This document shows, in pieces, positions 1 through 64,000 of a stretch of 64,000 bases of DNA. Under the pieces are notes generated by a model that was given only the letters and a program-made list of their open reading frames with translations, did not search any database and had not been told where the DNA came from. Position 1 is the stretch's first letter, and every line of letters begins with the position of its first letter. This DNA comes from Candidatus Eremiobacterota bacterium (GTDB lineage: Bacteria > Vulcanimicrobiota > Vulcanimicrobiia > Vulcanimicrobiales > Vulcanimicrobiaceae): NCBI GenBank assembly GCA_019240525.1, contig JAFAYE010000001.1, forward strand, positions 1,337,300 to 1,401,299, in the 5' to 3' direction. The translations under genes were made by a program, and so were the position numbers.

Positions 1-719
1 GTAATGTAGCGCGCCGGTTCGCCGCACAAAAATGCAACAGCTGGCGCGAATTCGTCGGGCGTCGCGACGCGGCCGATCGGTACGTCGCGACCCGCATCGA
101 GCAGCTTGCTCTCGTCGTTGCCGTAGAGCGAGCGCAGCCGGTCCGTTTCGATGCGGCCCGTCGCGATGCAGTTAACGGTAACGCCGTCGCCGGCTATTTC
201 AACCGCAAGCGTTCGCAATGCCGCGACGAGCGCCGTCCGAAATGCGTTCGAGAGTACGAGCGCGTCGATGGGCTGCTTCACGGCCGTCGAGGTCAACGCC
301 ACGATGCGTCCCCAGCGCCGCTCCCGCATCGGCGCAACGACGCGTTCGAGAACGAGCAGCATGCCGCGCAATAACAACCTATACGCGGCGTCCCAGTCGG
401 CGCCAGTCATTTCGGTAAATCGGCCAGGCTTGGGACCGCCGCCGTTGAGAACGACGATCTCGGGATCGCCGAAGACGCGATGCACTTCGTCCAGCATCGC
501 CGCGATGGAATCGGCATCTTGCAAATCGAGGGCAAATGCTCGCGCGTCGGGCGCACCGCAACGTTTGGACTCCGCAGCGACGCCTTCGAGTCGCTCGAGA
601 TTGCGCGCGGCTAATGCCACGCGCACGCCTTCGCGGGCGAGCGCAATCGCGACGGCGGCGCCGAGCCCGGCGCTTGCGCCGGCGACGAGCGCCGTTCGTC
701 CGCGGATACCGAAGTCCAC
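1..719 (-). CDS. SDR-family oxidoreductase, C-terminus cut by window edge
   Basis: Translated from a GTG at 719, the protein opens with a Rossmann NAD(P)-binding motif (GASAGLG, about residues 11-17), then NGGGP, and near the cut end [20 protein letters not shown], typical of the last part of FabG-like SDRs. About 239 residues are visible, so only the last few are missing. The usual catalytic YxxxK is absent: where it should follow the Ser of [12 protein letters not shown] the sequence reads LVLSNAFR. A subgroup of FabG-like SDRs with this KQPI...LSN signature exists, so the variant is probably native rather than damage, but the substrate and even redox activity are unknown. It is divergent from rpsO with 132 bp between starts. 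Confidence 0.85.
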
Positions 720-753
720 GCAGGAGCGCTTTGTTTGCCGATTCGGGCGCACC

Positions 754-782
754 TTGCGCCGGCGGCCCCGCTTTGGTATTCT
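754..782 (+). promoter_or_regulatory. candidate sigma-70-type promoter for rpsO
   Basis: TTGCGC at 754-759, a 17-base spacer, then TATTCT at 777-782, 69 bases before the rpsO start and in the only gap between the divergent SDR and rpsO. Matches to consensus are partial, and in a GC-rich genome such hits can be accidental. Confidence 0.4.
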
Positions 783-851
783 ATGCCGGTCGCCGGGACG
801 GTGAAGACCTCTGTACCCGTGCGAGACCATCCTGCTCAAGGAGATTCAAGC

Positions 852-1121
852 GTGCCCCTGACCAAAGAACAGAAGTCGGAGATCGCCGGCAAGTACGGAC
901 GCGGATCGAACGATACCGGATCGGCGGAAGTCCAGATCGCCGTGCTGACCGCTTCCATCAATCAGCTCACCGAGCATCTCAAGGTCCATAAAAAGGATCA
1001 CCACAGCCGCCGGGGATTGTTGTTGCAAGTCGGCCAACGCCGGCGCTTGCTCAACTATCTGCACGCGAAGGATCTCGAGCGCTATCGCACCTTGATATCG
1101 CAGCTCGGCCTGCGCCGGTAA
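852..1121 (+). CDS. rpsO: 30S ribosomal protein S15
   Basis: The 89-residue product has the whole S15 fold signature: [12 protein letters not shown], then [18 protein letters not shown], then RRRLLNYL and a basic end (ISQLGLRR). S15 binds 16S rRNA in the central domain of the small subunit and nucleates platform assembly. The start is the GTG at 852, set by AAGGAG at 838-843 with 8 bases of spacing, and gives the family's usual length (about 89). A longer in-frame extension upstream has no ribosome site. It ends only 7 bases from the convergent transketolase gene. In most bacteria pnp follows directly; here pnp lies about 2 kb further on, beyond two inverted genes. Confidence 0.97.
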
Positions 1122-1128
1122 AGGTCCC

Positions 1129-2148
1129 CTATCGTTTCTTGCGGCCGTGGGCGCGGCGCACCGCCGCCTCGATCGCGCCGACGCCCATGCCGTAAAACTC
1201 GATGAGCTCGCCGGGATCGCCGGATTGCCCAAACGTGTCGTCGACGCCGACGAACTCCATCGGCGTGGGTTGCCGCCGCACTAGGATCTCCGCAACGCGC
1301 GAGCCCATTCCGGCGTGCTGTTGATGTTCTTCGACGGTCACGATCGCGCCGCAGCGATGCGCCGCTTCGACGATGGCTGCTTCGTCCATCGGTTTGACGG
1401 TATGGTTGTTCACCACGCGGCACTCGATGCCGTCTTCGCGAGCGAGCCGGTCTGCGGCAACCAATGCGTTGTAGACGAGGATACCGCACGCGACGATTGC
1501 AACGTCGTCGCCCTCGCGAAACGTCTGCGCCTTGCCGATTTCAAACGGCGTTTCCTCGGTCGTGAACAGCGCCGACTTCTCGCGGCCGAAGCGTAGATAC
1601 GTGGGTCCGCACCTCGAGGAAACGGCAAGGGTCGCTTTTTTCGTCTGCGCCGCATCGCATGGCACAACGACGGTCATATGGGGAATGACGCGCATGATCG
1701 CGATGTCTTCGATCGCTTGATGCGTCGCGCCGTCGGGGCCGACCGAGACACCCGCGTGCGCGCCCGCGATCTTGACGTTCGTCTCGTTCAGCGCCATGAT
1801 CGTGCGCACTTGCTCCCACGACCGGCCGGGATTGAACATCGCGTAGCTGGCAATCCACGGCACCTTGCCGACCGATGCGAGACCACCCGCCATCGCGACG
1901 AGCATCTGCTCGGAGACACCGATCTCGATATATTGCTGCGGATGAGCCTTCTTGAAGCCCTCGAACCGTGTCGATTCTGAAAGGTCGGCGCAGATCCCCA
2001 AGATGTTGCGATCGCGCGCTCCCGCTTCGATTAGTCCTTCTCCGAAGCCGTTTCGCGTTGGGACTTGTTTGAGCTCATCGCCGTTACGATAATCTAATAG
2101 GTGCATCGTCGCCGAAGCGAGGTCGTCGATCCGTGTATCGCTACTCAT
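1129..2148 (-). CDS. transketolase, C-terminal (Pyr + C-terminal domain) subunit
   Basis: This is the second half of a split transketolase, 339 residues from the ATG at 2148. It carries the pyrimidine-binding domain (DLSESTRF, IGVSEQMLVAMAGGLA, MFNPGRSWEQVRTIMA) and the C-terminal domain (EEHQQHAGMGSRVAEIL, FGQSGDPGELIEFYGM). With the N-terminal subunit it would form the thiamine-diphosphate enzyme that moves two-carbon ketol units in the pentose phosphate pathway. The glutamate in IGVSEQ fits the one that activates the ThDP pyrimidine ring. The start overlaps the stop of the upstream subunit by 8 bases, so the two are translationally coupled. A longer start at 2178 would overlap the partner further and is less likely. 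The end is convergent with rpsO. Confidence 0.92.
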   Translation of the reverse strand: MSSDTRIDDLASATMHLLDYRNGDELKQVPTRNGFGEGLIEAGARDRNILGICADLSESTRFEGFKKAHPQQYIEIGVSEQMLVAMAGGLASVGKVPWIASYAMFNPGRSWEQVRTIMALNETNVKIAGAHAGVSVGPDGATHQAIEDIAIMRVIPHMTVVVPCDAAQTKKATLAVSSRCGPTYLRFGREKSALFTTEETPFEIGKAQTFREGDDVAIVACGILVYNALVAADRLAREDGIECRVVNNHTVKPMDEAAIVEAAHRCGAIVTVEEHQQHAGMGSRVAEILVRRQPTPMEFVGVDDTFGQSGDPGELIEFYGMGVGAIEAAVRRAHGRKKR

Positions 2149-2998
2149 GAGCGAGGATCTCGTCGCGCTGCGCCGCAAGCTCGAGCAATGCCCGCTCCGC
2201 TTGCTGCGCGTTGGGCGGCTTTCCGTGCCAGGTATAGTCGCCTTCCATGAACGAGACGCCCTTGCCCGGCACGGTATGCGCGATGATGACTTGCGGTTTG
2301 CCGACGACTGCCGTCGCGCGCTGCGCCGTTTCGACGAATTCCGCCATGTCGTTGCCGTCGCACTCCAAGACTTCCCAGTTGAAAGCTCGATACTTATCGA
2401 CGAGCGGTTCGAGCGGCATCACGTCTTCCGTGCTGCCGTCGATCTGAATGAAATTACGATCGACGATCGCGGTGAGATTGTCGAGGCCGAACTTGGCGCC
2501 GGTCAGCACCGCCTCCCAATGCAGACCGCACTGATGCTCCGCGTCTGACGTCACGACCCAAACGCGGAATTTCTTGCCATCCAGCTTGGCGCCATACGCC
2601 ATGCCCACGCCTTGCGCAAGCCCTTCGCCCAGCGGGCCCGACGTCGTTTCGACCGACGGCAGACGTACGCGTTCTGGGTGACCTTGAAGCCGCGTGCCGA
2701 ACTTGCGCAACGTCGTCAGTTCGTCGAGCGGAAAGTAGCCGAAATTGGCCATCGCGGAATATCGCACCGGCGCTATGTGCCCGCACGAGAGCAGCAGACG
2801 GTCGCGCTCGGGCCACTCCGGATTTTCGGGATCGTGACGCATCAAATGACCGTAGAGCGCGGTAAAGACATCGGACATGTCGAGCGGCCCGGCGGAGTGC
2901 CCCGAGCCCGCGGCCAGTAGCGAACGAATGATGCCTTGACGCACATCGTTCGCCTTGAGCTTGAGTTCTCTCAAGCCCTCACGGGCAAGGGTTCGCAT
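2141..2998 (-). CDS. transketolase, N-terminal (PP domain) subunit
   Basis: The 285-residue product is the diphosphate-binding half of a split transketolase: SGHSAGPLDMSDVFTALY at the start, GPLGEGLAQGVGMAYGAKL, then WEAVLTGAKFGLDNLTAIVDRN, and the PGKGVSFMEGDYTWHGKPP end typical of N-terminal subunits. The ThDP/metal motif usually written GDGE...N appears as SDAEHQCG...DRN: Asp, Glu and Asn are kept but both glycines are replaced. Related split enzymes often show SDGEH, so activity is still likely. The gene is first of a two-gene operon and divergent from pnp (91 bases between starts). Ribosome-site complementarity before 2998 is weak. Confidence 0.92.
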   Translation of the reverse strand: MRTLAREGLRELKLKANDVRQGIIRSLLAAGSGHSAGPLDMSDVFTALYGHLMRHDPENPEWPERDRLLLSCGHIAPVRYSAMANFGYFPLDELTTLRKFGTRLQGHPERVRLPSVETTSGPLGEGLAQGVGMAYGAKLDGKKFRVWVVTSDAEHQCGLHWEAVLTGAKFGLDNLTAIVDRNFIQIDGSTEDVMPLEPLVDKYRAFNWEVLECDGNDMAEFVETAQRATAVVGKPQVIIAHTVPGKGVSFMEGDYTWHGKPPNAQQAERALLELAAQRDEILAHE

Positions 2999-3089
2999 GG
3001 AGGGCCGTTTTGGGCAGGTCGCTGCTCGGCCCTGCCGAATGCAGACGCGTCAAACAAAAGAATAATTTAGTTCGAATTTAGGAGAAACT

Positions 3090-5369
3090 GTGCCCGATTC
3101 CGTAAGTTTAACGGTCGGCGGGCGCACGATGACCATCGAAACCGGCGAACTAGCGAAGCAAGCAAACGGCTCCGCGTTGGTTCGTTATGGCGATCAAAAC
3201 GTCGTGCTCTGCGCCGTTACTGCCTCCGAGAAGCCTCGTGAAGGCATCGACTTCTTTCCACTCACCTGCGATTTCGAAGAGAAGATGTACGCTGCCGGGA
3301 AGATCCCCGGCGGTTACATCAAGCGCGAAGGACGTCCTCCCGAGCACGCCGTGATCAGTTCGCGACAAATCGATCGCCCGATTCGTCCGCTCTTTCCCGA
3401 CGGCTTTCGCAACGACGTGCAAATCGTCGCAACGGTGCTATCGATCGATCCCGAGCTCGACGCCGATGTTCTCGGCGTCTGCGCCGCCGGCGCGGCACTT
3501 GCGCTGAGCGACATTCCGTTCGAGAAGACGGTCGCCGCCGTACGCGTCGGCCGCGACGAGGATGGCAACTATCTTTGCAATCCAACGCTGCCGCAGTACG
3601 CGACCGGCGGCATGGATATCGTCATCGCCGGAACGCAGGATGCCGTGATGATGGTCGAAGGCGGCGGTAATGAAATAACCGAGGAAGATTTTCTAGGCGC
3701 CGTCGAGTTCGCTCACGCGGAGATTCGCAAGATTATCAAAGCGATCGAACAACTCGTCAAGAAAGAGGGCAAATCCAAGCGCCAGTTTCCGGTGGCCAAA
3801 GTCGATTCCGATCTCCAGCGGTGGGTCCGCAAGACCTTCGCGAAGGACGTGGCCAAGGCGATGCGGACCGTGGACAAGCAGAAGCGCGAAGCGCTATTCG
3901 ATGCTTTGACCGTCGAAGAGGCCCTGGGTCGCATCGGCAAAAAAGACGAGAACGTCAAAGCGCTTCTCGAGGAACCGGCGACCGCGCGCGAGTTCAACAA
4001 GGCAATCAAGGCGATGGAGGAAGACGAGCTTCGCGCCATGGTCGTCGACGAGAAAATTCGTCCCGATGGGCGCAAACCCAACGAAGTTCGTCCGATCTGG
4101 TGCAAGGTGCACTACGTTCCGCGCGTCCACGGCTCGGGAATATTCACGCGCGGTCAAACGCAAGTCTTCACGGCGGCGACGCTCGGTTCGACCAGCGACG
4201 CGCAGCGTCTCGACGGCATCGTCGCACTCGAGGACAAGCGGTACATGCACTTCTACAACTTTCCGCCGTACTCGGTCGGCGAGACGCGTCCGATGCGCGG
4301 ACCGGGGCGGCGCGAAATCGGGCACGGTCATTTGGCCGAACGCGCCCTCGTGCCCGTGCTGCCGCCCAAGGATGAGTTTCCGTACACACTACGACTGATG
4401 AGCGAAGTACTGGAATCGAACGGCTCGTCGTCGATGGCCTCTGTCTGTGGATCGACCTTGGCCCTCATGGATGCCGGCGTGCCGATTCGCGGGCACGTCG
4501 CCGGTGTCGCGATGGGACTCGTGCTCAAAGGGAACAAGTACACGGTCCTGACCGACATTCAAGGTCTCGAAGATGCGTTGGGTGAGATGGACTTCAAGGT
4601 TGCGGGAACCAAGAAGGGGATCACCGCGATCCAGATGGACATCAAAGTTCAGGGCGTCACGATCGAGATCATGCGCGAAGCAATGGAACAGGCACGCGTA
4701 TCGCGTTACGCGATCATCGACAAGCTCGCCGAAACGATCGAGCATCCGCGCGAACAGCTCTCGCAGTACGCGCCTCGCATGATCGTCGTCAAAATCGATC
4801 CGGCGAAGATCAAAGACGTCATCGGCCCCGGCGGCAAGATCATCAACAAGATCATCGCCGACACCGGAGTTGAGAAGATCGATATCGAGGACGATGGAAG
4901 AGTCTTCATCACGTCGCTCGATGGCGCTTCCGGTGACAAGGCCCGGGAAATCGTCGAGAACATCACCCGTGAAGTGATGGTCGGCGAAGCGTACACCGGC
5001 ACGGTCACGCGGATCATCAACATCGGCGCGTTCGTGCAAATTCTTCCCGGCAAGGAGGGGCTCGTCCACATCAGCCAACTCGCGCCGACGCGCGTCGAGC
5101 GCGTGGAAGACGTCGTCAAGCTGGGCGACGAGGTCAGAGTGAAGGTCATGGAAATCGACGGGCAAGGCCGGATCAATCTCTCACGCAAAGCCTTACTCGG
5201 TCCGGTATCGTCGAACGGCGACTATGCATCGCGTGCCCCGCGCGCTCCGCGCGAGCAACCCGATGCCGGCGGGCCGCCCGAGGCGCGCGTGCAACGCGAG
5301 GCGGCCGGCGCACCGGGCGCTCCGCCGACACGTCGCCGGCGTCGTCCCCAGCGCCGAGACGAGGAATAA
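3090..5369 (+). CDS. pnp: polyribonucleotide nucleotidyltransferase (PNPase)
   Basis: A full-length 759-residue PNPase. In order it has the first RNase PH domain (GRTMTIETGELAKQANGS, the FEEKMYAAGKIPGG and REGRPPE signatures), the all-helical linker region, the second RNase PH domain (RPDGRKPNEVRPI, RGQTQVFTAATLGS, MSEVLESNGSSSMASVCG), a KH domain (VIGPGGKIINKIIADTG, about residues 575-591) and an S1 domain (GTVTRIINIGAFVQILPGKEGLVHIS). The tail is rich in Arg and Pro and probably disordered. It degrades RNA phosphorolytically from the 3' end as a trimer. The start is GTG 3090, with AGGAG 7 bases upstream. A strong terminator follows directly. Confidence 0.98.
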   Translation: MPDSVSLTVGGRTMTIETGELAKQANGSALVRYGDQNVVLCAVTASEKPREGIDFFPLTCDFEEKMYAAGKIPGGYIKREGRPPEHAVISSRQIDRPIRPLFPDGFRNDVQIVATVLSIDPELDADVLGVCAAGAALALSDIPFEKTVAAVRVGRDEDGNYLCNPTLPQYATGGMDIVIAGTQDAVMMVEGGGNEITEEDFLGAVEFAHAEIRKIIKAIEQLVKKEGKSKRQFPVAKVDSDLQRWVRKTFAKDVAKAMRTVDKQKREALFDALTVEEALGRIGKKDENVKALLEEPATAREFNKAIKAMEEDELRAMVVDEKIRPDGRKPNEVRPIWCKVHYVPRVHGSGIFTRGQTQVFTAATLGSTSDAQRLDGIVALEDKRYMHFYNFPPYSVGETRPMRGPGRREIGHGHLAERALVPVLPPKDEFPYTLRLMSEVLESNGSSSMASVCGSTLALMDAGVPIRGHVAGVAMGLVLKGNKYTVLTDIQGLEDALGEMDFKVAGTKKGITAIQMDIKVQGVTIEIMREAMEQARVSRYAIIDKLAETIEHPREQLSQYAPRMIVVKIDPAKIKDVIGPGGKIINKIIADTGVEKIDIEDDGRVFITSLDGASGDKAREIVENITREVMVGEAYTGTVTRIINIGAFVQILPGKEGLVHISQLAPTRVERVEDVVKLGDEVRVKVMEIDGQGRINLSRKALLGPVSSNGDYASRAPRAPREQPDAGGPPEARVQREAAGAPGAPPTRRRRRPQRRDEE

Positions 5370-5377
5370 CCAACGAC

Positions 5378-5411
5378 AGGCGATCGCCGTTTCGGCGATC
5401 GCCTTCTATTT
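5378..5411 (+). terminator. intrinsic terminator after pnp
   Basis: A perfect 12-bp stem (AGGCGATCGCCG at 5378-5389 with CGGCGATCGCCT at 5393-5404) closes a three-base TTT loop, followed by TCTATTT. It starts 9 bases after the pnp stop. The convergent receptor gene ends at 5425, so the same hairpin may also halt transcription from the right, although no T-run is present in that direction. Confidence 0.9.
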
Positions 5412-5424
5412 GCAGCGGCGTGGA

Positions 5425-7275
5425 TCAGCTGCCGGAGAACCGTAAACCCACATCGACGAATCTTCGCCGCAGACGATCTTCGGCGCCCGCGTACCAGCGC
5501 AGACGATCGACGATCGGCCCGGATATTGCGCCGTCGACGTGGTAAAACGGAAGTCCGTCCAGTAAATCGCGGCGGTAAATTGCGTCGGCGCGCACGGCGT
5601 TTCCAGTGTCGTACGTTAGCCAGACGGCGCTGACTGTCGGAGCTCCTCCGGCGTAAGGAAGTTCGATTCCGTAGAGGGGAACCTCGTCGGTCACGTGCAT
5701 CGTCCAGGCGCGAAGCGAGATCGCCGGCGCAATTTGCCAAATCGCCGAAACTCCCGACGAACTGATCTTTCCGGAGGAGGCGCCGCTGACGTTCTGCGTC
5801 GCTTCCTCGAACGCGAATCGAATGCGAGCGCCGTCGGTGTAACTGAGCGCGGCAGCCTGCAACCAGTTGCGCGTGAGTTGCACGGGCAGCGACTCCCAGT
5901 CGCTAAATAGGTATTGCTGTTCGAAAGTCGGCAGCGTGAACGAGCCGCTCTCCTGCAGATTCAAGCTGAACTTGCCGTTCGGAAAGAGCTGCGATTGCAG
6001 TGACGGTACGGCCAGCGCGGTACGCGCGGGCTGCGAAAAGCCGCGCACGCCGCCCGCGTAATCGAACCAAAATGCGCCAACGCCGGCGACGAGCGAGTAG
6101 TCGTTGCCGCTCGTCACCACGCCCGCGTCCGCGCGCGTTTGCTGCAGCGATGCGGCGAGGCGGGGGAAGGTGCCGGGGAGCGCCTGCGCATCGTAGATTC
6201 CCGTCGACGAACGAATGCCGGCATCGGCGAATGCGACGATTGGGCCATCGCTATGAATGCCTGCGCTCAAGCCCGAATCAGACCATTGCGTCGAAATAGG
6301 ATACTCGTCTTGCGTGTACGCATAGTCGCCGCGATCGACAACGCCGGAAACAGTCAGGTTCAAGGCTCGTGGCACGCTCCAGGCGGCATCGGCGAACGAA
6401 AAGCTTTGCGCAAACGTCGAATCGGGCGATCCATATTCACGTCCTTCTTCACTGCCGCCGGCGACAACGAGCGACTCGTCCGCCGTCAACGGCAGATTGG
6501 CCGTTGCATCGCCGCGCTGGCGAGACTCTTCGTTGTTGCTGAACGTGCCCAGCGCGACCGCCGCTAGGTCGGAGCCGGCCTGCGCCCGAGCGATGACGTC
6601 GCTTCCGCCCTCCGCGATTTCTGCGCTCGAACCGCCGAGGAACGGATCGAGCGCAACGATTCCCCCGGCGGCCTGATCGCCGTAGGAGAATGCGTTGCTC
6701 GCATCGCGTACAACGGCGTTTTGCTCGTACTGCGCCGGAATGGATCCGTACGGGGACCCACCCGCGACGATGTCGTAGTTGGGCGCTCCGTTGTCGATGA
6801 GCAATGAGCCGGTCGTCGAAAGCCCTCGGTCGGCGAGTACCGAACCGGGATACGGAGCGCTGCTTTGCGACAACAGGGTGAACGGGCGCAACGCGACCGA
6901 CGACTCGACGTGGGCGTACGGTAAGCTCGCCAAATCCTCGGCCGACGGGGAGTCATTCGCCAGCGCATCGTAGCGCCAAAGGATCGCGACGACTGGCTCG
7001 CTGCCGTGGACGGCGAGTTCGACGCTTTGACAATAGCGGCAGGTGACGCGAATGCGAGCGATTCCGTCGGCGTGGAGAACGAAGGTGCCCCCGGCGTCGG
7101 TCGTCGCTGCAGCCCGCACGCTTGCCGGCGCACGAGCGGTCACCAAGGCTCCGGCGATGGGTGCGCCATGCTGATCCCGCACGGAACCCGCGAGCAATGG
7201 AGTCTGCGCATGCGCCGGCGACGCAGCAAGCAGGGCCAGGATGAGGGCCGCCGCGCCGTCGAGCCTGCGTTTCAC
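5425..7275 (-). CDS. TonB-dependent-receptor-like outer-membrane protein with CarboxypepD_reg domain
   Basis: The 616-residue product starts with a clear signal peptide (MKRRLDGAAALILALLAASPAHA, cleavage before Q). Next comes a carboxypeptidase-regulatory-like/SusC-type beta domain (LLAGSVRDQHGAPIAGALVTARA), a plug-like region (RGLSTTGSLLIDNGAPNYDI) and a long stretch of alternating aromatic beta strands ending in VDVGLRFSGS. This is the architecture of small TonB-dependent transporters or their ligand-less relatives, and implies an outer membrane. I see no clear TonB box. The substrate is unknown; the next operon is copper-related, which makes a metal complex a possible ligand, as inference only. 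The start is GTG 7275, only 21 bases from the divergent small gene. Confidence 0.75.
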   Translation of the reverse strand: MKRRLDGAAALILALLAASPAHAQTPLLAGSVRDQHGAPIAGALVTARAPASVRAAATTDAGGTFVLHADGIARIRVTCRYCQSVELAVHGSEPVVAILWRYDALANDSPSAEDLASLPYAHVESSVALRPFTLLSQSSAPYPGSVLADRGLSTTGSLLIDNGAPNYDIVAGGSPYGSIPAQYEQNAVVRDASNAFSYGDQAAGGIVALDPFLGGSSAEIAEGGSDVIARAQAGSDLAAVALGTFSNNEESRQRGDATANLPLTADESLVVAGGSEEGREYGSPDSTFAQSFSFADAAWSVPRALNLTVSGVVDRGDYAYTQDEYPISTQWSDSGLSAGIHSDGPIVAFADAGIRSSTGIYDAQALPGTFPRLAASLQQTRADAGVVTSGNDYSLVAGVGAFWFDYAGGVRGFSQPARTALAVPSLQSQLFPNGKFSLNLQESGSFTLPTFEQQYLFSDWESLPVQLTRNWLQAAALSYTDGARIRFAFEEATQNVSGASSGKISSSGVSAIWQIAPAISLRAWTMHVTDEVPLYGIELPYAGGAPTVSAVWLTYDTGNAVRADAIYRRDLLDGLPFYHVDGAISGPIVDRLRWYAGAEDRLRRRFVDVGLRFSGS

Positions 7276-7296
7276 GGATTCTTTAGACTTTCGGCT

Positions 7297-7566
7297 ATGA
7301 TGGAGGGAGTGTCAACCCATCTCCCCCGCCTCCTCGTCGCGATCGCGCTGGCCCTGGGCATTCTATGCTCCGGCCGGTTTGCGGTGGCCGCCGCAACGTC
7401 GCTCGACGACCTGATCGCCGGAAACCTCGTTCCGTCGGCGGCTCCGGCCCTGCTCGGGCCCATTACCTCGGCGGGGAGGGTCGGTTGGGCGTGCAAGCCC
7501 GAACGGTCGGCGGCGGCCCGTGGCTACCGCCAAGCCGAACTGCCGGCGGATCCCTCCAGCCCGTAA
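7297..7566 (+). CDS. small exported protein of unknown function
   Basis: An 89-codon gene from ATG 7297 encodes a hydrophobic signal-like segment (LPRLLVAIALALGILCSG, about residues 9-26, then AVAAA) and a short mature part with one Cys and a basic end. I do not recognise a family. Its stop lies 3 bases before the TPR gene, which suggests one transcript. An in-frame GTG at 7309 is an alternative start, but the GGAGGG before it is too close for a normal ribosome site. The reality of the gene rests on the signal peptide and the tight spacing. Confidence 0.45.
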   Translation: MMEGVSTHLPRLLVAIALALGILCSGRFAVAAATSLDDLIAGNLVPSAAPALLGPITSAGRVGWACKPERSAAARGYRQAELPADPSSP

Positions 7567-7569
7567 CCC

Positions 7570-8379
7570 ATGCGGGTGCTGCTCCTGGTCGCCCTTCTGA
7601 TCCAAGCCGCGACGGGTTTCGGATTGGCGCAGACCTATGCCCCTCGATCTCCGGTCCCCCGGACGACATCGCTCCCCGAGTTGCGCGCCATCGCCGCGCG
7701 GCGCGAGATCGAAGAACGCTTCACGATCGGGCTCGACCTTCAAGCCCGTGGCGACTGGGAAGCTGCGCGTGGCGAGTTCGAGCAGATCGTCGTGCTGCAT
7801 CCGTCCGAACCGCAAGGCTCGACGGCGCACTACGACCTCGCCATCGCCTATTCGAACCTGCATCGTAATGACGACGCCGCGCGCGAACTGCGCGCAGCTA
7901 TCGCGCTCGATCCGGATTTCCTCGCCGCGATGGCAAATCTCGTTTCAATCGATCTCGCGCGCGGTGACCTTCGCGAAGCGCGCAAGGTCGCCGATCGTTA
8001 CGTCGCGCTGGCGCCGGCCTCGGCGCGGGCCCTCTATTCGCGCGGGATCGTCGCATTACAAAGCGGCGACAACGCCGTAGCGCGCGCTGATTTCGGTAAG
8101 CTTCTCTCCGAAAACCCTTCGTACGCGGTCGCCCATTACGATCTCGCGCTCGCGGAGGAACGCTTGGGGCGTTACGATGCCGCCGAACGCGAACTGCAGA
8201 GCGCGCTCGTGCTGGCCCCGGCCTACGCTCGTGCCCGATTCGCCCTCGGCGTCGTTCTTCTTCGCGAGGGCGAGCATGCCAAGGCGCGCGATGAATTCGC
8301 GCGTGCGACCGTCGACGCAGCCGGAGACCCGGGCCTAGCGAACATCGCGGCCGCGATGCGTGATTCGATCAAGAATTAG
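7570..8379 (+). CDS. exported TPR-repeat protein
   Basis: The 269-residue product has an N-terminal signal peptide (MRVLLLVALLIQAATGFGLA, then QTYAP) followed by about five tetratricopeptide repeats from residue 50 on, with repeated pairs such as ALDPDFLAAMANLVSIDLARGD and LAPASARALYSRGIVALQSGD. TPR proteins scaffold protein-protein contacts; with a signal peptide this one probably works in the periplasm. It sits 3 bases after the small exported gene and about 80 bases before the cupredoxin operon, from which a candidate promoter separates it. Confidence 0.8.
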   Translation: MRVLLLVALLIQAATGFGLAQTYAPRSPVPRTTSLPELRAIAARREIEERFTIGLDLQARGDWEAARGEFEQIVVLHPSEPQGSTAHYDLAIAYSNLHRNDDAARELRAAIALDPDFLAAMANLVSIDLARGDLREARKVADRYVALAPASARALYSRGIVALQSGDNAVARADFGKLLSENPSYAVAHYDLALAEERLGRYDAAERELQSALVLAPAYARARFALGVVLLREGEHAKARDEFARATVDAAGDPGLANIAAAMRDSIKN

Positions 8380-8397
8380 CGTCTATCGGCGAAGCTT

Positions 8398-8403
8398 TAT
8401 AAT
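8398..8403 (+). promoter_or_regulatory. candidate -10 box of the cupredoxin operon
   Basis: A perfect TATAAT at 8398-8403 lies 55 bases before the first cupredoxin start in otherwise GC-rich DNA. No convincing -35 hexamer is found 16-18 bases upstream, as would fit an activator-dependent promoter such as one driven by the response regulator at the end of the cluster. That link is inference. Confidence 0.4.
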
Positions 8404-8458
8404 TTCTTCATCCCTCGCCGCTAGACTTGCGCAGAACCCAACGCTCTTTGGAGGTTTC

Positions 8459-9046
8459 ATGTCTCGAAAACTCATGGCAATCGCCGTAGCGGTCGCCGCA
8501 ACAGCACTCGCAGCGTGCGGCGCGCGGTACGGCAGTGGCACCAACAGCGCAACCTACACGCTTCCGGGAATGCCCGACCTCACGATGACCGCGAAATTTC
8601 CCAATGGTACGACCAACACGATCAGCGAAGAACTTCCCGGCGAGGGGCTGGGCTCCATCGCCGACCCGCACTGGAAAGCAACGCTCGGCGGTTTTACGCA
8701 ACAACAGTTTTCGCAAGCACTGGGGTTTCCGCCCGGCACCGAGCTGACGATTCAGAACATATCGAAGGTCAACGAACATACGCTCAACGTGATCGCGAAG
8801 ATCTCCGGGCCACCGGCCAAGTTCCCCAGTAATCCGACGCTCAAGACCTCGCCGAACGGCACCACGATCAAAGTGGGTTTCGCAAGCGGCGCGATTGCCC
8901 ACGGCAGCTCCGTCAAGGTTCTCGCGAAGAAGGCGGGAATCTATTTGATCGGCTGCGCTTTCCATTATCACGAAGGGATGCAAGACGTGCTCGTGATTGC
9001 CAAGGGTGCGACGCCCGGACCGCAAGCGACAGCTCCCGCACAATGA
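8459..9046 (+). CDS. cupredoxin-like lipoprotein 1
   Basis: A 195-residue predicted lipoprotein with lipobox LAAC (Cys20). The C-terminal half has a cupredoxin signature: ligand-like His107 (NEHTLNV) and the CAFHYHEGM loop giving Cys166, His169 and Met174, the ligand set of type 1 blue copper sites. A function as a periplasmic electron carrier or copper-binding protein follows from the family. GGAGG at 8450-8454 precedes ATG 8459. It is first in a run of genes with four-base overlaps and resembles the N-terminal domain of the next gene, so the two probably arose by duplication. The end ATPGPQATAPAQ is a low-complexity Pro/Ala tail like the linker of the next protein. Confidence 0.85.
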   Translation: MSRKLMAIAVAVAATALAACGARYGSGTNSATYTLPGMPDLTMTAKFPNGTTNTISEELPGEGLGSIADPHWKATLGGFTQQQFSQALGFPPGTELTIQNISKVNEHTLNVIAKISGPPAKFPSNPTLKTSPNGTTIKVGFASGAIAHGSSVKVLAKKAGIYLIGCAFHYHEGMQDVLVIAKGATPGPQATAPAQ

Positions 9047-10146
9047 ATCTTCGCGCACCCGCGATCGGAGTTTGGACGCTCGGCATCGCGCTTGCAGCCT
9101 GCACGAACGGCGGCGGTTTAACCAACATCGGCGGCGGGGGCACTTCGCCTTCGCCGCTGCCTACCAACGCGATCGGGGTGGCCATTCCCAACCAAAAGAT
9201 CGGTGTCGAGAACGATCCGGTATGGGGAACAATCGGCGGGTACACGGAGGAGGCGACCTCGCAAGTGCTGGCGTTTCCGCCCGGCGCACAGATAACGATC
9301 AAGAATCTCTCCTCGACGACTCCACACACGCTCAACGTGATCGGAAAGCGAAGCGGGCCGCCGCCGAACTTTCCACCGAGCCCGAGCCTATCGTTCTCCC
9401 CTAGTGGCAACGGCGTCTTGGGAACGAACTATGCGAGCGGCACGATTAATCCGGGTGCCTCAGTGACCGTTACGCTCTCGAACCCCGGCATCTATCTCAT
9501 CGGGTGCGCGTTTCACTATATTTCAAATGCGATGCGCGATGTGATCCAAGTCGTAGCGGGCGCGACGCCGGGACCGACGGCCTCGCCGGGACCCGGCGGG
9601 TACGCGGCGCGTCGCGCGCGACACGGCCTGCAGCCGACCGCGGAGCGTACCGCGCACGCATCCGCGCAGCCGTTACTCGTCGATCAAACGGGGCGGCACT
9701 TTACGCTTTCGTCGCTGCTCGGACGGCCGCTCATCGTTACGTTCGTCGCGGCACACTGCACCGATGCATGTCCGTTGATTAACGCGCAGTTTGCCGACGC
9801 CTCGCGGCGGATCGCCTCGGCCCATCTCTCCGGGCGCCTGCTGACGGTGACGCTCGATCCGGAACACGATTCTCCAGCCACAATGCGCGTACTCGCGCAA
9901 CGCTTCGAAGCCAACCCGCGCTACTGGTTGCTGGCGGCCGGCTCGATCCGCAACGTTCACGCGGTGATGCGCGAATTCGCGGTCGTTTCGGAGCAAGGGC
10001 GCCGCGGCTTTCACGACGAGCACACGACGTTCGTCTATGTCTTCAACAAAAGAGGGGAGCTCGTCCAGACGATGCTGGCATCCAGCGCACTGAGCGACTC
10101 CATCGTTGACGCGCTGCGCCAGCAGCGCGCGGTGGCGGCGCGATGA
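9043..10146 (+). CDS. cupredoxin-Sco1/thioredoxin-fold fusion lipoprotein
   Basis: One 367-residue reading frame joins two copper proteins. Residues 1-20 are a lipoprotein signal (LAAC, Cys20). Residues about 45-172 are a cupredoxin with His95, Cys155, His158 and Met164. A Pro/Gly/Ala-rich linker spans about 173-208. Residues about 209-360 are a Sco1/SenC-type thioredoxin fold with CTDACP (Cys239, Cys243) and a distal His327 in HDEHTTFVYVFNKRG, exactly the CxxxCP plus His copper site of Sco chaperones. Sco proteins deliver copper to CuA of cytochrome oxidase or reduce its cysteines. The gene overlaps both neighbours by four bases (ATGA), so all three cupredoxin genes are coupled. No frameshift or internal stop suggests an artefact. 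Confidence 0.88.
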   Translation: MNLRAPAIGVWTLGIALAACTNGGGLTNIGGGGTSPSPLPTNAIGVAIPNQKIGVENDPVWGTIGGYTEEATSQVLAFPPGAQITIKNLSSTTPHTLNVIGKRSGPPPNFPPSPSLSFSPSGNGVLGTNYASGTINPGASVTVTLSNPGIYLIGCAFHYISNAMRDVIQVVAGATPGPTASPGPGGYAARRARHGLQPTAERTAHASAQPLLVDQTGRHFTLSSLLGRPLIVTFVAAHCTDACPLINAQFADASRRIASAHLSGRLLTVTLDPEHDSPATMRVLAQRFEANPRYWLLAAGSIRNVHAVMREFAVVSEQGRRGFHDEHTTFVYVFNKRGELVQTMLASSALSDSIVDALRQQRAVAAR

Positions 10147-10598
10147 TTCGCCGTTATGCAACCCTCGCAGCCCTCGTGCTCGGTGCCTGCACCGCGGGCG
10201 GCATTCCAACATCGTCAGGGGGAAGCGGCGGCCTTACGATCGACGTCAGCCTCACGCAGTACGCGCCCGTCCAAACGCTCTACGGTCAGAGCGGCGGCTA
10301 CTCTCCACCGATAACCAACATCTCGGTCGGCACGCAGATTCATTTCGTCAACGTCGACAGCTTCGCGCACACGGCGACGGAGATTCCCGGAAACCCTACG
10401 AGTTTTCCGAGCGGTTCGCCGTTCAACGCCGGGGCGCTCCAGCAACACGGGACGACCTTGTCGGGCGGATTTACCAGCGGTGCGCTTCAGCCAAACTCTT
10501 CCTCTCAGTCGATTACCGCCGACCGGCCGGGCACCTATCTTTTCGGGTGCTTCTTCCACTACGGGGCGCCGATGCGCGCCGCGATCGTTGCGCAGTAA
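10143..10598 (+). CDS. cupredoxin-like lipoprotein 2
   Basis: A 151-residue lipoprotein (LGAC, Cys16) with a single cupredoxin domain: His76 in SFAHTATE and the CFFHYGAPM loop (Cys136, His139, Met144). The loop length matches that of the first cupredoxin but the rest is diverged, and the region between strands is Gly/Ser rich. A role in electron transfer or copper buffering at the outer face of the inner membrane or in the periplasm is inferred from the family. It overlaps the fusion gene by ATGA at 10143, and its own end overlaps the TTG start of the cytochrome gene. Confidence 0.85.
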   Translation: MIRRYATLAALVLGACTAGGIPTSSGGSGGLTIDVSLTQYAPVQTLYGQSGGYSPPITNISVGTQIHFVNVDSFAHTATEIPGNPTSFPSGSPFNAGALQQHGTTLSGGFTSGALQPNSSSQSITADRPGTYLFGCFFHYGAPMRAAIVAQ

Positions 10599-11718
10599 GC
10601 TTTTCGCCACCGCGTTTGCGGTGCTGGTGGTCGCCCTCGCGCCGGCGCCCGCGCGAGCGATACCGATCTTCGCACAGCGCTATCACTTTCGTTGCGGGCA
10701 GTGTCACAGCGTACTGCCGGAGCTCAACGCATTTGGAAATTACTTTCGCTCGCACGGCTATCGCTTACCGCTGCCCGAGCATGGCACGACCGTCTTTGCA
10801 ATCCGCTATCAGATGGAATACGATAAGCAGCCCGCGGCCGAGAGCCCGCGATTTTCACCGGGCGGTATCTTGTTGGGGAGCGGCAATATCGGACCGATCA
10901 CCGCGTTTCTACACTACAGCTTCGGCGCCGGTGGCGGACCCGCGGGAACGTATTTGCTCTTCGCCGCCGGTTATGACGAGCACACGCAGACCTTGATTCG
11001 CGGCGGTCTCATCGAGCTGCCGCTGGCACAATCGCCCGGTCAGCGCCTCGACGATCTGCAAGAGTACGGCTACTACGGCGCCCACGTTGGTTTGAACAAT
11101 CTTCCGCTCTCCTCACCGCGCTGGGGCGTGCAGGCCGAGCGAACTTTTGGAAACTTTCGCGCCGACTTCGTGATCGACGCGGGGTATTATCAAGGCTCGG
11201 CGTACGGCGGCAAGCCGGTTCCGACCGGCGAGTTTACATGGCTCAAACAACCTGAGATGAGCCTTTGGCTGCGCGACACGCTCGCCCAAAGCCGCAAAGG
11301 TGAACTCGATCTCGGGGCGACCGCGCTGGGCGGCACATTGGGAGTTCTTCCGACCGGCAGGCTTCCGTTTGCGGACCTCTACGAGCGCTACGGATTGCTG
11401 GCGCACGCACAGTACGGAGATCTCGATTTTCAAGCCGAACAGTGGTATGGTGACGACCACGACGCCGACGGGTTTTTGACCAATCAGCACTCTTCGGGCG
11501 GCTACGCGCGCCTGAAGTATTACCCGATTCCGCACGCCTATTTCGGACTGCGTTATGACGCCTATGCAAACCCGTTCATCAACCGCGACTTCGTTTACTA
11601 CGGAGCAGTGCAGATCGCGCCTTTCCGCATCCTCGCGCAAGAGGTGCAGCAGCCCGCACAGCATCCGTATTTTAGCGCCGCACTGACAGTAGCTTTTCCA
11701 GGCCCGTTGAAATACTAG
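10588..11718 (+). CDS. mono-haem cytochrome c / outer-membrane-barrel-like protein
   Basis: From TTG 10588 the 376-residue product has a signal peptide ending APARA, then one c-haem motif CGQCH (RYHFRCGQCHSVLPELNAFGNYF), then about 310 residues of alternating aromatic/polar strands (YGYYGAHVGLNN, ERTFGNFRADFVIDAGYY, YFGLRYDAYANPF) ending with FPGPLKY, like an outer-membrane barrel. Proteins with an N-terminal CxxCH followed by PxLNAFG and a barrel are known in several environmental phyla, with no settled function; electron transfer across the outer membrane is a reasonable inference. The start overlaps the preceding stop by 11 bases, and no ATG or GTG in this frame fits the signal peptide. 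The response regulator begins 6 bases after its end. Confidence 0.75.
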   Translation: MRSKLFATAFAVLVVALAPAPARAIPIFAQRYHFRCGQCHSVLPELNAFGNYFRSHGYRLPLPEHGTTVFAIRYQMEYDKQPAAESPRFSPGGILLGSGNIGPITAFLHYSFGAGGGPAGTYLLFAAGYDEHTQTLIRGGLIELPLAQSPGQRLDDLQEYGYYGAHVGLNNLPLSSPRWGVQAERTFGNFRADFVIDAGYYQGSAYGGKPVPTGEFTWLKQPEMSLWLRDTLAQSRKGELDLGATALGGTLGVLPTGRLPFADLYERYGLLAHAQYGDLDFQAEQWYGDDHDADGFLTNQHSSGGYARLKYYPIPHAYFGLRYDAYANPFINRDFVYYGAVQIAPFRILAQEVQQPAQHPYFSAALTVAFPGPLKY

Positions 11719-11724
11719 ACTCCC

Positions 11725-12393
11725 ATGCGGGTCTTGGTCGTCGAAGACAACGTTCCGGTCGCCGAATCCATACGAATGATGCTGGAGGCGCGCCGGTACG
11801 CCGCCAACGTCGTCACCGACGGAGAGGCTGGGCTCGACCATCTTCTGCGCCGCTGCTATGACGCAGCGGTGGTCGACGTCGGTCTACCGGGCATGGATGG
11901 ATTCGCGCTCGCTCGCACGGCGCGCGCGCAAGGCGTGCAAACGCCGATCCTGATGCTGACCGCGCGCGATGCGGTCGAAGACCGCGTTGCCGGCCTGGGC
12001 TGCGGTGCCGACGACTATCTCGTCAAGCCGTTCGTCGAAGAAGAGCTGATGGCGCGAATTGCCTCGATTCTGCGCCGCGCCGATCGGCCGGTGCTCGGAA
12101 CCATCGAAGCGGGAAAACTTCGCATCGATTTGGCCGCACGCAGCGTAACGTACGATCGCAGCTTGGTGGCTCTTGGCGCGACCGAGTTTCGCCTCTTGGA
12201 GTTTCTCGCGCGCAATGCCGGAATCGCGCTCTCGCGCACGCAGATCGTCGAGCGCATCTGGGACTACGACTTCGAAGGTTCCAGCAATATCGTTGACGTC
12301 TACGTGAGCCAGCTTCGCCGCAAGCTGAACTCGCTTGGCGCGCGCGGCGTCATCGAAACCGTCTGGGGGATCGGATACCGCTTCAAAGCGTAA
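11725..12393 (+). CDS. OmpR/PhoB-family response regulator
   Basis: The 222-residue protein has a receiver domain (acidic pair Glu7/Asp8, phospho-acceptor Asp51 in DVGLPGMDG, Lys101 in YLVKPF) and a C-terminal winged helix (LGATEFRLLEFLARNAG, IVDVYVSQLRRKLN, GIGYRFKA). It would be phosphorylated by the kinase encoded next and bind DNA as a dimer. It lies 6 bases after the cytochrome gene and 25 bases before the kinase, so a link to the copper/cytochrome genes is likely; members of this family (CusR/CopR type) often answer to copper. The signal cannot be read from the sequence. Confidence 0.95.
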   Translation: MRVLVVEDNVPVAESIRMMLEARRYAANVVTDGEAGLDHLLRRCYDAAVVDVGLPGMDGFALARTARAQGVQTPILMLTARDAVEDRVAGLGCGADDYLVKPFVEEELMARIASILRRADRPVLGTIEAGKLRIDLAARSVTYDRSLVALGATEFRLLEFLARNAGIALSRTQIVERIWDYDFEGSSNIVDVYVSQLRRKLNSLGARGVIETVWGIGYRFKA

Positions 12394-12418
12394 CGCGGCG
12401 TAACCCAAGGACGCGAGC

Positions 12419-13357
12419 ATGATCCTGCGCACGGCGGCGCTCTACCTCGGCATTTTTATCTGCGTGCTTCTCGCGCTCGACGCCGCTGCGTACGCATTCA
12501 TCGCGCGCGAGTACGCGTCGTCCGTCGCGCCCGCGCTCGCTACGCCGGAAGTAGCCCGGGCGCTGGCCACGGCAATGCGTCGCGTTCTGATCACGCTCTC
12601 GGCCATCGACCTGCCGCTGATCGCGATCGTGGCGCTGGCGTCGTATGCACTCGCGCGGGTGACGATTGCGCCATTGCAAGCGGCGCGCGAGCGCGAGCGC
12701 ATCTTCGCCGCCGATGCCGCGCACGAGCTGCGGTCGCCGCTCGCGGCGATCGCCGCGATCGCTCAAGCCGCCAGGACGGGCGCCACACAGGAGGCGCGTA
12801 CAGCCTTCGACGCGATCGCAAGCAGCGCGCTGGAGGCCTCCGCCGTCGTCAGCGATTTGCTCACCTTGGCGCGCGATCCCGGGCGCCGCGCCCTTCAGTG
12901 CGAACCCGTCGACCTTGGCGCCGTCGTTGCGAGCACGTCACGCGAAACGGAGCCCGTTGCCCGGGCGCGCGGGATCCGCGTGCAGAGCGCTCCGGCCAGC
13001 GCGATCGTCGACGGTGACGAACGGCGCCTACGCGAACTCGCGCGAAATTTACTCGACAATGCCGTGCGCCACGCCCGCGGCAACGTTTCGATCGCTTCAC
13101 GTCGCAACGGCTCCCTCTGCGAAATCGTCGTCGAGGATGACGGCGACGGCGTGCCGCCACAAGAACGTCAGCGGGTATTTCAGCGTTTCTACCGGCGCGC
13201 GAACGACGGAACGGGCAGCGGCCTGGGCCTCGCGATCGTGCGCTGGATCGCAAACGCGCACGAGGGCGACGTCACCGTCGAAGCGGCATCGTGGGGCGGC
13301 GCACGGTTCATCGTCGCAATCCCGGCACACAAAGAGAATCTCCGCTCCGGCGCGTAA
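12419..13357 (+). CDS. membrane sensor histidine kinase
   Basis: The 312-residue kinase has two transmembrane segments (about residues 5-28 and 57-80) with only a short loop between, no HAMP of normal length, an H-box with His102 (DAAHELRSPLAAIAA), an N-box (ARNLLDNAVRHA), G1 (VEDDGDGVPP) and G2 (GTGSGLGLAIV). The roughly 28-residue external loop has no Cys, His or Met cluster, so direct metal sensing is not obvious and the signal may be membrane-borne or come from a partner. It is paired with the response regulator just upstream; the UbiD gene follows 11 bases later. Confidence 0.93.
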   Translation: MILRTAALYLGIFICVLLALDAAAYAFIAREYASSVAPALATPEVARALATAMRRVLITLSAIDLPLIAIVALASYALARVTIAPLQAARERERIFAADAAHELRSPLAAIAAIAQAARTGATQEARTAFDAIASSALEASAVVSDLLTLARDPGRRALQCEPVDLGAVVASTSRETEPVARARGIRVQSAPASAIVDGDERRLRELARNLLDNAVRHARGNVSIASRRNGSLCEIVVEDDGDGVPPQERQRVFQRFYRRANDGTGSGLGLAIVRWIANAHEGDVTVEAASWGGARFIVAIPAHKENLRSGA

Positions 13358-13368
13358 GTCAGGGCGCC

Positions 13369-14901
13369 ATGCCCTTCGCGTCGTTGCAGCAGTTCACCGA
13401 AGCTTTGCGCGCCGCCGGCGAGCTTCACGTCGTCGGTGCCTCTGTCGATCCGCACCTCGAGATCAGCGCCATTACCGATCGGGTCGTCAAGGCCGGAGGT
13501 CCGGCCTTACTCTTCACCAACGTCAAAGGATCGCGATTTCCGGTTCTGACGAATCAGTTCGGCAGCCGCCGTCGGATGTCGATCGCACTGGAGGCGAACG
13601 ACCTCGACGACGTCGGAGCGCGCATTCGCAAGCTCATCAACCTCGCTCCGCCCGATAGCTCGCCGATTGGGAAGCTGCGCGGCGCCCTGCAGTTCGCGCC
13701 GTTGCGTCATGCGATCCCGAAGGTCGTTCGCTCCGGCAGCGTTCATGACGTCGTCATGGCCAAACCCGACGTCACAGCGCTTCCCGTGCTCACGACATGG
13801 CCGCTTGACGCCGGTCCGTTCATCACCTTGCCCCTGGTGATTACCAAAGATCCTACGACCGGCCGTTTCAATGTGGGCATGTATCGCATGCAAATCTTCA
13901 ACTCGACCCAAACCGCGATGCATTGGCAACGTCATAAGCACGGTCGCGCGCACGCGAAGGCGTGGGGCAGCAGAGTACCGGTTGCAGTAGCAATCGGTAC
14001 GGAGCCGGCACTCACCTATGCCGCAAGCGCGCCCCTGCCCCCGATGCTTGACGAGTTCGCATTCGCGGGTCTGCTGCGTGGCAAACCGGTCGAGTTGGTG
14101 CGCGCTAAGACGGTTGATTTGATGGTTCCGGCCGAGGCGGAGTTTTCGCTCGAAGGGTACGTCGACAATGAAGACCAGCGTACTGAAGGGCCCTTCGGCG
14201 ACCACACCGGAGTCTACACGCCCGCGGATCGCTACCCGACCTTCCACATCACATGCATAACCCACCGTCGCAATCCTATCTACGCCGCCACGGTCGTCGG
14301 CAAGCCGCCCATGGAAGACGCGTGGCTCGGTAAGGCGACCGAACGAATCTTTCTGCCGATCCTGCAAGCCATGCTTCCCGAAGTCGTCGACATGAATCTT
14401 CCGGTGGAAGGCGGATTCCATAACTTAGCGATCGTTTCAATTCGCAAATCGTATGCGGGCCAGGCAAAAAAAGTGATGAACGCGTTGTGGGGTCTGGGTC
14501 ACATGATGATGCTCACCCGTGTCTTAATCGTCGTCGATGCGGACGTCGACGTCCAGGACACGCGCGCGACGGCGTGGCTCGTCCTCAACAACCTCGCCCC
14601 CGAGCGCGACGTGGTCATGATGCCCGGCCCGGTTGACGATCTCGATCACGGCTCGTACAGCGTCGCCTACGGCACGAAGGTCGGCATTGACGCCACCCGC
14701 AAGGACGCGTCGGAGGGTTATCCGCGCTCATGGCCGACCGAAATGGTCATGGACGCTGCAACGCGCCGAATGGTGAGCGAGCGTTGGCACGCGTATGGCC
14801 TCGATCGCATCACAAAAGCCTTGCAGGCCGACGGTTGGTCGGGACAAGGCGAAGCCGCGTACGATCGGCTCATGCGTTCGAATCGGGACGACGCGCGATG
14901 A
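13369..14901 (+). CDS. ubiD: UbiD-family prenylated-FMN decarboxylase
   Basis: A 510-residue member of the UbiD family, recognised from FASLQQFTEALRAAGELHVV, KAGGPALLFTNVKGS, FNVGMYRMQIFNSTQTAMHWQRHKHG, EFSLEGYVDNEDQRTEGPFGDHTGVYTP and the late DLDHGS. These enzymes use prenylated FMN to decarboxylate aromatic acids. Overlap with a UbiA prenyltransferase whose NRFLDREIDARNPRT motif is of the MqnP kind suggests the late step of menaquinone synthesis by the futalosine route; ubiquinone-type chemistry is the alternative. ATG 13369 is chosen because the longer frame runs into the kinase gene. No UbiX (flavin prenyltransferase) is in the window. Confidence 0.9.
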   Translation: MPFASLQQFTEALRAAGELHVVGASVDPHLEISAITDRVVKAGGPALLFTNVKGSRFPVLTNQFGSRRRMSIALEANDLDDVGARIRKLINLAPPDSSPIGKLRGALQFAPLRHAIPKVVRSGSVHDVVMAKPDVTALPVLTTWPLDAGPFITLPLVITKDPTTGRFNVGMYRMQIFNSTQTAMHWQRHKHGRAHAKAWGSRVPVAVAIGTEPALTYAASAPLPPMLDEFAFAGLLRGKPVELVRAKTVDLMVPAEAEFSLEGYVDNEDQRTEGPFGDHTGVYTPADRYPTFHITCITHRRNPIYAATVVGKPPMEDAWLGKATERIFLPILQAMLPEVVDMNLPVEGGFHNLAIVSIRKSYAGQAKKVMNALWGLGHMMMLTRVLIVVDADVDVQDTRATAWLVLNNLAPERDVVMMPGPVDDLDHGSYSVAYGTKVGIDATRKDASEGYPRSWPTEMVMDAATRRMVSERWHAYGLDRITKALQADGWSGQGEAAYDRLMRSNRDDAR

Positions 14902-15746
14902 GAAGCATCGTCCTTTTTCTGCGTGAGATTCGCATCGAGCATACGCTCTTCGCGCTGCCGTTCGCTTACGTCGGAGCGATCTTAGCCGCACGCGGCATTC
15001 CAACACTCTCGGCGCTGGCGTGGATTACCGTCGCGGTGCTCGGCGCGCGGACGGCAGCGATGGCGGCAAATCGCTTCTTGGACCGGGAGATCGATGCTCG
15101 CAATCCGCGCACCGCGCGCCGCGCGCTCGCGAGCGGCACGCTTTCACCTGCGACGATGCTCTGGGCCAGCGCGGGCGGTTTGACGTTGCTGCTCGTGGCC
15201 GCCTGGATGCTGAATCCGCTCTGCGTCAAGCTCATGCCGCTGGCGGCGCTGCTCTTGCTCGCCTATCCACTCTGTAAGCGCTTCACCTGGACGACGCACT
15301 TCGTGCTGGGCGCCGTCGACGGTCTGGCGCCGCTCGGCGCCTACATTGGAATCGCCGGTGCTCTGACGGTCCCTGCACTGCTGCTCTTTTTGGCGGTAAC
15401 GATCTGGGTCGCGGGTTTTGACATCATTTACGCGCTCATGGATCTCGGGATCGACCGAGCGCAGGGTATCCGATCCCTCCCGGTTCGCTTCGGCGAAGCG
15501 AGCGGACGAGTTCTACCATTGCTGCTTCACGGCGCCATGTTGCTGCTGCTAGGCGGAGCCGGACTGCTCGCCGGCGCCGGTCGCGTCTATTTTCTCGGCG
15601 TGCTCTCAGTCGCGGTACTCATCATTTACGAGGAGCATCTCTTTCGAAGCGGGGTTAATCTCTTCGTCATTAACGAACGAATCTTCATCTCAAACATGAC
15701 GTTCTCGGTCTTTTTCTTGCTCACGACCGTTGGTGGATACGCGTGA
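14898..15746 (+). CDS. ubiA: UbiA-family aromatic prenyltransferase (MqnP-like)
   Basis: A 282-residue polytopic membrane protein with about eight or nine hydrophobic helices and the two Asp-rich UbiA motifs: NRFLDREIDARNPRT (residues about 56-70) and DLGIDRAQGIRSLPVRFG (about 179-196). It attaches a polyprenyl chain to an aromatic acid. The first motif with ARNPRTA is the form common in 1,4-dihydroxy-6-naphthoate prenyltransferase (MqnP). It overlaps ubiD by ATGA and the next gene by GTGA, so the three are coupled. Confidence 0.9.
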   Translation: MRSIVLFLREIRIEHTLFALPFAYVGAILAARGIPTLSALAWITVAVLGARTAAMAANRFLDREIDARNPRTARRALASGTLSPATMLWASAGGLTLLLVAAWMLNPLCVKLMPLAALLLLAYPLCKRFTWTTHFVLGAVDGLAPLGAYIGIAGALTVPALLLFLAVTIWVAGFDIIYALMDLGIDRAQGIRSLPVRFGEASGRVLPLLLHGAMLLLLGGAGLLAGAGRVYFLGVLSVAVLIIYEEHLFRSGVNLFVINERIFISNMTFSVFFLLTTVGGYA

Positions 15747-16915
15747 AGCGACGGTCGTTCATTGCCGCGGCGGCAGCGACCGCCGCGGGCGGCATCGCCG
15801 CGCGCGGGCGCGCCCAAATCATTCCGGGCCAGCCGCAGCAATATCTACAGCAGCTCACGATCGCGGTCAACGTCACGCTTTCGGGACCGTTGCAGAAGTA
15901 CGGCCAAGAAGTGGTCAAAGGGGTTCAAGCGGCAGTCGACGAGCAGAATCGATTCAACGCACCGATCTCGCACGTCTGGGGAATGCGCGCTCTCGACGAT
16001 CGCAATGATCCCGGGCTAGCGGCCGCCAATGCGAATGTGGCCGCCGCCGACTACACGGTGATCGGATTGATCGGCAACCTCAATGCGTCGATGACGCTTG
16101 CAGCACTCTCGCGCTATGCGAATATGGGTTTTGCCGTCATCGTCCCCACGGTCACTGCCGATGCGGTGACGCGACGAGGCTATCACAACGTCTATCGATT
16201 GCCGGCGAAAGATAGTTCGTCGGGAAGGCTCTTTGCGAGTGCGGCGCTCGAAGGTAAACGCGGCGTCACCGCAATCGCCGTCGCCTTCGACGGCGACTAC
16301 GGTTACGACGTCGGAAACGCGTTCGTCACGACGGCAAAGCTGAACCGCCACGCGGCCGAGCTCTTGCTCTTTCCGCTCAATACCACCGACCCGGTGCAAG
16401 CGGCACGTACCGTCATCGATCGCTCGCCCGGGTACGTCTTTCTCGCGGGGAAGACGGCGGAACTCGGGCCAATCGCCGACGCAATGCGAGTCGCTGGTTA
16501 CGCCGGCGAGTTCGGCGCGGCCGACGGTTTCTACAACTCCGAAACGATCGCAACGTACGCCAAGACGCTGCAAGGCGCATACGTCGCATCCCCGATGCCG
16601 CCGATCAACCGGATACCGAGTGCCGTGCAGCTCGTGACCGACTTCGAGCGCGAAGTCACCCAAATCACGACGCAATCGGCGTATGGTTACGCAGCCGCGC
16701 AACTGCTCATCGCCGCAGCGGCGCGCGACAATGCGACGTCGCGCCAATCACTGCTGATCTCTTTGCAATCGGGTGGCGTATTCACGACGCTCGTCGGCCA
16801 GTTCGCATTTAACATCAGCGGCGATCCGCTCATCCCGAACATTTACCTCTATACCGTCGGAAACGACGGCTTCAAGTTCGCGCGTCCAGCCGTTCGCACC
16901 GGATTCGTTTTCTAG
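15743..16915 (+). CDS. periplasmic ligand-binding protein (branched-chain amino-acid ABC type)
   Basis: A 390-residue type I periplasmic binding protein: twin-arginine-like leader (MKRRSFIAAAAATAAGG), then LTIAVNVTLSGPLQKYGQEVVKGVQAAVDE, the classical Peripla_BP_6 opening, followed by VIGLIGNLNASMTLAALSRYANMGFAVIVPT and GYVFLAGKTAELGPIADAMRVAGYAGE. Such proteins bind amino acids or aromatic acids for an ABC importer. No permease or ATPase genes lie beside it, so it is either an orphan or recruited to sense or carry a substrate of the quinone operon. Start GTG 15743 overlaps the ubiA stop. Confidence 0.85.
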   Translation: MKRRSFIAAAAATAAGGIAARGRAQIIPGQPQQYLQQLTIAVNVTLSGPLQKYGQEVVKGVQAAVDEQNRFNAPISHVWGMRALDDRNDPGLAAANANVAAADYTVIGLIGNLNASMTLAALSRYANMGFAVIVPTVTADAVTRRGYHNVYRLPAKDSSSGRLFASAALEGKRGVTAIAVAFDGDYGYDVGNAFVTTAKLNRHAAELLLFPLNTTDPVQAARTVIDRSPGYVFLAGKTAELGPIADAMRVAGYAGEFGAADGFYNSETIATYAKTLQGAYVASPMPPINRIPSAVQLVTDFEREVTQITTQSAYGYAAAQLLIAAAARDNATSRQSLLISLQSGGVFTTLVGQFAFNISGDPLIPNIYLYTVGNDGFKFARPAVRTGFVF

Positions 16916-16924
16916 GCCATTTCG

Positions 16925-17086
16925 TCAGAGATCTCTTCGGGCGTACCGGTCTTCGGGAACGACCCGCATCCGGTGCGGCGGCCGAATCTTTTCCTTCGGC
17001 GATTCCTCCGCTTCTTCGATCGCGAGGACGAACCGCAAGCGCCAGGCACCGAGCGAGAGCGTCAGATTCGTTCCAATGATTTCCAC
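16925..17086 (-). CDS. small hypothetical protein at the end of the ABC operon
   Basis: A 53-codon frame starts at GTG 17086, 2 bases after the permease stop, and ends at 16925. The product begins VEIIGTNLTLSLGAWRLRF and ends in a charged stretch (EEAEESPKEK...RMRVVPEDRYARRDL). I recognise no family. Its reality rests on the spacing after the permease gene and the absence of any other explanation for this 170-base stretch. Confidence 0.4.
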   Translation of the reverse strand: MEIIGTNLTLSLGAWRLRFVLAIEEAEESPKEKIRPPHRMRVVPEDRYARRDL

Positions 17087-17088
17087 GA

Positions 17089-18105
17089 TTAGGCCTCCAC
17101 GCGCTGCCACCGCCAGACGGCCAGCGCTCCGTAAGCGACGAACATACAAGCTTCGACCGAGATTCGCAAGGCAAAGTCAGCGCCGGCATACGAAACCGTA
17201 CCGTCCGATGTCGGCATCGCGGTTGAGACGTAGGTCAACGGATCGAGACGCGAGATCGCCCAGGCGACGTCGTGAATGACGAGCGCGACGAGGTTTCCCG
17301 GTTGAATGAGGGTCAGAGCGCCGATCACGAGCGCGATCGGCCACGAGAGACCGAGCACGGCACCGAACGAACGGGCGAACCACGTCGTTGCCGCACAGAG
17401 CATCGCGTACCAGGCCAGCGGAACGGCGACGCCCATCGCCACGGCGCGCGCGTTGATGCCGCTGAAATCGAGACGCGGCGATTCGAAGAGCAACTGACAG
17501 CAATAGAGTGCGACGATCGTGAGCACCGAAGCTGCGAGAATCGCGGCCACGTCGGCACCCATGACCCCGAGTGCGTAGCGTACTCGCGAACAGGGCCTCG
17601 TAAGGGCGACGTCGAGGTGACCGTCGATCTCGCGCGCGAGCGGTGCTGCCAAAAACGTAGCGACCATGAGCGCCACGAAGTCGGCAAGCCCCATATAGTA
17701 GATCATGGGAACCGAGCCGTCGGTGTCGATCACCGTTGTCTTCATCGAACCGTTGCGCGATTCGACGACGTGGACGCTGCCGACCGCGACGTTATCGTGT
17801 TCGTCGTGGGCGCGGTTCGAAGGCTCGGTGATGACGACGTGCCGGCCGGCGTATCCGTGATCGTCCACGACGATGCGGGTCGAATCCGCGGGATCTTCAA
17901 CGATCATACGCTTGGTTCCATCGGGAAGTACCGTCTGCGTCTCTTTCGCGCCGTTTCGCATGGCCATGTGCGCGATCCAAGCTTCCGATGACATATAGCG
18001 GTTGACCGTGATGCGCAATGCAATCGCAATCACGACGAAAATCGCGAGAACGATCAGAAGGATGCGCAAACAATTGCGAACGCGCAGCCATTCAACGTAG
18101 TTCAT
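17089..18105 (-). CDS. ABC transporter permease (ABC-2 type)
   Basis: A 338-residue membrane protein: one N-terminal helix (residues about 14-33), a large soluble loop of about 100 residues (VLPDGTKRMIVEDPADSTRIVVDDHG... and SMKTTVIDTDGSVP), then five or six helices (LADFVALMVATFLAAPLAREIDGHLDVAL onward). This layout is that of ABC-2 permeases working with a separate ATPase. The REIDGHLDVALTRPCSR segment is where such permeases couple to the ATPase. It overlaps the ATPase gene by ATGA. The big external loop may bind a ligand. Substrate unknown; YtrA-regulated exporters often handle cell-envelope-active compounds. Confidence 0.8.
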   Translation of the reverse strand: MNYVEWLRVRNCLRILLIVLAIFVVIAIALRITVNRYMSSEAWIAHMAMRNGAKETQTVLPDGTKRMIVEDPADSTRIVVDDHGYAGRHVVITEPSNRAHDEHDNVAVGSVHVVESRNGSMKTTVIDTDGSVPMIYYMGLADFVALMVATFLAAPLAREIDGHLDVALTRPCSRVRYALGVMGADVAAILAASVLTIVALYCCQLLFESPRLDFSGINARAVAMGVAVPLAWYAMLCAATTWFARSFGAVLGLSWPIALVIGALTLIQPGNLVALVIHDVAWAISRLDPLTYVSTAMPTSDGTVSYAGADFALRISVEACMFVAYGALAVWRWQRVEA

Positions 18106-19016
18106 GAGGAGAGTTCCTTTACGACGATATCCGTCGTCGCGGTTGTCGGCGACACGGCATACAAGAAGATGTCTTCGAGGTTAAGGTCGAGCACTCGTAC
18201 GCCCATCGCACCCGCCGCGGAGAGCCTCGATGCGATGTCGTCCGCGCCGCCCGTCACGAGCAGGCGAACGATCCGCTCGGTGCGATCGACGCGAGCGACG
18301 CGCGCATCCGCCGCAATGCCGTCGAGAATGAAATGAGCGTCTGGAAATACTCCCTCGACGATTTTTCGATCGCCTTTGAGATCGTCGACGAGACCGCGCA
18401 ATACGACACGACCGCGGTCCATGACGGCGATCTGTTCGGCTGCGCGTTCGACTTGGCCGATTTGGTGCGATGAGAAAACGACGCAGTTCCCTTTTGCCGC
18501 CTCGTTGATCATCAGGCTCAGGACGGTCCGCTGGTTGACCGGATCCAATCCGCTGGTCGGCTCGTCGAGAATGAGAACCTCGGCATTGCGCGCGAACGCT
18601 AGCGCGATCATCACCGCGGTTCGCATGCCTTTGGAGAGCGCGCGTGCGCGCCGGCGCGGGTCGACGTTAAACGCCCCAAGCAGTTCGAGTGCCTGCCGCG
18701 GATCGAAGTTCGCAAAGGCGCGCCGGGTCATCTCCATATGCTCTGCGACGGTCATCCAGTCGTAGAGCACGCTGCGCTCGGCCACGTAGGCGATTCGTTC
18801 CAGCATCGCCGGCGTGAGCGGTTGGCCGTCGTAGAGAATCCTTCCGCTGGTTGGCCGTGCCAGCCCCAGCATACATTTGAACGTCGTGGTCTTACCGGCA
18901 CCGTTTGGGCCGAGCAATCCGAAGACGCCGGCACTCGGAATCTCGAGGGAGAAGCCGTCCAGAGCCGCAACGGGGCCGTACGTCTTCCGTACGTTATCGA
19001 TCGTTATCGTCTTCAT
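18102..19016 (-). CDS. ABC transporter ATP-binding protein
   Basis: The 304-residue ATPase carries Walker A (GPNGAGKTT), an ABC signature written LSKGMRT in place of LSGGQ, Walker B (VLILDEPTSGLDP) and the switch His (FSSHQIGQVERAAEQ). The C-terminal extension beyond residue 220 is like other ABC-2 exporters. ATG 19016 is 1 base after the GntR stop; an in-frame GTG at 19025 would overlap it and is the alternative. It works with the overlapping permease gene and is controlled by the GntR protein encoded just upstream. Confidence 0.93.
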   Translation of the reverse strand: MKTITIDNVRKTYGPVAALDGFSLEIPSAGVFGLLGPNGAGKTTTFKCMLGLARPTSGRILYDGQPLTPAMLERIAYVAERSVLYDWMTVAEHMEMTRRAFANFDPRQALELLGAFNVDPRRRARALSKGMRTAVMIALAFARNAEVLILDEPTSGLDPVNQRTVLSLMINEAAKGNCVVFSSHQIGQVERAAEQIAVMDRGRVVLRGLVDDLKGDRKIVEGVFPDAHFILDGIAADARVARVDRTERIVRLLVTGGADDIASRLSAAGAMGVRVLDLNLEDIFLYAVSPTTATTDIVVKELSS

Positions 19017-19017
19017 C

Positions 19018-19422
19018 TCACTCACTTCCTACGCTCTCGCCAAACCATCGTCGCAACGCCACTTCGAAGAGCTTCGCCACGTCGTCGCGCCCAATACCAA
19101 CCGATTTAGCCTCGCGCAATGCGACGTCGAGCGCGTCGCCGGCAATTTCTGTGGCAATCTTCGGCGAATCGGCGACGCCGTTGCCCCGCACGAACGATCC
19201 ACGTCCAGGAGAAGTCTCGATCACTTGGTCGCGTTCGAGGTCTCGATAGGCGCGAGCAACCGTGTTTGGATTGACGGTGAGGTCGATCGCGAGCTGCTTG
19301 ACGGTTGGAAGCTGCTCGCCAGACTGCAAAAGACCGAGTGCGATGGACCGCTTGATTTGCTCGATGATTTGCAGGTAGATTGGCACGCCACTGCGCGGAT
19401 CGACCGTTAAGACGGCCGGCAT
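19018..19422 (-). CDS. GntR-family repressor, YtrA type
   Basis: The 134-residue protein has the N-terminal GntR winged helix (GVPIYLQIIEQIKRSIALGLLQSGEQLPTVKQLAIDLTVNPNTVARAYRDLERDQVI) and only a short C-terminal helical tail, which defines the YtrA subfamily. These repressors sit in front of ABC-2 exporters and bind palindromic operators. The operator candidate upstream (19566-19602) overlaps the -10 region of the operon promoter, so autoregulation is likely. Order in the transcript: 37-codon leader gene, gntR, ATPase, permease, small protein. Confidence 0.93.
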   Translation of the reverse strand: MPAVLTVDPRSGVPIYLQIIEQIKRSIALGLLQSGEQLPTVKQLAIDLTVNPNTVARAYRDLERDQVIETSPGRGSFVRGNGVADSPKIATEIAGDALDVALREAKSVGIGRDDVAKLFEVALRRWFGESVGSE

Positions 19423-19432
19423 CGCAGCCTGC

Positions 19433-19546
19433 CTAAAACTTCGGTCCCCAGCCGGGAAAGAGGCCGGTGGAGCGGCGATCGGGGAGGCGTACGGGCGTAC
19501 GCGTCTCGCGGATCTCGTTCTCGGGGGCGAACGTGGTGTGAATCAT
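19433..19546 (-). CDS. 37-residue leader protein upstream of gntR
   Basis: A short frame from ATG 19546 to TAG 19433 encodes MIHTTFAPENEIRETRTPVR continuing with LPDRRSTGLFPGWGPKF. It has the best ribosome site of the region (AAGGAG at 19553-19558, 6-base spacing) and lies between a consensus-like promoter and gntR, 10 bases before the gntR start. The protein is polar, with no signal peptide, and resembles no family I know. It could be a real microprotein of the exporter operon (substrate, sensor or modulator) or a leader peptide controlling gntR translation. Confidence 0.65.
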   Translation of the reverse strand: MIHTTFAPENEIRETRTPVRLPDRRSTGLFPGWGPKF

Positions 19547-19565
19547 GTTGGGGCTCCTTTAGAGT

Positions 19566-19602
19566 CTAGTACTATCAAACTGTCGTACTAGTACACTAGT
19601 AC
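19566..19602 (-). promoter_or_regulatory. palindromic operator, probable GntR/YtrA site
   Basis: Two overlapping inverted repeats share one arm: GTACTAGT-AC-ACTAGTAC at 19585-19602 (8-bp arms) and CTAGTAC at 19566-19572 with GTACTAG at 19585-19591. They cover the 5' half of the transcript and touch the -10 hexamer. Their AT-rich CTAG-type sequence stands out from the surroundings. Position and symmetry fit a repressor operator; the identity of the binder is inferred from the adjacent GntR gene. Confidence 0.75.
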
Positions 19603-19629
19603 AATAGCCTAATAGTAATGCCCTGTCAA
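19601..19629 (-). promoter_or_regulatory. consensus-like sigma-70 promoter of the GntR-ABC operon
   Basis: On the minus strand TTGACA (19629-19624) is followed by exactly 17 bases and TATTGT (19606-19601). This is the best housekeeping promoter in the window. It is followed by the palindromic operator, then the ribosome site and ATG of the leader gene. Confidence 0.8.
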
Positions 19630-21032
19630 GCCCCTGACTTCGTGCTTCTACGCAGTCCCGCAAACCGGGGATCGTTGGCGATTTCGGCCGCATAGGTGCT
19701 GTCGCCGCGCCAGCGCCGCAACCAGGTCATCGCGGTTCCGTGATCTCCCACCGCTTCGAAGGCGACAACGAGATCTTCGGGCGCGACAAGTTGGGCTTCC
19801 GCTCGCGCGAGGCGCAGCTCGGCTCGCGCGTCGACCATGCGGTTCGAGCGCGCGTAGAGCGGGGCGAGCAGGGCCGCCGCTTCCCCGGCGCAGCGGGTGC
19901 AGAGATGCTGCAGGCGTCGAAACGTCGCTTCCGCGCGCGCGTCATCGCCCAATGCTTCGTACGCGAGTCCAAGCGTCTCGTACGCGTCCGATCGTTGCGG
20001 TGACAGATCGAGCGTCTCGTTTGCGTAGGCGATCGCATCGCGATAATGCCGTTCGAGGTAGGCGGTCGTGCCCAGCCATGCGGTGGTCGCCACCGAGAGG
20101 GGGTCGAGCTGTGCCGCGATCGTAAGCTCGCCGTACGCATCCGCGACTCGACCTTGTTCGAGCAGCGCCATACCGTACCACTGATGCGCGGTTCCGTTCG
20201 CGGGATCGAGCGCGATCGCTCGGCGCAGGTCGGAGAGCGCGCGCGCGATCTGCGGCGCGGCGACTTTCATTGTTCGCGTCGAGATTAAGCCGAGCACCGC
20301 ATAGGCCTCGCCATTGTTGGGATCGAGCGCCAAAGATTTGCGCGCGTAGCCGCGGGCTCGTGCGATTTCGATTCTTTGAGAAGGTCCGTATCCGTAGTCC
20401 GCCATGATCGCGTTTGCCGAGGCCAAACCCGCGTAGCCGCGCGAATCGCGCGGATCGTTGGTGACGACGCGGGAAAAGTAGGCAACGCTCTTGGCAATGC
20501 CGTCGCGCGTACGTAAATTCCAATAGTACCGGCCAATTTCATACAGGCGTGTGTCTTGCGCCGCAATCGAAGAACCGGCAATCGGCCGCGACGGGGATCC
20601 GGACGTCAGCGCCGATCCGCCGACCATCGCGAGGGCGAGCGCGGCTGCCAGCACCAATCCTCGCCGGACGACGAATGGCCGTACCGCGGGAACCCGCCTT
20701 GGCTCCGAGCGCGATAACTCTTCACGGCGCGCGACCGGCGCGGTAAAGCGATATCCGCGCCGGGGTATAGTCTCGATCGCTTCCACGTTCCAACGCCGCC
20801 GCAAGAGTTTGCGCAGAACGTAGATGTTCTGCGCCAAATTCGCTTCATCAACGTATCCATCGGGCCAAATCCGCGCAAGCAGCTCGCCTTTTGGAAAGAT
20901 TTCGCCGGGATGCTCGATCAGCGCCAAAAGCGTTTCGACGACTTTCGGGCCGATCGGAAGCGGAGCGCCGCGATCGAGTAAGAGCAGCCGCGTAGCGTCG
21001 AGTTGAAAAGGTCCAAATTCGTAAAGGCTCAT
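19626..21032 (-). CDS. CadC-like winged-helix regulator with TPR domain
   Basis: The 468-residue protein starts (ATG 21032) with an OmpR/CadC-type winged helix (LYEFGPFQLDATRLLLL, DEANLAQNIYVLRKLLR, IETIPRRGYRFTAPV). A membrane helix follows (about residues 126-145, GLVLAAALALAMVGGSAL), then a TPR-rich C-terminal domain (ALDPNNGEAYAVLGLIS, RRAIALDPANGTAHQWYGMALLEQGR and more). Such one-component membrane regulators join DNA binding to an external scaffold domain. The stop lies beside the -35 box of the GntR operon (19624-19629), on the same strand. A longer frame upstream of 21032 has composition unlike a protein and overlaps the lipid kinase gene, so it is not used. Confidence 0.85.
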   Translation of the reverse strand: MSLYEFGPFQLDATRLLLLDRGAPLPIGPKVVETLLALIEHPGEIFPKGELLARIWPDGYVDEANLAQNIYVLRKLLRRRWNVEAIETIPRRGYRFTAPVARREELSRSEPRRVPAVRPFVVRRGLVLAAALALAMVGGSALTSGSPSRPIAGSSIAAQDTRLYEIGRYYWNLRTRDGIAKSVAYFSRVVTNDPRDSRGYAGLASANAIMADYGYGPSQRIEIARARGYARKSLALDPNNGEAYAVLGLISTRTMKVAAPQIARALSDLRRAIALDPANGTAHQWYGMALLEQGRVADAYGELTIAAQLDPLSVATTAWLGTTAYLERHYRDAIAYANETLDLSPQRSDAYETLGLAYEALGDDARAEATFRRLQHLCTRCAGEAAALLAPLYARSNRMVDARAELRLARAEAQLVAPEDLVVAFEAVGDHGTAMTWLRRWRGDSTYAAEIANDPRFAGLRRSTKSGA

Positions 21033-21123
21033 TCGCCGATCCTCGCAGTAAACGTTGATGCTCGACTGAACGGTATATACGCCATCGCGGCGGGAAAGTT
21101 TTCGCTCTCGCCGGCTCGCTTGC

Positions 21124-21951
21124 TTACGGCGGCGGGGCAAAGATCCGCAGCGCGTTGCGCAAAATTTCGAACCGCGCCGGGGTCGTGCCCGCCGGCTCGC
21201 CGTCGGCGCTAATCCGATGTGGACGACGCGTCCGGACCTCGAACTCCTCCGCCCGAAAGGTACGCAGTCCCTGGGCCGAGCGACGCCTCCGCGCGATTGC
21301 CGCTGCGATAGAAAAGAAGTCCAATGCGCTGCGCAGCTCAACGCAATAACAATCGAGGCGGCCATCGTCGATTGCCGCAGTTGGGTCGACGATGAAAGCC
21401 GCGAAGCGCGGACTGTTCGCCACGGTGACCTGAATCGCGCGCAGACACGTTCGCTGACCGCCGCCGACGATCTCGACGTGAAAGGGCCGAGCGAAGCGGA
21501 CCGCTTGGAGCAGGCTCGCGGCGGCGGCCAGTAAACCGAAGCGCTGTTTGTCGACCGGTCGCTGTAGACGAGTGAGACGGCTGGAGAGTCCGACGCTCGC
21601 TTCGGTGACGTAGCATCTGCCATTGACGCGAGCAGCATCGATGGTTCGTGTATGGCCGGCCGCGATAAGCGCGCAAGCGCGTTCGATATCGAGCGGAATG
21701 CTCAGCGTACGCGCCAGGTCGTTAAACGTGCCGAGCGGCACGAGCCCAATCGGAACTCCGTGCTCGATTGCGCGCGGAATCTCTCCTACGAGCGTTCCAT
21801 CTCCCCCGGCGACGACAATCGCATCGACCGCGCCGGTCGATGGCCACTGCTGCACGATCTCCACGCCCAGTCGCGCCAACTCCGCGCGCACCGCGTCACC
21901 GGACTGACCTCCGCGCCTCGAGGCCGGATTGACCACCAAAAAGGCTCGCAC
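21124..21951 (-). CDS. diacylglycerol/lipid kinase family protein
   Basis: A 275-residue protein of the DagK/YegS family: FLVVNPASRRGGQ at the N-terminus, the nucleotide motif VVAGGDGTLVGEI, PLGTFNDLARTLSIP (the family's PLGTGNDFAR), and the C-terminal SADGEPAGTTPARFEI. It probably phosphorylates diacylglycerol, sphingosine-like or other lipid alcohols at the membrane with ATP. Start is GTG 21951. A small membrane protein gene ends 3 bases upstream, so the two are probably co-transcribed. Confidence 0.9.
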   Translation of the reverse strand: MRAFLVVNPASRRGGQSGDAVRAELARLGVEIVQQWPSTGAVDAIVVAGGDGTLVGEIPRAIEHGVPIGLVPLGTFNDLARTLSIPLDIERACALIAAGHTRTIDAARVNGRCYVTEASVGLSSRLTRLQRPVDKQRFGLLAAAASLLQAVRFARPFHVEIVGGGQRTCLRAIQVTVANSPRFAAFIVDPTAAIDDGRLDCYCVELRSALDFFSIAAAIARRRRSAQGLRTFRAEEFEVRTRRPHRISADGEPAGTTPARFEILRNALRIFAPPP

Positions 21952-21954
21952 CGG

Positions 21955-22215
21955 CTAGCGGCCTCGAAGTACGATGCGAAGATAGGCAACCCCGCACCAG
22001 GCCGCAATAAGCGCCAGAACCAGGGTACCGCCGATCATCGCGATGTAGCCGAGAACGATCCCCATTTGGGTCATGCCATCGACGTATCCCACGACCTTTT
22101 CCGCCGCGCTCAAGTTTTCGTACACGGCATGGAAGACAAACCAGACGATCGCCGCGGACGGGGCCGCGAGTGAGAAAAGGATCAAATAGCGGTTGCGCTC
22201 GTCGCCGCCGTTCAT
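21955..22215 (-). CDS. small two-helix membrane protein
   Basis: An 86-residue product with two predicted membrane helices (YLILFSLAAPSAAIVWFVFHAVY and MGIVLGYIAMIGGTLVLALIAAWCGVAYL) and short charged ends. I recognise no family. It lies 3 bases upstream of the lipid kinase gene on the same strand and is divergent from the MFS gene. A role with the kinase at the membrane is possible but unproven. Confidence 0.65.
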   Translation of the reverse strand: MNGGDERNRYLILFSLAAPSAAIVWFVFHAVYENLSAAEKVVGYVDGMTQMGIVLGYIAMIGGTLVLALIAAWCGVAYLRIVLRGR

Positions 22216-22259
22216 GCTCGGCAGCTTCGCCGCGGGCGCACGAAGAAACCCTTACTGAG

Positions 22260-23513
22260 ATGCACCTTCACATGCGCGGTCCGCGGCCGCATAACCCAAT
22301 GCCCGAATCGCGCTATGAAGTGCTGGCGCTCTTCACGACCGCAATGGTCGGCGCCTCGATCTTCATCGTTTCGACCGGCGCGCTGGCGCCCTACTTTCGA
22401 TCGGCGCTTCATCTTGGACAGACCCAGCTTGGCCTGGTTCTCTCGATTCAGTTGCTTGGCTCAGTCGCGATGACATCCGTGGCGGGACTGCTTACGGATC
22501 GTTATGGCGATAAGGCGATCGTTTTTTGGAGCGGGACCTTGATGGGAGTTTCCCTCTTCGCCGCATCGCTCGTCGCCAACTATATCTGGTTGATGCTCTG
22601 GCTTTTCGTCTACGGCATCGGTTACGCCGCCGTGACCCCGGCCGGCAGCCACGCCGTCATCTTCTTTTTTGACAAGGCGCATCGGGGCTTTGCGATGGGC
22701 GTGCGCCAGTGCGGGGTGCCGATTGCAGGCCTCCTCGGTTCGATCGCGTTGCCGGCGGTCGCAGCCCATTTCCAGTATCGCGGCGCGCTCGCGACGGCCG
22801 GCGCCGTGACCATCCTCGGCGCTTGGACCGCTTCCTCGCTCTACCGCGAGCCGCGGGAACTCCAGGGTGAACGGGCGTCGATGCGGGCGATGTTCGCCGG
22901 CATGTTGCAGATAGCTCGCGAGACGCGGCTCATCTTGCTGACGATAACCTCCATGGTTTTGATCTACGGACAGTTCGCGTTGATCGGCTTCTTCACGCTG
23001 ACGTTGGTTCGCCAAGCCGGCTACGCGCTGCCGCTGGCCGTCGGACTCTTCTCGCTCTCACAAGCGGCGGCGATCGCCGGCAGAGTGTCATGGGGATGGA
23101 TCAGCGACCACGTGTTCGGCGGAAGCCGAACGTTGCCGCTCGCGCTGGTCTGCGGTGTCGTCGCCTTCATTGCGCTGGCGATTTCAGACCTTCGACCGCC
23201 CACGCCGCCGGCCGAGGCCGCGCTGCTCGCGGTCGCGTTAGGTTTTTGCGGTGAGGGTTGGTTTGGGTTGGCCGTCATCGGCTTTGCCGAAATCGGCGGC
23301 GAAGAGCATTCGGGCAGCGCGCTCGGCGTCGGCCTGACGTGGTCGCTCTTTGCCGCGATGCTGACGCCGGCGCTCTTCGGCGCGGTCGCACAATCGCACG
23401 GCATCGCCGTCGCCTGGCGATACTTAGCGGCTGTGGAGGCGATCGGCATCGTACCGGCGGTGCTCGGCGCGTCAGTCATCGTCCGGCGCCTCGGAAGAGA
23501 CCGGTTGCCGTAA
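22260..23513 (+). CDS. MFS transporter
   Basis: A 417-residue major facilitator with 12 predicted helices, a loop 2-3 signature (GLLTDRYGDKAIVFWSG) and RQCGVPIAGLLGSIALPA in helix 5, resembling the CynX/NNP-like and oxalate-formate group. It exports or imports a small solute by proton coupling; the substrate cannot be told. ATG 22260 is used; ATG 22299 (MPESRYEVL), just before the first helix, is equally possible, and neither has a good ribosome site. The 3' end overlaps the convergent phosphoesterase gene by 42 bases. Confidence 0.85.
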   Translation: MHLHMRGPRPHNPMPESRYEVLALFTTAMVGASIFIVSTGALAPYFRSALHLGQTQLGLVLSIQLLGSVAMTSVAGLLTDRYGDKAIVFWSGTLMGVSLFAASLVANYIWLMLWLFVYGIGYAAVTPAGSHAVIFFFDKAHRGFAMGVRQCGVPIAGLLGSIALPAVAAHFQYRGALATAGAVTILGAWTASSLYREPRELQGERASMRAMFAGMLQIARETRLILLTITSMVLIYGQFALIGFFTLTLVRQAGYALPLAVGLFSLSQAAAIAGRVSWGWISDHVFGGSRTLPLALVCGVVAFIALAISDLRPPTPPAEAALLAVALGFCGEGWFGLAVIGFAEIGGEEHSGSALGVGLTWSLFAAMLTPALFGAVAQSHGIAVAWRYLAAVEAIGIVPAVLGASVIVRRLGRDRLP

Positions 23514-24821
23514 AAAATACTCCCTGCCGTATGGCGCGGCGATCGTTCGAAAGCTCGCGGGTGCTTTGCTAAAATCGAAACAATCGGCGAGATCGTCGGC
23601 TCGCTCGTCGGTGGTGTGCATCGAAGGCAGCCCGAACGTCTCCTCCACGAACTTCAGAAGGCTGCCAAACTCGTGCCGCCGGTGGGAGACGTAATGACGC
23701 CTAGCATAAGGTGAGACGACGATCAGTGGAACGCGAAATCCGAGCTCGTAGGAGTTATATTGCTGCGGAGGCACGTGATCGTACCATCCACCCCAATCAT
23801 CCCAAGTAATGAAGATCGCCGTGTCGTTCCAATACGCGCTCGTTCCAATAGCATTGACGACCGACGCTACCCATGACGGTCCAAGTCCGGTATTGAGGCC
23901 CGCATGATCTGACTCGGCCGCGGTCGGCGTCACCCAGACCACGTCCGCGAGTCTGCCGGCTGAGATGTCGGTCAACACGGCGCTCGGAGGTCCAACAACG
24001 TGGGTCGCATAGGATTTGCTTGCGCGAATGCCCGCAAGAGCGTCGGGAGCGTTCCAGAGACCCGGCGCGAGCTTCGCGAGATAGTAACGCCAGCTCAACG
24101 ACTTGCGGTCGAGTAACGTCATGAGCGAGAGACGGTCGAAGCAGGGGTATGCCGTTTGATTCTCGCTTCCGAACTCGTCGATCAGGCGTACGAACGAGCC
24201 CACGGGCGAATCGCAGCCGCCGGTAAAACCACCCGCCGGGGCAAAGGCGTTACTTGACGCGCGCAACGGCGAGCCGTCGGATATGGTTGACGTGCCGCTG
24301 ACAATGTATTGATGCGCCGGGAAGCTCGGCCCCTGATTCGTTTGAAACATGCGGTCGGCAAATGCATACGTCGTGGCTAATTGAAAGTAGGGTGCAACCT
24401 GGTCGTGCGGCACGTAGCGATACGCCCGAACGTCTTTGGGGGGACACTGCTTCCCGCGTTTGCACGCTGAGCCGACTAGATCGAAACCATCGAGCAAGCC
24501 GTTAGCGACCTCCGTCTGGAAGGCGTTGTGGTCGTGCGACTCATCGTACGTTCCCGCCAGCGCTTCGGGTTGCAAGGTGACGGTTTTTCCCTCGGAATTC
24601 TTTCCACTGCGCGCGGTGTCGGCGCCCGCAAGTCCGTGGAAGAGGTTGTCGACCGAACGATTCTCTTGAAAGATGATGACGACGTGATGGATCTTCGACG
24701 ACGCGGTCTGCTGCAACGATGGCAGGTCGTGAACCGCGCCCGACGCATTCGAACTTACACCGTAGGTTTGCCCGCAGCCCGCGAGAACGAGTGAAAGCAA
24801 GGCAATTGCGGCGGTCTTCAT
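23472..24821 (-). CDS. phosphoesterase lipoprotein (phospholipase C / acid phosphatase AcpA family)
   Basis: From ATG 24821 the 449-residue protein is a lipoprotein (LVLAGC) with the family's nucleophile region HHVVIIFQENRSVDNLFHGL and the metal-binding ITWDDWGGWYDHVPPQQ near residue 355. The C-terminal SLLKFVEETFGLPS is also typical. Members hydrolyse phosphodiesters or phosphomonoesters outside the cytoplasm and help phosphate supply or lipid turnover. In the canonical motif ENRSFDH the Phe and His are replaced by Val and Asn here. The GloVer-repeat lipoprotein gene ends 1 base upstream, so they form an operon. Confidence 0.88.
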   Translation of the reverse strand: MKTAAIALLSLVLAGCGQTYGVSSNASGAVHDLPSLQQTASSKIHHVVIIFQENRSVDNLFHGLAGADTARSGKNSEGKTVTLQPEALAGTYDESHDHNAFQTEVANGLLDGFDLVGSACKRGKQCPPKDVRAYRYVPHDQVAPYFQLATTYAFADRMFQTNQGPSFPAHQYIVSGTSTISDGSPLRASSNAFAPAGGFTGGCDSPVGSFVRLIDEFGSENQTAYPCFDRLSLMTLLDRKSLSWRYYLAKLAPGLWNAPDALAGIRASKSYATHVVGPPSAVLTDISAGRLADVVWVTPTAAESDHAGLNTGLGPSWVASVVNAIGTSAYWNDTAIFITWDDWGGWYDHVPPQQYNSYELGFRVPLIVVSPYARRHYVSHRRHEFGSLLKFVEETFGLPSMHTTDERADDLADCFDFSKAPASFRTIAAPYGREYFLRQPVSSEAPDDD

Positions 24822-24822
24822 T

Positions 24823-26040
24823 CTACCGTGCGATCTCAAAAAGCGTTCCGTTGTCGTGGTTTCCGCCGGAAAGCGTCGTGCCGTAGAGCCCGTCTTCGGC
24901 GGAGATCACGCTCGACCACGGAGATCCGCCGTCGAGATGTCCTTTAAAGCGGTACAGCACGCTCGATTGGCCCGACGTCGTAATCGAAAAAACGACGCCG
25001 CACCCGACGATACCGTGGCCGATACACGGCTGGTCGGAACTTCCGCCGTCCTCGGTCGTTCCGTACAGCTTGCCGCCGAGGGCCAGCAGTGGCGCATATG
25101 GGAGCGCACCGTCAGGGGCGCCCGCGAAGCTATGCAAAACGCGCTCGGTTCCCGTGGGCGTGATTTCGAAGACCGTTCCGGCGCCTTCGAGTGCACCCCC
25201 AAGCGCCGTCGTACCGTAGAAGTTACCATTGAGTGGCGTGAGCCCCGCAAAGGGCGTCACCCCGTCGGGATATCCTTTGAAACTGTAGATCGTCGTTTCA
25301 TCGCCGGAGAGCGTGATTTTGAAGACGCTGCCATCGTCGTACTTGCCGCCGAAGTTGGTCGTTCCATACAGCTCACCGTTCGATTCGATCAACGATCCCG
25401 ACGGGCACGCGCCATCGGGCTTGCCTTTGAAGCGATAGACGACGCTCTCGGCCCCGGAGGTGCTGACCTTGAAGATGGTGCCGCAACCGACGATATCTTT
25501 GTAGTGGCAACTCGAGCTGCCGCCAGCGTTGGTGGCGCCGTAGAGTTCGCCGTTGACTGAGAGCAAACCGACTAAGATGGGCGTCGCGCCGTCAGATCCG
25601 CCTTTGAAGCTGTAGATGACTCGCTCGGCACCCGCCTTGGTTACCGCGAAGACCGTTCCGTCCCCGTGCGCGCCCCCGCGTTGCGTCGTACCGTAGAGGG
25701 TGTCGTCAATGGCAAGCAGTGTCCCATCCGGTTCGGCGCCATCGAGACCTCCTTGAAAGCTATAGAGGACGCGAACGACGCCGTTGACTCCGCGCGCGAA
25801 GACGGTGCCGAGGGTCTTGGCTCCGCCACCTGTCGTCGTTCCATAGAACACACCGTGATCGTAAAGTATTCCCGTGGGTCCCGACCCGCCGGGAGTTCCC
25901 GGGAATCGATAGATCTGCTTGTAGGGAGAGTTGAGTGGTTGCGCATTGGACGCGTCCTGCGTCGCGGGCACGAGAGAACTCGTTGCATGCGAGCAGCCGG
26001 CGAGTACAAACGCACCGAGAGCCCAGATCAAACGTCGCAC
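24823..26040 (-). CDS. GloVer tandem-repeat lipoprotein
   Basis: Using GTG 26040 the 405-residue product is a lipoprotein (MRRLIWALGAFVLAGC). The rest is seven near-identical units of about 48 residues, each with a YGTT-type turn (FYGTTTGGG, LYGTTQRGG, LYGATNAGG, LYGTTNFGG, FYGTTALGG, LYGTTEDGG, LYGTTLSGG) and a GTVF...VLYSFKG half. This is the GloVer tandem repeat, and seven units suggest a closed beta-propeller. Function is unknown for the family. A longer start (26121) would put charged residues before the lipobox, which is why GTG 26040 is preferred. It precedes the phosphoesterase gene by 1 base. Confidence 0.85.
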   Translation of the reverse strand: MRRLIWALGAFVLAGCSHATSSLVPATQDASNAQPLNSPYKQIYRFPGTPGGSGPTGILYDHGVFYGTTTGGGAKTLGTVFARGVNGVVRVLYSFQGGLDGAEPDGTLLAIDDTLYGTTQRGGAHGDGTVFAVTKAGAERVIYSFKGGSDGATPILVGLLSVNGELYGATNAGGSSSCHYKDIVGCGTIFKVSTSGAESVVYRFKGKPDGACPSGSLIESNGELYGTTNFGGKYDDGSVFKITLSGDETTIYSFKGYPDGVTPFAGLTPLNGNFYGTTALGGALEGAGTVFEITPTGTERVLHSFAGAPDGALPYAPLLALGGKLYGTTEDGGSSDQPCIGHGIVGCGVVFSITTSGQSSVLYRFKGHLDGGSPWSSVISAEDGLYGTTLSGGNHDNGTLFEIAR

Positions 26041-26134
26041 GCTCGTGGAATTGTTGGAAGGCACCCCAAGCGCCTGCTTTACCGCGTGCCGCTTGCGTCG
26101 CGGAACGTCACAACCGAGCATCGAAGGTCTCTCG

Positions 26135-27043
26135 ATGGAATCTTGGCCGCCGCTTCACTATGAAAGCTGGAAGGAGACGGTGGCGACGCTGCACATGTGG
26201 ACCCAAATCGTTGGCAAGATCCGCCTGATGCAGCAGCCGCTCGTCAACCACTGGTGGAACGTCACGCTCTATCCGACATCGCTCGGCTTGACCACGTCGC
26301 CGATGCCCTACAAATCGCGCAGCTTCGAAATCGCGTTCGACTTCGTCGATCAGGAACTGCAGGTCGACGACTCCAACGGCGAGCGATTTGCGTTCGCACT
26401 CGAGCCGATGAGCGTGGCAGCGTTCTACCGGCGGCTCATGGACGGCCTGCGCGAATTGAACATCAACGTCGCTATCCACACCAAGCCGAGCGAGGTGGCC
26501 GACGCCATTCCGTTCGAGCTCGATACGGCCCATTGCTCGTACGACGGTGAGTACGTTCAGCGCTGGTGGCGCGTGCTCTCACGGATCGCGCGCCTCTGCA
26601 AGCGCTTTCGCGCGCCATTTCTGGGTAAGGCGAGTCCAACCCACTTCTTTTGGGGTGCATTCGATCTCGCGCAGTCCCTCTTCTCGGGCCGTGCCGCGCC
26701 TCCACATCCTGGCGGCATTCCCAACATTCCCGATACCGTCACCCGTGAAGGATACTCGCACGAGGTCTTCAGCGTTGGGTTCTGGCCCGGCGGCCATGGG
26801 CTCGACGCGATGCTATATGCGTATATCTATCCACTTGCGGACGGCTTCGATCGAGAAGTAGTGCAACCGGCGGCCGCCGGCTGGAACGCCGCGCTCAAAG
26901 AGTTCGTGTTACCCTACGAAGCGCTTCGCACGTCGCCTGACCCCGATCGCGATGTGCTGGCATTTTTTACGACCACCTACAGAGCGGCGGCGAGTTGCGC
27001 TTGCTGGGATCGCGCAGCCCTGGAACGTCCCCTAAGCTATTAG
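26135..27043 (+). CDS. DUF5996 family protein
   Basis: A 302-residue soluble protein beginning WPPLHYESWKETVATLHMWTQIVGKIRL, with LVNHWWNVTLYPTSLGLTTSPMPY, HFFWGAFDLAQSLFSGR and GYSHEVFSVGFWPGG, all hallmarks of DUF5996. No catalytic residues are established for the family, though the many conserved Trp and His suggest an enzyme or small-molecule binder. ATG 26135 follows the divergent GloVer gene; longer starts would run through that gene's 5' end. Confidence 0.85.
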   Translation: MESWPPLHYESWKETVATLHMWTQIVGKIRLMQQPLVNHWWNVTLYPTSLGLTTSPMPYKSRSFEIAFDFVDQELQVDDSNGERFAFALEPMSVAAFYRRLMDGLRELNINVAIHTKPSEVADAIPFELDTAHCSYDGEYVQRWWRVLSRIARLCKRFRAPFLGKASPTHFFWGAFDLAQSLFSGRAAPPHPGGIPNIPDTVTREGYSHEVFSVGFWPGGHGLDAMLYAYIYPLADGFDREVVQPAAAGWNAALKEFVLPYEALRTSPDPDRDVLAFFTTTYRAAASCACWDRAALERPLSY

Positions 27044-27047
27044 GAAA

Positions 27048-27103
27048 CTAGTTGACAGATTCACGCAGGGCGCGGTACCATATTTACTATGAATCTAGTT
27101 GTC
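27048..27103 (+). repeat. direct repeat CTAGTTGNC flanking the blaI promoter
   Basis: CTAGTTGAC (27048-27056) and CTAGTTGTC (27095-27103) are 47 bases apart, one overlapping the -35 box and one just before the blaI start. AGATTC near 27058 and GAATCT at 27091-27096 also form an interrupted inverted pair. The arrangement is what a BlaI-type repressor could use, but the sequence is not the classical TACAnnTGTA operator. Confidence 0.45.
27052..27081 (+). promoter_or_regulatory. candidate promoter of the blaI-M56 pair
   Basis: TTGACA at 27052-27057, an 18-base spacer and TACCAT at 27076-27081, ending 32 bases before the blaI start. The -35 is a perfect match and overlaps one copy of a direct repeat. 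Confidence 0.55.
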
Positions 27104-27113
27104 GCACTTCTTC

Positions 27114-27500
27114 ATGCCGCGTAAACGTTCGCCGGTCCTCACCGATCACGAGCTACGGCTCATGGAAGTGCTGTGGCGCTCCGAGACGGCCACGGTTGCC
27201 GAGGTGACGGGTCAGGTCGGCGTACCGCCGCTTGCGTACAACACGGTTCTGAGCACATTGCGGACGCTCGAACAAAAAGGCTACGTCACGCACGACGAGG
27301 ATGGCAGAGCCTTCGTCTACCGTCCGGTCGTCGAGCGGAGGCAGGCCGCGGAGTCAGCGCTCCGTCAACTCTTGAGTCGCTTCTTCGGCGACTCGCCAGG
27401 GCGGCTCGCCGTAACGCTGCTGGACGAAACCAGACTCAGCGAAAAAGATCTCGCGCGAATACGAAAAGCCCTCGCCCGCAAGCGAAAGAGCTCGCGATGA
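27114..27500 (+). CDS. BlaI/MecI/CopY-family repressor
   Basis: The 128-residue protein has the family's N-terminal winged helix (LTDHELRLMEVLWRSETATVAEVTGQV, then YNTVLSTLRTLEQKGYVTHDEDGRAFVYRPVV) and a C-terminal dimer/cleavage helix region (SALRQLLSRFFGDSPGRLAVTLL). In the Bla/Mec systems the partner metalloprotease inactivates the repressor when a signal arrives. Start ATG 27114. The gene overlaps the M56 peptidase gene by ATGA, matching the blaI-blaR1 arrangement. No beta-lactamase lies beside it, so the regulated target is unknown. Confidence 0.92.
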   Translation: MPRKRSPVLTDHELRLMEVLWRSETATVAEVTGQVGVPPLAYNTVLSTLRTLEQKGYVTHDEDGRAFVYRPVVERRQAAESALRQLLSRFFGDSPGRLAVTLLDETRLSEKDLARIRKALARKRKSSR

Positions 27501-28786
27501 TCGTAACGGTCGTCATCAACGCTCTCTGGCAGGGTGCGCTGATCGTTGCTCTGACCGCTCTGACCCTGCGTTTCGTTTCTGGGAACGACGCGACGACACG
27601 CTACGCCGCGTGGTTTTGCGCGTTGCTGGCAGTTCTTGCGGTGCCACCGCTCAGCGCCGGCGTACATCTAGCTCTGCACCCGTTTTCGACGACATCGCAT
27701 TCAGTCGTAGCGACAAGTTCGACGTTTTCGCTGGTTGCGCTCGGGCCGCTCGCTGCCGGTGCGGCCAGGTGGCTCGTTTGGCCATCGACCTTGAGTGCGG
27801 CGGTCGATGGCGCGATTGCTATTCTATGGATCGCAGGTGCGCTCGTCGCCCTCGCGCGTTTGGCCATCAGCTTCACGCGCATAACGCGCATACGCCACGC
27901 TGCAACGGAGATTTTTCGGATCGATGGCGTTCCCGTGCTCGCCTCGAGCGATCTTGCCATCCCGATTGCGACCGGCATCTTCGCGCCCGCGATCGTGGTG
28001 CCCAAAGAACTGCTTCAGATTTTGGCGCCCGGCGATCTGCGATGCACGCTCGAACACGAACTCGCTCACGTCCGCCGCGCGGACGTCGCAAGCAATGCGA
28101 TCCAACGCATCCTCGAAGCGCTCTTTTTTTGGAACCCGTGGGTCCACACCATCGGCCGACGCTTGATCGACGAGCGGGAAGCCGCATGCGACGATTGCGC
28201 GGTGCGCCGGCTCGGGGAGAGCGAAGCGTATGCGCGGGCGCTCGCCGAAATCGGCTGCCGCGTTGGCAAAAATGCCGCGCCGTTGCTCACGCCAAGCGTC
28301 GTGCGTTCGCGGCATGCGCTGGTGATGCGGATCGAACGTTTAATGTCCGACCGTTCGCCGCAGGATTCCAAGTTCAACTATCTTGCCATCGGAGGCCTTA
28401 CTATGCTCTTCGCGCTGATGACGCTCACCTTGCTGATCGTCGTACCCGCGCCCGCGCACGCCACGGCGGTTCCCGTCAACGTTGCGAACGGCGCCGTTGT
28501 AGCCACTCTCTGCAAGAATCCAAACGCTCCGCCCGAGGCACTCAATGCAGTGAGGCCCGACCTGCCGAGATCAGAACAACCATCGCACACGGTCTCGGCC
28601 GTCGTCGTCGTCAACGTCGCCGCAAATGGAAAGGCCGCCGGAGCACGCATCGAGCGATCGAGCGGCGACGCCGCCGTGGACCGCTCCGTTGTTAAGGCCG
28701 CCCTGCTTTCAACCTACAGAGCCAAACTTGTGAACTGCGCTCCGGTCGACGGGATCTACCTCTTCAAGGCCACGTTCTCACCGTAG
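27497..28786 (+). CDS. M56 (BlaR1-type) membrane metallopeptidase with TonB-like C-terminal domain
   Basis: The 429-residue protein has several N-terminal helices (residues about 5-25, 38-60, 75-98, 103-127) and a gluzincin motif HELAH (His187, Glu188, His191). The third-ligand region is LIDEREAACDDCAVRR, and a further helix lies near 290-315. Instead of the penicillin-binding sensor of BlaR1 it ends in a domain like the TonB C-terminal fold (VSAVVVVNVAANGKAAGARIERSSGDAAVDRSVVKAALLS). It probably senses an envelope signal and cleaves or disables the BlaI partner. The 3' end overlaps the convergent VOC gene by 31 bases. Confidence 0.85.
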   Translation: MIVTVVINALWQGALIVALTALTLRFVSGNDATTRYAAWFCALLAVLAVPPLSAGVHLALHPFSTTSHSVVATSSTFSLVALGPLAAGAARWLVWPSTLSAAVDGAIAILWIAGALVALARLAISFTRITRIRHAATEIFRIDGVPVLASSDLAIPIATGIFAPAIVVPKELLQILAPGDLRCTLEHELAHVRRADVASNAIQRILEALFFWNPWVHTIGRRLIDEREAACDDCAVRRLGESEAYARALAEIGCRVGKNAAPLLTPSVVRSRHALVMRIERLMSDRSPQDSKFNYLAIGGLTMLFALMTLTLLIVVPAPAHATAVPVNVANGAVVATLCKNPNAPPEALNAVRPDLPRSEQPSHTVSAVVVVNVAANGKAAGARIERSSGDAAVDRSVVKAALLSTYRAKLVNCAPVDGIYLFKATFSP

Positions 28787-29190
28787 TCGTCGCCGGCTGA
28801 CGAGAAGTCCGCCGGCCACTGGAAGCACAACGCGTAACCATCCGGATCCGCGACGTAGAGTTGCTTCATGCCATACGAAGCGATCCGAGGAGTTTCGACA
28901 CCAACTCCCCTTTCTCGGAGGTACGCAGCCGTGCGGTCAACCTCCGGACAGGCAAAAAATAAGACCGTATCCTGATGGGACGCTCTACGTTGCGCGTCGG
29001 CAACCCGCGGTCGCTCCGCCTGTTCGTATGCGGTGTTCAGCATGATCTCTGTTCCGCCGAGCCGCAACCAGACCCAATCAACGTTTGGCATCTGTGACTC
29101 ATCGCTGCAGCGAATGACCTCAAAACCCAGCAGCTCGCAATAAAAGCGAAGTGACGTCGCCATGTCAAAAACATACAAAAGTGGGGTCAT
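28756..29190 (-). CDS. VOC (glyoxalase/bleomycin-resistance) family protein
   Basis: A 144-residue single-domain VOC protein: MTPLLYVFDMATSLRFYCELLGFEVI, LRLGGTEIMLNTAYEQ, then YVADPDGYALCFQWP. Such proteins form metal-binding or drug-binding barrels as dimers; a glyoxalase I or fosfomycin-type activity cannot be assigned. ATG 29190 is chosen because it places the typical beta strand right at the N-terminus; a TTG at 29211 is possible. The 3' end overlaps the M56 gene on the other strand. Confidence 0.85.
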   Translation of the reverse strand: MTPLLYVFDMATSLRFYCELLGFEVIRCSDESQMPNVDWVWLRLGGTEIMLNTAYEQAERPRVADAQRRASHQDTVLFFACPEVDRTAAYLRERGVGVETPRIASYGMKQLYVADPDGYALCFQWPADFSSAGDDYGENVALKR

Positions 29191-29282
29191 CCCACGTATG
29201 GTAACGGCCAAGACGATCCTCCCGCGAGCCTCTCCGCTCCAGCAATGACGTTTGGCGGGCGCGCCGGTTATTGAATTTGCTC

Positions 29283-29366
29283 TGCCCAGAAAGGGACTCG
29301 AACCCCCACGGTGTTGCCACCACTGGTACCTGAAACCAGCGCGTCTACCAATTCCGCCATCTGGGC
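29283..29366 (-). tRNA. tRNA-Leu (anticodon CAG)
   Basis: On the minus strand the sequence folds as a type II tRNA: acceptor GCCCAGA with TCTGGGC, anticodon stem CTGGT/ACCAG around the loop TTCAGGT (anticodon CAG), variable arm GGTG-GCAA-CACC, T loop TTCGAGT and discriminator A. It is 84 bases long, and the terminal CCA is not encoded, so it must be added by nucleotidyltransferase. It reads CUG, a favoured Leu codon in this GC-rich genome. Confidence 0.96.
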
Positions 29367-29453
29367 GCGGCGAGGAAGAGCGCTTCGCGCCATTTCGCGC
29401 GGCGCCCCGCCGCGAAACCCGCGGGCTGGCAAAACGGGTTTGGAGATGCCTAC

Positions 29454-30401
29454 ATGGTTCTTCCCCTGGTCGAAATCGAAAACGCCGTTTCGCTCGATCC
29501 CTACTCGCAGGCGGTCACGGCTGCGGCCGAGTCGGTCAGCCCGTCGGTGGTCAACATCGAGGTGCGCAACGCACGTCAGGGCGGCAGCGGCAGCGGCATG
29601 GTTTTCACGCCCGACGGCTTTATCATCACCAACAGCCACGTCGTCCACGATGCGCAACGCATCGGCGTAACCTTACTGGATGGGCGCGAGCTGCCCGCGA
29701 CACCGGTCGGCGACGATCCGCACTCCGACCTCGCGGTCCTCCGCGTCGACGCGCGGGACCTCGCGCATGCCACTCTTGGCGATTCATCGACCCTTGCGCC
29801 GGGTCAGTTGGTGGTTGCGGTCGGCAATCCGTACGGACTCGCCTACACCGTGACGGCCGGCGTGGTGAGCGCTCTCGGCCGTACGCTGCGTTCCCAATCC
29901 GGGCGCCTGATGGATAACATCATCCAGACGGACGCCGCGCTCAATCCGGGAAATTCCGGAGGGCCGCTCGTCACCGCGGCCGGTGAGGTGATCGGCATAA
30001 ACACGGCGGTGCTTCCAGGTCAGGGGCTCTGTTTTGCCATTGCCATCAATACCGCCAAGCACGTCGCCGGCCTCTTGATTCGTGATGGGCGTGTGCGGCG
30101 CGGCTATCTCGGAATCGCCGCGCAAGACATCGTCTTACCGGCAGCGCCCGCTCGCCGACTTGGGTTGTCGCATCGCCGCGCGATCGTCGTGGACTCTGTC
30201 GAGCCCGGCAGCCCCGCCGATACCGCGCGCCTTGCGGCGGGGGACGTTCTCCTGACCTTCGAGGACGAGTCCCTCTATAGTGTCGATGCGTTGCACAGAG
30301 TGCTCACGAGCGTCGATTTGAGCCGTCCGTACAAGATCGACGGCCTTCGTAGGGGCCAACGATTTTCACGAATTATCTTGCCGATCGAGTCGCCAGGTTA
30401 A
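29454..30401 (+). CDS. HtrA/DegP-like serine protease with PDZ domain, no signal peptide
   Basis: The 315-residue protein has the trypsin-like S1C triad: His62 (TNSHVVHD), Asp92 (HSDLAVLRV) and Ser168 ([10 protein letters not shown]), followed by one PDZ domain (YLGIAAQDI... [25 protein letters not shown]). HtrA proteases degrade misfolded envelope proteins, but this one begins [21 protein letters not shown] with no signal peptide or membrane anchor, so it may act in the cytoplasm or lack an annotated leader. No better upstream start is present: the tRNA lies 88 bases before it. Confidence 0.9.
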
Positions 30402-30444
30402 GTGAGAGTCGCGGCACGCGCCGACCTCGAATAGCCGATCGAGA

Positions 30445-31659
30445 ATGATTCGCCGGCTTCTGCCGATCCTCGGCATCACGTTCATCGACATCGTCGGTTT
30501 CAGCATGCTGATTCCGATGCTTCCGTATTTCGTGACCCATTTCGGCGCCTCCGCGTTCGTCGTGGGATTGCTCGTGGCAACTTTTTCGTTCTGCCAGCTC
30601 GTTTCGGCGCCGCTCTGGGGGAACGTCTCCGATCGGGTCGGGCGCAAGCGGGTGCTCATCATCAGTCAGATCGGCGCAACGATCGGCTGGGCGATGTTAG
30701 GACTCGCCCAAAATATCGCCGCGCCCTTGGCTCTCGCACCAATGGTCATCGTGTTTGCGGCGCGTATCATCGAAGGCGTTTCGGGGGGAAATATCAGCAT
30801 CACTCAGGCCTACGTTGCCGATCTCGTCGAGCCGCGGGAGCGCGCGCGTGCCTTCGGCTTAATCGGCGCCATGTTTGCGGCCGGCATGGTCTTCGGGCCT
30901 GCCGGCGGGGGCGCACTCTACGCACACTTCGGCTTCGCCGTGCCGTTTTTGGTCGCAGCCGCTCTGCAGTTGGTCACTCTGTTGCTGACGATTGCGATGC
31001 TGCCCGAGTCGCGTGCGCGCCGCCACGACGAAGAACGACACCCGCTGACGGCAATCGTGGGGAGCTTTCGCAAGCCGCATTTGGCGCGGCTGCTCTGGCA
31101 AAAACTTGCAATCGCACTTGCATTGTATGGATGGTTTGCGGTTTTCGCCCTCTTTTTGCAACGTCAGTTGGGATTTACGCTCGCCCAAACCGGATATCTG
31201 TTCTCGAGCTTTGCCGTCTTCAGCGCGGTTATGAACGCCGCCGTCGTCGGTCGCGTCTCCACCCGCCTGGGAGATCGCGCAATGTCCAACGTCGGCCTCG
31301 GCTCTTTAATCGCAGGCTTTGCGCTGATCCCGTTCATTCATCAGGTGGTTCCGCTGCTGGTGGTCGCCATGCTGCTTTTCGGTCTCGGCATGGCATTGAC
31401 GAATACCGGCATTACGGCGCTGATCAGCAATGCGGCGTCGGACCGCGAGCAGGGAAGAGTGCTCGGAACGAGCTCGTCGCTCGATTCTCTCTCGGGTATT
31501 CTGGCCCCACCCGTCTCCACGGGCATGCTCGCGGCATACGGCGCAAGTTTTGCCGGAGTCGAATCACTCTCGCTCGCGGCCATTGCCCTGGCCATGGGCC
31601 TGTACAACGCGCGTGGTGAATACGTCGCCGTCGCTTCGGCTGAAATGGAGGCACCATGA
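30445..31659 (+). CDS. MFS drug-efflux-type transporter
   Basis: A 404-residue 12-helix protein of the TetA-like DHA1 group: FIDIVGFSMLIPMLPYFVTHFG in helix 1, the loop 2-3 motif PLWGNVSDRVGRKRVLI, RIIEGVSGGNISITQAYVADLV in helix 4 and GAMFAAGMVFGPAGGGAL (motif C) in helix 5. These features mark proton-driven exporters of drugs or metabolites. It is 43 bases after the protease gene and followed by a terminator inside the 3' end of the convergent GNAT gene. Confidence 0.9.
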   Translation: MIRRLLPILGITFIDIVGFSMLIPMLPYFVTHFGASAFVVGLLVATFSFCQLVSAPLWGNVSDRVGRKRVLIISQIGATIGWAMLGLAQNIAAPLALAPMVIVFAARIIEGVSGGNISITQAYVADLVEPRERARAFGLIGAMFAAGMVFGPAGGGALYAHFGFAVPFLVAAALQLVTLLLTIAMLPESRARRHDEERHPLTAIVGSFRKPHLARLLWQKLAIALALYGWFAVFALFLQRQLGFTLAQTGYLFSSFAVFSAVMNAAVVGRVSTRLGDRAMSNVGLGSLIAGFALIPFIHQVVPLLVVAMLLFGLGMALTNTGITALISNAASDREQGRVLGTSSSLDSLSGILAPPVSTGMLAAYGASFAGVESLSLAAIALAMGLYNARGEYVAVASAEMEAP

Positions 31660-31667
31660 AATCGAAG

Positions 31668-31692
31668 CTGACGTCGCGCGTCAGGCTTTTTT
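31668..31692 (+). terminator. intrinsic terminator of the MFS gene overlapping the GNAT 3' end
   Basis: CTGACG (31668-31673), loop TCGCG, CGTCAG (31679-31684), then GC and six T (31687-31692). The T-run and right arm lie inside the last codons of the opposite-strand GNAT gene, where they encode Lys-Lys-Ala-stop. Confidence 0.75.
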
Positions 31693-32226
31693 GATTCGAT
31701 ACAGAACGTGTCGACGCAACGGATGGCCTTGCGCGATTTGGGGGTGGTCGAAATCATCGCGAGCATCGTGAGTCATTCCAAGGCGTTCCATGACGCGCTG
31801 CGACCGCAGGTTCTGCGCCGCCGTAAAGGCGATGACCTCGGGCCAGCCGAGGACATCGAAGGCGAAATCGAGCGCCGCGCGTGCCGCTTCGGTAGCATAC
31901 CCGTTACCCCAATGTTCGGCTGAAAAGCGCCAACCGATTTCATTAGCCGGGGTGAACGGCGCCTCAAACGGCACCGCTTGCAACGCGATAACACCGGCAA
32001 AGGGAGCGCCGCCGCGAATTTCGACAACCCACCATCCAAAGCCGTCGCGGCGAAGTTGTTCGCGCATGTATCGGGCCATTGACTCGGAGATCTCGCGGGT
32101 GTAGCGGCGGGCGAAGAACTCCGTCACGCGAGGATCCGCGTTCATCTTCGCCCATGCGGCCACGTCGGGATCGGTCCAGTCGCGCAAGAGCAGGCGAGGT
32201 GTTTCGATGGTGACCACCGCGGCCAT
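31681..32226 (-). CDS. GNAT acetyltransferase (RimJ/RimL type)
   Basis: A 181-residue N-acetyltransferase: IETPRLLLRDWTDPDVAAWAKMNADPRVTEFF, then FAGVIALQ, NEIGWRFSAEHWGNGYATEAARAALDFAFDVLG (acetyl-CoA pyrophosphate loop region) and AAQNLRSQRVMERLGM. The family acetylates ribosomal-protein N-termini or small amines; the substrate is unknown. It starts 8 bases after the Ku stop, making it the last gene of the NHEJ operon. Confidence 0.88.
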   Translation of the reverse strand: MAAVVTIETPRLLLRDWTDPDVAAWAKMNADPRVTEFFARRYTREISESMARYMREQLRRDGFGWWVVEIRGGAPFAGVIALQAVPFEAPFTPANEIGWRFSAEHWGNGYATEAARAALDFAFDVLGWPEVIAFTAAQNLRSQRVMERLGMTHDARDDFDHPQIAQGHPLRRHVLYRIKKA

Positions 32227-32234
32227 TGCGCGTA

Positions 32235-33071
32235 CTACGCGGCGGTCTTCTTGCGTCGTCTGTTGGCCGTCTCTTTGCCGTTGCTTTCCGTGCGGCGCTT
32301 CTTGCTTTCTTCGAGGCTTTGCGCAAGAACATCCATGAGATTGACGACCTTGGCCCGGGCGGGAGCCTTCTTCGCCTTGGGCAGCTCCTTACCGGCGGCT
32401 CGTGCTTCGATCATCGCCAAGAGCTGATCGTGGTATTGGTTGGTGAACTTCTCCGGCTCGAACTCGTCGACACTCATCGTATCGACGAGCATCCGCGCCA
32501 TTTTCAACTCTTTTTCCGGCAACTTCACGCGTTCGGGCACATCGATCGTGTCGGAGGCGACGATCTCGCCGGCCCAATGCATCAGCTCGAGCACCAGCGC
32601 ATCGTCGATCGCCTTGACCGCGGCGATATACTCTTTGGTCCGAATGACGACGCGCGCCACGGCGACGCGATTCGATTCCGTCAGGGTTTCGCGCAGAAGG
32701 GCATAGGCGTGGCGGCCCTGTTTGGTCGGCTCTAAATAGTAGGGCTTGTCGAAGTACATTGGATTGATCTTGTCGAGCTCGACGAACTCCAAGATGTCGA
32801 CCGACTGCGTCGCCTCGGGATTGACCTTTTTGAAATCGTCGTCGGTCAAAACGACGTACTCGCCTTTTTCGTATTCGTAGCCCTTGACGATCTCGTCCCA
32901 CGGTACCGGCTTTTCCTCGATGCTGCAGACGCGCTCGTACTTGATGCGGCCTTCGTCCTTGGCATGGAGCAAATTGAACGATAGTTCATCGGTCTTGACG
33001 GCCGTAAAGAGCTTCACGGGGATCGTTACGAGCCCGAAGTTGATGGACCCCGACCATATTGCATGCGCCAT
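32235..33071 (-). CDS. ku: Ku homodimer protein of bacterial NHEJ
   Basis: A full-length 278-residue bacterial Ku: MAHAIWSGSINFGLVTIPVKLFTA, LLHAKDEGRIKYERVC, GEYVVLTDDDF, PYYLEPTKQGRHAYALLRE and the Lys/Arg-rich C-terminal tail (SKKRRTESNGKETANRRRKKTAA) that helps DNA threading. It forms the ring that binds double-strand-break ends and recruits LigD. The gene follows the LigD polymerase gene by 29 bases and precedes GNAT by 8, in one operon. Confidence 0.96.
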   Translation of the reverse strand: MAHAIWSGSINFGLVTIPVKLFTAVKTDELSFNLLHAKDEGRIKYERVCSIEEKPVPWDEIVKGYEYEKGEYVVLTDDDFKKVNPEATQSVDILEFVELDKINPMYFDKPYYLEPTKQGRHAYALLRETLTESNRVAVARVVIRTKEYIAAVKAIDDALVLELMHWAGEIVASDTIDVPERVKLPEKELKMARMLVDTMSVDEFEPEKFTNQYHDQLLAMIEARAAGKELPKAKKAPARAKVVNLMDVLAQSLEESKKRRTESNGKETANRRRKKTAA

Positions 33072-33100
33072 AGTCCGACTATTCTACCCAAGGGATAGGC

Positions 33101-34057
33101 CTACCACAAGCGCCTTGCCATAGCGATCGCCGCTTCCAAACGCTGTTTTTTCCAGTATTTTGGCCCCCAGAGGTCGCCTTCGCGCTCGAGGCGTTTCGGG
33201 GCGCTCTTGATCGAATGCCGTGCAAACTCGTCGGCCGGCGCGGTTGCCGATCGGCGCCGCCCGAATGCCTCGACCTCGCTCCAATGGAGCGGGGTCGAAA
33301 CCGGTGCACCATCGCGGGCGCGCACTGAGTACGGCGAGACGATCGTCTTGCCTTGCCCGACCTGGACGTAGTCGATGTAAACGGCATTCGCGGGACGTTT
33401 AGCGATCGTTCGCTCCAAGGTTGCGAGCTTGCCCAGTTCTCCGGCTGCGCGCCGTGCCACGATCTCGGCAAAAAGCTTCGCAGTGTCGTACGAATAGCCC
33501 GACGCAAGTGGCACGATGACGTGCAGACCGTACCCGCCGGTCGTCTTCACGAGCGACTTCAGGCCGATGTCGCCGAGCAAATCGCGCACGACCAGCGTAA
33601 CGGTTGCCAATGTCTTGAGCGTGCACGACTCTCCAGGATCCAGATCGAAGATGACAAAATCCGGCTCTTCGAGCGCCGGAATCCGCGACGTCCAAATATG
33701 GAGCACGATTGCCGCCAGATTAGCGAGAAAGACGAGAGCGGCTGCGTCGTTACAAACGATGAACGTCGTGTCGCTGCGACGGCCGCCCGGCGTCGGCAAG
33801 GTCACGCGATCGATCCAGTCCGGCGTCCCGCGGGGAATTTGCTTTTCGAAAAAAGTCTGCTTGTCGATGCCGTCGGGATAGCGTTGGAGCGTCAGCGGGC
33901 GCTCTCGAACGTGCGCGACCACCGGCGACGCGGTCTGCGCGTAATATTCGATCAGATCGCCTTTCGTGTAGCCGTCGCGTGGCCACAAAACTTTGTCGAG
34001 ATTTGAGAGCGAGAGGGTGCGCGGACCGATGCGGCGCGCAACTCGGGCAACGGCCAT
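33101..34057 (-). CDS. ligD: LigD polymerase (archaeo-eukaryotic primase-like) domain protein
   Basis: The 318-residue protein is the stand-alone POL domain of LigD: LSNLDKVLWPRDGYTKGDLIEYYA, TLQRYPDGIDKQTFFEKQIP, the catalytic Asp pair Asp138/Asp140 in VIFDLDPGE, KTTGGYGLHVIVPL and YSVRARDGAPVSTPLHWSEV. It adds nucleotides, preferably ribonucleotides, at broken ends before ligation. Start ATG 34057 overlaps the stop of the ligase gene by one base (TGATG). The enzyme parts that are one chain in mycobacteria or pseudomonads are here two coupled genes. Confidence 0.94.
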   Translation of the reverse strand: MAVARVARRIGPRTLSLSNLDKVLWPRDGYTKGDLIEYYAQTASPVVAHVRERPLTLQRYPDGIDKQTFFEKQIPRGTPDWIDRVTLPTPGGRRSDTTFIVCNDAAALVFLANLAAIVLHIWTSRIPALEEPDFVIFDLDPGESCTLKTLATVTLVVRDLLGDIGLKSLVKTTGGYGLHVIVPLASGYSYDTAKLFAEIVARRAAGELGKLATLERTIAKRPANAVYIDYVQVGQGKTIVSPYSVRARDGAPVSTPLHWSEVEAFGRRRSATAPADEFARHSIKSAPKRLEREGDLWGPKYWKKQRLEAAIAMARRLW

Positions 34058-35664
34058 CAGGCGTCTACCGGAACTTCGGCCACGACGTCGGCGGCGGATT
34101 TGTCGGGCCGCAATCCCATGTAGGCCGGCTGCCGTAAGTAACCATCACGCGTCCACTCGGAAAAGCGAACCTCGACGACGAGTTCCGGCGAAGCCCAGTG
34201 TTTGGGTGCGTTTGCCTCAACCTTGTTGAGAAATGGCGACGTTTTTCGCTCGAGGAGCCGAAGTCTGGCGTGCAGATCGCGCAGAAGCTTCGCGGAGAAT
34301 CCGGTACCGACCGACCCGACGTAGCGCAACCCGCGACTCTCATTAACGCCGATCAGCAGCGCCCCGAAGCCTTTGCGGCTTCCTTTTGGTTCCGTCCAGC
34401 CGCCGACGACAAACTCTTGCTCGTGGGTCGTTTTGATCTTCAACCAATCGCGGCTGCGTCGCTCTTGATAAGTCGAATCGCGTTTTTTTGCGATGATTCC
34501 CTCGAGCTCTTGCTTTCGCGCACTTTCATAGAGTGCTCGTCCCTTACCGACGACGTGCTTTGAGTACAGCACGAGCGAATCGTCACGGATCAACCGTTCG
34601 AGCAGCGCTTTGCGCTCTTCGAGGGGTTTCGAGCGCAGATCGGTACCGTCGGCGTAGAGCAAATCGAACGCGGCGTACGTCAAGCCGGCAGGTTTCTTCT
34701 GCGATTCTTGGAGCCGCTGAAAGGCAGAACGCCCCTTCGAATCGAGGCTCACGATTTCGCCGTCGACGACGACGGGAAGACTCGCAAACGCACCTGCAAG
34801 CGCCTTGAGATCCGGAAAGCGCCCAAGCATGTCTAGACCGTTGCGCGATACCAACGTGAAGCCGCCCTCCTCGATGGTGCAGAGTGCGCGATAGCCGTCC
34901 CACTTGATTTCGAAGAGCCAGTCCGGGTCGTCGAACGGTTCGGAGATCAATGTGGCGAGCATCAAGGCTTTAGGGTGCGGCACCGGCGCGCGCGCAACGG
35001 CGCTGCGACGCCGCGAAGCTGTCGCGGATCGCGACCTTTGTTTGGATTGCCACGTCTTAGCGCGGGGATCTTCGGCGACGTCGTCGAGCGTTTTGCCGCT
35101 CTTGACCGACTGTGGATGGTCGGCCGGATCGTAATTCGGATCGGCGTGTTCGTCGCGATCTTTGATCAGCAGCCATGGATCGCCGTGTTCGTTCTCGCGG
35201 GGTCGAATCTTCACGAGCGTAAATTCGCCGTTGAGTTTCTTGCCGCGCAAGACGAACTTGATCTTGCCGTGCGCAATCTCATCGGCCGGATCGTCCCCTT
35301 CGGCAAGCTTGTAGGTGCCACGGTCCCACACGATCACGTTGCCGCCGCCGTATTGGCCCTGTGGAATGTTTCCTTCGAAGTCGCGGTAGTCGAGGGGGTG
35401 ATCCTCGACGTGCATCGCGAGACGGCGGTCGCCCGCGACCAATGTTGGCCCCTTCGGCACGGCCCACGAGGCGAGCACGCCGTCTGCCTCCAAGCGAAAG
35501 TCGTAGTGCAATCGCGTGGCCCGGTGCATCTGCACGACAAAACGCATCGCACGGCCGGCGTTGGGTTCCTTGCGGCCGCTCGGCTCGGGAGTTTTATCGA
35601 AGTGGCGCTTCTTTTTGTAGGTTTCAAGCGACCCAGGACGCGTCGAATCGGTGCGAGATGGCAT
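34057..35664 (-). CDS. ligD: LigD: 3'-phosphoesterase plus ATP-dependent DNA ligase
   Basis: The 535-residue protein starts with the phosphoesterase domain (VVQMHRATRLHYDFRLEADGVLASWAVPKG, HVEDHPLDYRDFEGNIPQGQYGGG, residues about 40-165), with the His/Asp ligands seen in LigD-PE. A basic linker (about 200-228) leads to the ligase adenylation domain with nucleophile Lys254 (FEIKWDGYRA) and VVDGEIVSLD, EGIIAKKRDSTY, RDWLKIKTTHEQEFVVGG. An OB-fold end follows. It trims 3' ends and seals double-strand breaks held by Ku. First gene of the NHEJ operon. Confidence 0.95.
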   Translation of the reverse strand: MPSRTDSTRPGSLETYKKKRHFDKTPEPSGRKEPNAGRAMRFVVQMHRATRLHYDFRLEADGVLASWAVPKGPTLVAGDRRLAMHVEDHPLDYRDFEGNIPQGQYGGGNVIVWDRGTYKLAEGDDPADEIAHGKIKFVLRGKKLNGEFTLVKIRPRENEHGDPWLLIKDRDEHADPNYDPADHPQSVKSGKTLDDVAEDPRAKTWQSKQRSRSATASRRRSAVARAPVPHPKALMLATLISEPFDDPDWLFEIKWDGYRALCTIEEGGFTLVSRNGLDMLGRFPDLKALAGAFASLPVVVDGEIVSLDSKGRSAFQRLQESQKKPAGLTYAAFDLLYADGTDLRSKPLEERKALLERLIRDDSLVLYSKHVVGKGRALYESARKQELEGIIAKKRDSTYQERRSRDWLKIKTTHEQEFVVGGWTEPKGSRKGFGALLIGVNESRGLRYVGSVGTGFSAKLLRDLHARLRLLERKTSPFLNKVEANAPKHWASPELVVEVRFSEWTRDGYLRQPAYMGLRPDKSAADVVAEVPVDA

Positions 35665-35709
35665 TGCTGCTGGTTTTCGACGGGCCGCCGAGTTACTCTT
35701 AGAACAACG

Positions 35710-35985
35710 ATGTGGAACGTTGCCGGCTCTCTCCTCGCCCTCGCCGTCGCCGCAACCGCGTGGCGGTGCAGCCGCGCATCAGGCGGGTATTACGACCGGG
35801 ATGTCTACGCAATGGATGCCTCGGCACACCGCCGCTATGCGCTGCTCAGCCTTGCGTTTGCCGGGTACTTCGCCATTGCCTATGCCCTGCGCAGCACGAC
35901 GGCGGGCATTGCCGGGCTGGCGCTGTATGCGTTGATCGCCGTGTTGTATGCGACGTCATTCTTACGGGGAGCCTCGGATGAGTGA
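35710..35985 (+). CDS. small membrane protein of unknown function
   Basis: A 91-residue product from ATG 35710 with three hydrophobic segments (NVAGSLLALAVAATAW, YALLSLAFAGYFAIAYAL, GIAGLALYALIAVLYATSFL) and no recognised domain. It starts 45 bases from the divergent LigD gene, and its stop overlaps the next gene by 8 bases, which supports real, coupled translation. Confidence 0.65.
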   Translation: MWNVAGSLLALAVAATAWRCSRASGGYYDRDVYAMDASAHRRYALLSLAFAGYFAIAYALRSTTAGIAGLALYALIAVLYATSFLRGASDE

Positions 35986-37792
35986 ACTTCGTTTTTCCCC
36001 GCGTCCGAATCGCGCGGCGGAGATCGAATGGATGTCCTGGGGAGCAGACGCCTTCGAACGAGCGGCTTCTGAAGACAAGCCTATCCTGCTTTCAATCTCC
36101 GCAGTGTGGTGCCACTGGTGCCACGTCATGGACGAGACGTCGTATTCGGATCAAAGCGTGATCGAAACGATCAACCGCCATTTCGTTCCCGTTCGCGTCG
36201 ACAATGACAAACGGCCCGACGTAAACGCGCGTTATAATATGGGCGGTTGGCCGACGACCGCGTTTCTTACCCCCGACGGCACGAAGTTGACGGGCGCGAC
36301 GTATCTTCCACCGGCGCAAATGCGGCGCGCGCTCGAGGAAATCGCGCGATTCTATAGCGAACGTAAGGAAGAAATAGCCGCACGTACCCCAGATGTGCGT
36401 GCGCGCACCGAGTCGCTCCATCGACCGGGATCCGAAGAACTCGATGATGCCCCCGTCGCCGAGCTGATCGATCAGCTCGAGGGTTCGTACGACCTAGATT
36501 TCGGCGGCTTTGGCGACGCGCCAAAGTTCCCGCAGCCCGAGGTGCATGAGTTTCTGCTCGCGCAATGGCGCCACTCCGGCGATAACCGGCTCCACGAGAT
36601 GGCGGCGAAAACGATGCTCGCGATGTCGCGCGGCGGAATGTACGATCACGTCGAAGGCGGATTCTTTCGCTATTCCACCACGCGCGACTGGAGCGTCCCC
36701 CATTTCGAGAAGATGGCGGAAGATCACGCCGGGCTCTTGCGCGTTCTCGCACTCTGGGTGCTCTTTTCGCCGACCACTGAGTTTCGCGAGACTCTCGTTT
36801 CGGCAAGCGGCTACGTGCGGGGCGTCTTACGCGATCCACAAAGCGGTTTCTTTGCCGGAAGCCAAGACGCCGATGAAGCCTACTACGAGCTCCCCCTGGA
36901 AGCTCGGCGCGCACGCGAGGCGCCCTTCGTGGATCGAACGTCGTATACGAATTGGACCTGCGCGCTGGCGGGGAGCCAATGCTTGGTCGCACGAGCGCTC
37001 GACGACGAAAATCAACTTCGCGAGGCGCTGGCAACGCTCGATCGCGTCGCCGATCGGCTCATTGGTGAGGGAGGCTTGCTCTATCACGTACTCGTGCCCG
37101 ACGGCGTCCCCGAGGTGCGCGGATTGCTGGTCGATCAGGCCGCATATGCTCGGGCGCTGCTGGACGCGCACGAAATCTGCGGCGAAACGCGTTTTCTGGA
37201 GCGCGCCGTCTCGATCTGCGACGCGACGATCGCCAATCTTGCATCCACCGGCGGCGGATTTTACGACCGGTTGAGCGAGGATGCTTTTGGCCGCCTCGCC
37301 CTCGCCGATCGCCCCATCACGGAAAACGGCTCGTTCGCCGACACGCTTTTGCGGCTTAGCTCACTGACGGGCGACGAGCGCTACCGCGCACGCGCGCGGG
37401 AGGTCTTGCAGATCTTCGCCCAAAGCGCGCGCGGTGCGGGCCTCTTTTCCGCTTCCTACGCGCGCGCGTTGCAGCGCTATTTAGCGCCGGAGGTTAGCGT
37501 TCGCATCGTCGGCGACGCAAGCTCGACCACAGAATTTCGCAAAGCAGCATTCCATCTTCGCACACCCTTCGTTGCGATTCGCTCGCTCTCTTCAAGCGCT
37601 GCAGAAAAGCTCGATATGCCCGGTGATACGCCCGCGGCTTACGTTTGCGTGACCGGCGCCTGCGGCGCGCCGGTGCGCAACGCCGCCGATCTGCCCGCGG
37701 CCTTCGAGGCGCTCGTTAATTCGTCGGGCGGAGCGACCGCTACGAGCGCACGAACGTCAGCCAGTACCAGCAGCCCCAAATTCCCACGATGA
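35978..37792 (+). CDS. YyaL/DUF255 thioredoxin-domain protein (SSP411 family)
   Basis: A 604-residue protein with an N-terminal thioredoxin-like domain (WCHWCHVMDETSYSD, CxxC plus His, residues about 39-54) and an alpha/alpha-barrel like six-hairpin glycosidases (DLDFGGFGDAPKFPQPEVHEFLL, GGMYDHVEGGFFRYSTTRDWSVPHFEKMAEDHA, then ADRPITENGSFADTLLRL). The family occurs from bacteria to human SPATA20; its reaction is not established. ATG 35978 overlaps the previous gene by 8 bases. The 3' end overlaps the convergent membrane-protein gene by 53 bases. Confidence 0.92.
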   Translation: MSELRFSPRPNRAAEIEWMSWGADAFERAASEDKPILLSISAVWCHWCHVMDETSYSDQSVIETINRHFVPVRVDNDKRPDVNARYNMGGWPTTAFLTPDGTKLTGATYLPPAQMRRALEEIARFYSERKEEIAARTPDVRARTESLHRPGSEELDDAPVAELIDQLEGSYDLDFGGFGDAPKFPQPEVHEFLLAQWRHSGDNRLHEMAAKTMLAMSRGGMYDHVEGGFFRYSTTRDWSVPHFEKMAEDHAGLLRVLALWVLFSPTTEFRETLVSASGYVRGVLRDPQSGFFAGSQDADEAYYELPLEARRAREAPFVDRTSYTNWTCALAGSQCLVARALDDENQLREALATLDRVADRLIGEGGLLYHVLVPDGVPEVRGLLVDQAAYARALLDAHEICGETRFLERAVSICDATIANLASTGGGFYDRLSEDAFGRLALADRPITENGSFADTLLRLSSLTGDERYRARAREVLQIFAQSARGAGLFSASYARALQRYLAPEVSVRIVGDASSTTEFRKAAFHLRTPFVAIRSLSSSAAEKLDMPGDTPAAYVCVTGACGAPVRNAADLPAAFEALVNSSGGATATSARTSASTSSPKFPR

Positions 37793-38903
37793 TGGAGTAA
37801 GCAACGAGCGCTTTCCCCCACTGTGGGAATCGGTCCCGTACGGCGAACATCATGAGCGCGATCAGAAATGGCTCGAAGTCAAGCGCATGTCGCATCCCGA
37901 ACTGCGCAAATCCGTTGACGTAGTACAGCAGATTCGGGGTTGCAGCGAGCAATACCGCCGCCCATAGCGCGACGACCCACCGAACCGGTCTGCGAGCCAA
38001 GAATGCCAAGACCAGCGCCGGTGATGTCCAGGTCAGGGCCACGCCGGAATATTCGGGGCGCAGCCACGGAAAAGATGCAACGGGCGTGGGAGTTTGAACG
38101 AAGAACGACCACAACTGGTAGGGCAGATAGGTCAGCCGGAACGGCGAACCGCTCGGCATGCCGGCCTGATCTTGGTGATACCACGTTATGTAGCCCAGAT
38201 CGCTCCACGTTCCCCACCGCGCGTGATTGTAGAGGAGCCAAAGTACGGCGACGCCGCTCAGCACCGCCGCAAAAGACGCGGCGCGTCCGGCGTTTGCGGT
38301 TCGAACCTCCGCTGCGCCTGGTGCGATCAGCAGGTATGCATAGACTGGGATCGCCGCGATCATCGAAAACCGCGATTCCACGGCGCACGCCGCAAGAAGT
38401 GCGACGAGCCAACCCCGCCGTCGGCCCGTCATCTCAACAAGCGCCAGCATCGTGAAGGCAACCGCGGCGACGTGTGCGATGAACCATACGTCGCCGAAGA
38501 TCGAGCACCAAAGCAGATCCGTGCCGGCGAGAAAAAATCCGCATATCCACGCATTTGCCTGGCGGCGCAGACCGAGACGTTCGCCAAGTTCCCAAGCGGC
38601 GCCGACCGCCACGGCGCAGAGTACGATCGCCAGCAGCGTCTGATTCGTCTGGCCGCCGAAGATGGCGACAAACGGCAGGAGCAAAATCGCGGGCAACGGT
38701 GCTTCGATGACGTAGTAATGTGCGCCGTAGCGAAGCGCATCGATGTACGAGCCCGGCCAATCGATCCAGACATGTCCGTGCAACATGGCCTGGGCGAGCA
38801 GAACGAAATTATTGTATGGAGTCGGCCGAAAATGCGAGAGCAGGGCGGCGAGCACGAACGCGCCGAGCGCGGCCACGTGCGCCGGTCGCACTCGCTGGGA
38901 CAT
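37740..38903 (-). CDS. polytopic GT-C-like membrane protein
   Basis: A 387-residue protein with about ten hydrophobic helices. The first external loop has HGHVWIDWPGSYIDA...YYVIEAPLPAILLLP, reminiscent of the acidic first loop of GT-C glycosyltransferases (PMT/ArnT type), and QFGMRHALDFEPFLIALMMF near the end resembles the RY...D.PF segment of such enzymes. If so it would move a sugar from a polyprenyl phosphate donor to an envelope acceptor. The assignment is from layout and short motifs only. Last gene of the alaS operon, 1 base after the exported protein gene. Confidence 0.6.
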   Translation of the reverse strand: MSQRVRPAHVAALGAFVLAALLSHFRPTPYNNFVLLAQAMLHGHVWIDWPGSYIDALRYGAHYYVIEAPLPAILLLPFVAIFGGQTNQTLLAIVLCAVAVGAAWELGERLGLRRQANAWICGFFLAGTDLLWCSIFGDVWFIAHVAAVAFTMLALVEMTGRRRGWLVALLAACAVESRFSMIAAIPVYAYLLIAPGAAEVRTANAGRAASFAAVLSGVAVLWLLYNHARWGTWSDLGYITWYHQDQAGMPSGSPFRLTYLPYQLWSFFVQTPTPVASFPWLRPEYSGVALTWTSPALVLAFLARRPVRWVVALWAAVLLAATPNLLYYVNGFAQFGMRHALDFEPFLIALMMFAVRDRFPQWGKALVAYSIIVGIWGCWYWLTFVRS

Positions 38904-38904
38904 G

Positions 38905-39594
38905 CTAGGGCGTCGGCGTGGGCTGGGGAAGCGGCTCAGGCGGCTGGAAGGTTGACCGCGGCAGGCTATCGGGAAAGCGGTAATCGCTCCAGATAATTCG
39001 CTCGCGCGCGGGCTTGCCTCTCACGCGCGCCTGCGCGTCGGAAACGATCGGCATCCAGTATCTTCCCAACGGGGCGAATTCGATATCGCCCGTTCCGGAA
39101 GCGCCGAAACCACTGCTGTGAAAGTGAACGGCTCTTGGTAGAAACTTTACTCCGTCGATGGTAACGCGGTCGATCCATGCGCTCGAGGACCGGTTGAGCG
39201 GCGTCGCTTCAAAGACGTAGTCTGCGTGGTGGCCGTCCTTGATGCTTCCCAGAAAGAGCAGTTCGTACGCGTCCGTTCGCGGGGCAAATCGTTCGACGGT
39301 GTAGCGGTCGGGGCGATGCGTGAAGCGCACGATCTTACGCCCAAGCTGAATTCCGTCGATGGAGAGCGTTTCGTCGCGTACCGCCGTGCCGCTGCGATAG
39401 ATACGGTGGCGCTGCTCGATATTGCTAGGACCAGCTTGCGAAATCGTGTACGAAAAGATGACCGCTTTGGGCAGAGCAAGGCTTGCCAACGCGAGTGCGT
39501 ATCGCTGGAGGACGTACTGCGAGTCGTACTGACGAGGCGTCGCCCCGAGCAAGAGCAGCAATGCGATCGGGCAGATCGCCGTGCGCGAAATCAT
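38905..39594 (-). CDS. exported protein of unknown function
   Basis: The 229-residue product has a signal peptide (MISRTAICPIALLLLLGATP) and an all-beta mature region (AVIFSYTISQAGPSNIEQRHRIYRSG, DRYTVERFAPRTDAYELLFLG, IDRVTIDGVKFLPRAVHF), ending in a Pro-rich tail (PPEPLPQPTPTP). The strand pattern is somewhat like lipoprotein-sorting or outer-membrane beta-sandwich proteins, but I cannot name a family. Its ATG overlaps the alaS stop by four bases. Confidence 0.6.
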   Translation of the reverse strand: MISRTAICPIALLLLLGATPRQYDSQYVLQRYALALASLALPKAVIFSYTISQAGPSNIEQRHRIYRSGTAVRDETLSIDGIQLGRKIVRFTHRPDRYTVERFAPRTDAYELLFLGSIKDGHHADYVFEATPLNRSSSAWIDRVTIDGVKFLPRAVHFHSSGFGASGTGDIEFAPLGRYWMPIVSDAQARVRGKPARERIIWSDYRFPDSLPRSTFQPPEPLPQPTPTP

Positions 39595-42203
39595 GCCAGA
39601 ACTGCGTCGCGAATCGCGTGCAACGCGGCCGGAGCGCCGGCGGTATCGCTCCCCCCGCCCTGAGCTTGCGCGGCTTGGCCACCGCCTTTGCCCGCAACCA
39701 GTGGAGCTGCGAGTTTCACCAGATTTCCGGCATGAACTCCGGCTTTGACGAGGTCGTCGCTCGCGCTCACCAAGAGGCTGACGCTGCCGTTGTCAATGCC
39801 TGCCAAGGCCACGACTCCGCTGCGAAGCCGATTTCGAATCGCGCCGGCGAGATGGCGCAACGATTCGGCATTGGCCTCATGGACGATCGCCCCGACAAAT
39901 GCGCGATCGCCGCGGCGTTCGGCCTTTTCGACGTACGACGCGGCCTCGGTCGCCGCCAGACGCGCCCGCAGTTGCCCGAGCGCATTTTGCAGATCTTTGA
40001 CGTCCCGTTGCATCCTTTCGACCCGATCGCGTAACTCGTCAGGCGACGTCGCCAGCGCCGAGGAGAGCGCACCGATCAGGTCGGTTTGCTTGCCGACGTG
40101 CTCCTCGGCTGCCGCCGAAACGCAAGACTCGATTCGCCGGATGCCGCTGCCGATCGAAAATTCTGTAAGAATGACGAACAAGCCGAGTTCGCCGGTGGTC
40201 TGCGAATGCGTTCCTCCGCAGAACTCGATCGACGGCCCTGCGCAAACCACGCGGATCGTCTCGCCGTAATTCTCGCCGGCCATCCAAATCGCACCGGTCT
40301 TCTTCGCCTCTTCGAGCGGCAAGACGCGCGTCAGGAGGTGTGAATCCTCCCGGATCATTTCGTTGACACGGTGCGCGACGGCTCGCTTCTGGTCGGCGGT
40401 CAACGCGCCGCCCGGCCAACGAAAATCGAATCGCATGCGATCGATGCCAACCCACGATCCGGCCTGATTGACGTCGTTGCCCAATACGTCTCGGAGTGCG
40501 CGCTGCAACAAATGGGCCGATGTGTGATGGCGGCGAATTTCACGGCGCCACTCTGGGAACACGCTCGTATGCGCATCGTCGCCGACCGCAACGCTGCCTT
40601 CGAGCAAGGTTCCATGGTGAGCGATAGCTTCGCCGATATACTGCGTGTCGCGCACCTCGAAGCGCCATCCATCGGCCAAGACGAGGCCGCGATCGCCGAT
40701 CTGGCCGCCGCGTTCGGCGTAAAACGAGGTGCGATCCAAGATCAGGACGCCTTCATCGCTGGGTGCGAGCGCTGTGACGGGATTCCCGTCCTTAAGGATG
40801 GCGACGACGCGTCCGTCGCTTTCGAGCCCTTCATCGTAGCCAGTGAACTCGCTGCGCACGGCCGGAAGATCGGCGAACCCGACGACGTCACGTTTTGCCG
40901 CCGCGTCCCGCCGGGCGCGTTCGCGCTGCTCTTGCATGAGTTGATCGAAACGGACGGCGTCGATCACCGCGCCGCGCTCGGCCGCGATCTCACGCGTCAG
41001 TTCGACCGGAAAACCGTAGGTATCGTGCAGGCTAAAGACTTCTTCACCGCTGAGAAGCCGACCGGGCCGTAGGAGGGCCTCGTCGATGAGGCGGTCGAGC
41101 ATCGCCGTGCCTCGGTCGAGGGTTCGGTCGAACGTTTGCTCTTCGCGTTGAAGCGCCGCTGCGATCCGCGAGACGCTCTCGCGGAGTTCGGGATAGCCGG
41201 CATCGAGCGTTCCGACAACCGCGGGAACTAGACCTGATAGAAAACCGTCGGGATAGCCGAGGAGTTTGCCGTTGCGAATCGCTCGGCGAATCAAGAACCG
41301 CAAGACGAAGCCACGATCGGTATTCGATGGATAGACGCCGTCGTTGATCAAGAACGTTGCGGCGCGGAGGTGGTCGGCGATGATGTTCCGGCGCGCAGTT
41401 TGCTCGCTCGGCGGCAGCGCCGTTCGCCCGACCGGCGGCTGCGCGGCGACCAGGTCGGTGAAAAGATCGGTTTGATACATTGACGCAACGCCGTTGCAGA
41501 CGGCGAGCATTCGCTCGAATCCGGCGCCCGTGTCGATCGCTTTGCGCGGCAGATCCTCCAGCCGTCCTTCAGCGGTGCGGTTGTACTGCTGGAAGACGAT
41601 GTTCCAAATCTCGACGTAACGGTTTCCCAGGTTCGGGCCGGTGTCGTCGGGGCCGACTGCGTGCTCCGCGCCGGTGTCGTAGAAGATCTCGGTGCACGGA
41701 CCGCACGGGCCGGTGGCACCCATCGTCCAAAAGTTCTCTTCGTCGAATCGCGTAATCCGATCGGGCGCGAGGCCGATTCGCTCGATCCAGAGACGTTCGG
41801 CCTCGTCGTCTCCCGTGTGCACTGTTACGTACAACCGCGAAGGATCGAGTTTTAAGATTTCAGTGACGAACTCCCAGGCCCAGACGATGGCTTCGCATTT
41901 GCCGTAATCGCCGAAACTGAAGTTGCCCAGCATCTCGAGGAAGGTGCCGTGCCGGCCAGTGCGTCCGACGCTTTCAATATCGCTCTTGGCCCCCGCGACG
42001 CGTAGACAACGCTGCACCGTCACAACGCGCGGTGCCGGCGGCGGCTGCTCCCCCAAGAAGACCGGCACGAACTGCTCCATCCCGGCAATCGTAAAGAGCG
42101 TGGTCGACATCTCGTGGGGCACCAAGCTTGCCGGCGGAAGCAGCTTGTGCTGCTTTCCGACGAAAAAGTCGATCCACGCCTGCCTCAGTTCCTGACTCTT
42201 CAC
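39591..42203 (-). CDS. alaS: alanyl-tRNA synthetase
   Basis: A full 870-residue class II synthetase: ELRQAWIDFFVGKQHKLLPPASLVP and TLFTIAGMEQFVPVFLGE at the start, MLGNFSFGDYGKCEAIVWAWEF, then the editing domain zinc motifs HHTSAHLLQRALR and CGGTHSQTTGELGLFVI, and the C-Ala domain (VVALAGIDNGSVSLLVSAS, GGGQAAQAQGGG). It charges tRNA-Ala and clears mischarged Ser/Gly. It follows the sigma-factor gene by 76 bases on the same strand. Confidence 0.98.
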   Translation of the reverse strand: MKSQELRQAWIDFFVGKQHKLLPPASLVPHEMSTTLFTIAGMEQFVPVFLGEQPPPAPRVVTVQRCLRVAGAKSDIESVGRTGRHGTFLEMLGNFSFGDYGKCEAIVWAWEFVTEILKLDPSRLYVTVHTGDDEAERLWIERIGLAPDRITRFDEENFWTMGATGPCGPCTEIFYDTGAEHAVGPDDTGPNLGNRYVEIWNIVFQQYNRTAEGRLEDLPRKAIDTGAGFERMLAVCNGVASMYQTDLFTDLVAAQPPVGRTALPPSEQTARRNIIADHLRAATFLINDGVYPSNTDRGFVLRFLIRRAIRNGKLLGYPDGFLSGLVPAVVGTLDAGYPELRESVSRIAAALQREEQTFDRTLDRGTAMLDRLIDEALLRPGRLLSGEEVFSLHDTYGFPVELTREIAAERGAVIDAVRFDQLMQEQRERARRDAAAKRDVVGFADLPAVRSEFTGYDEGLESDGRVVAILKDGNPVTALAPSDEGVLILDRTSFYAERGGQIGDRGLVLADGWRFEVRDTQYIGEAIAHHGTLLEGSVAVGDDAHTSVFPEWRREIRRHHTSAHLLQRALRDVLGNDVNQAGSWVGIDRMRFDFRWPGGALTADQKRAVAHRVNEMIREDSHLLTRVLPLEEAKKTGAIWMAGENYGETIRVVCAGPSIEFCGGTHSQTTGELGLFVILTEFSIGSGIRRIESCVSAAAEEHVGKQTDLIGALSSALATSPDELRDRVERMQRDVKDLQNALGQLRARLAATEAASYVEKAERRGDRAFVGAIVHEANAESLRHLAGAIRNRLRSGVVALAGIDNGSVSLLVSASDDLVKAGVHAGNLVKLAAPLVAGKGGGQAAQAQGGGSDTAGAPAALHAIRDAVLA

Positions 42204-42279
42204 ACGCTATTCTACGATACGACTGCTCGGGGTACCCATGGCACCGGGGCCGGGCCACTCCGCGGGCGAGCGAAACGCG

Positions 42280-43083
42280 CTATTCTGCGAGGACCGCGCG
42301 AAGTTTCTCGAGCGCTTTGGCCTGCAGACGAGAAACGTGCATTTGGGAGACGTTGAGACGCTTGGCGATCTCCGTTTGCGAGACCGATTCGTAGAAACGC
42401 AGATAAATGATCACGCGCTCGCGGCCGGAGAGTACGTCGAAGGCGCGCTCCAAGTTGGCCCGGTCTTCAAGCAGCGCCAAGCCGGCGTCGGAGACGCCGA
42501 CGGTGTCGGCGAGAGTCTGCGATTTCTTGTCCGTTTCGCCGGAGACTTCGCTGTCGAGCGAGAGCAAATTATAAGCCTGTCCCAACTCCTGCGCTTCGAG
42601 GATCTCGTCTTCGCCGGCTTTGAGATGTTCGGCGAGCTCGGCGACGGTGGGGCTGCGGCCCATGTCGATGGCGAGTTTGTCGCTCGCGCGATTGACGGCC
42701 AAGTTGAGCTCTTGCAACCGGCGCGGCACTTTGACCGCCCACCCCTTATCGCGGAAGTACCGCTTAATCTCCCCGACGATTGTCGGCGTGGCGTAGGTCG
42801 TAAACTCGACTCCACGTTCGAGATCGAATCGGTCGATTGCCTTGAGCAAACCAACCGTCCCCACTTGCACTAAGTCGTCGAGCGGCTCGCCGCGGTTGGC
42901 GAAGCGCACCGCGAGAAACCGGACGAGATTGAGGTGAACGACGACGAGTTCGTCGCGCAGTTGTTCGTACTCGCTATCGTGCCGCTCGGGCCGCTCGAGG
43001 TGGCGCTGTCGTGCGCGGCTGAATTGCACGAACAGCGCGCGCGTGCGCTCGCGATCCGGCCTCGTCTCGTCCCGTTCGAACAC
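42280..43083 (-). CDS. SigB/SigF-type alternative sigma factor
   Basis: The 267-residue protein has regions 1.2-2 (LVVVHLNLVRFLAVRFANRGEPLDDLVQVGTVGLLKAIDRFD, GVEFTTYATPTIVGEIKRYFRDKGWAVKVPRRL), region 3 (LNLAVNRASDKLAIDMGRSPTVAELAEHL) and region 4 (LSGRERVIIYLRFYESVSQTEIAKRLNVSQMHVSRLQAKAL). It belongs to the general-stress/sporulation group controlled by partner switching. RsbW- and RsbV-like genes lie just upstream in the same direction. The start is GTG 43083, with a poor ribosome site. Confidence 0.95.
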   Translation of the reverse strand: MFERDETRPDRERTRALFVQFSRARQRHLERPERHDSEYEQLRDELVVVHLNLVRFLAVRFANRGEPLDDLVQVGTVGLLKAIDRFDLERGVEFTTYATPTIVGEIKRYFRDKGWAVKVPRRLQELNLAVNRASDKLAIDMGRSPTVAELAEHLKAGEDEILEAQELGQAYNLLSLDSEVSGETDKKSQTLADTVGVSDAGLALLEDRANLERAFDVLSGRERVIIYLRFYESVSQTEIAKRLNVSQMHVSRLQAKALEKLRAVLAE

Positions 43084-43169
43084 TAGCGTTTCAAGCTACC
43101 AAAACAGCAGAGCAATACCACGCAGGGACGCGCGCACAGGGCGTTTCGAGTCACTCATGTCGAGCGGCC

Positions 43170-43601
43170 TTACGAGCCGCCCGGCCTTTTTACCATGAGC
43201 AAATCGGTCCCATGCGCCGGATGAACGTCGTAGCTGACTTCATCCATGAGCGTCCGAATGAGAAAGATTCCCAAACCGGCGATGCGCGCCTCTTCGAAGT
43301 TCATGCGTTGGCGCTCCGCGGCCTGCGGACCGTGGAGACCGCTGTCGTGTACCCGAATGCGCAACGAATCGTTGAGGGCTTCGCAGGTGAGGGCAATGAA
43401 CTCGCCATGCGGCTCGTGTTGAATTACCGCGGTGCAGGCCTCGGCAACGGCCAGCTTCACGTCCTCGATCTCCTCAATCGAAAAGCGAAGGCGGTTCGCC
43501 ACCGTGGCGGCCGCGAGCCGCGCCAGCCCAACCCATTCGGCTCGGGAAGGGACGCGAAGTTCGACGACCTCCGGAAGCGCCATTTCGACGGCCTGATTCA
43601 C
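43170..43601 (-). CDS. rsbW: RsbW-like anti-sigma serine kinase
   Basis: A 143-residue GHKL ATPase: N-box region VKLAVAEACTAVIQHE and ATP-lid/G region FEEARIAGLGIFLIRTLMDEVSYDV. It would hold the sigma factor inactive and phosphorylate the RsbV protein. It overlaps rsbV by ATGA and lies 86 bases upstream of the sigma gene. GHKL proteins of this length also serve in other partner-switch pathways, but the neighbours make the RsbW role likely. Confidence 0.93.
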   Translation of the reverse strand: MNQAVEMALPEVVELRVPSRAEWVGLARLAAATVANRLRFSIEEIEDVKLAVAEACTAVIQHEPHGEFIALTCEALNDSLRIRVHDSGLHGPQAAERQRMNFEEARIAGLGIFLIRTLMDEVSYDVHPAHGTDLLMVKRPGGS

Positions 43602-43942
43602 ACCAGGGCCTTCATCGCGGCGTCTTCGCTATCGAAGATGCCAAAAATCTTCACCAAACCCGTGATGTCGAAAATTTTCTTGATTTGCGGATTCGTGCAG
43701 ACGAGATTCACCGAACCGCCATGTTCGCGCACGCGCTTGAGGCCGCCAATCAGCACGCCCAGGCCGGTGGAATCGATATAACGGACCTTTTCGAGATTGA
43801 TGACCAAGTGATAGACGCCGCGATCGATGAGCGTGCCGATCGCATCCTTGACCTTCGGTGACGTATAGACGTCGATCTCGCCGCTGAGGTCGACGACGTA
43901 GCACTCGCCCGGGGCTTCGCGCACGTTCACCTTGATGTCCAA
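43598..43942 (-). CDS. rsbV: RsbV-like anti-anti-sigma factor (STAS)
   Basis: A 114-residue STAS protein: VVDLSGEIDVYTSPKVKDAIGTLIDRG and the phosphorylation loop YIDSTGLGVLIGGLKR with Ser58 as the probable target of RsbW. Unphosphorylated, it would free the sigma factor. TTG 43942 is the start, with GAGG 7 bases before. No RsbU-type phosphatase is in the window, so the activating input lies elsewhere. Confidence 0.94.
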   Translation of the reverse strand: MDIKVNVREAPGECYVVDLSGEIDVYTSPKVKDAIGTLIDRGVYHLVINLEKVRYIDSTGLGVLIGGLKRVREHGGSVNLVCTNPQIKKIFDITGLVKIFGIFDSEDAAMKALV

Positions 43943-43944
43943 CT

Positions 43945-44286
43945 CTATCCCTCGGCTTTCCGCTGGAGATCGTCGGCAGTCTCGTCGGCGACCGCTCGGC
44001 CTTCGGCGACGGCGGCATCGATGTTTGCGCGAGCGCTATCGACGACTTGGCGACCGCGGTCGTAAAGCTCCGATACGCTCGATTGCCACTGCGAGGTAAC
44101 GTCGCTCATTTTTCCGCGCAGCTCGCCGGTCGCGTCCATGGCAAAGCCGCCCGCTTCGCGTGCCTTGCCCGCGAGCCGATCGCGCGTCTCTTCTTGCGTC
44201 AAGAGCACCGCGGCGACACCGCCAAGAATGGCACCGATAAGAAAACCGGCGAAGAATCCACCGCCTCCGCCATTGCCCCTACCCAT
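43945..44286 (-). CDS. YtxH-domain protein
   Basis: A 113-residue protein with a Gly-rich start, one membrane helix (FFAGFLIGAILGGVAAVLLTQ) followed by EETRDRLAGKAREAG, and a long amphipathic helical tail; this is the YtxH/general-stress family. In Firmicutes such genes belong to the sigma-B regulon. Here it sits 2 bases upstream of rsbV, which supports a stress role. It is probably anchored in the membrane with the coil in the cytoplasm. Confidence 0.8.
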   Translation of the reverse strand: MGRGNGGGGGFFAGFLIGAILGGVAAVLLTQEETRDRLAGKAREAGGFAMDATGELRGKMSDVTSQWQSSVSELYDRGRQVVDSARANIDAAVAEGRAVADETADDLQRKAEG

Positions 44287-44293
44287 TATTGAA

Positions 44294-44659
44294 TTACTCC
44301 CTGGCCTTTCGATCTTTTCCAGTAACCAAACGCCGTAAACCGGCGGTGATTCCGCTGAGGGTTGCGCCGACGTTGATGATCGCCGGCTCGACGGCGCTTT
44401 TTGTCAAGTCGGCCGTTCGCGAGAGGGCACTCGCCGTCTGCTCGAGCGATCGGGTGACCTCGTCAACGTGGGTCAGAGTACTGCTCACCGGCGTGCCCAC
44501 GCTCTCCAGTTGCCGATCGACGGCGTCCAAGGTGAGCCGAACTCGACCCAGCGTCTTGGCCAGGGCGAGCGCCGCCACGAGAACCCCAATGCCGATCAGG
44601 AGCGCGCCAACGCCCACAAGCACATCGAGAACCAGCGGGCCCCACTCGGTACTGCTCAA
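44294..44659 (-). CDS. DUF948-domain protein
   Basis: A 121-residue protein with one N-terminal membrane helix (LDVLVGVGALLIGIGVLVAALALAKTL) and a helical coiled region (VRLTLDAVDRQLESVGTPVSSTLTHVDEVTRSLEQTASALS), as in DUF948 proteins (B. subtilis YtxG type), which commonly neighbour ytxH. TTG 44659 is the start, with GGAGG 7 bases upstream. Together with the next gene it forms a stress-type pair before rsbV. Confidence 0.8.
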   Translation of the reverse strand: MSSTEWGPLVLDVLVGVGALLIGIGVLVAALALAKTLGRVRLTLDAVDRQLESVGTPVSSTLTHVDEVTRSLEQTASALSRTADLTKSAVEPAIINVGATLSGITAGLRRLVTGKDRKARE

Positions 44660-44690
44660 CCTTCTGCCTCCAGCCGCGCGCCGTTCGTTC

Positions 44691-45860
44691 TTATACTCTA
44701 CCCATCCCCCCGTGCGGGGTTACAGGGCGCCGCTGCTCGGCCAGAACGGCCGGCAGAATCGCGAGGACCCGGTCGATGTCCGATTCCGACGTCGTCGTGC
44801 CCAGGGAGAAGCGAATGGCTCCGCCGTGCCGGCGCCCGTCGCTGCCCAAGGCGGCAAGGACATGGCTGGGCTGCAGGCTCCCCGATGCGCAGGCACTTCC
44901 GGCAGAAACGGCGATACCGGCGAGATCGAGGGCAATAAGCAACGCGGCCGATTCGACACCATCGAAGCTCGCGTTCACGATATTGGGAAGGCGCGGGCCG
45001 GCGCCGTTGATCTGAACGTCGTCGATCGCGACGATCCCCCTTTCGAGGCGATCGCGCAGTCCGGCAACTCTCGCGGTTTGTTCGGGGCGCTCGAGCACGG
45101 CGAGTTCGAGGGCGCGCGCCAGTCCGGCAATGCCGGCCACATTCGGCGTGCCGGCCCGTCGACCGAACTCTTGACCCCCGCCGTGAATGATCGGAGCGAG
45201 GGGCGTGCCCCGGCGGGTATAGAGCATCCCGACGCCTTTGGGTCCGCCAAACTTGTGAGCCGAGAGGGAGAGCAGATCGACGTGCAACTCGTCGGTTTCG
45301 AGCGCAAGCCAACTTGGCGCCTGCACGGCGTCGCTGTGGAACAAAACGCCGCGCGCACGCGCCACTCGAGCGAGCTCGGCAATCGGCTGTACGGTCCCGA
45401 TCTCGTTGTTCGCATACATCACCGAGGCCATGACTGTCGACGGCCGAAGCGCCGCGGCAAATTGATCGACATCAACTCTGCCGCTCGCGCCCACCGGCAA
45501 GACGGTAATTTCAAACCCTTCATCGCGCAGGCGGTCCATCGCACCAAGAACCGCATGGTGCTCGATCGCGGTCGTGACAAGATGCGCTCCCGGTTGCGCT
45601 CTGCGCGCGGTGCCGATCAACGCCAGATTATCGGCCTCGGTTCCGCTCGAAGTAAACGCGATCTCGTTGCGCGTCGCGCGCAAGAGCGAGGCGACCCGTT
45701 CGCGCGCATCATCCAGCACGGCAGCGGCGCGCCGCCCTTCGGCGTGGAGTGAACTTGGGTTAAAATTTGAATCCTCCGCAACCGCGCGCATCGCCTCGCC
45801 CACCTCGGTGCGAAGCGGCGTCGTCGCCGCGTTATCGAGATAAATTCGTTCTCTCTTCAC
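44691..45860 (-). CDS. cysteine desulfurase (NifS/IscS family)
   Basis: The 389-residue PLP enzyme starts MKRERIYLDNAATTPLRTEV and has TSSGTEADNLA, the PLP Lys203 in SLSAHKFGGPKGVG, GGGQEFGRRAGTPNVAG, and catalytic Cys324 in SAGSACASGS. It removes sulfur from cysteine for Fe-S clusters or tRNA thiolation. GTG 45860 is the start because the longer frame precedes the conserved N-terminus by 18 unrelated residues. No IscU or MnmA gene lies beside it in the window. Confidence 0.95.
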   Translation of the reverse strand: MKRERIYLDNAATTPLRTEVGEAMRAVAEDSNFNPSSLHAEGRRAAAVLDDARERVASLLRATRNEIAFTSSGTEADNLALIGTARRAQPGAHLVTTAIEHHAVLGAMDRLRDEGFEITVLPVGASGRVDVDQFAAALRPSTVMASVMYANNEIGTVQPIAELARVARARGVLFHSDAVQAPSWLALETDELHVDLLSLSAHKFGGPKGVGMLYTRRGTPLAPIIHGGGQEFGRRAGTPNVAGIAGLARALELAVLERPEQTARVAGLRDRLERGIVAIDDVQINGAGPRLPNIVNASFDGVESAALLIALDLAGIAVSAGSACASGSLQPSHVLAALGSDGRRHGGAIRFSLGTTTSESDIDRVLAILPAVLAEQRRPVTPHGGMGRV

Positions 45861-45874
45861 AGGTCGTTCACAGT

Positions 45875-45928
45875 ATGCCGCTCTATTATGTGGTTGTGCG
45901 AAGCTCCAACGCACACTCCGAGAAGTAG
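45875..45928 (+). other. mini-ORF in a putative short plus-strand transcript
   Basis: ATG 45875 to TAG 45926-45928 encodes MPLYYVVVRSSNAHSEK (17 residues), with 12 bases to a strong terminator. All flanking genes are on the other strand, so the terminator has no obvious customer except a short transcript from this gap. I see no good ribosome site or -35 box, so a small RNA rather than a peptide may be made. Confidence 0.35.
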
Positions 45929-45940
45929 CAACGGGAAACT

Positions 45941-45974
45941 GGCGGTCCGAGAATCACTCGGACCGCCTTTTTTT
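45941..45974 (+). terminator. strong plus-strand terminator inside the rarA 3' end
   Basis: An 11-bp perfect stem (GGCGGTCCGAG at 45941-45951, CTCGGACCGCC at 45957-45967) with loop AATCA is followed by seven T. The T-run and right arm are the reverse complement of the last rarA codons (Lys-Lys-Arg-Arg-Ser-Glu-stop). No annotated gene on the plus strand precedes it. Confidence 0.8.
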
Positions 45975-47192
45975 GTAGTAGCGGCGTCCGCTCAGAGCCG
46001 GCGGCACATTGAGCCCAGTCACCGTATCGTCGCCGTGGTGGGAATCGCGCTTACCGTAGCCCAACTGCCGCATTAAGCCCGTTGGCGCATTGCGTAGATG
46101 CATCGGAACGGGATCGTTGCGTGTCTGCGTAACGTCCTCCATCGCCGACCCGAAGGCGTCGCCGACCTCTCTGCTTTTCGGAGCGGTTGCCAGATAGAGT
46201 GTCGCGTGCGCGAGCGGAAAGAACCCTTCGGGCATTCCGACGAAATGCGCCGCCTGTTGAGCGGCAACCGCAACTTGCAACCCATGAGAGTCGGCAAGGC
46301 CGACGTCTTCCGAGGCGAAAATTACCAGACGGCGGGCGATGAAGAGCGGGTCTTCTCCGCCGTCGACCATACGCGCCAACCAGTAGAGCGCCGCATCGGC
46401 ATCACTGGCGCGCATCGACTTGATGAACGCGCTGATGGTATCGTAGTGCATGTCGCCGGCTCTGTCGTAGAGCGAAGTTCGGCGCTGCATTGCGTCGCGC
46501 ACGAGTGCGGCATCGACGACGTTCGCGCCGTCCCGCGCCGCGGCCGTGGCAGCGGCGAACTCGAGCGCGTTCAGCGCCGAACGCGCGTCACCGTTGGCAA
46601 GTGAGATCAAAATTCCGCGGGCATCGTTCTCGAGAGCGAGATCGAGGGCGCCCAAGCCGCGCTCGGGCTCGCGCAGCGCGCGGTCGACGATCAGACCGAC
46701 TTCATCATCGGAAAGCGGCTGGAGCACGAAAACGCGCGCGCGGGAAAGAAGCGCAGAGTTTACTTCGAAGGACGGATTTTCCGTTGTCGCGCCGATGAAC
46801 GTCACCGTGCCATCCTCGACGTACGGCAGCACGGCATCTTGCTGCGCTTTGTTGAAGCGATGGATTTCGTCGATGAAGAGAACGGTGCGCCTGCCGACGC
46901 GCCTCCTGGCGCCCGCATCTCGCACGACGCGCCTGAGGTCGGCCACCCCCGCACTAACCGCCGACATTCCTTCGAAGTGCGCTCCGGTTGAAGCGGCGAC
47001 AATTTGGGCGAGCGTCGTCTTTCCGCTGCCGGGCGGACCCCACAGTATCATTGATGGCACCGCGTCACGCTCGATGGCGGCGCGCAATGCGCGGCCCGGT
47101 CCTAGGAGCGACTCTTGCCCCACGAACTCGTCGAGCGTTCGCGGACGCATGCGCGCGGCCAGCGGCGGCTCTTGACGAGCGAAGTCGAGCAT
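45954..47192 (-). CDS. rarA: replication-associated recombination protein A (MgsA/RarA)
   Basis: A 412-residue AAA+ protein: LAARMRPRTLDEFVGQESLLGPGRALR, Walker A (WGPPGSGKTTLA), Walker B (TVLFIDEIHRFNKAQQDAVLP), sensor 1 (FIGATTENPSFEVNSALLSRA), then SLYDRAGDMHYDTISAFIKSMRASDADAALYWLARM and LGYGKRDSHHG. It acts at stalled forks and with SSB. ATG 47192 overlaps the upstream stop (TGATG). The C-terminus is RYYKKRRSE rather than the usual longer RYYEPTDRGYE-type end, because the terminator occupies these codons. Confidence 0.95.
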   Translation of the reverse strand: MLDFARQEPPLAARMRPRTLDEFVGQESLLGPGRALRAAIERDAVPSMILWGPPGSGKTTLAQIVAASTGAHFEGMSAVSAGVADLRRVVRDAGARRRVGRRTVLFIDEIHRFNKAQQDAVLPYVEDGTVTFIGATTENPSFEVNSALLSRARVFVLQPLSDDEVGLIVDRALREPERGLGALDLALENDARGILISLANGDARSALNALEFAAATAAARDGANVVDAALVRDAMQRRTSLYDRAGDMHYDTISAFIKSMRASDADAALYWLARMVDGGEDPLFIARRLVIFASEDVGLADSHGLQVAVAAQQAAHFVGMPEGFFPLAHATLYLATAPKSREVGDAFGSAMEDVTQTRNDPVPMHLRNAPTGLMRQLGYGKRDSHHGDDTVTGLNVPPALSGRRYYKKRRSE

Positions 47193-47914
47193 CACGGAGG
47201 CGAGCTGGATACGGGTCGAGTCAATCCGTTCTTCGGAATCTTGAGCGGCCGCGGAGTCGCCAATCGGCGACGCATCTCGCTGGGAAACTGCATGGTAACG
47301 TCGCCCTCCGCGTGCGCCGTACCGGTGGCGGTATTGTAGAGAACTTGTCGGGCCGTCATGCTTCGCGCGCCTTGGGTAATGTGCACGCCGCCTTCGAGGA
47401 ATAGGGTATGATCGGCGTCGTTCAGGGTTCCCGTGTCCGCGTTGACGACGGTGTCGGCCTGAACGTAGTGCACGTTCCCGATTGCTTTGTACAGCTTGGC
47501 GGCGCCATCGATCTGGGCCTTATCGGCGGTCAAGGTCGACGGGCTCGACGCGCGCGGCGACTCGCCTCCGGCAAGACTCTGCGCGCTGCCTTCCGTGTCG
47601 TGCACGACCACATGGCCGTTGAGATAGAGCACCTGTTGCTTGTAGTTTCCGTTGGCGCGGTCGGCGCTGACGTCTCCGCCGCTACGGGTCATCACGACTT
47701 TGTCAGGCGTGCTAAAATCGCCGTTCTTGAAGTTCGCATCCAGCGAGCTCGCATGGACCGTCCAGACGCCAAGATCGAATGATGCGGGCACGGGAGCCGC
47801 GGCGCCGCTTCGGTTTGCGGACGGCGCCGTATGCGCCCGAGGACGTGGCCCGTGCGTGGGCGATGCGGTCGCCAGTGGGGTTGCGAGCGCTGCGAGGATG
47901 ACGAGTGTGATCAT
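47192..47914 (-). CDS. OstA/LptA-like periplasmic protein
   Basis: The 240-residue product has a signal peptide (MITLVILAALATPLATASP), then a Pro/Ala linker and an OstA-type beta jelly-roll repeat region (GDVSADRANGNYKQQVLYLNGHVVVHDTEG, STLTADKAQIDGAAKLYKAIGNVHYVQADTVVNADTGTLND, ARSMTARQVLYNTATGTAHAEGDVTM). This family includes LptA, which bridges lipopolysaccharide across the periplasm. Its presence supports an outer membrane with LPS-like lipid. It starts 13 bases after the YrdC gene and is coupled to rarA. Confidence 0.8.
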   Translation of the reverse strand: MITLVILAALATPLATASPTHGPRPRAHTAPSANRSGAAAPVPASFDLGVWTVHASSLDANFKNGDFSTPDKVVMTRSGGDVSADRANGNYKQQVLYLNGHVVVHDTEGSAQSLAGGESPRASSPSTLTADKAQIDGAAKLYKAIGNVHYVQADTVVNADTGTLNDADHTLFLEGGVHITQGARSMTARQVLYNTATGTAHAEGDVTMQFPSEMRRRLATPRPLKIPKNGLTRPVSSSPP

Positions 47915-47927
47915 CGGAGGGATCTCA

Positions 47928-48635
47928 TTATCGAAGTTTATCCTGAGAGGAGTCCGCAAGGGCAACGAAGGGCGAACGTACCTTCACCGTGGGTCGTTCG
48001 ATCGGCCCCAGCGACTCGTTCAGGCGAGCCGCCGAAACGGCGCCCTCTCGTAGCAAACGAGCATGGCTGCCGGAGAGATCGACGATCGAGGATTCGCTGT
48101 CGTAGCGCGTCGGTCCGTGGTCGACCAGCAGGTCCGCGTCAGGCAACATCGAGCGGTCCTCTCCGCCTCGATAGCGTGGACCGTGCGGCGGGTTTGCCGT
48201 GGTGCCCGCGATGGGGCCGCACCGTTCGAGGATCGCTTGCGCGTATGGATCGTCGGGCACGCGAAAGGCGACCGTCTGCAGGCCGGCCGCCAATTCGTCG
48301 CTCACGAAAGCCGGTTTTCGAATCAGGAGAATGACCGGAGCCGGGAGCAACCGTTTGGCAGCGTTCATCGCCAGCGGGTTGTCGCGCGCATACTCGACAA
48401 ACTCCTGCGGCGTTGCCACGTGAATAGTGAGGGGCCGGTTGTCGGGCCGGCCTTTCGCCGCGTAGACACGATCGATCGCTCCGAAATCGTATGGATCGCA
48501 GCCCACGAGATAACTCGTATCGTTCGGCATGATCACCGTGCCGCCCGAAAAGAGCACGGCCGCTACCTCTTCGGCGACGTCTTCGGCTGTGGCCGAACGC
48601 GCATCGATGATGCGACCAATCCGCTCGACCGGCAA
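47928..48635 (-). CDS. tsaC: YrdC/Sua5-family threonylcarbamoyl-AMP synthase
   Basis: A 235-residue protein of the YrdC fold: LFSGGTVIMPNDTSYLVGCDPYD, RVYAAKGRPDNRPLTIHVATPQEF, PVILLIRKP, VAFRVPDDPYAQAILERCGPIAGTTANPP and ESSIVDLSG. These residues bind ATP, threonine and bicarbonate to make threonylcarbamoyl-AMP for t6A37 of tRNAs. The usual KxR motif is present as KGRPDNR. Length lies between TsaC (about 190) and Sua5 (about 340), with a short C-terminal extension. Confidence 0.88.
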   Translation of the reverse strand: MPVERIGRIIDARSATAEDVAEEVAAVLFSGGTVIMPNDTSYLVGCDPYDFGAIDRVYAAKGRPDNRPLTIHVATPQEFVEYARDNPLAMNAAKRLLPAPVILLIRKPAFVSDELAAGLQTVAFRVPDDPYAQAILERCGPIAGTTANPPHGPRYRGGEDRSMLPDADLLVDHGPTRYDSESSIVDLSGSHARLLREGAVSAARLNESLGPIERPTVKVRSPFVALADSSQDKLR

Positions 48636-48638
48636 AGC

Positions 48639-49628
<990 letters not shown>

Positions 49629-49644
49629 CTACGGTAAGAAAACG

Positions 49645-50997
49645 TTATCCGGCAGCGGAGACGCGCGGATATTCGCTCGTCTCGAAAAGCCCTGTCGGCT
49701 CGACGAGCGGAGTTACGCCGCTGCTGCGCTGCACCTGCCCGCCAAGCTCGGAGAGCAGCTCTTCGAGCCGCTCGTAGCCGCGGTCGATATATTCGAGACC
49801 GATGATTTCGGTTTCACCAACGGCTGCTAGACCGGCGACGACGAGCCCGGCACCTGCGCGAATGTCCGGCGCCTCGACCGGCGCGCCCGAGAGCTGCTTT
49901 GGTCCCTTGATCACGGCGGCATTGCTCTCCATCGTTACCTTGACGTCGGCTCCCATGCGTGCCAGCTCGTTGACGTAGGAAAAACGAGCGTTGAAAATCG
50001 ACTCTTCGACAACGCTCGTCCCGGGGCACGTGCAAAGGAAGCCGACGACTTGAGGCTGCAGATCGGTCGGGAAACCGGGAAAAGGCGCGGTGAGGATATC
50101 CGTTCCACCGGTGATTCCCTGCGCTTTGACACGAATCCAATCGTTACCGGTCATCGTTACGACCCCGCACTCGACCAGCTTGTAGGTCAACGTCGCCAAA
50201 TCCTCAGGCCTGCATTTGGTCACCGTCACGTCACCGCGCGTCACCGCTCCGGCGAGCAGCAAGGTCCCCGTGACGATGCGATCCGCGATAATCTCGTACT
50301 CGACCCCGGTGAGCTCGCGCACGCCGTCGATAACGATCGTGTCGGTTCCATGCCCCGCGATTTTCGCGCCCATCTTGATGAGAAAATTCGCAAGGTCGAC
50401 GACCTCCGGCTCCATAGCGACGTTGTCGAGCCGCGTCGTTCCGTCGGCCAAGACCGCGGCGAGCATGGCGTTCTTGGTCGCGCCGACGCTCGGTATTCGA
50501 AATTCGATCTCGGTGCCCCGCAACCGCGCAGTTTTAGACTGCGCAATCAGGTAGCCGTGGGCGTTGTGAACGTCGCATCCCAGCGCGCGAAAGGCTTGCT
50601 CGTGCATATCGGTAGCGCGCGTTCCGAGCACGCAGCCTCCCGGGAGCGGCACCTCCGCACGTCCGAAGCGCCCAAGCAGCGCACCCACGACGTCGAAGGA
50701 AGCCGCCAGTTTTCGCACGAGTGCATACGGTGCGCGGTAGGATGCGGCATTGCTCGCATCGATCGTCATCGTGTTATCGCCTTCGTAGCGAATGCGAGCG
50801 CCGAGCGCTTCGAGTAGCGACGACATCACGGAAACGTCGGTAATGCGCGGAATGCGGTGCAGGGTCACCGTGCCGCGCGCCAGCAACGCGGCAGCCATAA
50901 TCGGCAGGGCGGCGTTCTTCGCGCCGTGCGTCGCGACCGAACCTTCCAGCCGCGCGCCGCCTCGAATCCGAAGCGTGGTTTCAAGCCGATCCAGCAT
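49645..50997 (-). CDS. murA: UDP-N-acetylglucosamine 1-carboxyvinyltransferase
   Basis: A 450-residue enolpyruvyl transferase: LRIRGGARLEGSVATHGAKNAALPIMAAALLA (Lys of the KNAALP motif), the fosfomycin-target Cys in PLPGGCVLGTRATDMHEQAF, and FPTDLQPQVVGFLCTCPGTSVVEESIFNARFSYVNELARMGADV. It makes the first committed peptidoglycan precursor. The catalytic Cys is kept, so fosfomycin sensitivity is expected. A C-terminal tail of about 25 residues exceeds the E. coli length. It follows atpC on the same strand, as in Firmicutes. Confidence 0.97.
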   Translation of the reverse strand: MLDRLETTLRIRGGARLEGSVATHGAKNAALPIMAAALLARGTVTLHRIPRITDVSVMSSLLEALGARIRYEGDNTMTIDASNAASYRAPYALVRKLAASFDVVGALLGRFGRAEVPLPGGCVLGTRATDMHEQAFRALGCDVHNAHGYLIAQSKTARLRGTEIEFRIPSVGATKNAMLAAVLADGTTRLDNVAMEPEVVDLANFLIKMGAKIAGHGTDTIVIDGVRELTGVEYEIIADRIVTGTLLLAGAVTRGDVTVTKCRPEDLATLTYKLVECGVVTMTGNDWIRVKAQGITGGTDILTAPFPGFPTDLQPQVVGFLCTCPGTSVVEESIFNARFSYVNELARMGADVKVTMESNAAVIKGPKQLSGAPVEAPDIRAGAGLVVAGLAAVGETEIIGLEYIDRGYERLEELLSELGGQVQRSSGVTPLVEPTGLFETSEYPRVSAAG

Positions 50998-51033
50998 CGT
51001 CGAAATCTACGTTCGCGTGTGCGCTCCGCTCGC

Positions 51034-53873
<2,840 letters not shown>

Positions 53874-53874
<1 letters not shown>

Positions 53875-55373
53875 TAGAAGGCTTTGTTGAACTCCGCCAG
53901 TGCGAGGTCGAGCCGCTTACCGGTCTCGTCGGAGAGTTGACCGCTGTCGTCGATCGCTTTGGGAATTTCCGGATGCTTGTCGTGGAGAAAATCGATCAGC
54001 CCTCGCGCCCAGTTCTGTAGCCGAGCTGTCGGGATGTCATTGACGAATCCGTGAGTCGCGGCGTAAATGATCGCAACCTGATCTCCGACGGGTTGCGGCT
54101 GATACTGCGGCTGCTTCAAGAGCTCGGTGAGCTTTTCGCCACGCATTAATTGATTCTGCGTGGCTTTGTCGAGATCGCTCGAAAGCTTGGAAAATGCGGC
54201 AAGATCGCGATACTGCGCGAGCTCGAGCTTGAGCTGACCGGCGACCGACTTCATCGCTTTTGTCTGAGCGGCACCGCCGACGCGCGAAACGGAAAGGCCG
54301 ACGTCAACCGCCGGACGGATACCCTGAAAGAAGAGTTGCGGCGTGAGATAGATCTGACCATCGGTAATCGAGATGACGTTGGTCGGAATGTATGCCGAGA
54401 AGTCGCCGGCTTGCGTTTCGATGATCGGCAGCGCCGTCAGCGATCCACCGCCCATGGCATCGGAGAGTTTGGCAGCCCGCTCTAAAAGACGCGAGTGCAA
54501 GTAAAAGACGTCGCCGGGATACGCCTCTCGGCCCGGCGGCCGGCGGAGCAAGAGCGACATCTCGCGGTATGACTGAGCGTGCTTGGTGAGATCGTCGTAC
54601 ACGATAAGCACGTCCTTGCCCGCGTACATGAGCTCTTCGGCCATCGCGCAGCCGGCAAATGGGGCAAGCCACCGAAGCGCTGCCGCTTCGGCGGGACTGA
54701 CGGCGACGATCGTCGTGTATTCCATCGCACCCTTCTGTTCGAGCACTTCGGCCAGGGCCGCGACCGTCGAATTCTTTTGGCCGATGGCGACGTAGACGCA
54801 GAAAACGCCTCGCCCACGTTGATTGATGATCGTGTCGACCGCCATCGCCGTTTTTCCAGTCGAGCGGTCTCCGATGATGAGCTCGCGTTGTCCGCGTCCG
54901 ATCGGAATCAATGCGTCGATCGCGCGAATGCCGGTTTGCAGCGGCTGTTTGACTGGTTGGCGCTCCACAACGCTTGGTGCGATGTTCTCGACGGTACGAA
55001 ATCGTGTCGTCTGGATGTCGCCCTTGCCATCGATCGGTTGACCGAGCGGATTGACAATGCGTCCGAGCAATGCTTCACCGACGGGAACCGATGCAATGCG
55101 ACCCGTCCGCCGGACGCTGTCGCCCTCCTTGATCTCAACGTCGGGACCCATGATCACGACGCCGACGTTGTCCTCTTCGAGATTCAAGGCGACGCCTTGC
55201 AGGCCGTTGGGAAACTCGACGAGCTCGGACGAGCGCACGCCGCGCAAGCCATAGACGCGTGCTAGGTTTGCTCCAACCTCGATGACGGTTCCGACCTCGT
55301 CTTCGTGCGCGCCGGTCTGGAACTGCTCGATTTGCTGTTTTAGAATACCGGCGATTTCGTCCGCGTTTATCAT
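53874..55373 (-). CDS. atpA: ATP synthase alpha subunit
   Basis: A 499-residue alpha subunit: [18 protein letters not shown] start, [28 protein letters not shown] (Walker A, with Ser where many have Gln), [43 protein letters not shown] and SISDGQIYL-type [41 protein letters not shown] 55373 has AAGGA 5-6 bases upstream; the longer frame is not conserved. Confidence 0.97.
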
Positions 55374-55410
55374 ACTGTTCCTTCTGATGTTCTTAGTTTT
55401 GTCTGATACT

Positions 55411-55953
55411 TTAGTTTCGTGCAAAGAGCGTGCGCGCGAGAGCATCTAAACGGCCCGAAACGGAGCCGTCCACTCGACGATCGCCCATGAGTATTCGCGC
55501 GCCGCCGATCAGGCTAGGTTCGACCACTTGCGTTACTTCGAATTTTTTTTCGTACAGGCGTTCCAGCCGATGGACCATAGCGCGCAACTCTTCCGGCGGA
55601 ATCGCCCGCGCCGTCGTCACCCTCAGCGTCTCCGCACCTCGCGCCGCCAACTGCAGCTTTTGATATTCCCCGGCGAGTGCGGCGAGGATGGACTCGCGCC
55701 GCTTCCGCACGAGAAGCAGCAGCGTGTGAAGCGAAATTTCGTCGACTTTTCCTTCGAACGTTTGGAGGAGCATGCGTTCCTTGACGGGACGCTCGATCAC
55801 CGGAGCCACAAAGAACTCCCGCACCTGCGTATCGCTCTGAATTGCCGATGCAATCGCCGCCAAATCGTCGCCGACTCGGTCGACCGCCTTGCGCTCCCGG
55901 GCAAGTGAGAAAACCGCGGTCGCGTAGCGCCGGGCGAGCTTCTCATTAACCAT
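55411..55953 (-). CDS. atpH: ATP synthase delta subunit
   Basis: A 180-residue OSCP/delta protein: [50 protein letters not shown] and the C-terminal [43 protein letters not shown]. It links the peripheral stalk to the alpha3beta3 head. ATG 55953 overlaps the atpF stop by 8 bases. Confidence 0.95.
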
Positions 55954-56446
55954 TTCTGCGCTCCAGCGACCCGATTAATTCATCGACCAGCCGAGCGTCC
56001 AGGCCGGCGTCGACGCGACGAACTGCCTCCGAGCGCGCGCGCGTGAGCGCCTTCGCGGCAAGCTCGTCCCGCAATCGCTCGCGCGCCGAAGCCCGGGCCC
56101 GTTCGAACTCGGCTTGCGCGTTGACCAGCGCGCGTTCGCCGGCGCTTCGCGCTTCGAGGGTGGCGAGTTCGGATTCGCGGGCGGCTTGGGCAAGTGCGCG
56201 CTCTTTGATGAGCTCGGCATCATGCGATGCGCCCTCGGCTTCGTTTTTTAGCAACTCAATCGTCGCCTTGGCCTCGTCGCGCCGGCGCTCCGCTTCGGCA
56301 ATCTGCTTGTGGTTATTTGCCTGCGCCGCCATAATTGCCGGTTGGATGAAGCGAAACCAAAGCCAAATTAATATTGCCATGAAGAGGATCGACGCGATCA
56401 CTTGGCTCCAGGCCGCAGCCTGCACGTAGAAGTCCGACGAACGCAT
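55946..56446 (-). CDS. atpF: ATP synthase b subunit
   Basis: A 166-residue peripheral-stalk subunit: one N-terminal helix (VIASILFMAILIWLWFRFIQPAIMAAQ) and a long charged coiled coil (EAERRRDEAKATIELLKNEAEGASHDAELIKERALAQA...). It overlaps the upstream b-type gene by one base (TGATG) and atpH by eight. It differs in sequence from the preceding b-type subunit, so the stalk is probably a heterodimer. Confidence 0.9.
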   Translation of the reverse strand: MRSSDFYVQAAAWSQVIASILFMAILIWLWFRFIQPAIMAAQANNHKQIAEAERRRDEAKATIELLKNEAEGASHDAELIKERALAQAARESELATLEARSAGERALVNAQAEFERARASARERLRDELAAKALTRARSEAVRRVDAGLDARLVDELIGSLERRNG

Positions 56447-56877
56447 CAGGAAACGGTTTCCGCGACGGCGCGCTCGACCAACGCGTCGGCGAGCCGCGCC
56501 ACGAGTTGCTCTTCGTTGGTTCGCGCTGCGCGAAGCTCCCCGGCCGCTTGGCGCTGCGCGGTTTCGATCGTGGATGCGACTTGCGCGGCGTACCGCGCGG
56601 CCAGTTCGCTCGTCGCGTTTGAGGTCTCGGCGCGGGCTCTCGACAACGTTAGCTCGGCGTCGCGGCGAGCCTGCGCGCGCACCAGCTCGGCTTTCTCGCG
56701 CAACGCGGTCGCTTCGGCTTGATGCGCGTCGTACTCGGAGACGAGCCCGTTGAGATACGACCGGCGTTTGCGAATCGCCTGACCGACGGGCTTGAGAAAC
56801 AGCACGTTCAACAACGCGAAAAATACCGCGAAGTTCGCCAACTGAATCACAAACGTTCCGTCGAGCGAGAGAAACAT
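56446..56877 (-). CDS. ATP synthase b' subunit
   Basis: A 143-residue b-type subunit: FLSLDGTFVIQLANFAVFFALLNVLFLKPVGQAIRKRRSYLNGLVSEYDAHQAEA, with the FLN/KPV region usual after the membrane helix, then a coiled coil. It lies between atpE and the second b gene, as b' does in cyanobacteria and alphaproteobacteria. Start ATG 56877. Confidence 0.88.
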   Translation of the reverse strand: MFLSLDGTFVIQLANFAVFFALLNVLFLKPVGQAIRKRRSYLNGLVSEYDAHQAEATALREKAELVRAQARRDAELTLSRARAETSNATSELAARYAAQVASTIETAQRQAAGELRAARTNEEQLVARLADALVERAVAETVS

Positions 56878-56884
56878 CGAGCCT

Positions 56885-57166
56885 CTAGTGGCCCAACATC
56901 TTGGTCATGAGGCTCGGAAGGTTTGCTAGGCCGTAGAGCATGTAGAACGCCATACCCAGCGCGATGATCGGGAACGCTTCCAGAACGCCGACGCCAAGGA
57001 ACAAGAAGGTCATGATATTGGGCCGCGCTTCGGGCTGTCGGGCAATCGCCTCGACCGCCTTGCTGGCGACGATGCCGTCGCCGACGGCAGAACCGAATGC
57101 CACCCCGGCGACGATGATGCCGAAGGCGAGCAAGGTAAATGCAGCTACTAATGCTTCAGGACTCAA
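56885..57166 (-). CDS. atpE: ATP synthase c subunit
   Basis: A 93-residue ring subunit with two helices: AAFTLLAFGIIVAGVAFGSAVGDGIVASKAVEAIARQPEARPNIM and FLFLGVGVLEAFPIIALGMAFYMLYGL. The ion-binding Glu is in GVLEAFP. The residues after it (Ala-Phe) are not the Ser-Thr of sodium rings, so proton coupling is expected. TTG 57166 is the start, with AAGG 8 bases upstream. Confidence 0.95.
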   Translation of the reverse strand: MSPEALVAAFTLLAFGIIVAGVAFGSAVGDGIVASKAVEAIARQPEARPNIMTFLFLGVGVLEAFPIIALGMAFYMLYGLANLPSLMTKMLGH

Positions 57167-57188
57167 GAGTCTAACCTTTCAATGACGA

Positions 57189-57914
57189 CTAGTGTTGCTC
57201 GCCGATCGACAACGACAGGTAAACGATCGCGAGCAAGGTGAAAACGAACGCTTGGACGGTGCCGACGAAAAAGTTAAAGAATTGAATGAAGAATGGCGCG
57301 ACCGTCGCGGCCAGTGACAGATTCAGCGCGCCGACCGAAACGTGCTGTTGAATCAGCGATGCCACAATCGCAAATAACAGCTCTCCGACGAAGATGTTGA
57401 AAAACAGGCGGGCGGCCAAGGTGACGGGGCGGACGAGCTCCTCGAGCAGATTGATCGGGAAGAGAACTGCATAGGGTTTGAACAGGTGCCAGAAGCGCTC
57501 CATTCCGGTCATTTTGAAGCCGGCGATCCAGGTCATGAAGAAAACGATGGCGGCGAGCGGTACCGTTGTGTTCAAATCCGCCGTCGGCGAGCCGCCAAAC
57601 GGAAGACCGAGTACCTTGAAGGGGAGCATTCCGAACTGATTGAGCAAGAAAATGAACACGAACAACGCAATGAAGAAAGGCACGAACGGCTCGCCGCGTT
57701 CTCCGAGCGTCCCCGTCGCCAGGTCGGCGACATAATTGATCACACCTTCGAGCACGACTTGGCGCTTCGATTGATACGCCGACCGGTAACTCGCGCCGAC
57801 CCAGCCAAAGAACGCGAGCGAAAGAATCATGACGAGCCAGGTCGTCACGATCGTATCGGCGTGCACGGCCCCGAGCACCGGAAGATGCCAGAGCGAGTGT
57901 TCTCCGAGTTGCAT
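57189..57914 (-). CDS. atpB: ATP synthase a subunit
   Basis: A 241-residue membrane subunit: about five or six helices, LFVFIFLLNQFGMLPF, INLLEELVRPVTLAARLFFNIFVGELLFAIV with the essential Arg in the LAARLF segment, and the C-terminal FFVGTVQAFVFTLLAIVYLSLSIGEQH. It forms the ion half-channels against the c ring. The gene is the first of the core atp genes and follows atpI by 57 bases. Confidence 0.96.
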   Translation of the reverse strand: MQLGEHSLWHLPVLGAVHADTIVTTWLVMILSLAFFGWVGASYRSAYQSKRQVVLEGVINYVADLATGTLGERGEPFVPFFIALFVFIFLLNQFGMLPFKVLGLPFGGSPTADLNTTVPLAAIVFFMTWIAGFKMTGMERFWHLFKPYAVLFPINLLEELVRPVTLAARLFFNIFVGELLFAIVASLIQQHVSVGALNLSLAATVAPFFIQFFNFFVGTVQAFVFTLLAIVYLSLSIGEQH

Positions 57915-57971
57915 GTTCTCCAGCGCGGCCCCGGGTGAGGACCTCGAGCGAGCGGTAGGTGATTCCCGTGG

Positions 57972-58400
57972 TTATTTTCGCACGTGGGCGCGGTGCGCGT
58001 CGCGTGCAAACATAGCCAAAGGAAGGAAAAAACCGGCGAAGTAGCACGCCATCGACCAGCCGGGACCGAGAGCGGCGAACGCCACCGGGACTATACCGAA
58101 GACCCCGATTCGCAGGAAACTACTTATGACGAAGCCTCCGACGCGCCGGGTGTCGATCAGGCGCTCGCCGCTATGCATCGTCAACAAGGTGTTGAAAACC
58201 CCGCAAATCCCGCCGCCGACCAAGGCGAACGCCGGATGCGGAAGCCAGCGAAGGAGGAGCAGTGCGACGATCGCCACGACGAGCAAGGACCGGACCGAGG
58301 CGGACCGCCTGAGCTCGCGATACGTCGCGAGGTCAGCCGCCGCTTCGGCGTCGCTGTAGCTACGTCGGGTGGGTCGTTGATCCCCCCCGGGGTCGCTCAC
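57972..58400 (-). CDS. atpI: ATP synthase subunit I
   Basis: From GTG 58400 (overlapping the atpZ stop as GTGA) the 142-residue product has an acidic soluble start and about four helices (SVRSLLVVAIVALLLLRWLP, HPAFALVGGGICGVFNTLLTM, FVISSFLRIGVFGIVPVAFAAL, WSMACYFAGFFLPLAMF). This is the AtpI layout; the protein helps c-ring assembly or, with AtpZ, magnesium uptake. A longer reading into the wecB gene is out of its frame content and is rejected. Confidence 0.8.
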   Translation of the reverse strand: MSDPGGDQRPTRRSYSDAEAAADLATYRELRRSASVRSLLVVAIVALLLLRWLPHPAFALVGGGICGVFNTLLTMHSGERLIDTRRVGGFVISSFLRIGVFGIVPVAFAALGPGWSMACYFAGFFLPLAMFARDAHRAHVRK

Positions 58401-58585
58401 GCCAGCGCGCGCGCAAGCATCCGGAAGGCCGAATATCCGCCCACGAGAAGGCCGGCCATAAGGCCGCCCAAGACCCAGAACTGCTCGCCCGTCCGGTGGC
58501 CGATCCAGATGCCGACGACGAATCCGGCCAAGGTCGTCGCAGCAAAGGCCCCGCCGGCGCCGACGATCTGCGCCGCGCCCTTCAC
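58397..58585 (-). CDS. atpZ: AtpZ-family small membrane protein
   Basis: A 62-residue two-helix protein: VGAGGAFAATTLAGFVVGIWIGHRTGEQFWVLGGLMAGLLVGGYSAFRML, the AtpZ pattern (GxxxG-rich first helix, second helix with AFR). GTG 58585 overlaps the wecB stop (GTGA). AtpZ precedes atpI in many atp operons and the two can form a divalent-cation channel for the synthase. Confidence 0.8.
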   Translation of the reverse strand: MKGAAQIVGAGGAFAATTLAGFVVGIWIGHRTGEQFWVLGGLMAGLLVGGYSAFRMLARALA

Positions 58586-59724
58586 GCGGCGAACGGCGCC
58601 GGGTAGGCGGCCCCGAGCAGACGTGCTGCCAGCCAAGCGGCAATCCTTGCTCCGGCGCGACCGTCTCCGTAGGGATTGGCGGCCTGCGCCATTTGCGCGT
58701 ACGCGGAACCGTCGGTCAAAAGCCTTCGGGCGGAGCCGACGATGCGCTCGGGCCGATGACCGACTAACTCGAGCGTTCCTGCCGCGAGTCCCTCCGGACG
58801 CTCCGTCTCGTCCCGCATGACCAAGACGGGCTTGCCTAGACACGGCGCCTCTTCTTGGAGACCGCCCGAGTCCGTGAGGACGAATGCGGAGTTCTGGACG
58901 GCCGCTACCATCTCGGCATAGTCGATCGGGTCGACCAAAACGACGCCGGCGACGTCCTCGAGCACTTCGCGTGCGATGGGAGCGACGTGTGGCGACGGAT
59001 GAACCGGCCAATAGATCTGGGGCCGCGCCGGAAGCTGTGCGATCTCGCGCAGTGACTCGCAGATCGCGCGCATATGGGGGTGGTTCTCGCGGCGATGGGC
59101 AGTGACGACAATCGTTGGCCGAGCCGCATCAATCTCATTCCACCGGGGCGGTGCGGGGAGATCGTTCCGAGACGCGGTTTCCAGAAACGCATCGATGACC
59201 GTGTTTCCCGTGACGACGATGTCGTCGCGGGCGACATTTTCCGCGAGCAAGTGCTCGCGCGCCAAGGTCGTCGGCGCGAAATGATAGGAAGCGATAACGG
59301 CCGTCAAGCGGCGGTTCATCTCTTCGGGGTAGGGAAGCCAGCGATTCTTCGTCCGCAGCCCGGCTTCGACGTGTCCCACCGCGACGCGAGCGTAAAAAGC
59401 GGCGAGGGCCGCCGCGGTGCTCGTGGTGGTATCGCCGTGAACGAGGACGAGGTCGGGCCGCGCGTCCAGCAGGACCCGTTCCAAGCCGTCGAGCACGCGA
59501 GTCGTCACATCCGTCAAGGTTTGATCCTCGGTCATGATGTCCAGATCGTATTCGGGGGAAATCGCGAAGAGCGCCAACAGGTCGTCGAGCATCTTTCGGT
59601 GCTGGGCGGTGACGCAGACGAGGTCCTCGATTTGCGGATGCAGTCGCAACGCGCGCACAACCGGTGCCATTTTGATTGTATCCGGACGCGTGCCGAATAC
59701 GCTAAGAACTCGAAGCTTCGACAC
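58582..59724 (-). CDS. wecB: UDP-N-acetylglucosamine 2-epimerase
   Basis: A 380-residue GT-B-fold epimerase: VLSVFGTRPDTIKMAPVVRALRLHP, VHGDTTTSTAAALAAFYARVAVGHVEAGLRT, THRRENH-like TAHRRENHPHMRAICESL, and LTDSGGLQEEAPCLGKPVLVMRDETERPEGLAAGTLELVG. It makes UDP-ManNAc for surface polymers. GTG 59724 begins right at the conserved N-terminus and lies 5 bases after the wecA stop. Confidence 0.95.
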   Translation of the reverse strand: MSKLRVLSVFGTRPDTIKMAPVVRALRLHPQIEDLVCVTAQHRKMLDDLLALFAISPEYDLDIMTEDQTLTDVTTRVLDGLERVLLDARPDLVLVHGDTTTSTAAALAAFYARVAVGHVEAGLRTKNRWLPYPEEMNRRLTAVIASYHFAPTTLAREHLLAENVARDDIVVTGNTVIDAFLETASRNDLPAPPRWNEIDAARPTIVVTAHRRENHPHMRAICESLREIAQLPARPQIYWPVHPSPHVAPIAREVLEDVAGVVLVDPIDYAEMVAAVQNSAFVLTDSGGLQEEAPCLGKPVLVMRDETERPEGLAAGTLELVGHRPERIVGSARRLLTDGSAYAQMAQAANPYGDGRAGARIAAWLAARLLGAAYPAPFAA

Positions 59725-59728
59725 GATT

Positions 59729-60778
59729 TCAGCTCGCGTGGCGAAAGACGTGCGTGAACTCACCCGAAAATGCGAGCGCGACGGCACCGAGCACGAAACA
59801 AACCGCGTAGAGCAAGAGCACCGCTTGGCGCACGTTCAAGCCGAAGCGAAAGATCAATTGATGATGAAAGTGTCCGCGATCCGCTTCGGTAATCCGTTTG
59901 CCGCTTGCAGCGCGGCGCACGATCGCCGCGGCGGTGTCGAGCACCGGCAACGCGAGCACCAGCAACGGGACGACGACGCTGATGGCAATCGCCGTCTTAC
60001 TCGCGCCGATGATCGAAACCGTTGCGAAGACATAGCCGATGAAGAGCGATCCCGCATCGCCCAGAATGATCCGCGCCGGGTTGAAATTGTAGGGCAGAAA
60101 ACCCAGCGCCGCGCCTGTCAGGGCGGCAACCACTAAGGCGACGACCGGATTAGCATGAAGCACCGCGATAACGAAGAGAAAGAGACTCGATATCGCGGCG
60201 ACGCCGGTAAGCAATCCGTCGAGACCGTCGAGAAAATTAATCGCATTCATCATCGCGACGTACCAGAACAGCGTGAGGGGCACACCGACCCAGTTTGGAA
60301 AGTCGATCCAATTCGTGCCCGGGTTATGGTCGAAGGGCACCGTGATACCGGGAATCACGAAGCCGTACAGCATCGAGATCAGCGCGACGACCAGCTGGGC
60401 GATCAGTTTGTTGCGCGGGCGCATCTGCATCACGTCGTCCCAAATGCCGACGCCCAAGATCAAGAGGCTTCCGAAAAGCAGTCCGACGAGCTTATGGATT
60501 GCGTCAAACTGATCGGCCGCGGGCAGAAAGCCGAAAGGCGACGCTAGCGAAACCCCGAGCACGGCGAAGAGCGCGAAAGCAAAGCCGAAGAAGACGGCGA
60601 TGCCCCCGACGCGCGGTTTGGGCAGTGCGTGCATGCGGCGGTCGTGACCGTCGTTATCGACGATTCCCAAGCGGATCGCGAGACGAACGACCAGCGGCGT
60701 CGCCAAGGCGCTCACAACGACCGCGATGATGAACGCCGCACCGTAGACCACGCCGGGGCTTACGTGATGCGGACTCAA
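59729..60778 (-). CDS. wecA: polyprenyl-phosphate GlcNAc-1-phosphate transferase
   Basis: A 349-residue polytopic MraY/WecA/TagO enzyme: LGIVDNDGHDRRMHALPKPRVGGIAVF, GIWDDVMQMRPRNKLIAQL, NAINFLDGLDGLLTGVAAISS (Asp-rich catalytic motif) and LGDAGSLFIGYVFATV. It starts envelope polymer synthesis by placing GlcNAc-1-P on undecaprenyl phosphate. TTG 60778 overlaps the deaminase stop (TTGA). WecB then supplies UDP-ManNAc, so the two genes form one path. Confidence 0.95.
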   Translation of the reverse strand: MSPHHVSPGVVYGAAFIIAVVVSALATPLVVRLAIRLGIVDNDGHDRRMHALPKPRVGGIAVFFGFAFALFAVLGVSLASPFGFLPAADQFDAIHKLVGLLFGSLLILGVGIWDDVMQMRPRNKLIAQLVVALISMLYGFVIPGITVPFDHNPGTNWIDFPNWVGVPLTLFWYVAMMNAINFLDGLDGLLTGVAAISSLFLFVIAVLHANPVVALVVAALTGAALGFLPYNFNPARIILGDAGSLFIGYVFATVSIIGASKTAIAISVVVPLLVLALPVLDTAAAIVRRAASGKRITEADRGHFHHQLIFRFGLNVRQAVLLLYAVCFVLGAVALAFSGEFTHVFRHAS

Positions 60779-61212
60779 CCGCGCGCCCCCTCCAAGCTCG
60801 CGTACTGAACCAGCGCGACACCGGCTTCGGCTAGCAGTTGCCCCGCGATTGCGTCGGGATAGGCTTCATCGTAGACGATTTTGTGCACGCCCGCGCTGAT
60901 CAGCAGCTTCGAACAGTTGACGCACGGTTGATGGGTGCAATAGGCCGTCGCCTGCGCCAAGCTTACGCCGTGTAACGCCCCCTGCACCACGGCGTTTGCT
61001 TCCGCGTGGGTCGCCCGCAGACAATGTTCGTTGACCAGCGTGCAGCCCACTTCGGTGCAGTGCGCGACGCCGCGAGGTGCGCCGTTGTAGCCCGTCGTCA
61101 GGATCCGATGCTCGCGAGCGAGCACGCATCCGACCGAGGCGCGCGGACACGTGGCACGCGTACCGACCGTGTGCGCGATTTGCATGAAATACTCATCCCA
61201 GCCGGGGCGCAC
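60775..61212 (-). CDS. dCMP deaminase (ComEB-like)
   Basis: A 145-residue cytidine/deoxycytidylate deaminase: the zinc motifs HAEANAVVQGA and CTHQPCVNCSKLLI, plus RATCPRASVGCVLAREHRILTTGYNGAPRG, the dCMP deaminase signature. It makes dUMP for thymidylate synthesis. GTG 61212 overlaps the last base of the glyA stop. The gene order glyA-deaminase-wecA matches Firmicute operons. Confidence 0.93.
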   Translation of the reverse strand: MRPGWDEYFMQIAHTVGTRATCPRASVGCVLAREHRILTTGYNGAPRGVAHCTEVGCTLVNEHCLRATHAEANAVVQGALHGVSLAQATAYCTHQPCVNCSKLLISAGVHKIVYDEAYPDAIAGQLLAEAGVALVQYASLEGARG

Positions 61213-62459
61213 TACGGAACTTCATAACGAGAGGTCAGCTCGCGCACGCGGCCGCGCAGGCGCTCGACCTCCGTGCGGTGCTCGACGTCAGCAAATCCGT
61301 CGCAAATGATGCGCGCTACCTCGCGGCACTCGTCGGCCGCGAAGCCGCGCGTCGTGATCGCCGGTGTTCCGATGCGGATGCCGCTCGCGATGAATGGCTT
61401 TTGCTTGTCGAACGGTATCGCGTTCTTATTGACGGTGATCCCGATTTGATCGAGATATTCCTCGACGGCCTTGCCGGTCAGGCCTTTCACCGAAACGTCG
61501 ACGAGCATCAAATGGGTGTCGGTGCCTCCCGCGACGAGGCGCAACCCAGCCCGAGTAAACTCCTGCGCCATCGCGCGCGCGTTCTCAACGACTTGCCGCT
61601 GGTAGGCGGCAAAATCGGGCTCGAGCGCTTCACCGAAGCCCACCGCCTTGGCAGCGATAACGTGCATGAGCGGACCACCTTGAATACCGGGAAAGACGCT
61701 CTTGTCCACCGCCTGCGCCCATTGCTGTTTGCACAAAACAAAGCCCCCTCGAGGACCGCGCAGGGTCTTGTGCGTGGTTGAGGTCACGAAATCGGCGATC
61801 GGCACCGGCGAAGGATGCAGTTCCGCGGCAACCATTCCTGCCACGTGTGCGAAGTCGACCATCAAGGCGGCGCCCACCTCGTCGGCGATCTCGCGAAACG
61901 GAGCGTACTCCATGATGCGCGGATACGCGCTCGCGCCGGCGACGATCAGCTTGGGCTTATGTTCGCGCGCCAAGGCGCGTACTTGATCGAAGTCGATCAG
62001 CTCGGTATCCTGCTTGACCCCGTAGGCGATGGCGTTGTAAAGCTTGCCGGAAAAACTGACCTTCGTACCGTGCGTCAGATGTCCGCCGTGAGCGAGCGAC
62101 ATACCGAGCACGGTGTCGCCGGGCTGCAAGAGCGCCATGAATACGGCCATGTTCGCTTGCGCGCCGGAGTGCGGCTGAACGTTCCCATGTTCGGCGCCAA
62201 AAAGCTTTTCGAGGCGCTCGAGCGCGACGTTTTCAGCAATGTCGACCCATTCGCAGCCGCCGTAATACCGCTTGCCGGAATAGCCTTCGGCATATTTGTT
62301 GGTCATGACGCAGCCGGTCGCCTCGCGAACGGCGCGGCTGGCATAGTTCTCGGATGCGATCAGCTCGAGGTTCTCGCGCTGGCGGCGCTCTTCGCCCGCG
62401 ATGGCGGCAAAGATCTCTGGATCTTGGGTTTCGACGCTGCTACGTGCGAGTATGTCCAT
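61212..62459 (-). CDS. glyA: serine hydroxymethyltransferase
   Basis: The 415-residue PLP enzyme: [81 protein letters not shown], and the PLP-Lys motif [14 protein letters not shown]. It converts Ser and tetrahydrofolate to Gly and methylene-THF. ATG 62459 is used; the in-frame extension to 62582 carries unrelated sequence and belongs to the rpiB-like remnant region. Confidence 0.97.
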
Positions 62460-62472
62460 GCCGTTCTTTTCC

Positions 62473-62595
62473 CTACCGCGTTCCGATAAGCTCTTTGGGG
62501 TCGGTTCGCCGGCAAATTCGGCCTCGCTCCATGGCGATGCCGATGCGGTCCTCGCATTCAAATCCGGCGTACTCGGCGCCAAGGGCTATTCTCAT
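62473..62595 (-). pseudogene. probable truncated rpiB remnant upstream of glyA
   Basis: ATG 62595 begins [18 protein letters not shown], close to the RpiB start (MRIALGSDHAGFELK...), and then continues with unrelated [20 protein letters not shown] to a stop at 62473, 13 bases before glyA. Real RpiB has about 145 residues, and its active-site SDH region is AEY here. In Firmicutes rpiB (ywlF) lies immediately before glyA, so position and sequence both suggest a decayed copy. A chance 15-residue similarity is the alternative. Confidence 0.45.
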
Positions 62596-62619
62596 CGGCG
62601 TATCGAACCTCGAACGGCG

Positions 62620-63333
62620 ATGAAGCTTGCCTGCGCGAGCAGTTCGCTTCACCGCGATATAGAGCGCGGCGAGCTTACGCAACTCGAGTTCCTAGACCTT
62701 TGCGCGCGCGAGCTCGCCTGCGACGGCGTCGTTTTGGATGTTCGGCATTTTCCGCGGAACGACAACGACTACCTCGCTCAGGTCAAGAAGATGGCAACCG
62801 ACCGAGGCCTCACGATTGCAGCGCTCGCCGATCCGGTATTCTTCTCCGCTACGCAATCGTCGATGAGCGAGGTACTCGCACAAGCTGCCGCACTCGGCGC
62901 GCCGCTCGTCGCCGCGCCGCTCGCGCGCGAAACGGAGTTCTCCTGGGCCGAGCAGCTTGCGCGGCTCGGCATCGCGACCGGATTGGCAAAAGCGCGGAAC
63001 GTCACCTTGGCTTTGCGCAACGCGGCCGCATCGTTTGCGGCAACGACTCACGACTGCAAGCGCGTTGCCAAAGAAGCGGACTCGGCGTGGTTGCGTTTCG
63101 GGCCCGATCCGGCGCGGTTCGATACTGCTAGCGACGCGCGAGTACTGGCGTCGAACACGGTGTTGCTCTGGAGCGACTTTACCTGCGAGAGTAAAGACTG
63201 CTCCGACATGCTGGATGCGTTTGACGGTTTTCGCGGACATCTCGTCATCGACGATACATCGGGCGCAGCGCCCGTCCCCGAGCTTCGCGATACGGTCGCC
63301 CGCTGGCGAAGGGCAATACTCAACCGCAGATAG
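62620..63333 (+). CDS. TIM-barrel sugar-phosphate isomerase/epimerase-like protein
   Basis: A 237-residue protein with the xylose-isomerase-like/AP-endonuclease-2 barrel pattern: KLACASSSLHRDIERGELTQLEFLDLCARELACDGVVLDVRHF, ITLAAL-like LTIAALADPVFF, NVTLALRNAA and HLVIDDTSG. Metal-ligand Glu/His residues of true isomerases are not clearly all kept (DVRHF, ALRN), so activity is uncertain. ATG 62620 is 24 bases from the divergent rpiB-like start. Confidence 0.7.
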   Translation: MKLACASSSLHRDIERGELTQLEFLDLCARELACDGVVLDVRHFPRNDNDYLAQVKKMATDRGLTIAALADPVFFSATQSSMSEVLAQAAALGAPLVAAPLARETEFSWAEQLARLGIATGLAKARNVTLALRNAAASFAATTHDCKRVAKEADSAWLRFGPDPARFDTASDARVLASNTVLLWSDFTCESKDCSDMLDAFDGFRGHLVIDDTSGAAPVPELRDTVARWRRAILNRR

Positions 63334-63570
63334 CGTCTTGCGGCGTGGATCGAACCTGCGTTCTCGCAGGTGGGTGCGGCCCGGGCGCCGGGCGAGCAGG
63401 CATTCCGCCCAAGCCCGTCCGTCGTATCCGGAGCTGATGCTCCCTCGGTTAACTAAGTCGGTTCGGTACCAGCGCGCGCTGCGCGCTATACGCAGTCGAG
63501 CCTCTCTACCGTAACACCGCCCGTCAAGCGGTGCCGAGGAAGGGCGTCCGCGCGGTTGAAAGCGTGGCCG
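63334..63570. other. 237-base structured non-coding gap
   Basis: No convincing gene is seen. Five small perfect hairpins follow each other: CCTGCG-TTCT-CGCAGG, GCCCGG-GCG-CCGGGC, GGAGC-TGAT-GCTCC, AGCGCG-CGCTG-CGCGCT and CACCGC-CCGTCAA-GCGGTG. I tested it by eye against tRNA, tmRNA, RNase P, SRP and 6S signatures and found no match. It could be a leader of the next gene or a small structured RNA. Confidence 0.5.
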
Positions 63571-63749
63571 ATGCTATCGATTTCGGCCGCGCCCATCGAG
63601 CTGCCGCTACTTCATCCGTTCAAGATCGCGCGCGGGGAAGCCGAGACGGTCGCGAAATCGGTGGTGATCCGAGTGCGTTGCGGGGAGAGCGAAGGCATCG
63701 GTGAAGCGACGCCGATCGAACGATACGGCGAATCGGTTGAAAGCGTGGC
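63553..63749 (+). repeat. 16-base direct repeat around the epimerase start
   Basis: CGGTTGAAAGCGTGGC occurs at 63553-63568, just before the ATG at 63571, and again at 63734-63749 inside the coding region (in another frame relation). The copies are 181 bases apart. Confidence 0.6.
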
Positions 63750-64000
63750 GACGTATTTCGAATCACACGCACTCGCCTGCCAAGATCCGTATCATCTCGA
63801 GGCGCTCTTGCACGACGGAATCGCCCCGGCCGCGCGTGCCGGCCTCGACATCGCCTTGCACGATCTCATCGGCAAGGAACTCGGCAAGCCGCTCTACGCG
63901 CTCTTCGGCCTCGATTCCGCAGCGACCCCGGCGACGTCGCGAACGATCGGCATCGCGGCTCCCGACGAAACCCTCCGCAAGCTCGCCGAGGTCGCGGATA
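63571..64000 (+). CDS. dipeptide epimerase (enolase superfamily), 3' end cut
   Basis: The first 143 residues are visible: LLHPFKIARGEAETVAKSVVIRVRC, GEATPIERYGESVESVA, and ARAGLDIALHDLIGKELGKPLYALFGL, the N-terminal capping domain of Ala-Glu/dipeptide epimerases (muconate-lactonizing subgroup). TSRTIGIA begins the barrel; the catalytic Lys residues lie beyond the edge. Such enzymes recycle peptidoglycan dipeptides. ATG 63571 has no strong ribosome site; TTG 63556 is an alternative. Confidence 0.85.
   Translation, partial: MLSISAAPIELPLLHPFKIARGEAETVAKSVVIRVRCGESEGIGEATPIERYGESVESVATYFESHALACQDPYHLEALLHDGIAPAARAGLDIALHDLIGKELGKPLYALFGLDSAATPATSRTIGIAAPDETLRKLAEVAD

Follow-up and report, generated by a model that had tools for sequence, protein, structure and literature searches.

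A lipid-anchored cupredoxin–Sco fusion protein encoded beside a Cyc2-like cytochrome-porin in one genus of Candidatus Eremiobacterota

In one genus of Candidatus Eremiobacterota, a cupredoxin and a Sco domain are joined in a single lipid-anchored polypeptide, the gene for which lies in a conserved cluster together with two further cupredoxin genes and a gene for a Cyc2-like cytochrome-porin. We found this arrangement in a stretch of 64,000 nucleotides (hereafter the window), and the coordinates of the features are given in Table 1. Sco and cupredoxin domains are individually well known, and novelty is claimed here only for a variant of known parts, namely for their fusion, which is restricted to one genus within the phylum sampled. 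No description of a cupredoxin and a Sco protein in one chain was found in the freely accessible literature searched. As the leading interpretation we suggest, at somewhat less than an even chance, that the Sco domain serves the cupredoxins of its own operon, to which the fusion tethers it, and that it is less likely to act as a CuA-specific chaperone.

Table 1. Features of the cupredoxin–Sco locus, with positions counted from the first nucleotide of the window
Feature	Position	Strand	Characteristics and basis of assignment
TPR protein, opens the conserved cluster	7570..8379	+	Pfam TPR, conserved synteny
Cupredoxin 1, separate lipoprotein gene	8459..9046	+	48% identity to the fused cupredoxin domain
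Cupredoxin–Sco fusion lipoprotein, 367 aa	9043..10146	+	ORF, lipobox, orthologous fusions in 14 more congeneric genomes
Cupredoxin domain, residues ~41-172; H95, C155, H158, M164	9163..9558	+	Profile of relatives, ligand conservation
Pro/Gly/Ala linker, residues 173-208	9559..9666	+	Comparison with split sister genomes
Sco (SCO1/SenC) domain; C239-x3-C243, H327	9667..10143	+	PF02630, ScoI alignment, Foldseek
Cupredoxin 3, lipoprotein	10143..10598	+	PF00127 E 4.2e-4, 21.1 bits, just below the cut-off of 21.2; ligands conserved
Cyc2-like cytochrome-porin	10588..11718	+	Signal peptide; one haem-c motif (CGQCH), with PEL at +4; some 17 beta strands in a low-confidence model
OmpR-type response regulator	11725..12393	+	Pfam, conserved synteny
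Histidine kinase	12419..13357	+	Pfam, conserved synteny

The fusion gene starts with ATG, ends with a single terminal stop and is read in one open frame, and its lipobox (LAAC) places the predicted lipid anchor at C20. The original prediction had located four cupredoxin and three Sco ligands in this chain, and we found all of these residues at the numbers it gave. A Pro/Gly/Ala linker and one lipid anchor for both domains, which it had also proposed, are borne out by the reading frame, the lipobox and the sequence. The frame itself is intact, with the same uninterrupted fusion carried by 15 separately assembled genomes of congeneric species, and all seven metal ligands are kept in every one of them. 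Pairwise comparison of close pairs indicated dN values well below dS in both fusion domains, with a weaker contrast in the linker, and thus both halves are under purifying selection. Most of these genomes are metagenome assemblies, a circumstance in which an assembly or sequencing error might have joined two genes, but the junction is identical in 15 independent assemblies and the selection on both halves speaks against an error as well. Since 15 genomes share the fusion, we rejected this explanation, the probability of which we consider negligible.

The C-terminal half of the protein could be assigned directly. Residues 212-339 matched PF02630 with an E-value of 2.4e-17 (63.6 bits, cut-off 22.8), and the CxxxC motif and the distal His align with the copper ligands of B. 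japonicum ScoI. The Sco part of the AlphaFold model had pLDDT values mostly between 75 and 95, and when this model was compared with the PDB by Foldseek, the best 26 matches were all Sco proteins (best E 4e-11), with Sco1/ScoI at the top. The model and these matches thus indicate a thioredoxin-like Sco fold for this half. PF02630, the CxxxC motif with its distal His and the thioredoxin-like fold are common to the fusion, Bradyrhizobium ScoI (PDB 4wbj) and B. subtilis YpmQ (1xzo). In contrast, the usual Sco protein is a single domain with an anchor or signal of its own, whereas the Sco domain of the fusion sits behind a cupredoxin on the lipid anchor of the latter; moreover, it is linked to a Cyc2-like operon and not to an oxidase. 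The genome of the window encodes one other Sco-like protein (L070:5642-6694 (+), G000:C1 near 634064), in which a Cx5C motif (CPDRTLC) replaces CxxxC; its His is retained and its C-terminal tail is hydrophobic.

ResA and peroxiredoxins also matched the Sco model, with lower scores. These matches, the thioredoxin fold that Sco proteins have in general and the single-CxxCH cytochrome encoded in the operon would all suit a Sco domain that functions mainly as thiol-disulfide reductase, as ResA, TlpA and PrrC do, keeping the cupredoxin Cys or the porin CxxCH reduced for insertion of metal or haem. A pure reductase does not need the His that serves Sco as third copper ligand, but H327 is invariant in 15/15 fusions and also in the aligned split homologues. 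Because this residue never varies among the fusions, a function restricted to thiol reduction is less likely, and we regard it as decidedly improbable.

The N-terminal half required a different approach. Pfam and NCBIfam gave nothing useful here, the fused cupredoxin domain alone having no Pfam match, and AlphaFold gave a weak model for it (pLDDT about 30-60); when this model was inspected for a Greek-key beta sandwich, beta strands were predicted at this low confidence. Since Pfam misses the fused domain, we used a family profile built from 19 relatives (diverse paralogues and orthologues), which matched PDB entries of auracyanin, pseudoazurin and plastocyanin, the best E-value being 8.7e-5. 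PF00127 was matched by 12 of the 19 relatives (best E 1e-6), the domain encoded in the window not being among them, and the four type-1 ligands (His, Cys, His, Met) are invariant across all 19. The assignment as cupredoxin is based on the profile match, the PF00127 matches of the relatives and the invariant ligands. With cupredoxins of the auracyanin, pseudoazurin and plastocyanin type the fusion shares the profile match and the His...Cys-x2-His...Met ligands, and it differs from them in being a lipoprotein, in being joined to Sco and, in most fusions, in the position of the Met, which lies at +6 relative to the second His. Because Pfam is blind to this half, architecture databases would probably list the fusion proteins as Sco only.

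The original prediction had regarded the cupredoxin half as a copper store that passes its copper to Sco as chaperone. The two copper sites are physically close in such a protein, but by sequence the cupredoxin half has one type-1 site per domain and not the many copper-binding residues of a storage protein. Its four ligands match those known from electron-transfer cupredoxins, other regions rich in Cys, Met or His are absent, and type-1 copper is held tightly in a preformed site. Since this half bears no likeness to a multi-copper storage protein, we abandoned the term store, and passage of copper from the cupredoxin to Sco appears very improbable.

A whole-protein search of the order identified the full-length, stop-free fusion in 15 genomes, each of them from the genus to which the window belongs, and there were no fused copies beyond these among 149 genomes of the phylum. 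The other three of the 18 genomes of this genus comprise two with split genes (G018, G020) and an incomplete one in which the gene was not found. In these two congeners and in the other genera examined, cupredoxin and Sco are encoded by separate genes, which are often adjacent; in split genomes with cupredoxin 2 upstream, the inter-domain gap is 72-177 nt. In a tree calculated by a quick method from nine concatenated neighbour genes of 20 genomes, all sampled fused genomes formed a single clade (SH-aLRT 99.9), and G018 and G020 were its sister group. This tree supports the view that one fusion event in the ancestor of most of the genus would suffice. Independent origins were also considered, as trees of the fusion gene did not recover the fusions as one clade, but a single clade was not rejected there (AU p 0.28) and the larger neighbour-gene tree supports a single origin, so this possibility was dropped. 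Among the 84 records with Sco relatives in a narrow plasmid collection, none covered 80% of the query.

Comparison with the split sister genomes defined the point of fusion. The cupredoxin of G020 ends with GATPGPTASPGSGGY-stop and its counterpart in G018 with GKGGY, and the separate Sco protein of G020 starts at MRTSMVAAALLALLAAAPQPRLID. In the window, the chain continues across the junction (GATPGPTASPGPGGY-AARR...QPLLVD), and the ancestral stop position follows ...GPGGY at residue 187 of the fusion. Since the separate sister genes end with a stop exactly at this junction, the old stop is the fusion point and the linker is not a product of chance readthrough. Beyond residue 187 the linker takes the place of the former Sco signal peptide and is, as judged from its sequence, a degraded version of it: the best 12-residue Kyte-Doolittle mean of the linkers is at most 0.88, compared with 2.4-3.2 in split Sco N-termini. 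The linker in the window has no hydrophobic stretch and no in-frame ATG, GTG or TTG, and 12 of the 15 fusion linkers are free of internal in-frame start codons, which indicates that Sco is normally produced only as part of the fusion.

It might be argued that the fusion is neutral, a stop having been lost between adjacent genes with independent products and the fusion being tolerated because of the flexible linker. The sister genomes do have both halves as separate proteins, and linker length is variable (26-41 residues), the linker sequence changing more rapidly than the domains in most of the pairs compared. On the other hand, the fusion has been kept across the whole clade with no reversion detected, and with its signal peptide gone the Sco domain depends on the fusion, although such dependence can also follow a neutral start. 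Taken together, we consider a neutral fusion quite unlikely.

The cluster runs from the TPR gene through cupredoxin 1, cupredoxin 2-Sco, cupredoxin 3 and the Cyc2-like gene to the response regulator and the kinase, and this order recurs across most of the family, whether the genes are fused or split, and is rearranged in other lineages. The stop of cupredoxin 1, for which we chose the start codon at 8459, overlaps the start of the fusion (ATGA), and the start of cupredoxin 3 overlaps the fusion stop. It had previously been overlooked that both genes flanking the fusion encode cupredoxins with lipoboxes and that a Cyc2-like cytochrome-porin comes next. A scan of the cluster for sigma-70 promoters and terminators gave results no better than chance. 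Cupredoxin 3 is tandemly duplicated in G022 and G012 (L051 6612-7515; L054 5062-5965), and the genome of the window carries an extra cupredoxin-1 paralogue outside the operon (L071:5931-6506; G000:C1 about 1886068). In distant relatives (L060/L079 of G090, L076 of G096, L061 of G003), the cupredoxin 2-Sco pair is located apart from the cupredoxin 3-porin pair, on the opposite strand or on another contig, and this separation suggests that the two pairs are two modules.

Cyc2 proteins are recognized by a signal peptide, a single CxxCH, PxL at +4 and the upstream motif AxPxFAR[QK][TY] (PMC8406198), and a fused 16-strand porin and a length of at least 365 aa were considered in addition. When translation starts at the TTG at 10588, which is our reading, the Cyc2-like protein has 376 aa. 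It carries AIPIFAQRY...CGQCHSVLPEL and thus agrees with the published pattern in most positions, two upstream positions deviating from it (R to Q, Q/K to R). Its low-confidence model matched porins including OprP and OprO, the type of porin that Cyc2 is said to resemble (PMC8406198), and no Pfam or NCBIfam match was obtained for this protein. It is a candidate outer-membrane electron conduit in this phylum.

The Cyc2-like gene is present in 57 of the 103 genomes of the order, and the operon-type Sco is inherited together with it: 53 genomes have both, 4 the porin only, 5 Sco only and 41 neither. In 49 of the 53 genomes, the two genes share a contig and are at most 0.8-6.2 kb apart. Fisher's test for this co-occurrence gave a p-value of 1.6e-18, which ignores shared ancestry, and therefore contrasts within genera are the better guide; presence of Sco and porin covaries within genera g2, g6, g24, g32 and g35. 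Sco adjoins cupredoxin 3 without a preceding cupredoxin 2 at several loci (L006, L008, L009, L011-L013), so that its tie to the fusion partner is not exclusive, and three genomes (G029, G097, G080) have porin and cupredoxin without an operon-type Sco, which indicates that Sco is not indispensable.

Sco is classically an assembly factor for CuA, and an ordinary CuA chaperone would be the conventional reading of the fusion; the attached cupredoxin would then bring Sco to the oxidase, or feed electrons into it, and the fusion would couple CuA assembly to electron flow. In line with this, the genome of the window has two CuA oxidases and neither PCuAC nor Cox11, its one further Sco protein being the Cx5C variant, and in 8 of the 15 fused genomes, including that of the window, no strong canonical Sco was seen apart from the fusion. 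However, both oxidases of the window's genome are encoded elsewhere, neither of them linked to the fusion locus nor beside a Sco gene, and a number of congeners encode a canonical Sco in addition to the fusion. CuA subunit II (COX2, PF00116) is present in 101 of the 103 genomes of the order, whereas operon-type Sco is found in 58. That Sco tracks the porin while CuA is near-universal favours service to the copper proteins of the operon over a function as CuA-only chaperone. Coupling of electron flow to CuA assembly, which had been proposed originally, is thus possible but not favoured, as the oxidases are unlinked and Sco follows the porin operon; on balance we judge the CuA reading unlikely. 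One CuA subunit II of the window's genome (L068:8611-9705 (-)) has a C-terminal cytochrome c domain and is of the caa3 type, and the other (L069:6601-7260) is without this domain.

For the preferred reading, in which Sco serves the operon cupredoxins, the following sequence of events can be proposed. Lipo-cupredoxin 2 and Sco, an ancestral operon pair, were joined once through loss of a stop codon, and the signal peptide of the separate Sco then decayed to a Pro/Ala linker, so that export and anchoring of Sco now proceed via the lipid tail of the cupredoxin. In this position Sco may load the type-1 sites of the operon cupredoxins with copper, reduce their thiols, or do both; its putative clients are the fused cupredoxin and also cupredoxins 1 and 3, which the tether would allow it to reach. 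The cupredoxins, in turn, would shuttle electrons between the Cyc2-like cytochrome-porin of the outer membrane and the respiratory chain. That the fusion exists and arose once, where its junction lies, that all metal ligands are conserved, how the operon is built and that Sco is co-inherited with the Cyc2-like gene is shown by the comparisons above; copper transfer, the direction of electron flow and the membrane of residence are elements of this mechanism that we infer. The literature searched contained no known case in which a Sco protein loads a type-1 cupredoxin.

As to the membrane, the residue that follows the lipidated Cys is Thr in the fusion and Gly or Thr in its neighbours, and not Asp. 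According to the sorting rule of E. coli lipoproteins, it is this residue (Asp versus others) that bears on the membrane of residence, and by analogy with E. coli the rule suggests that the fusion may reside in the outer membrane. Were this the case, Sco would have been shifted off the inner membrane by the fusion, and this would be a further argument for its serving the cupredoxins.

The combination of an outer-membrane Cyc2 cytochrome-porin with cupredoxins is also known from the rus operon of Acidithiobacillus (cyc2-cyc1-cup-coxBACD-rus; PMC10654088). Compared with this operon, the cluster in the window has three cupredoxins, Sco and a two-component system, and it is without oxidase and without cyc1. 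A precedent is known from Sideroxydans lithotrophicus, where cupredoxins, SCO1/SenC and a cytochrome are encoded in one cluster that is induced on magnetite (Slit_1812-1818; PMC12016527). There, Sco is not reported as fused, two cupredoxins have multicopper-oxidase motifs and no Cyc2-like porin is listed (PMC12016527).

A Cyc2-like gene has been described in Candidatus Eremiobacterota from acid mine drainage (PMC8357290), its partners not being reported in the literature searched. The cluster described here may provide them, and it points to an operon in this phylum that is devoted to extracellular electron exchange, with Fe(II) oxidation as a possible function. It is conceivable, although we would sooner bet against it, that these uncultured bacteria harbour a Sco lineage dedicated to metallating the type-1 cupredoxins of a Cyc2-like extracellular conduit and not to CuA, the fusion being a built-in pair of chaperone and client. 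Many Sco proteins are without known client; here, a Sco is co-inherited with a cupredoxin, to which it is physically joined in one genus, and this names a testable candidate.
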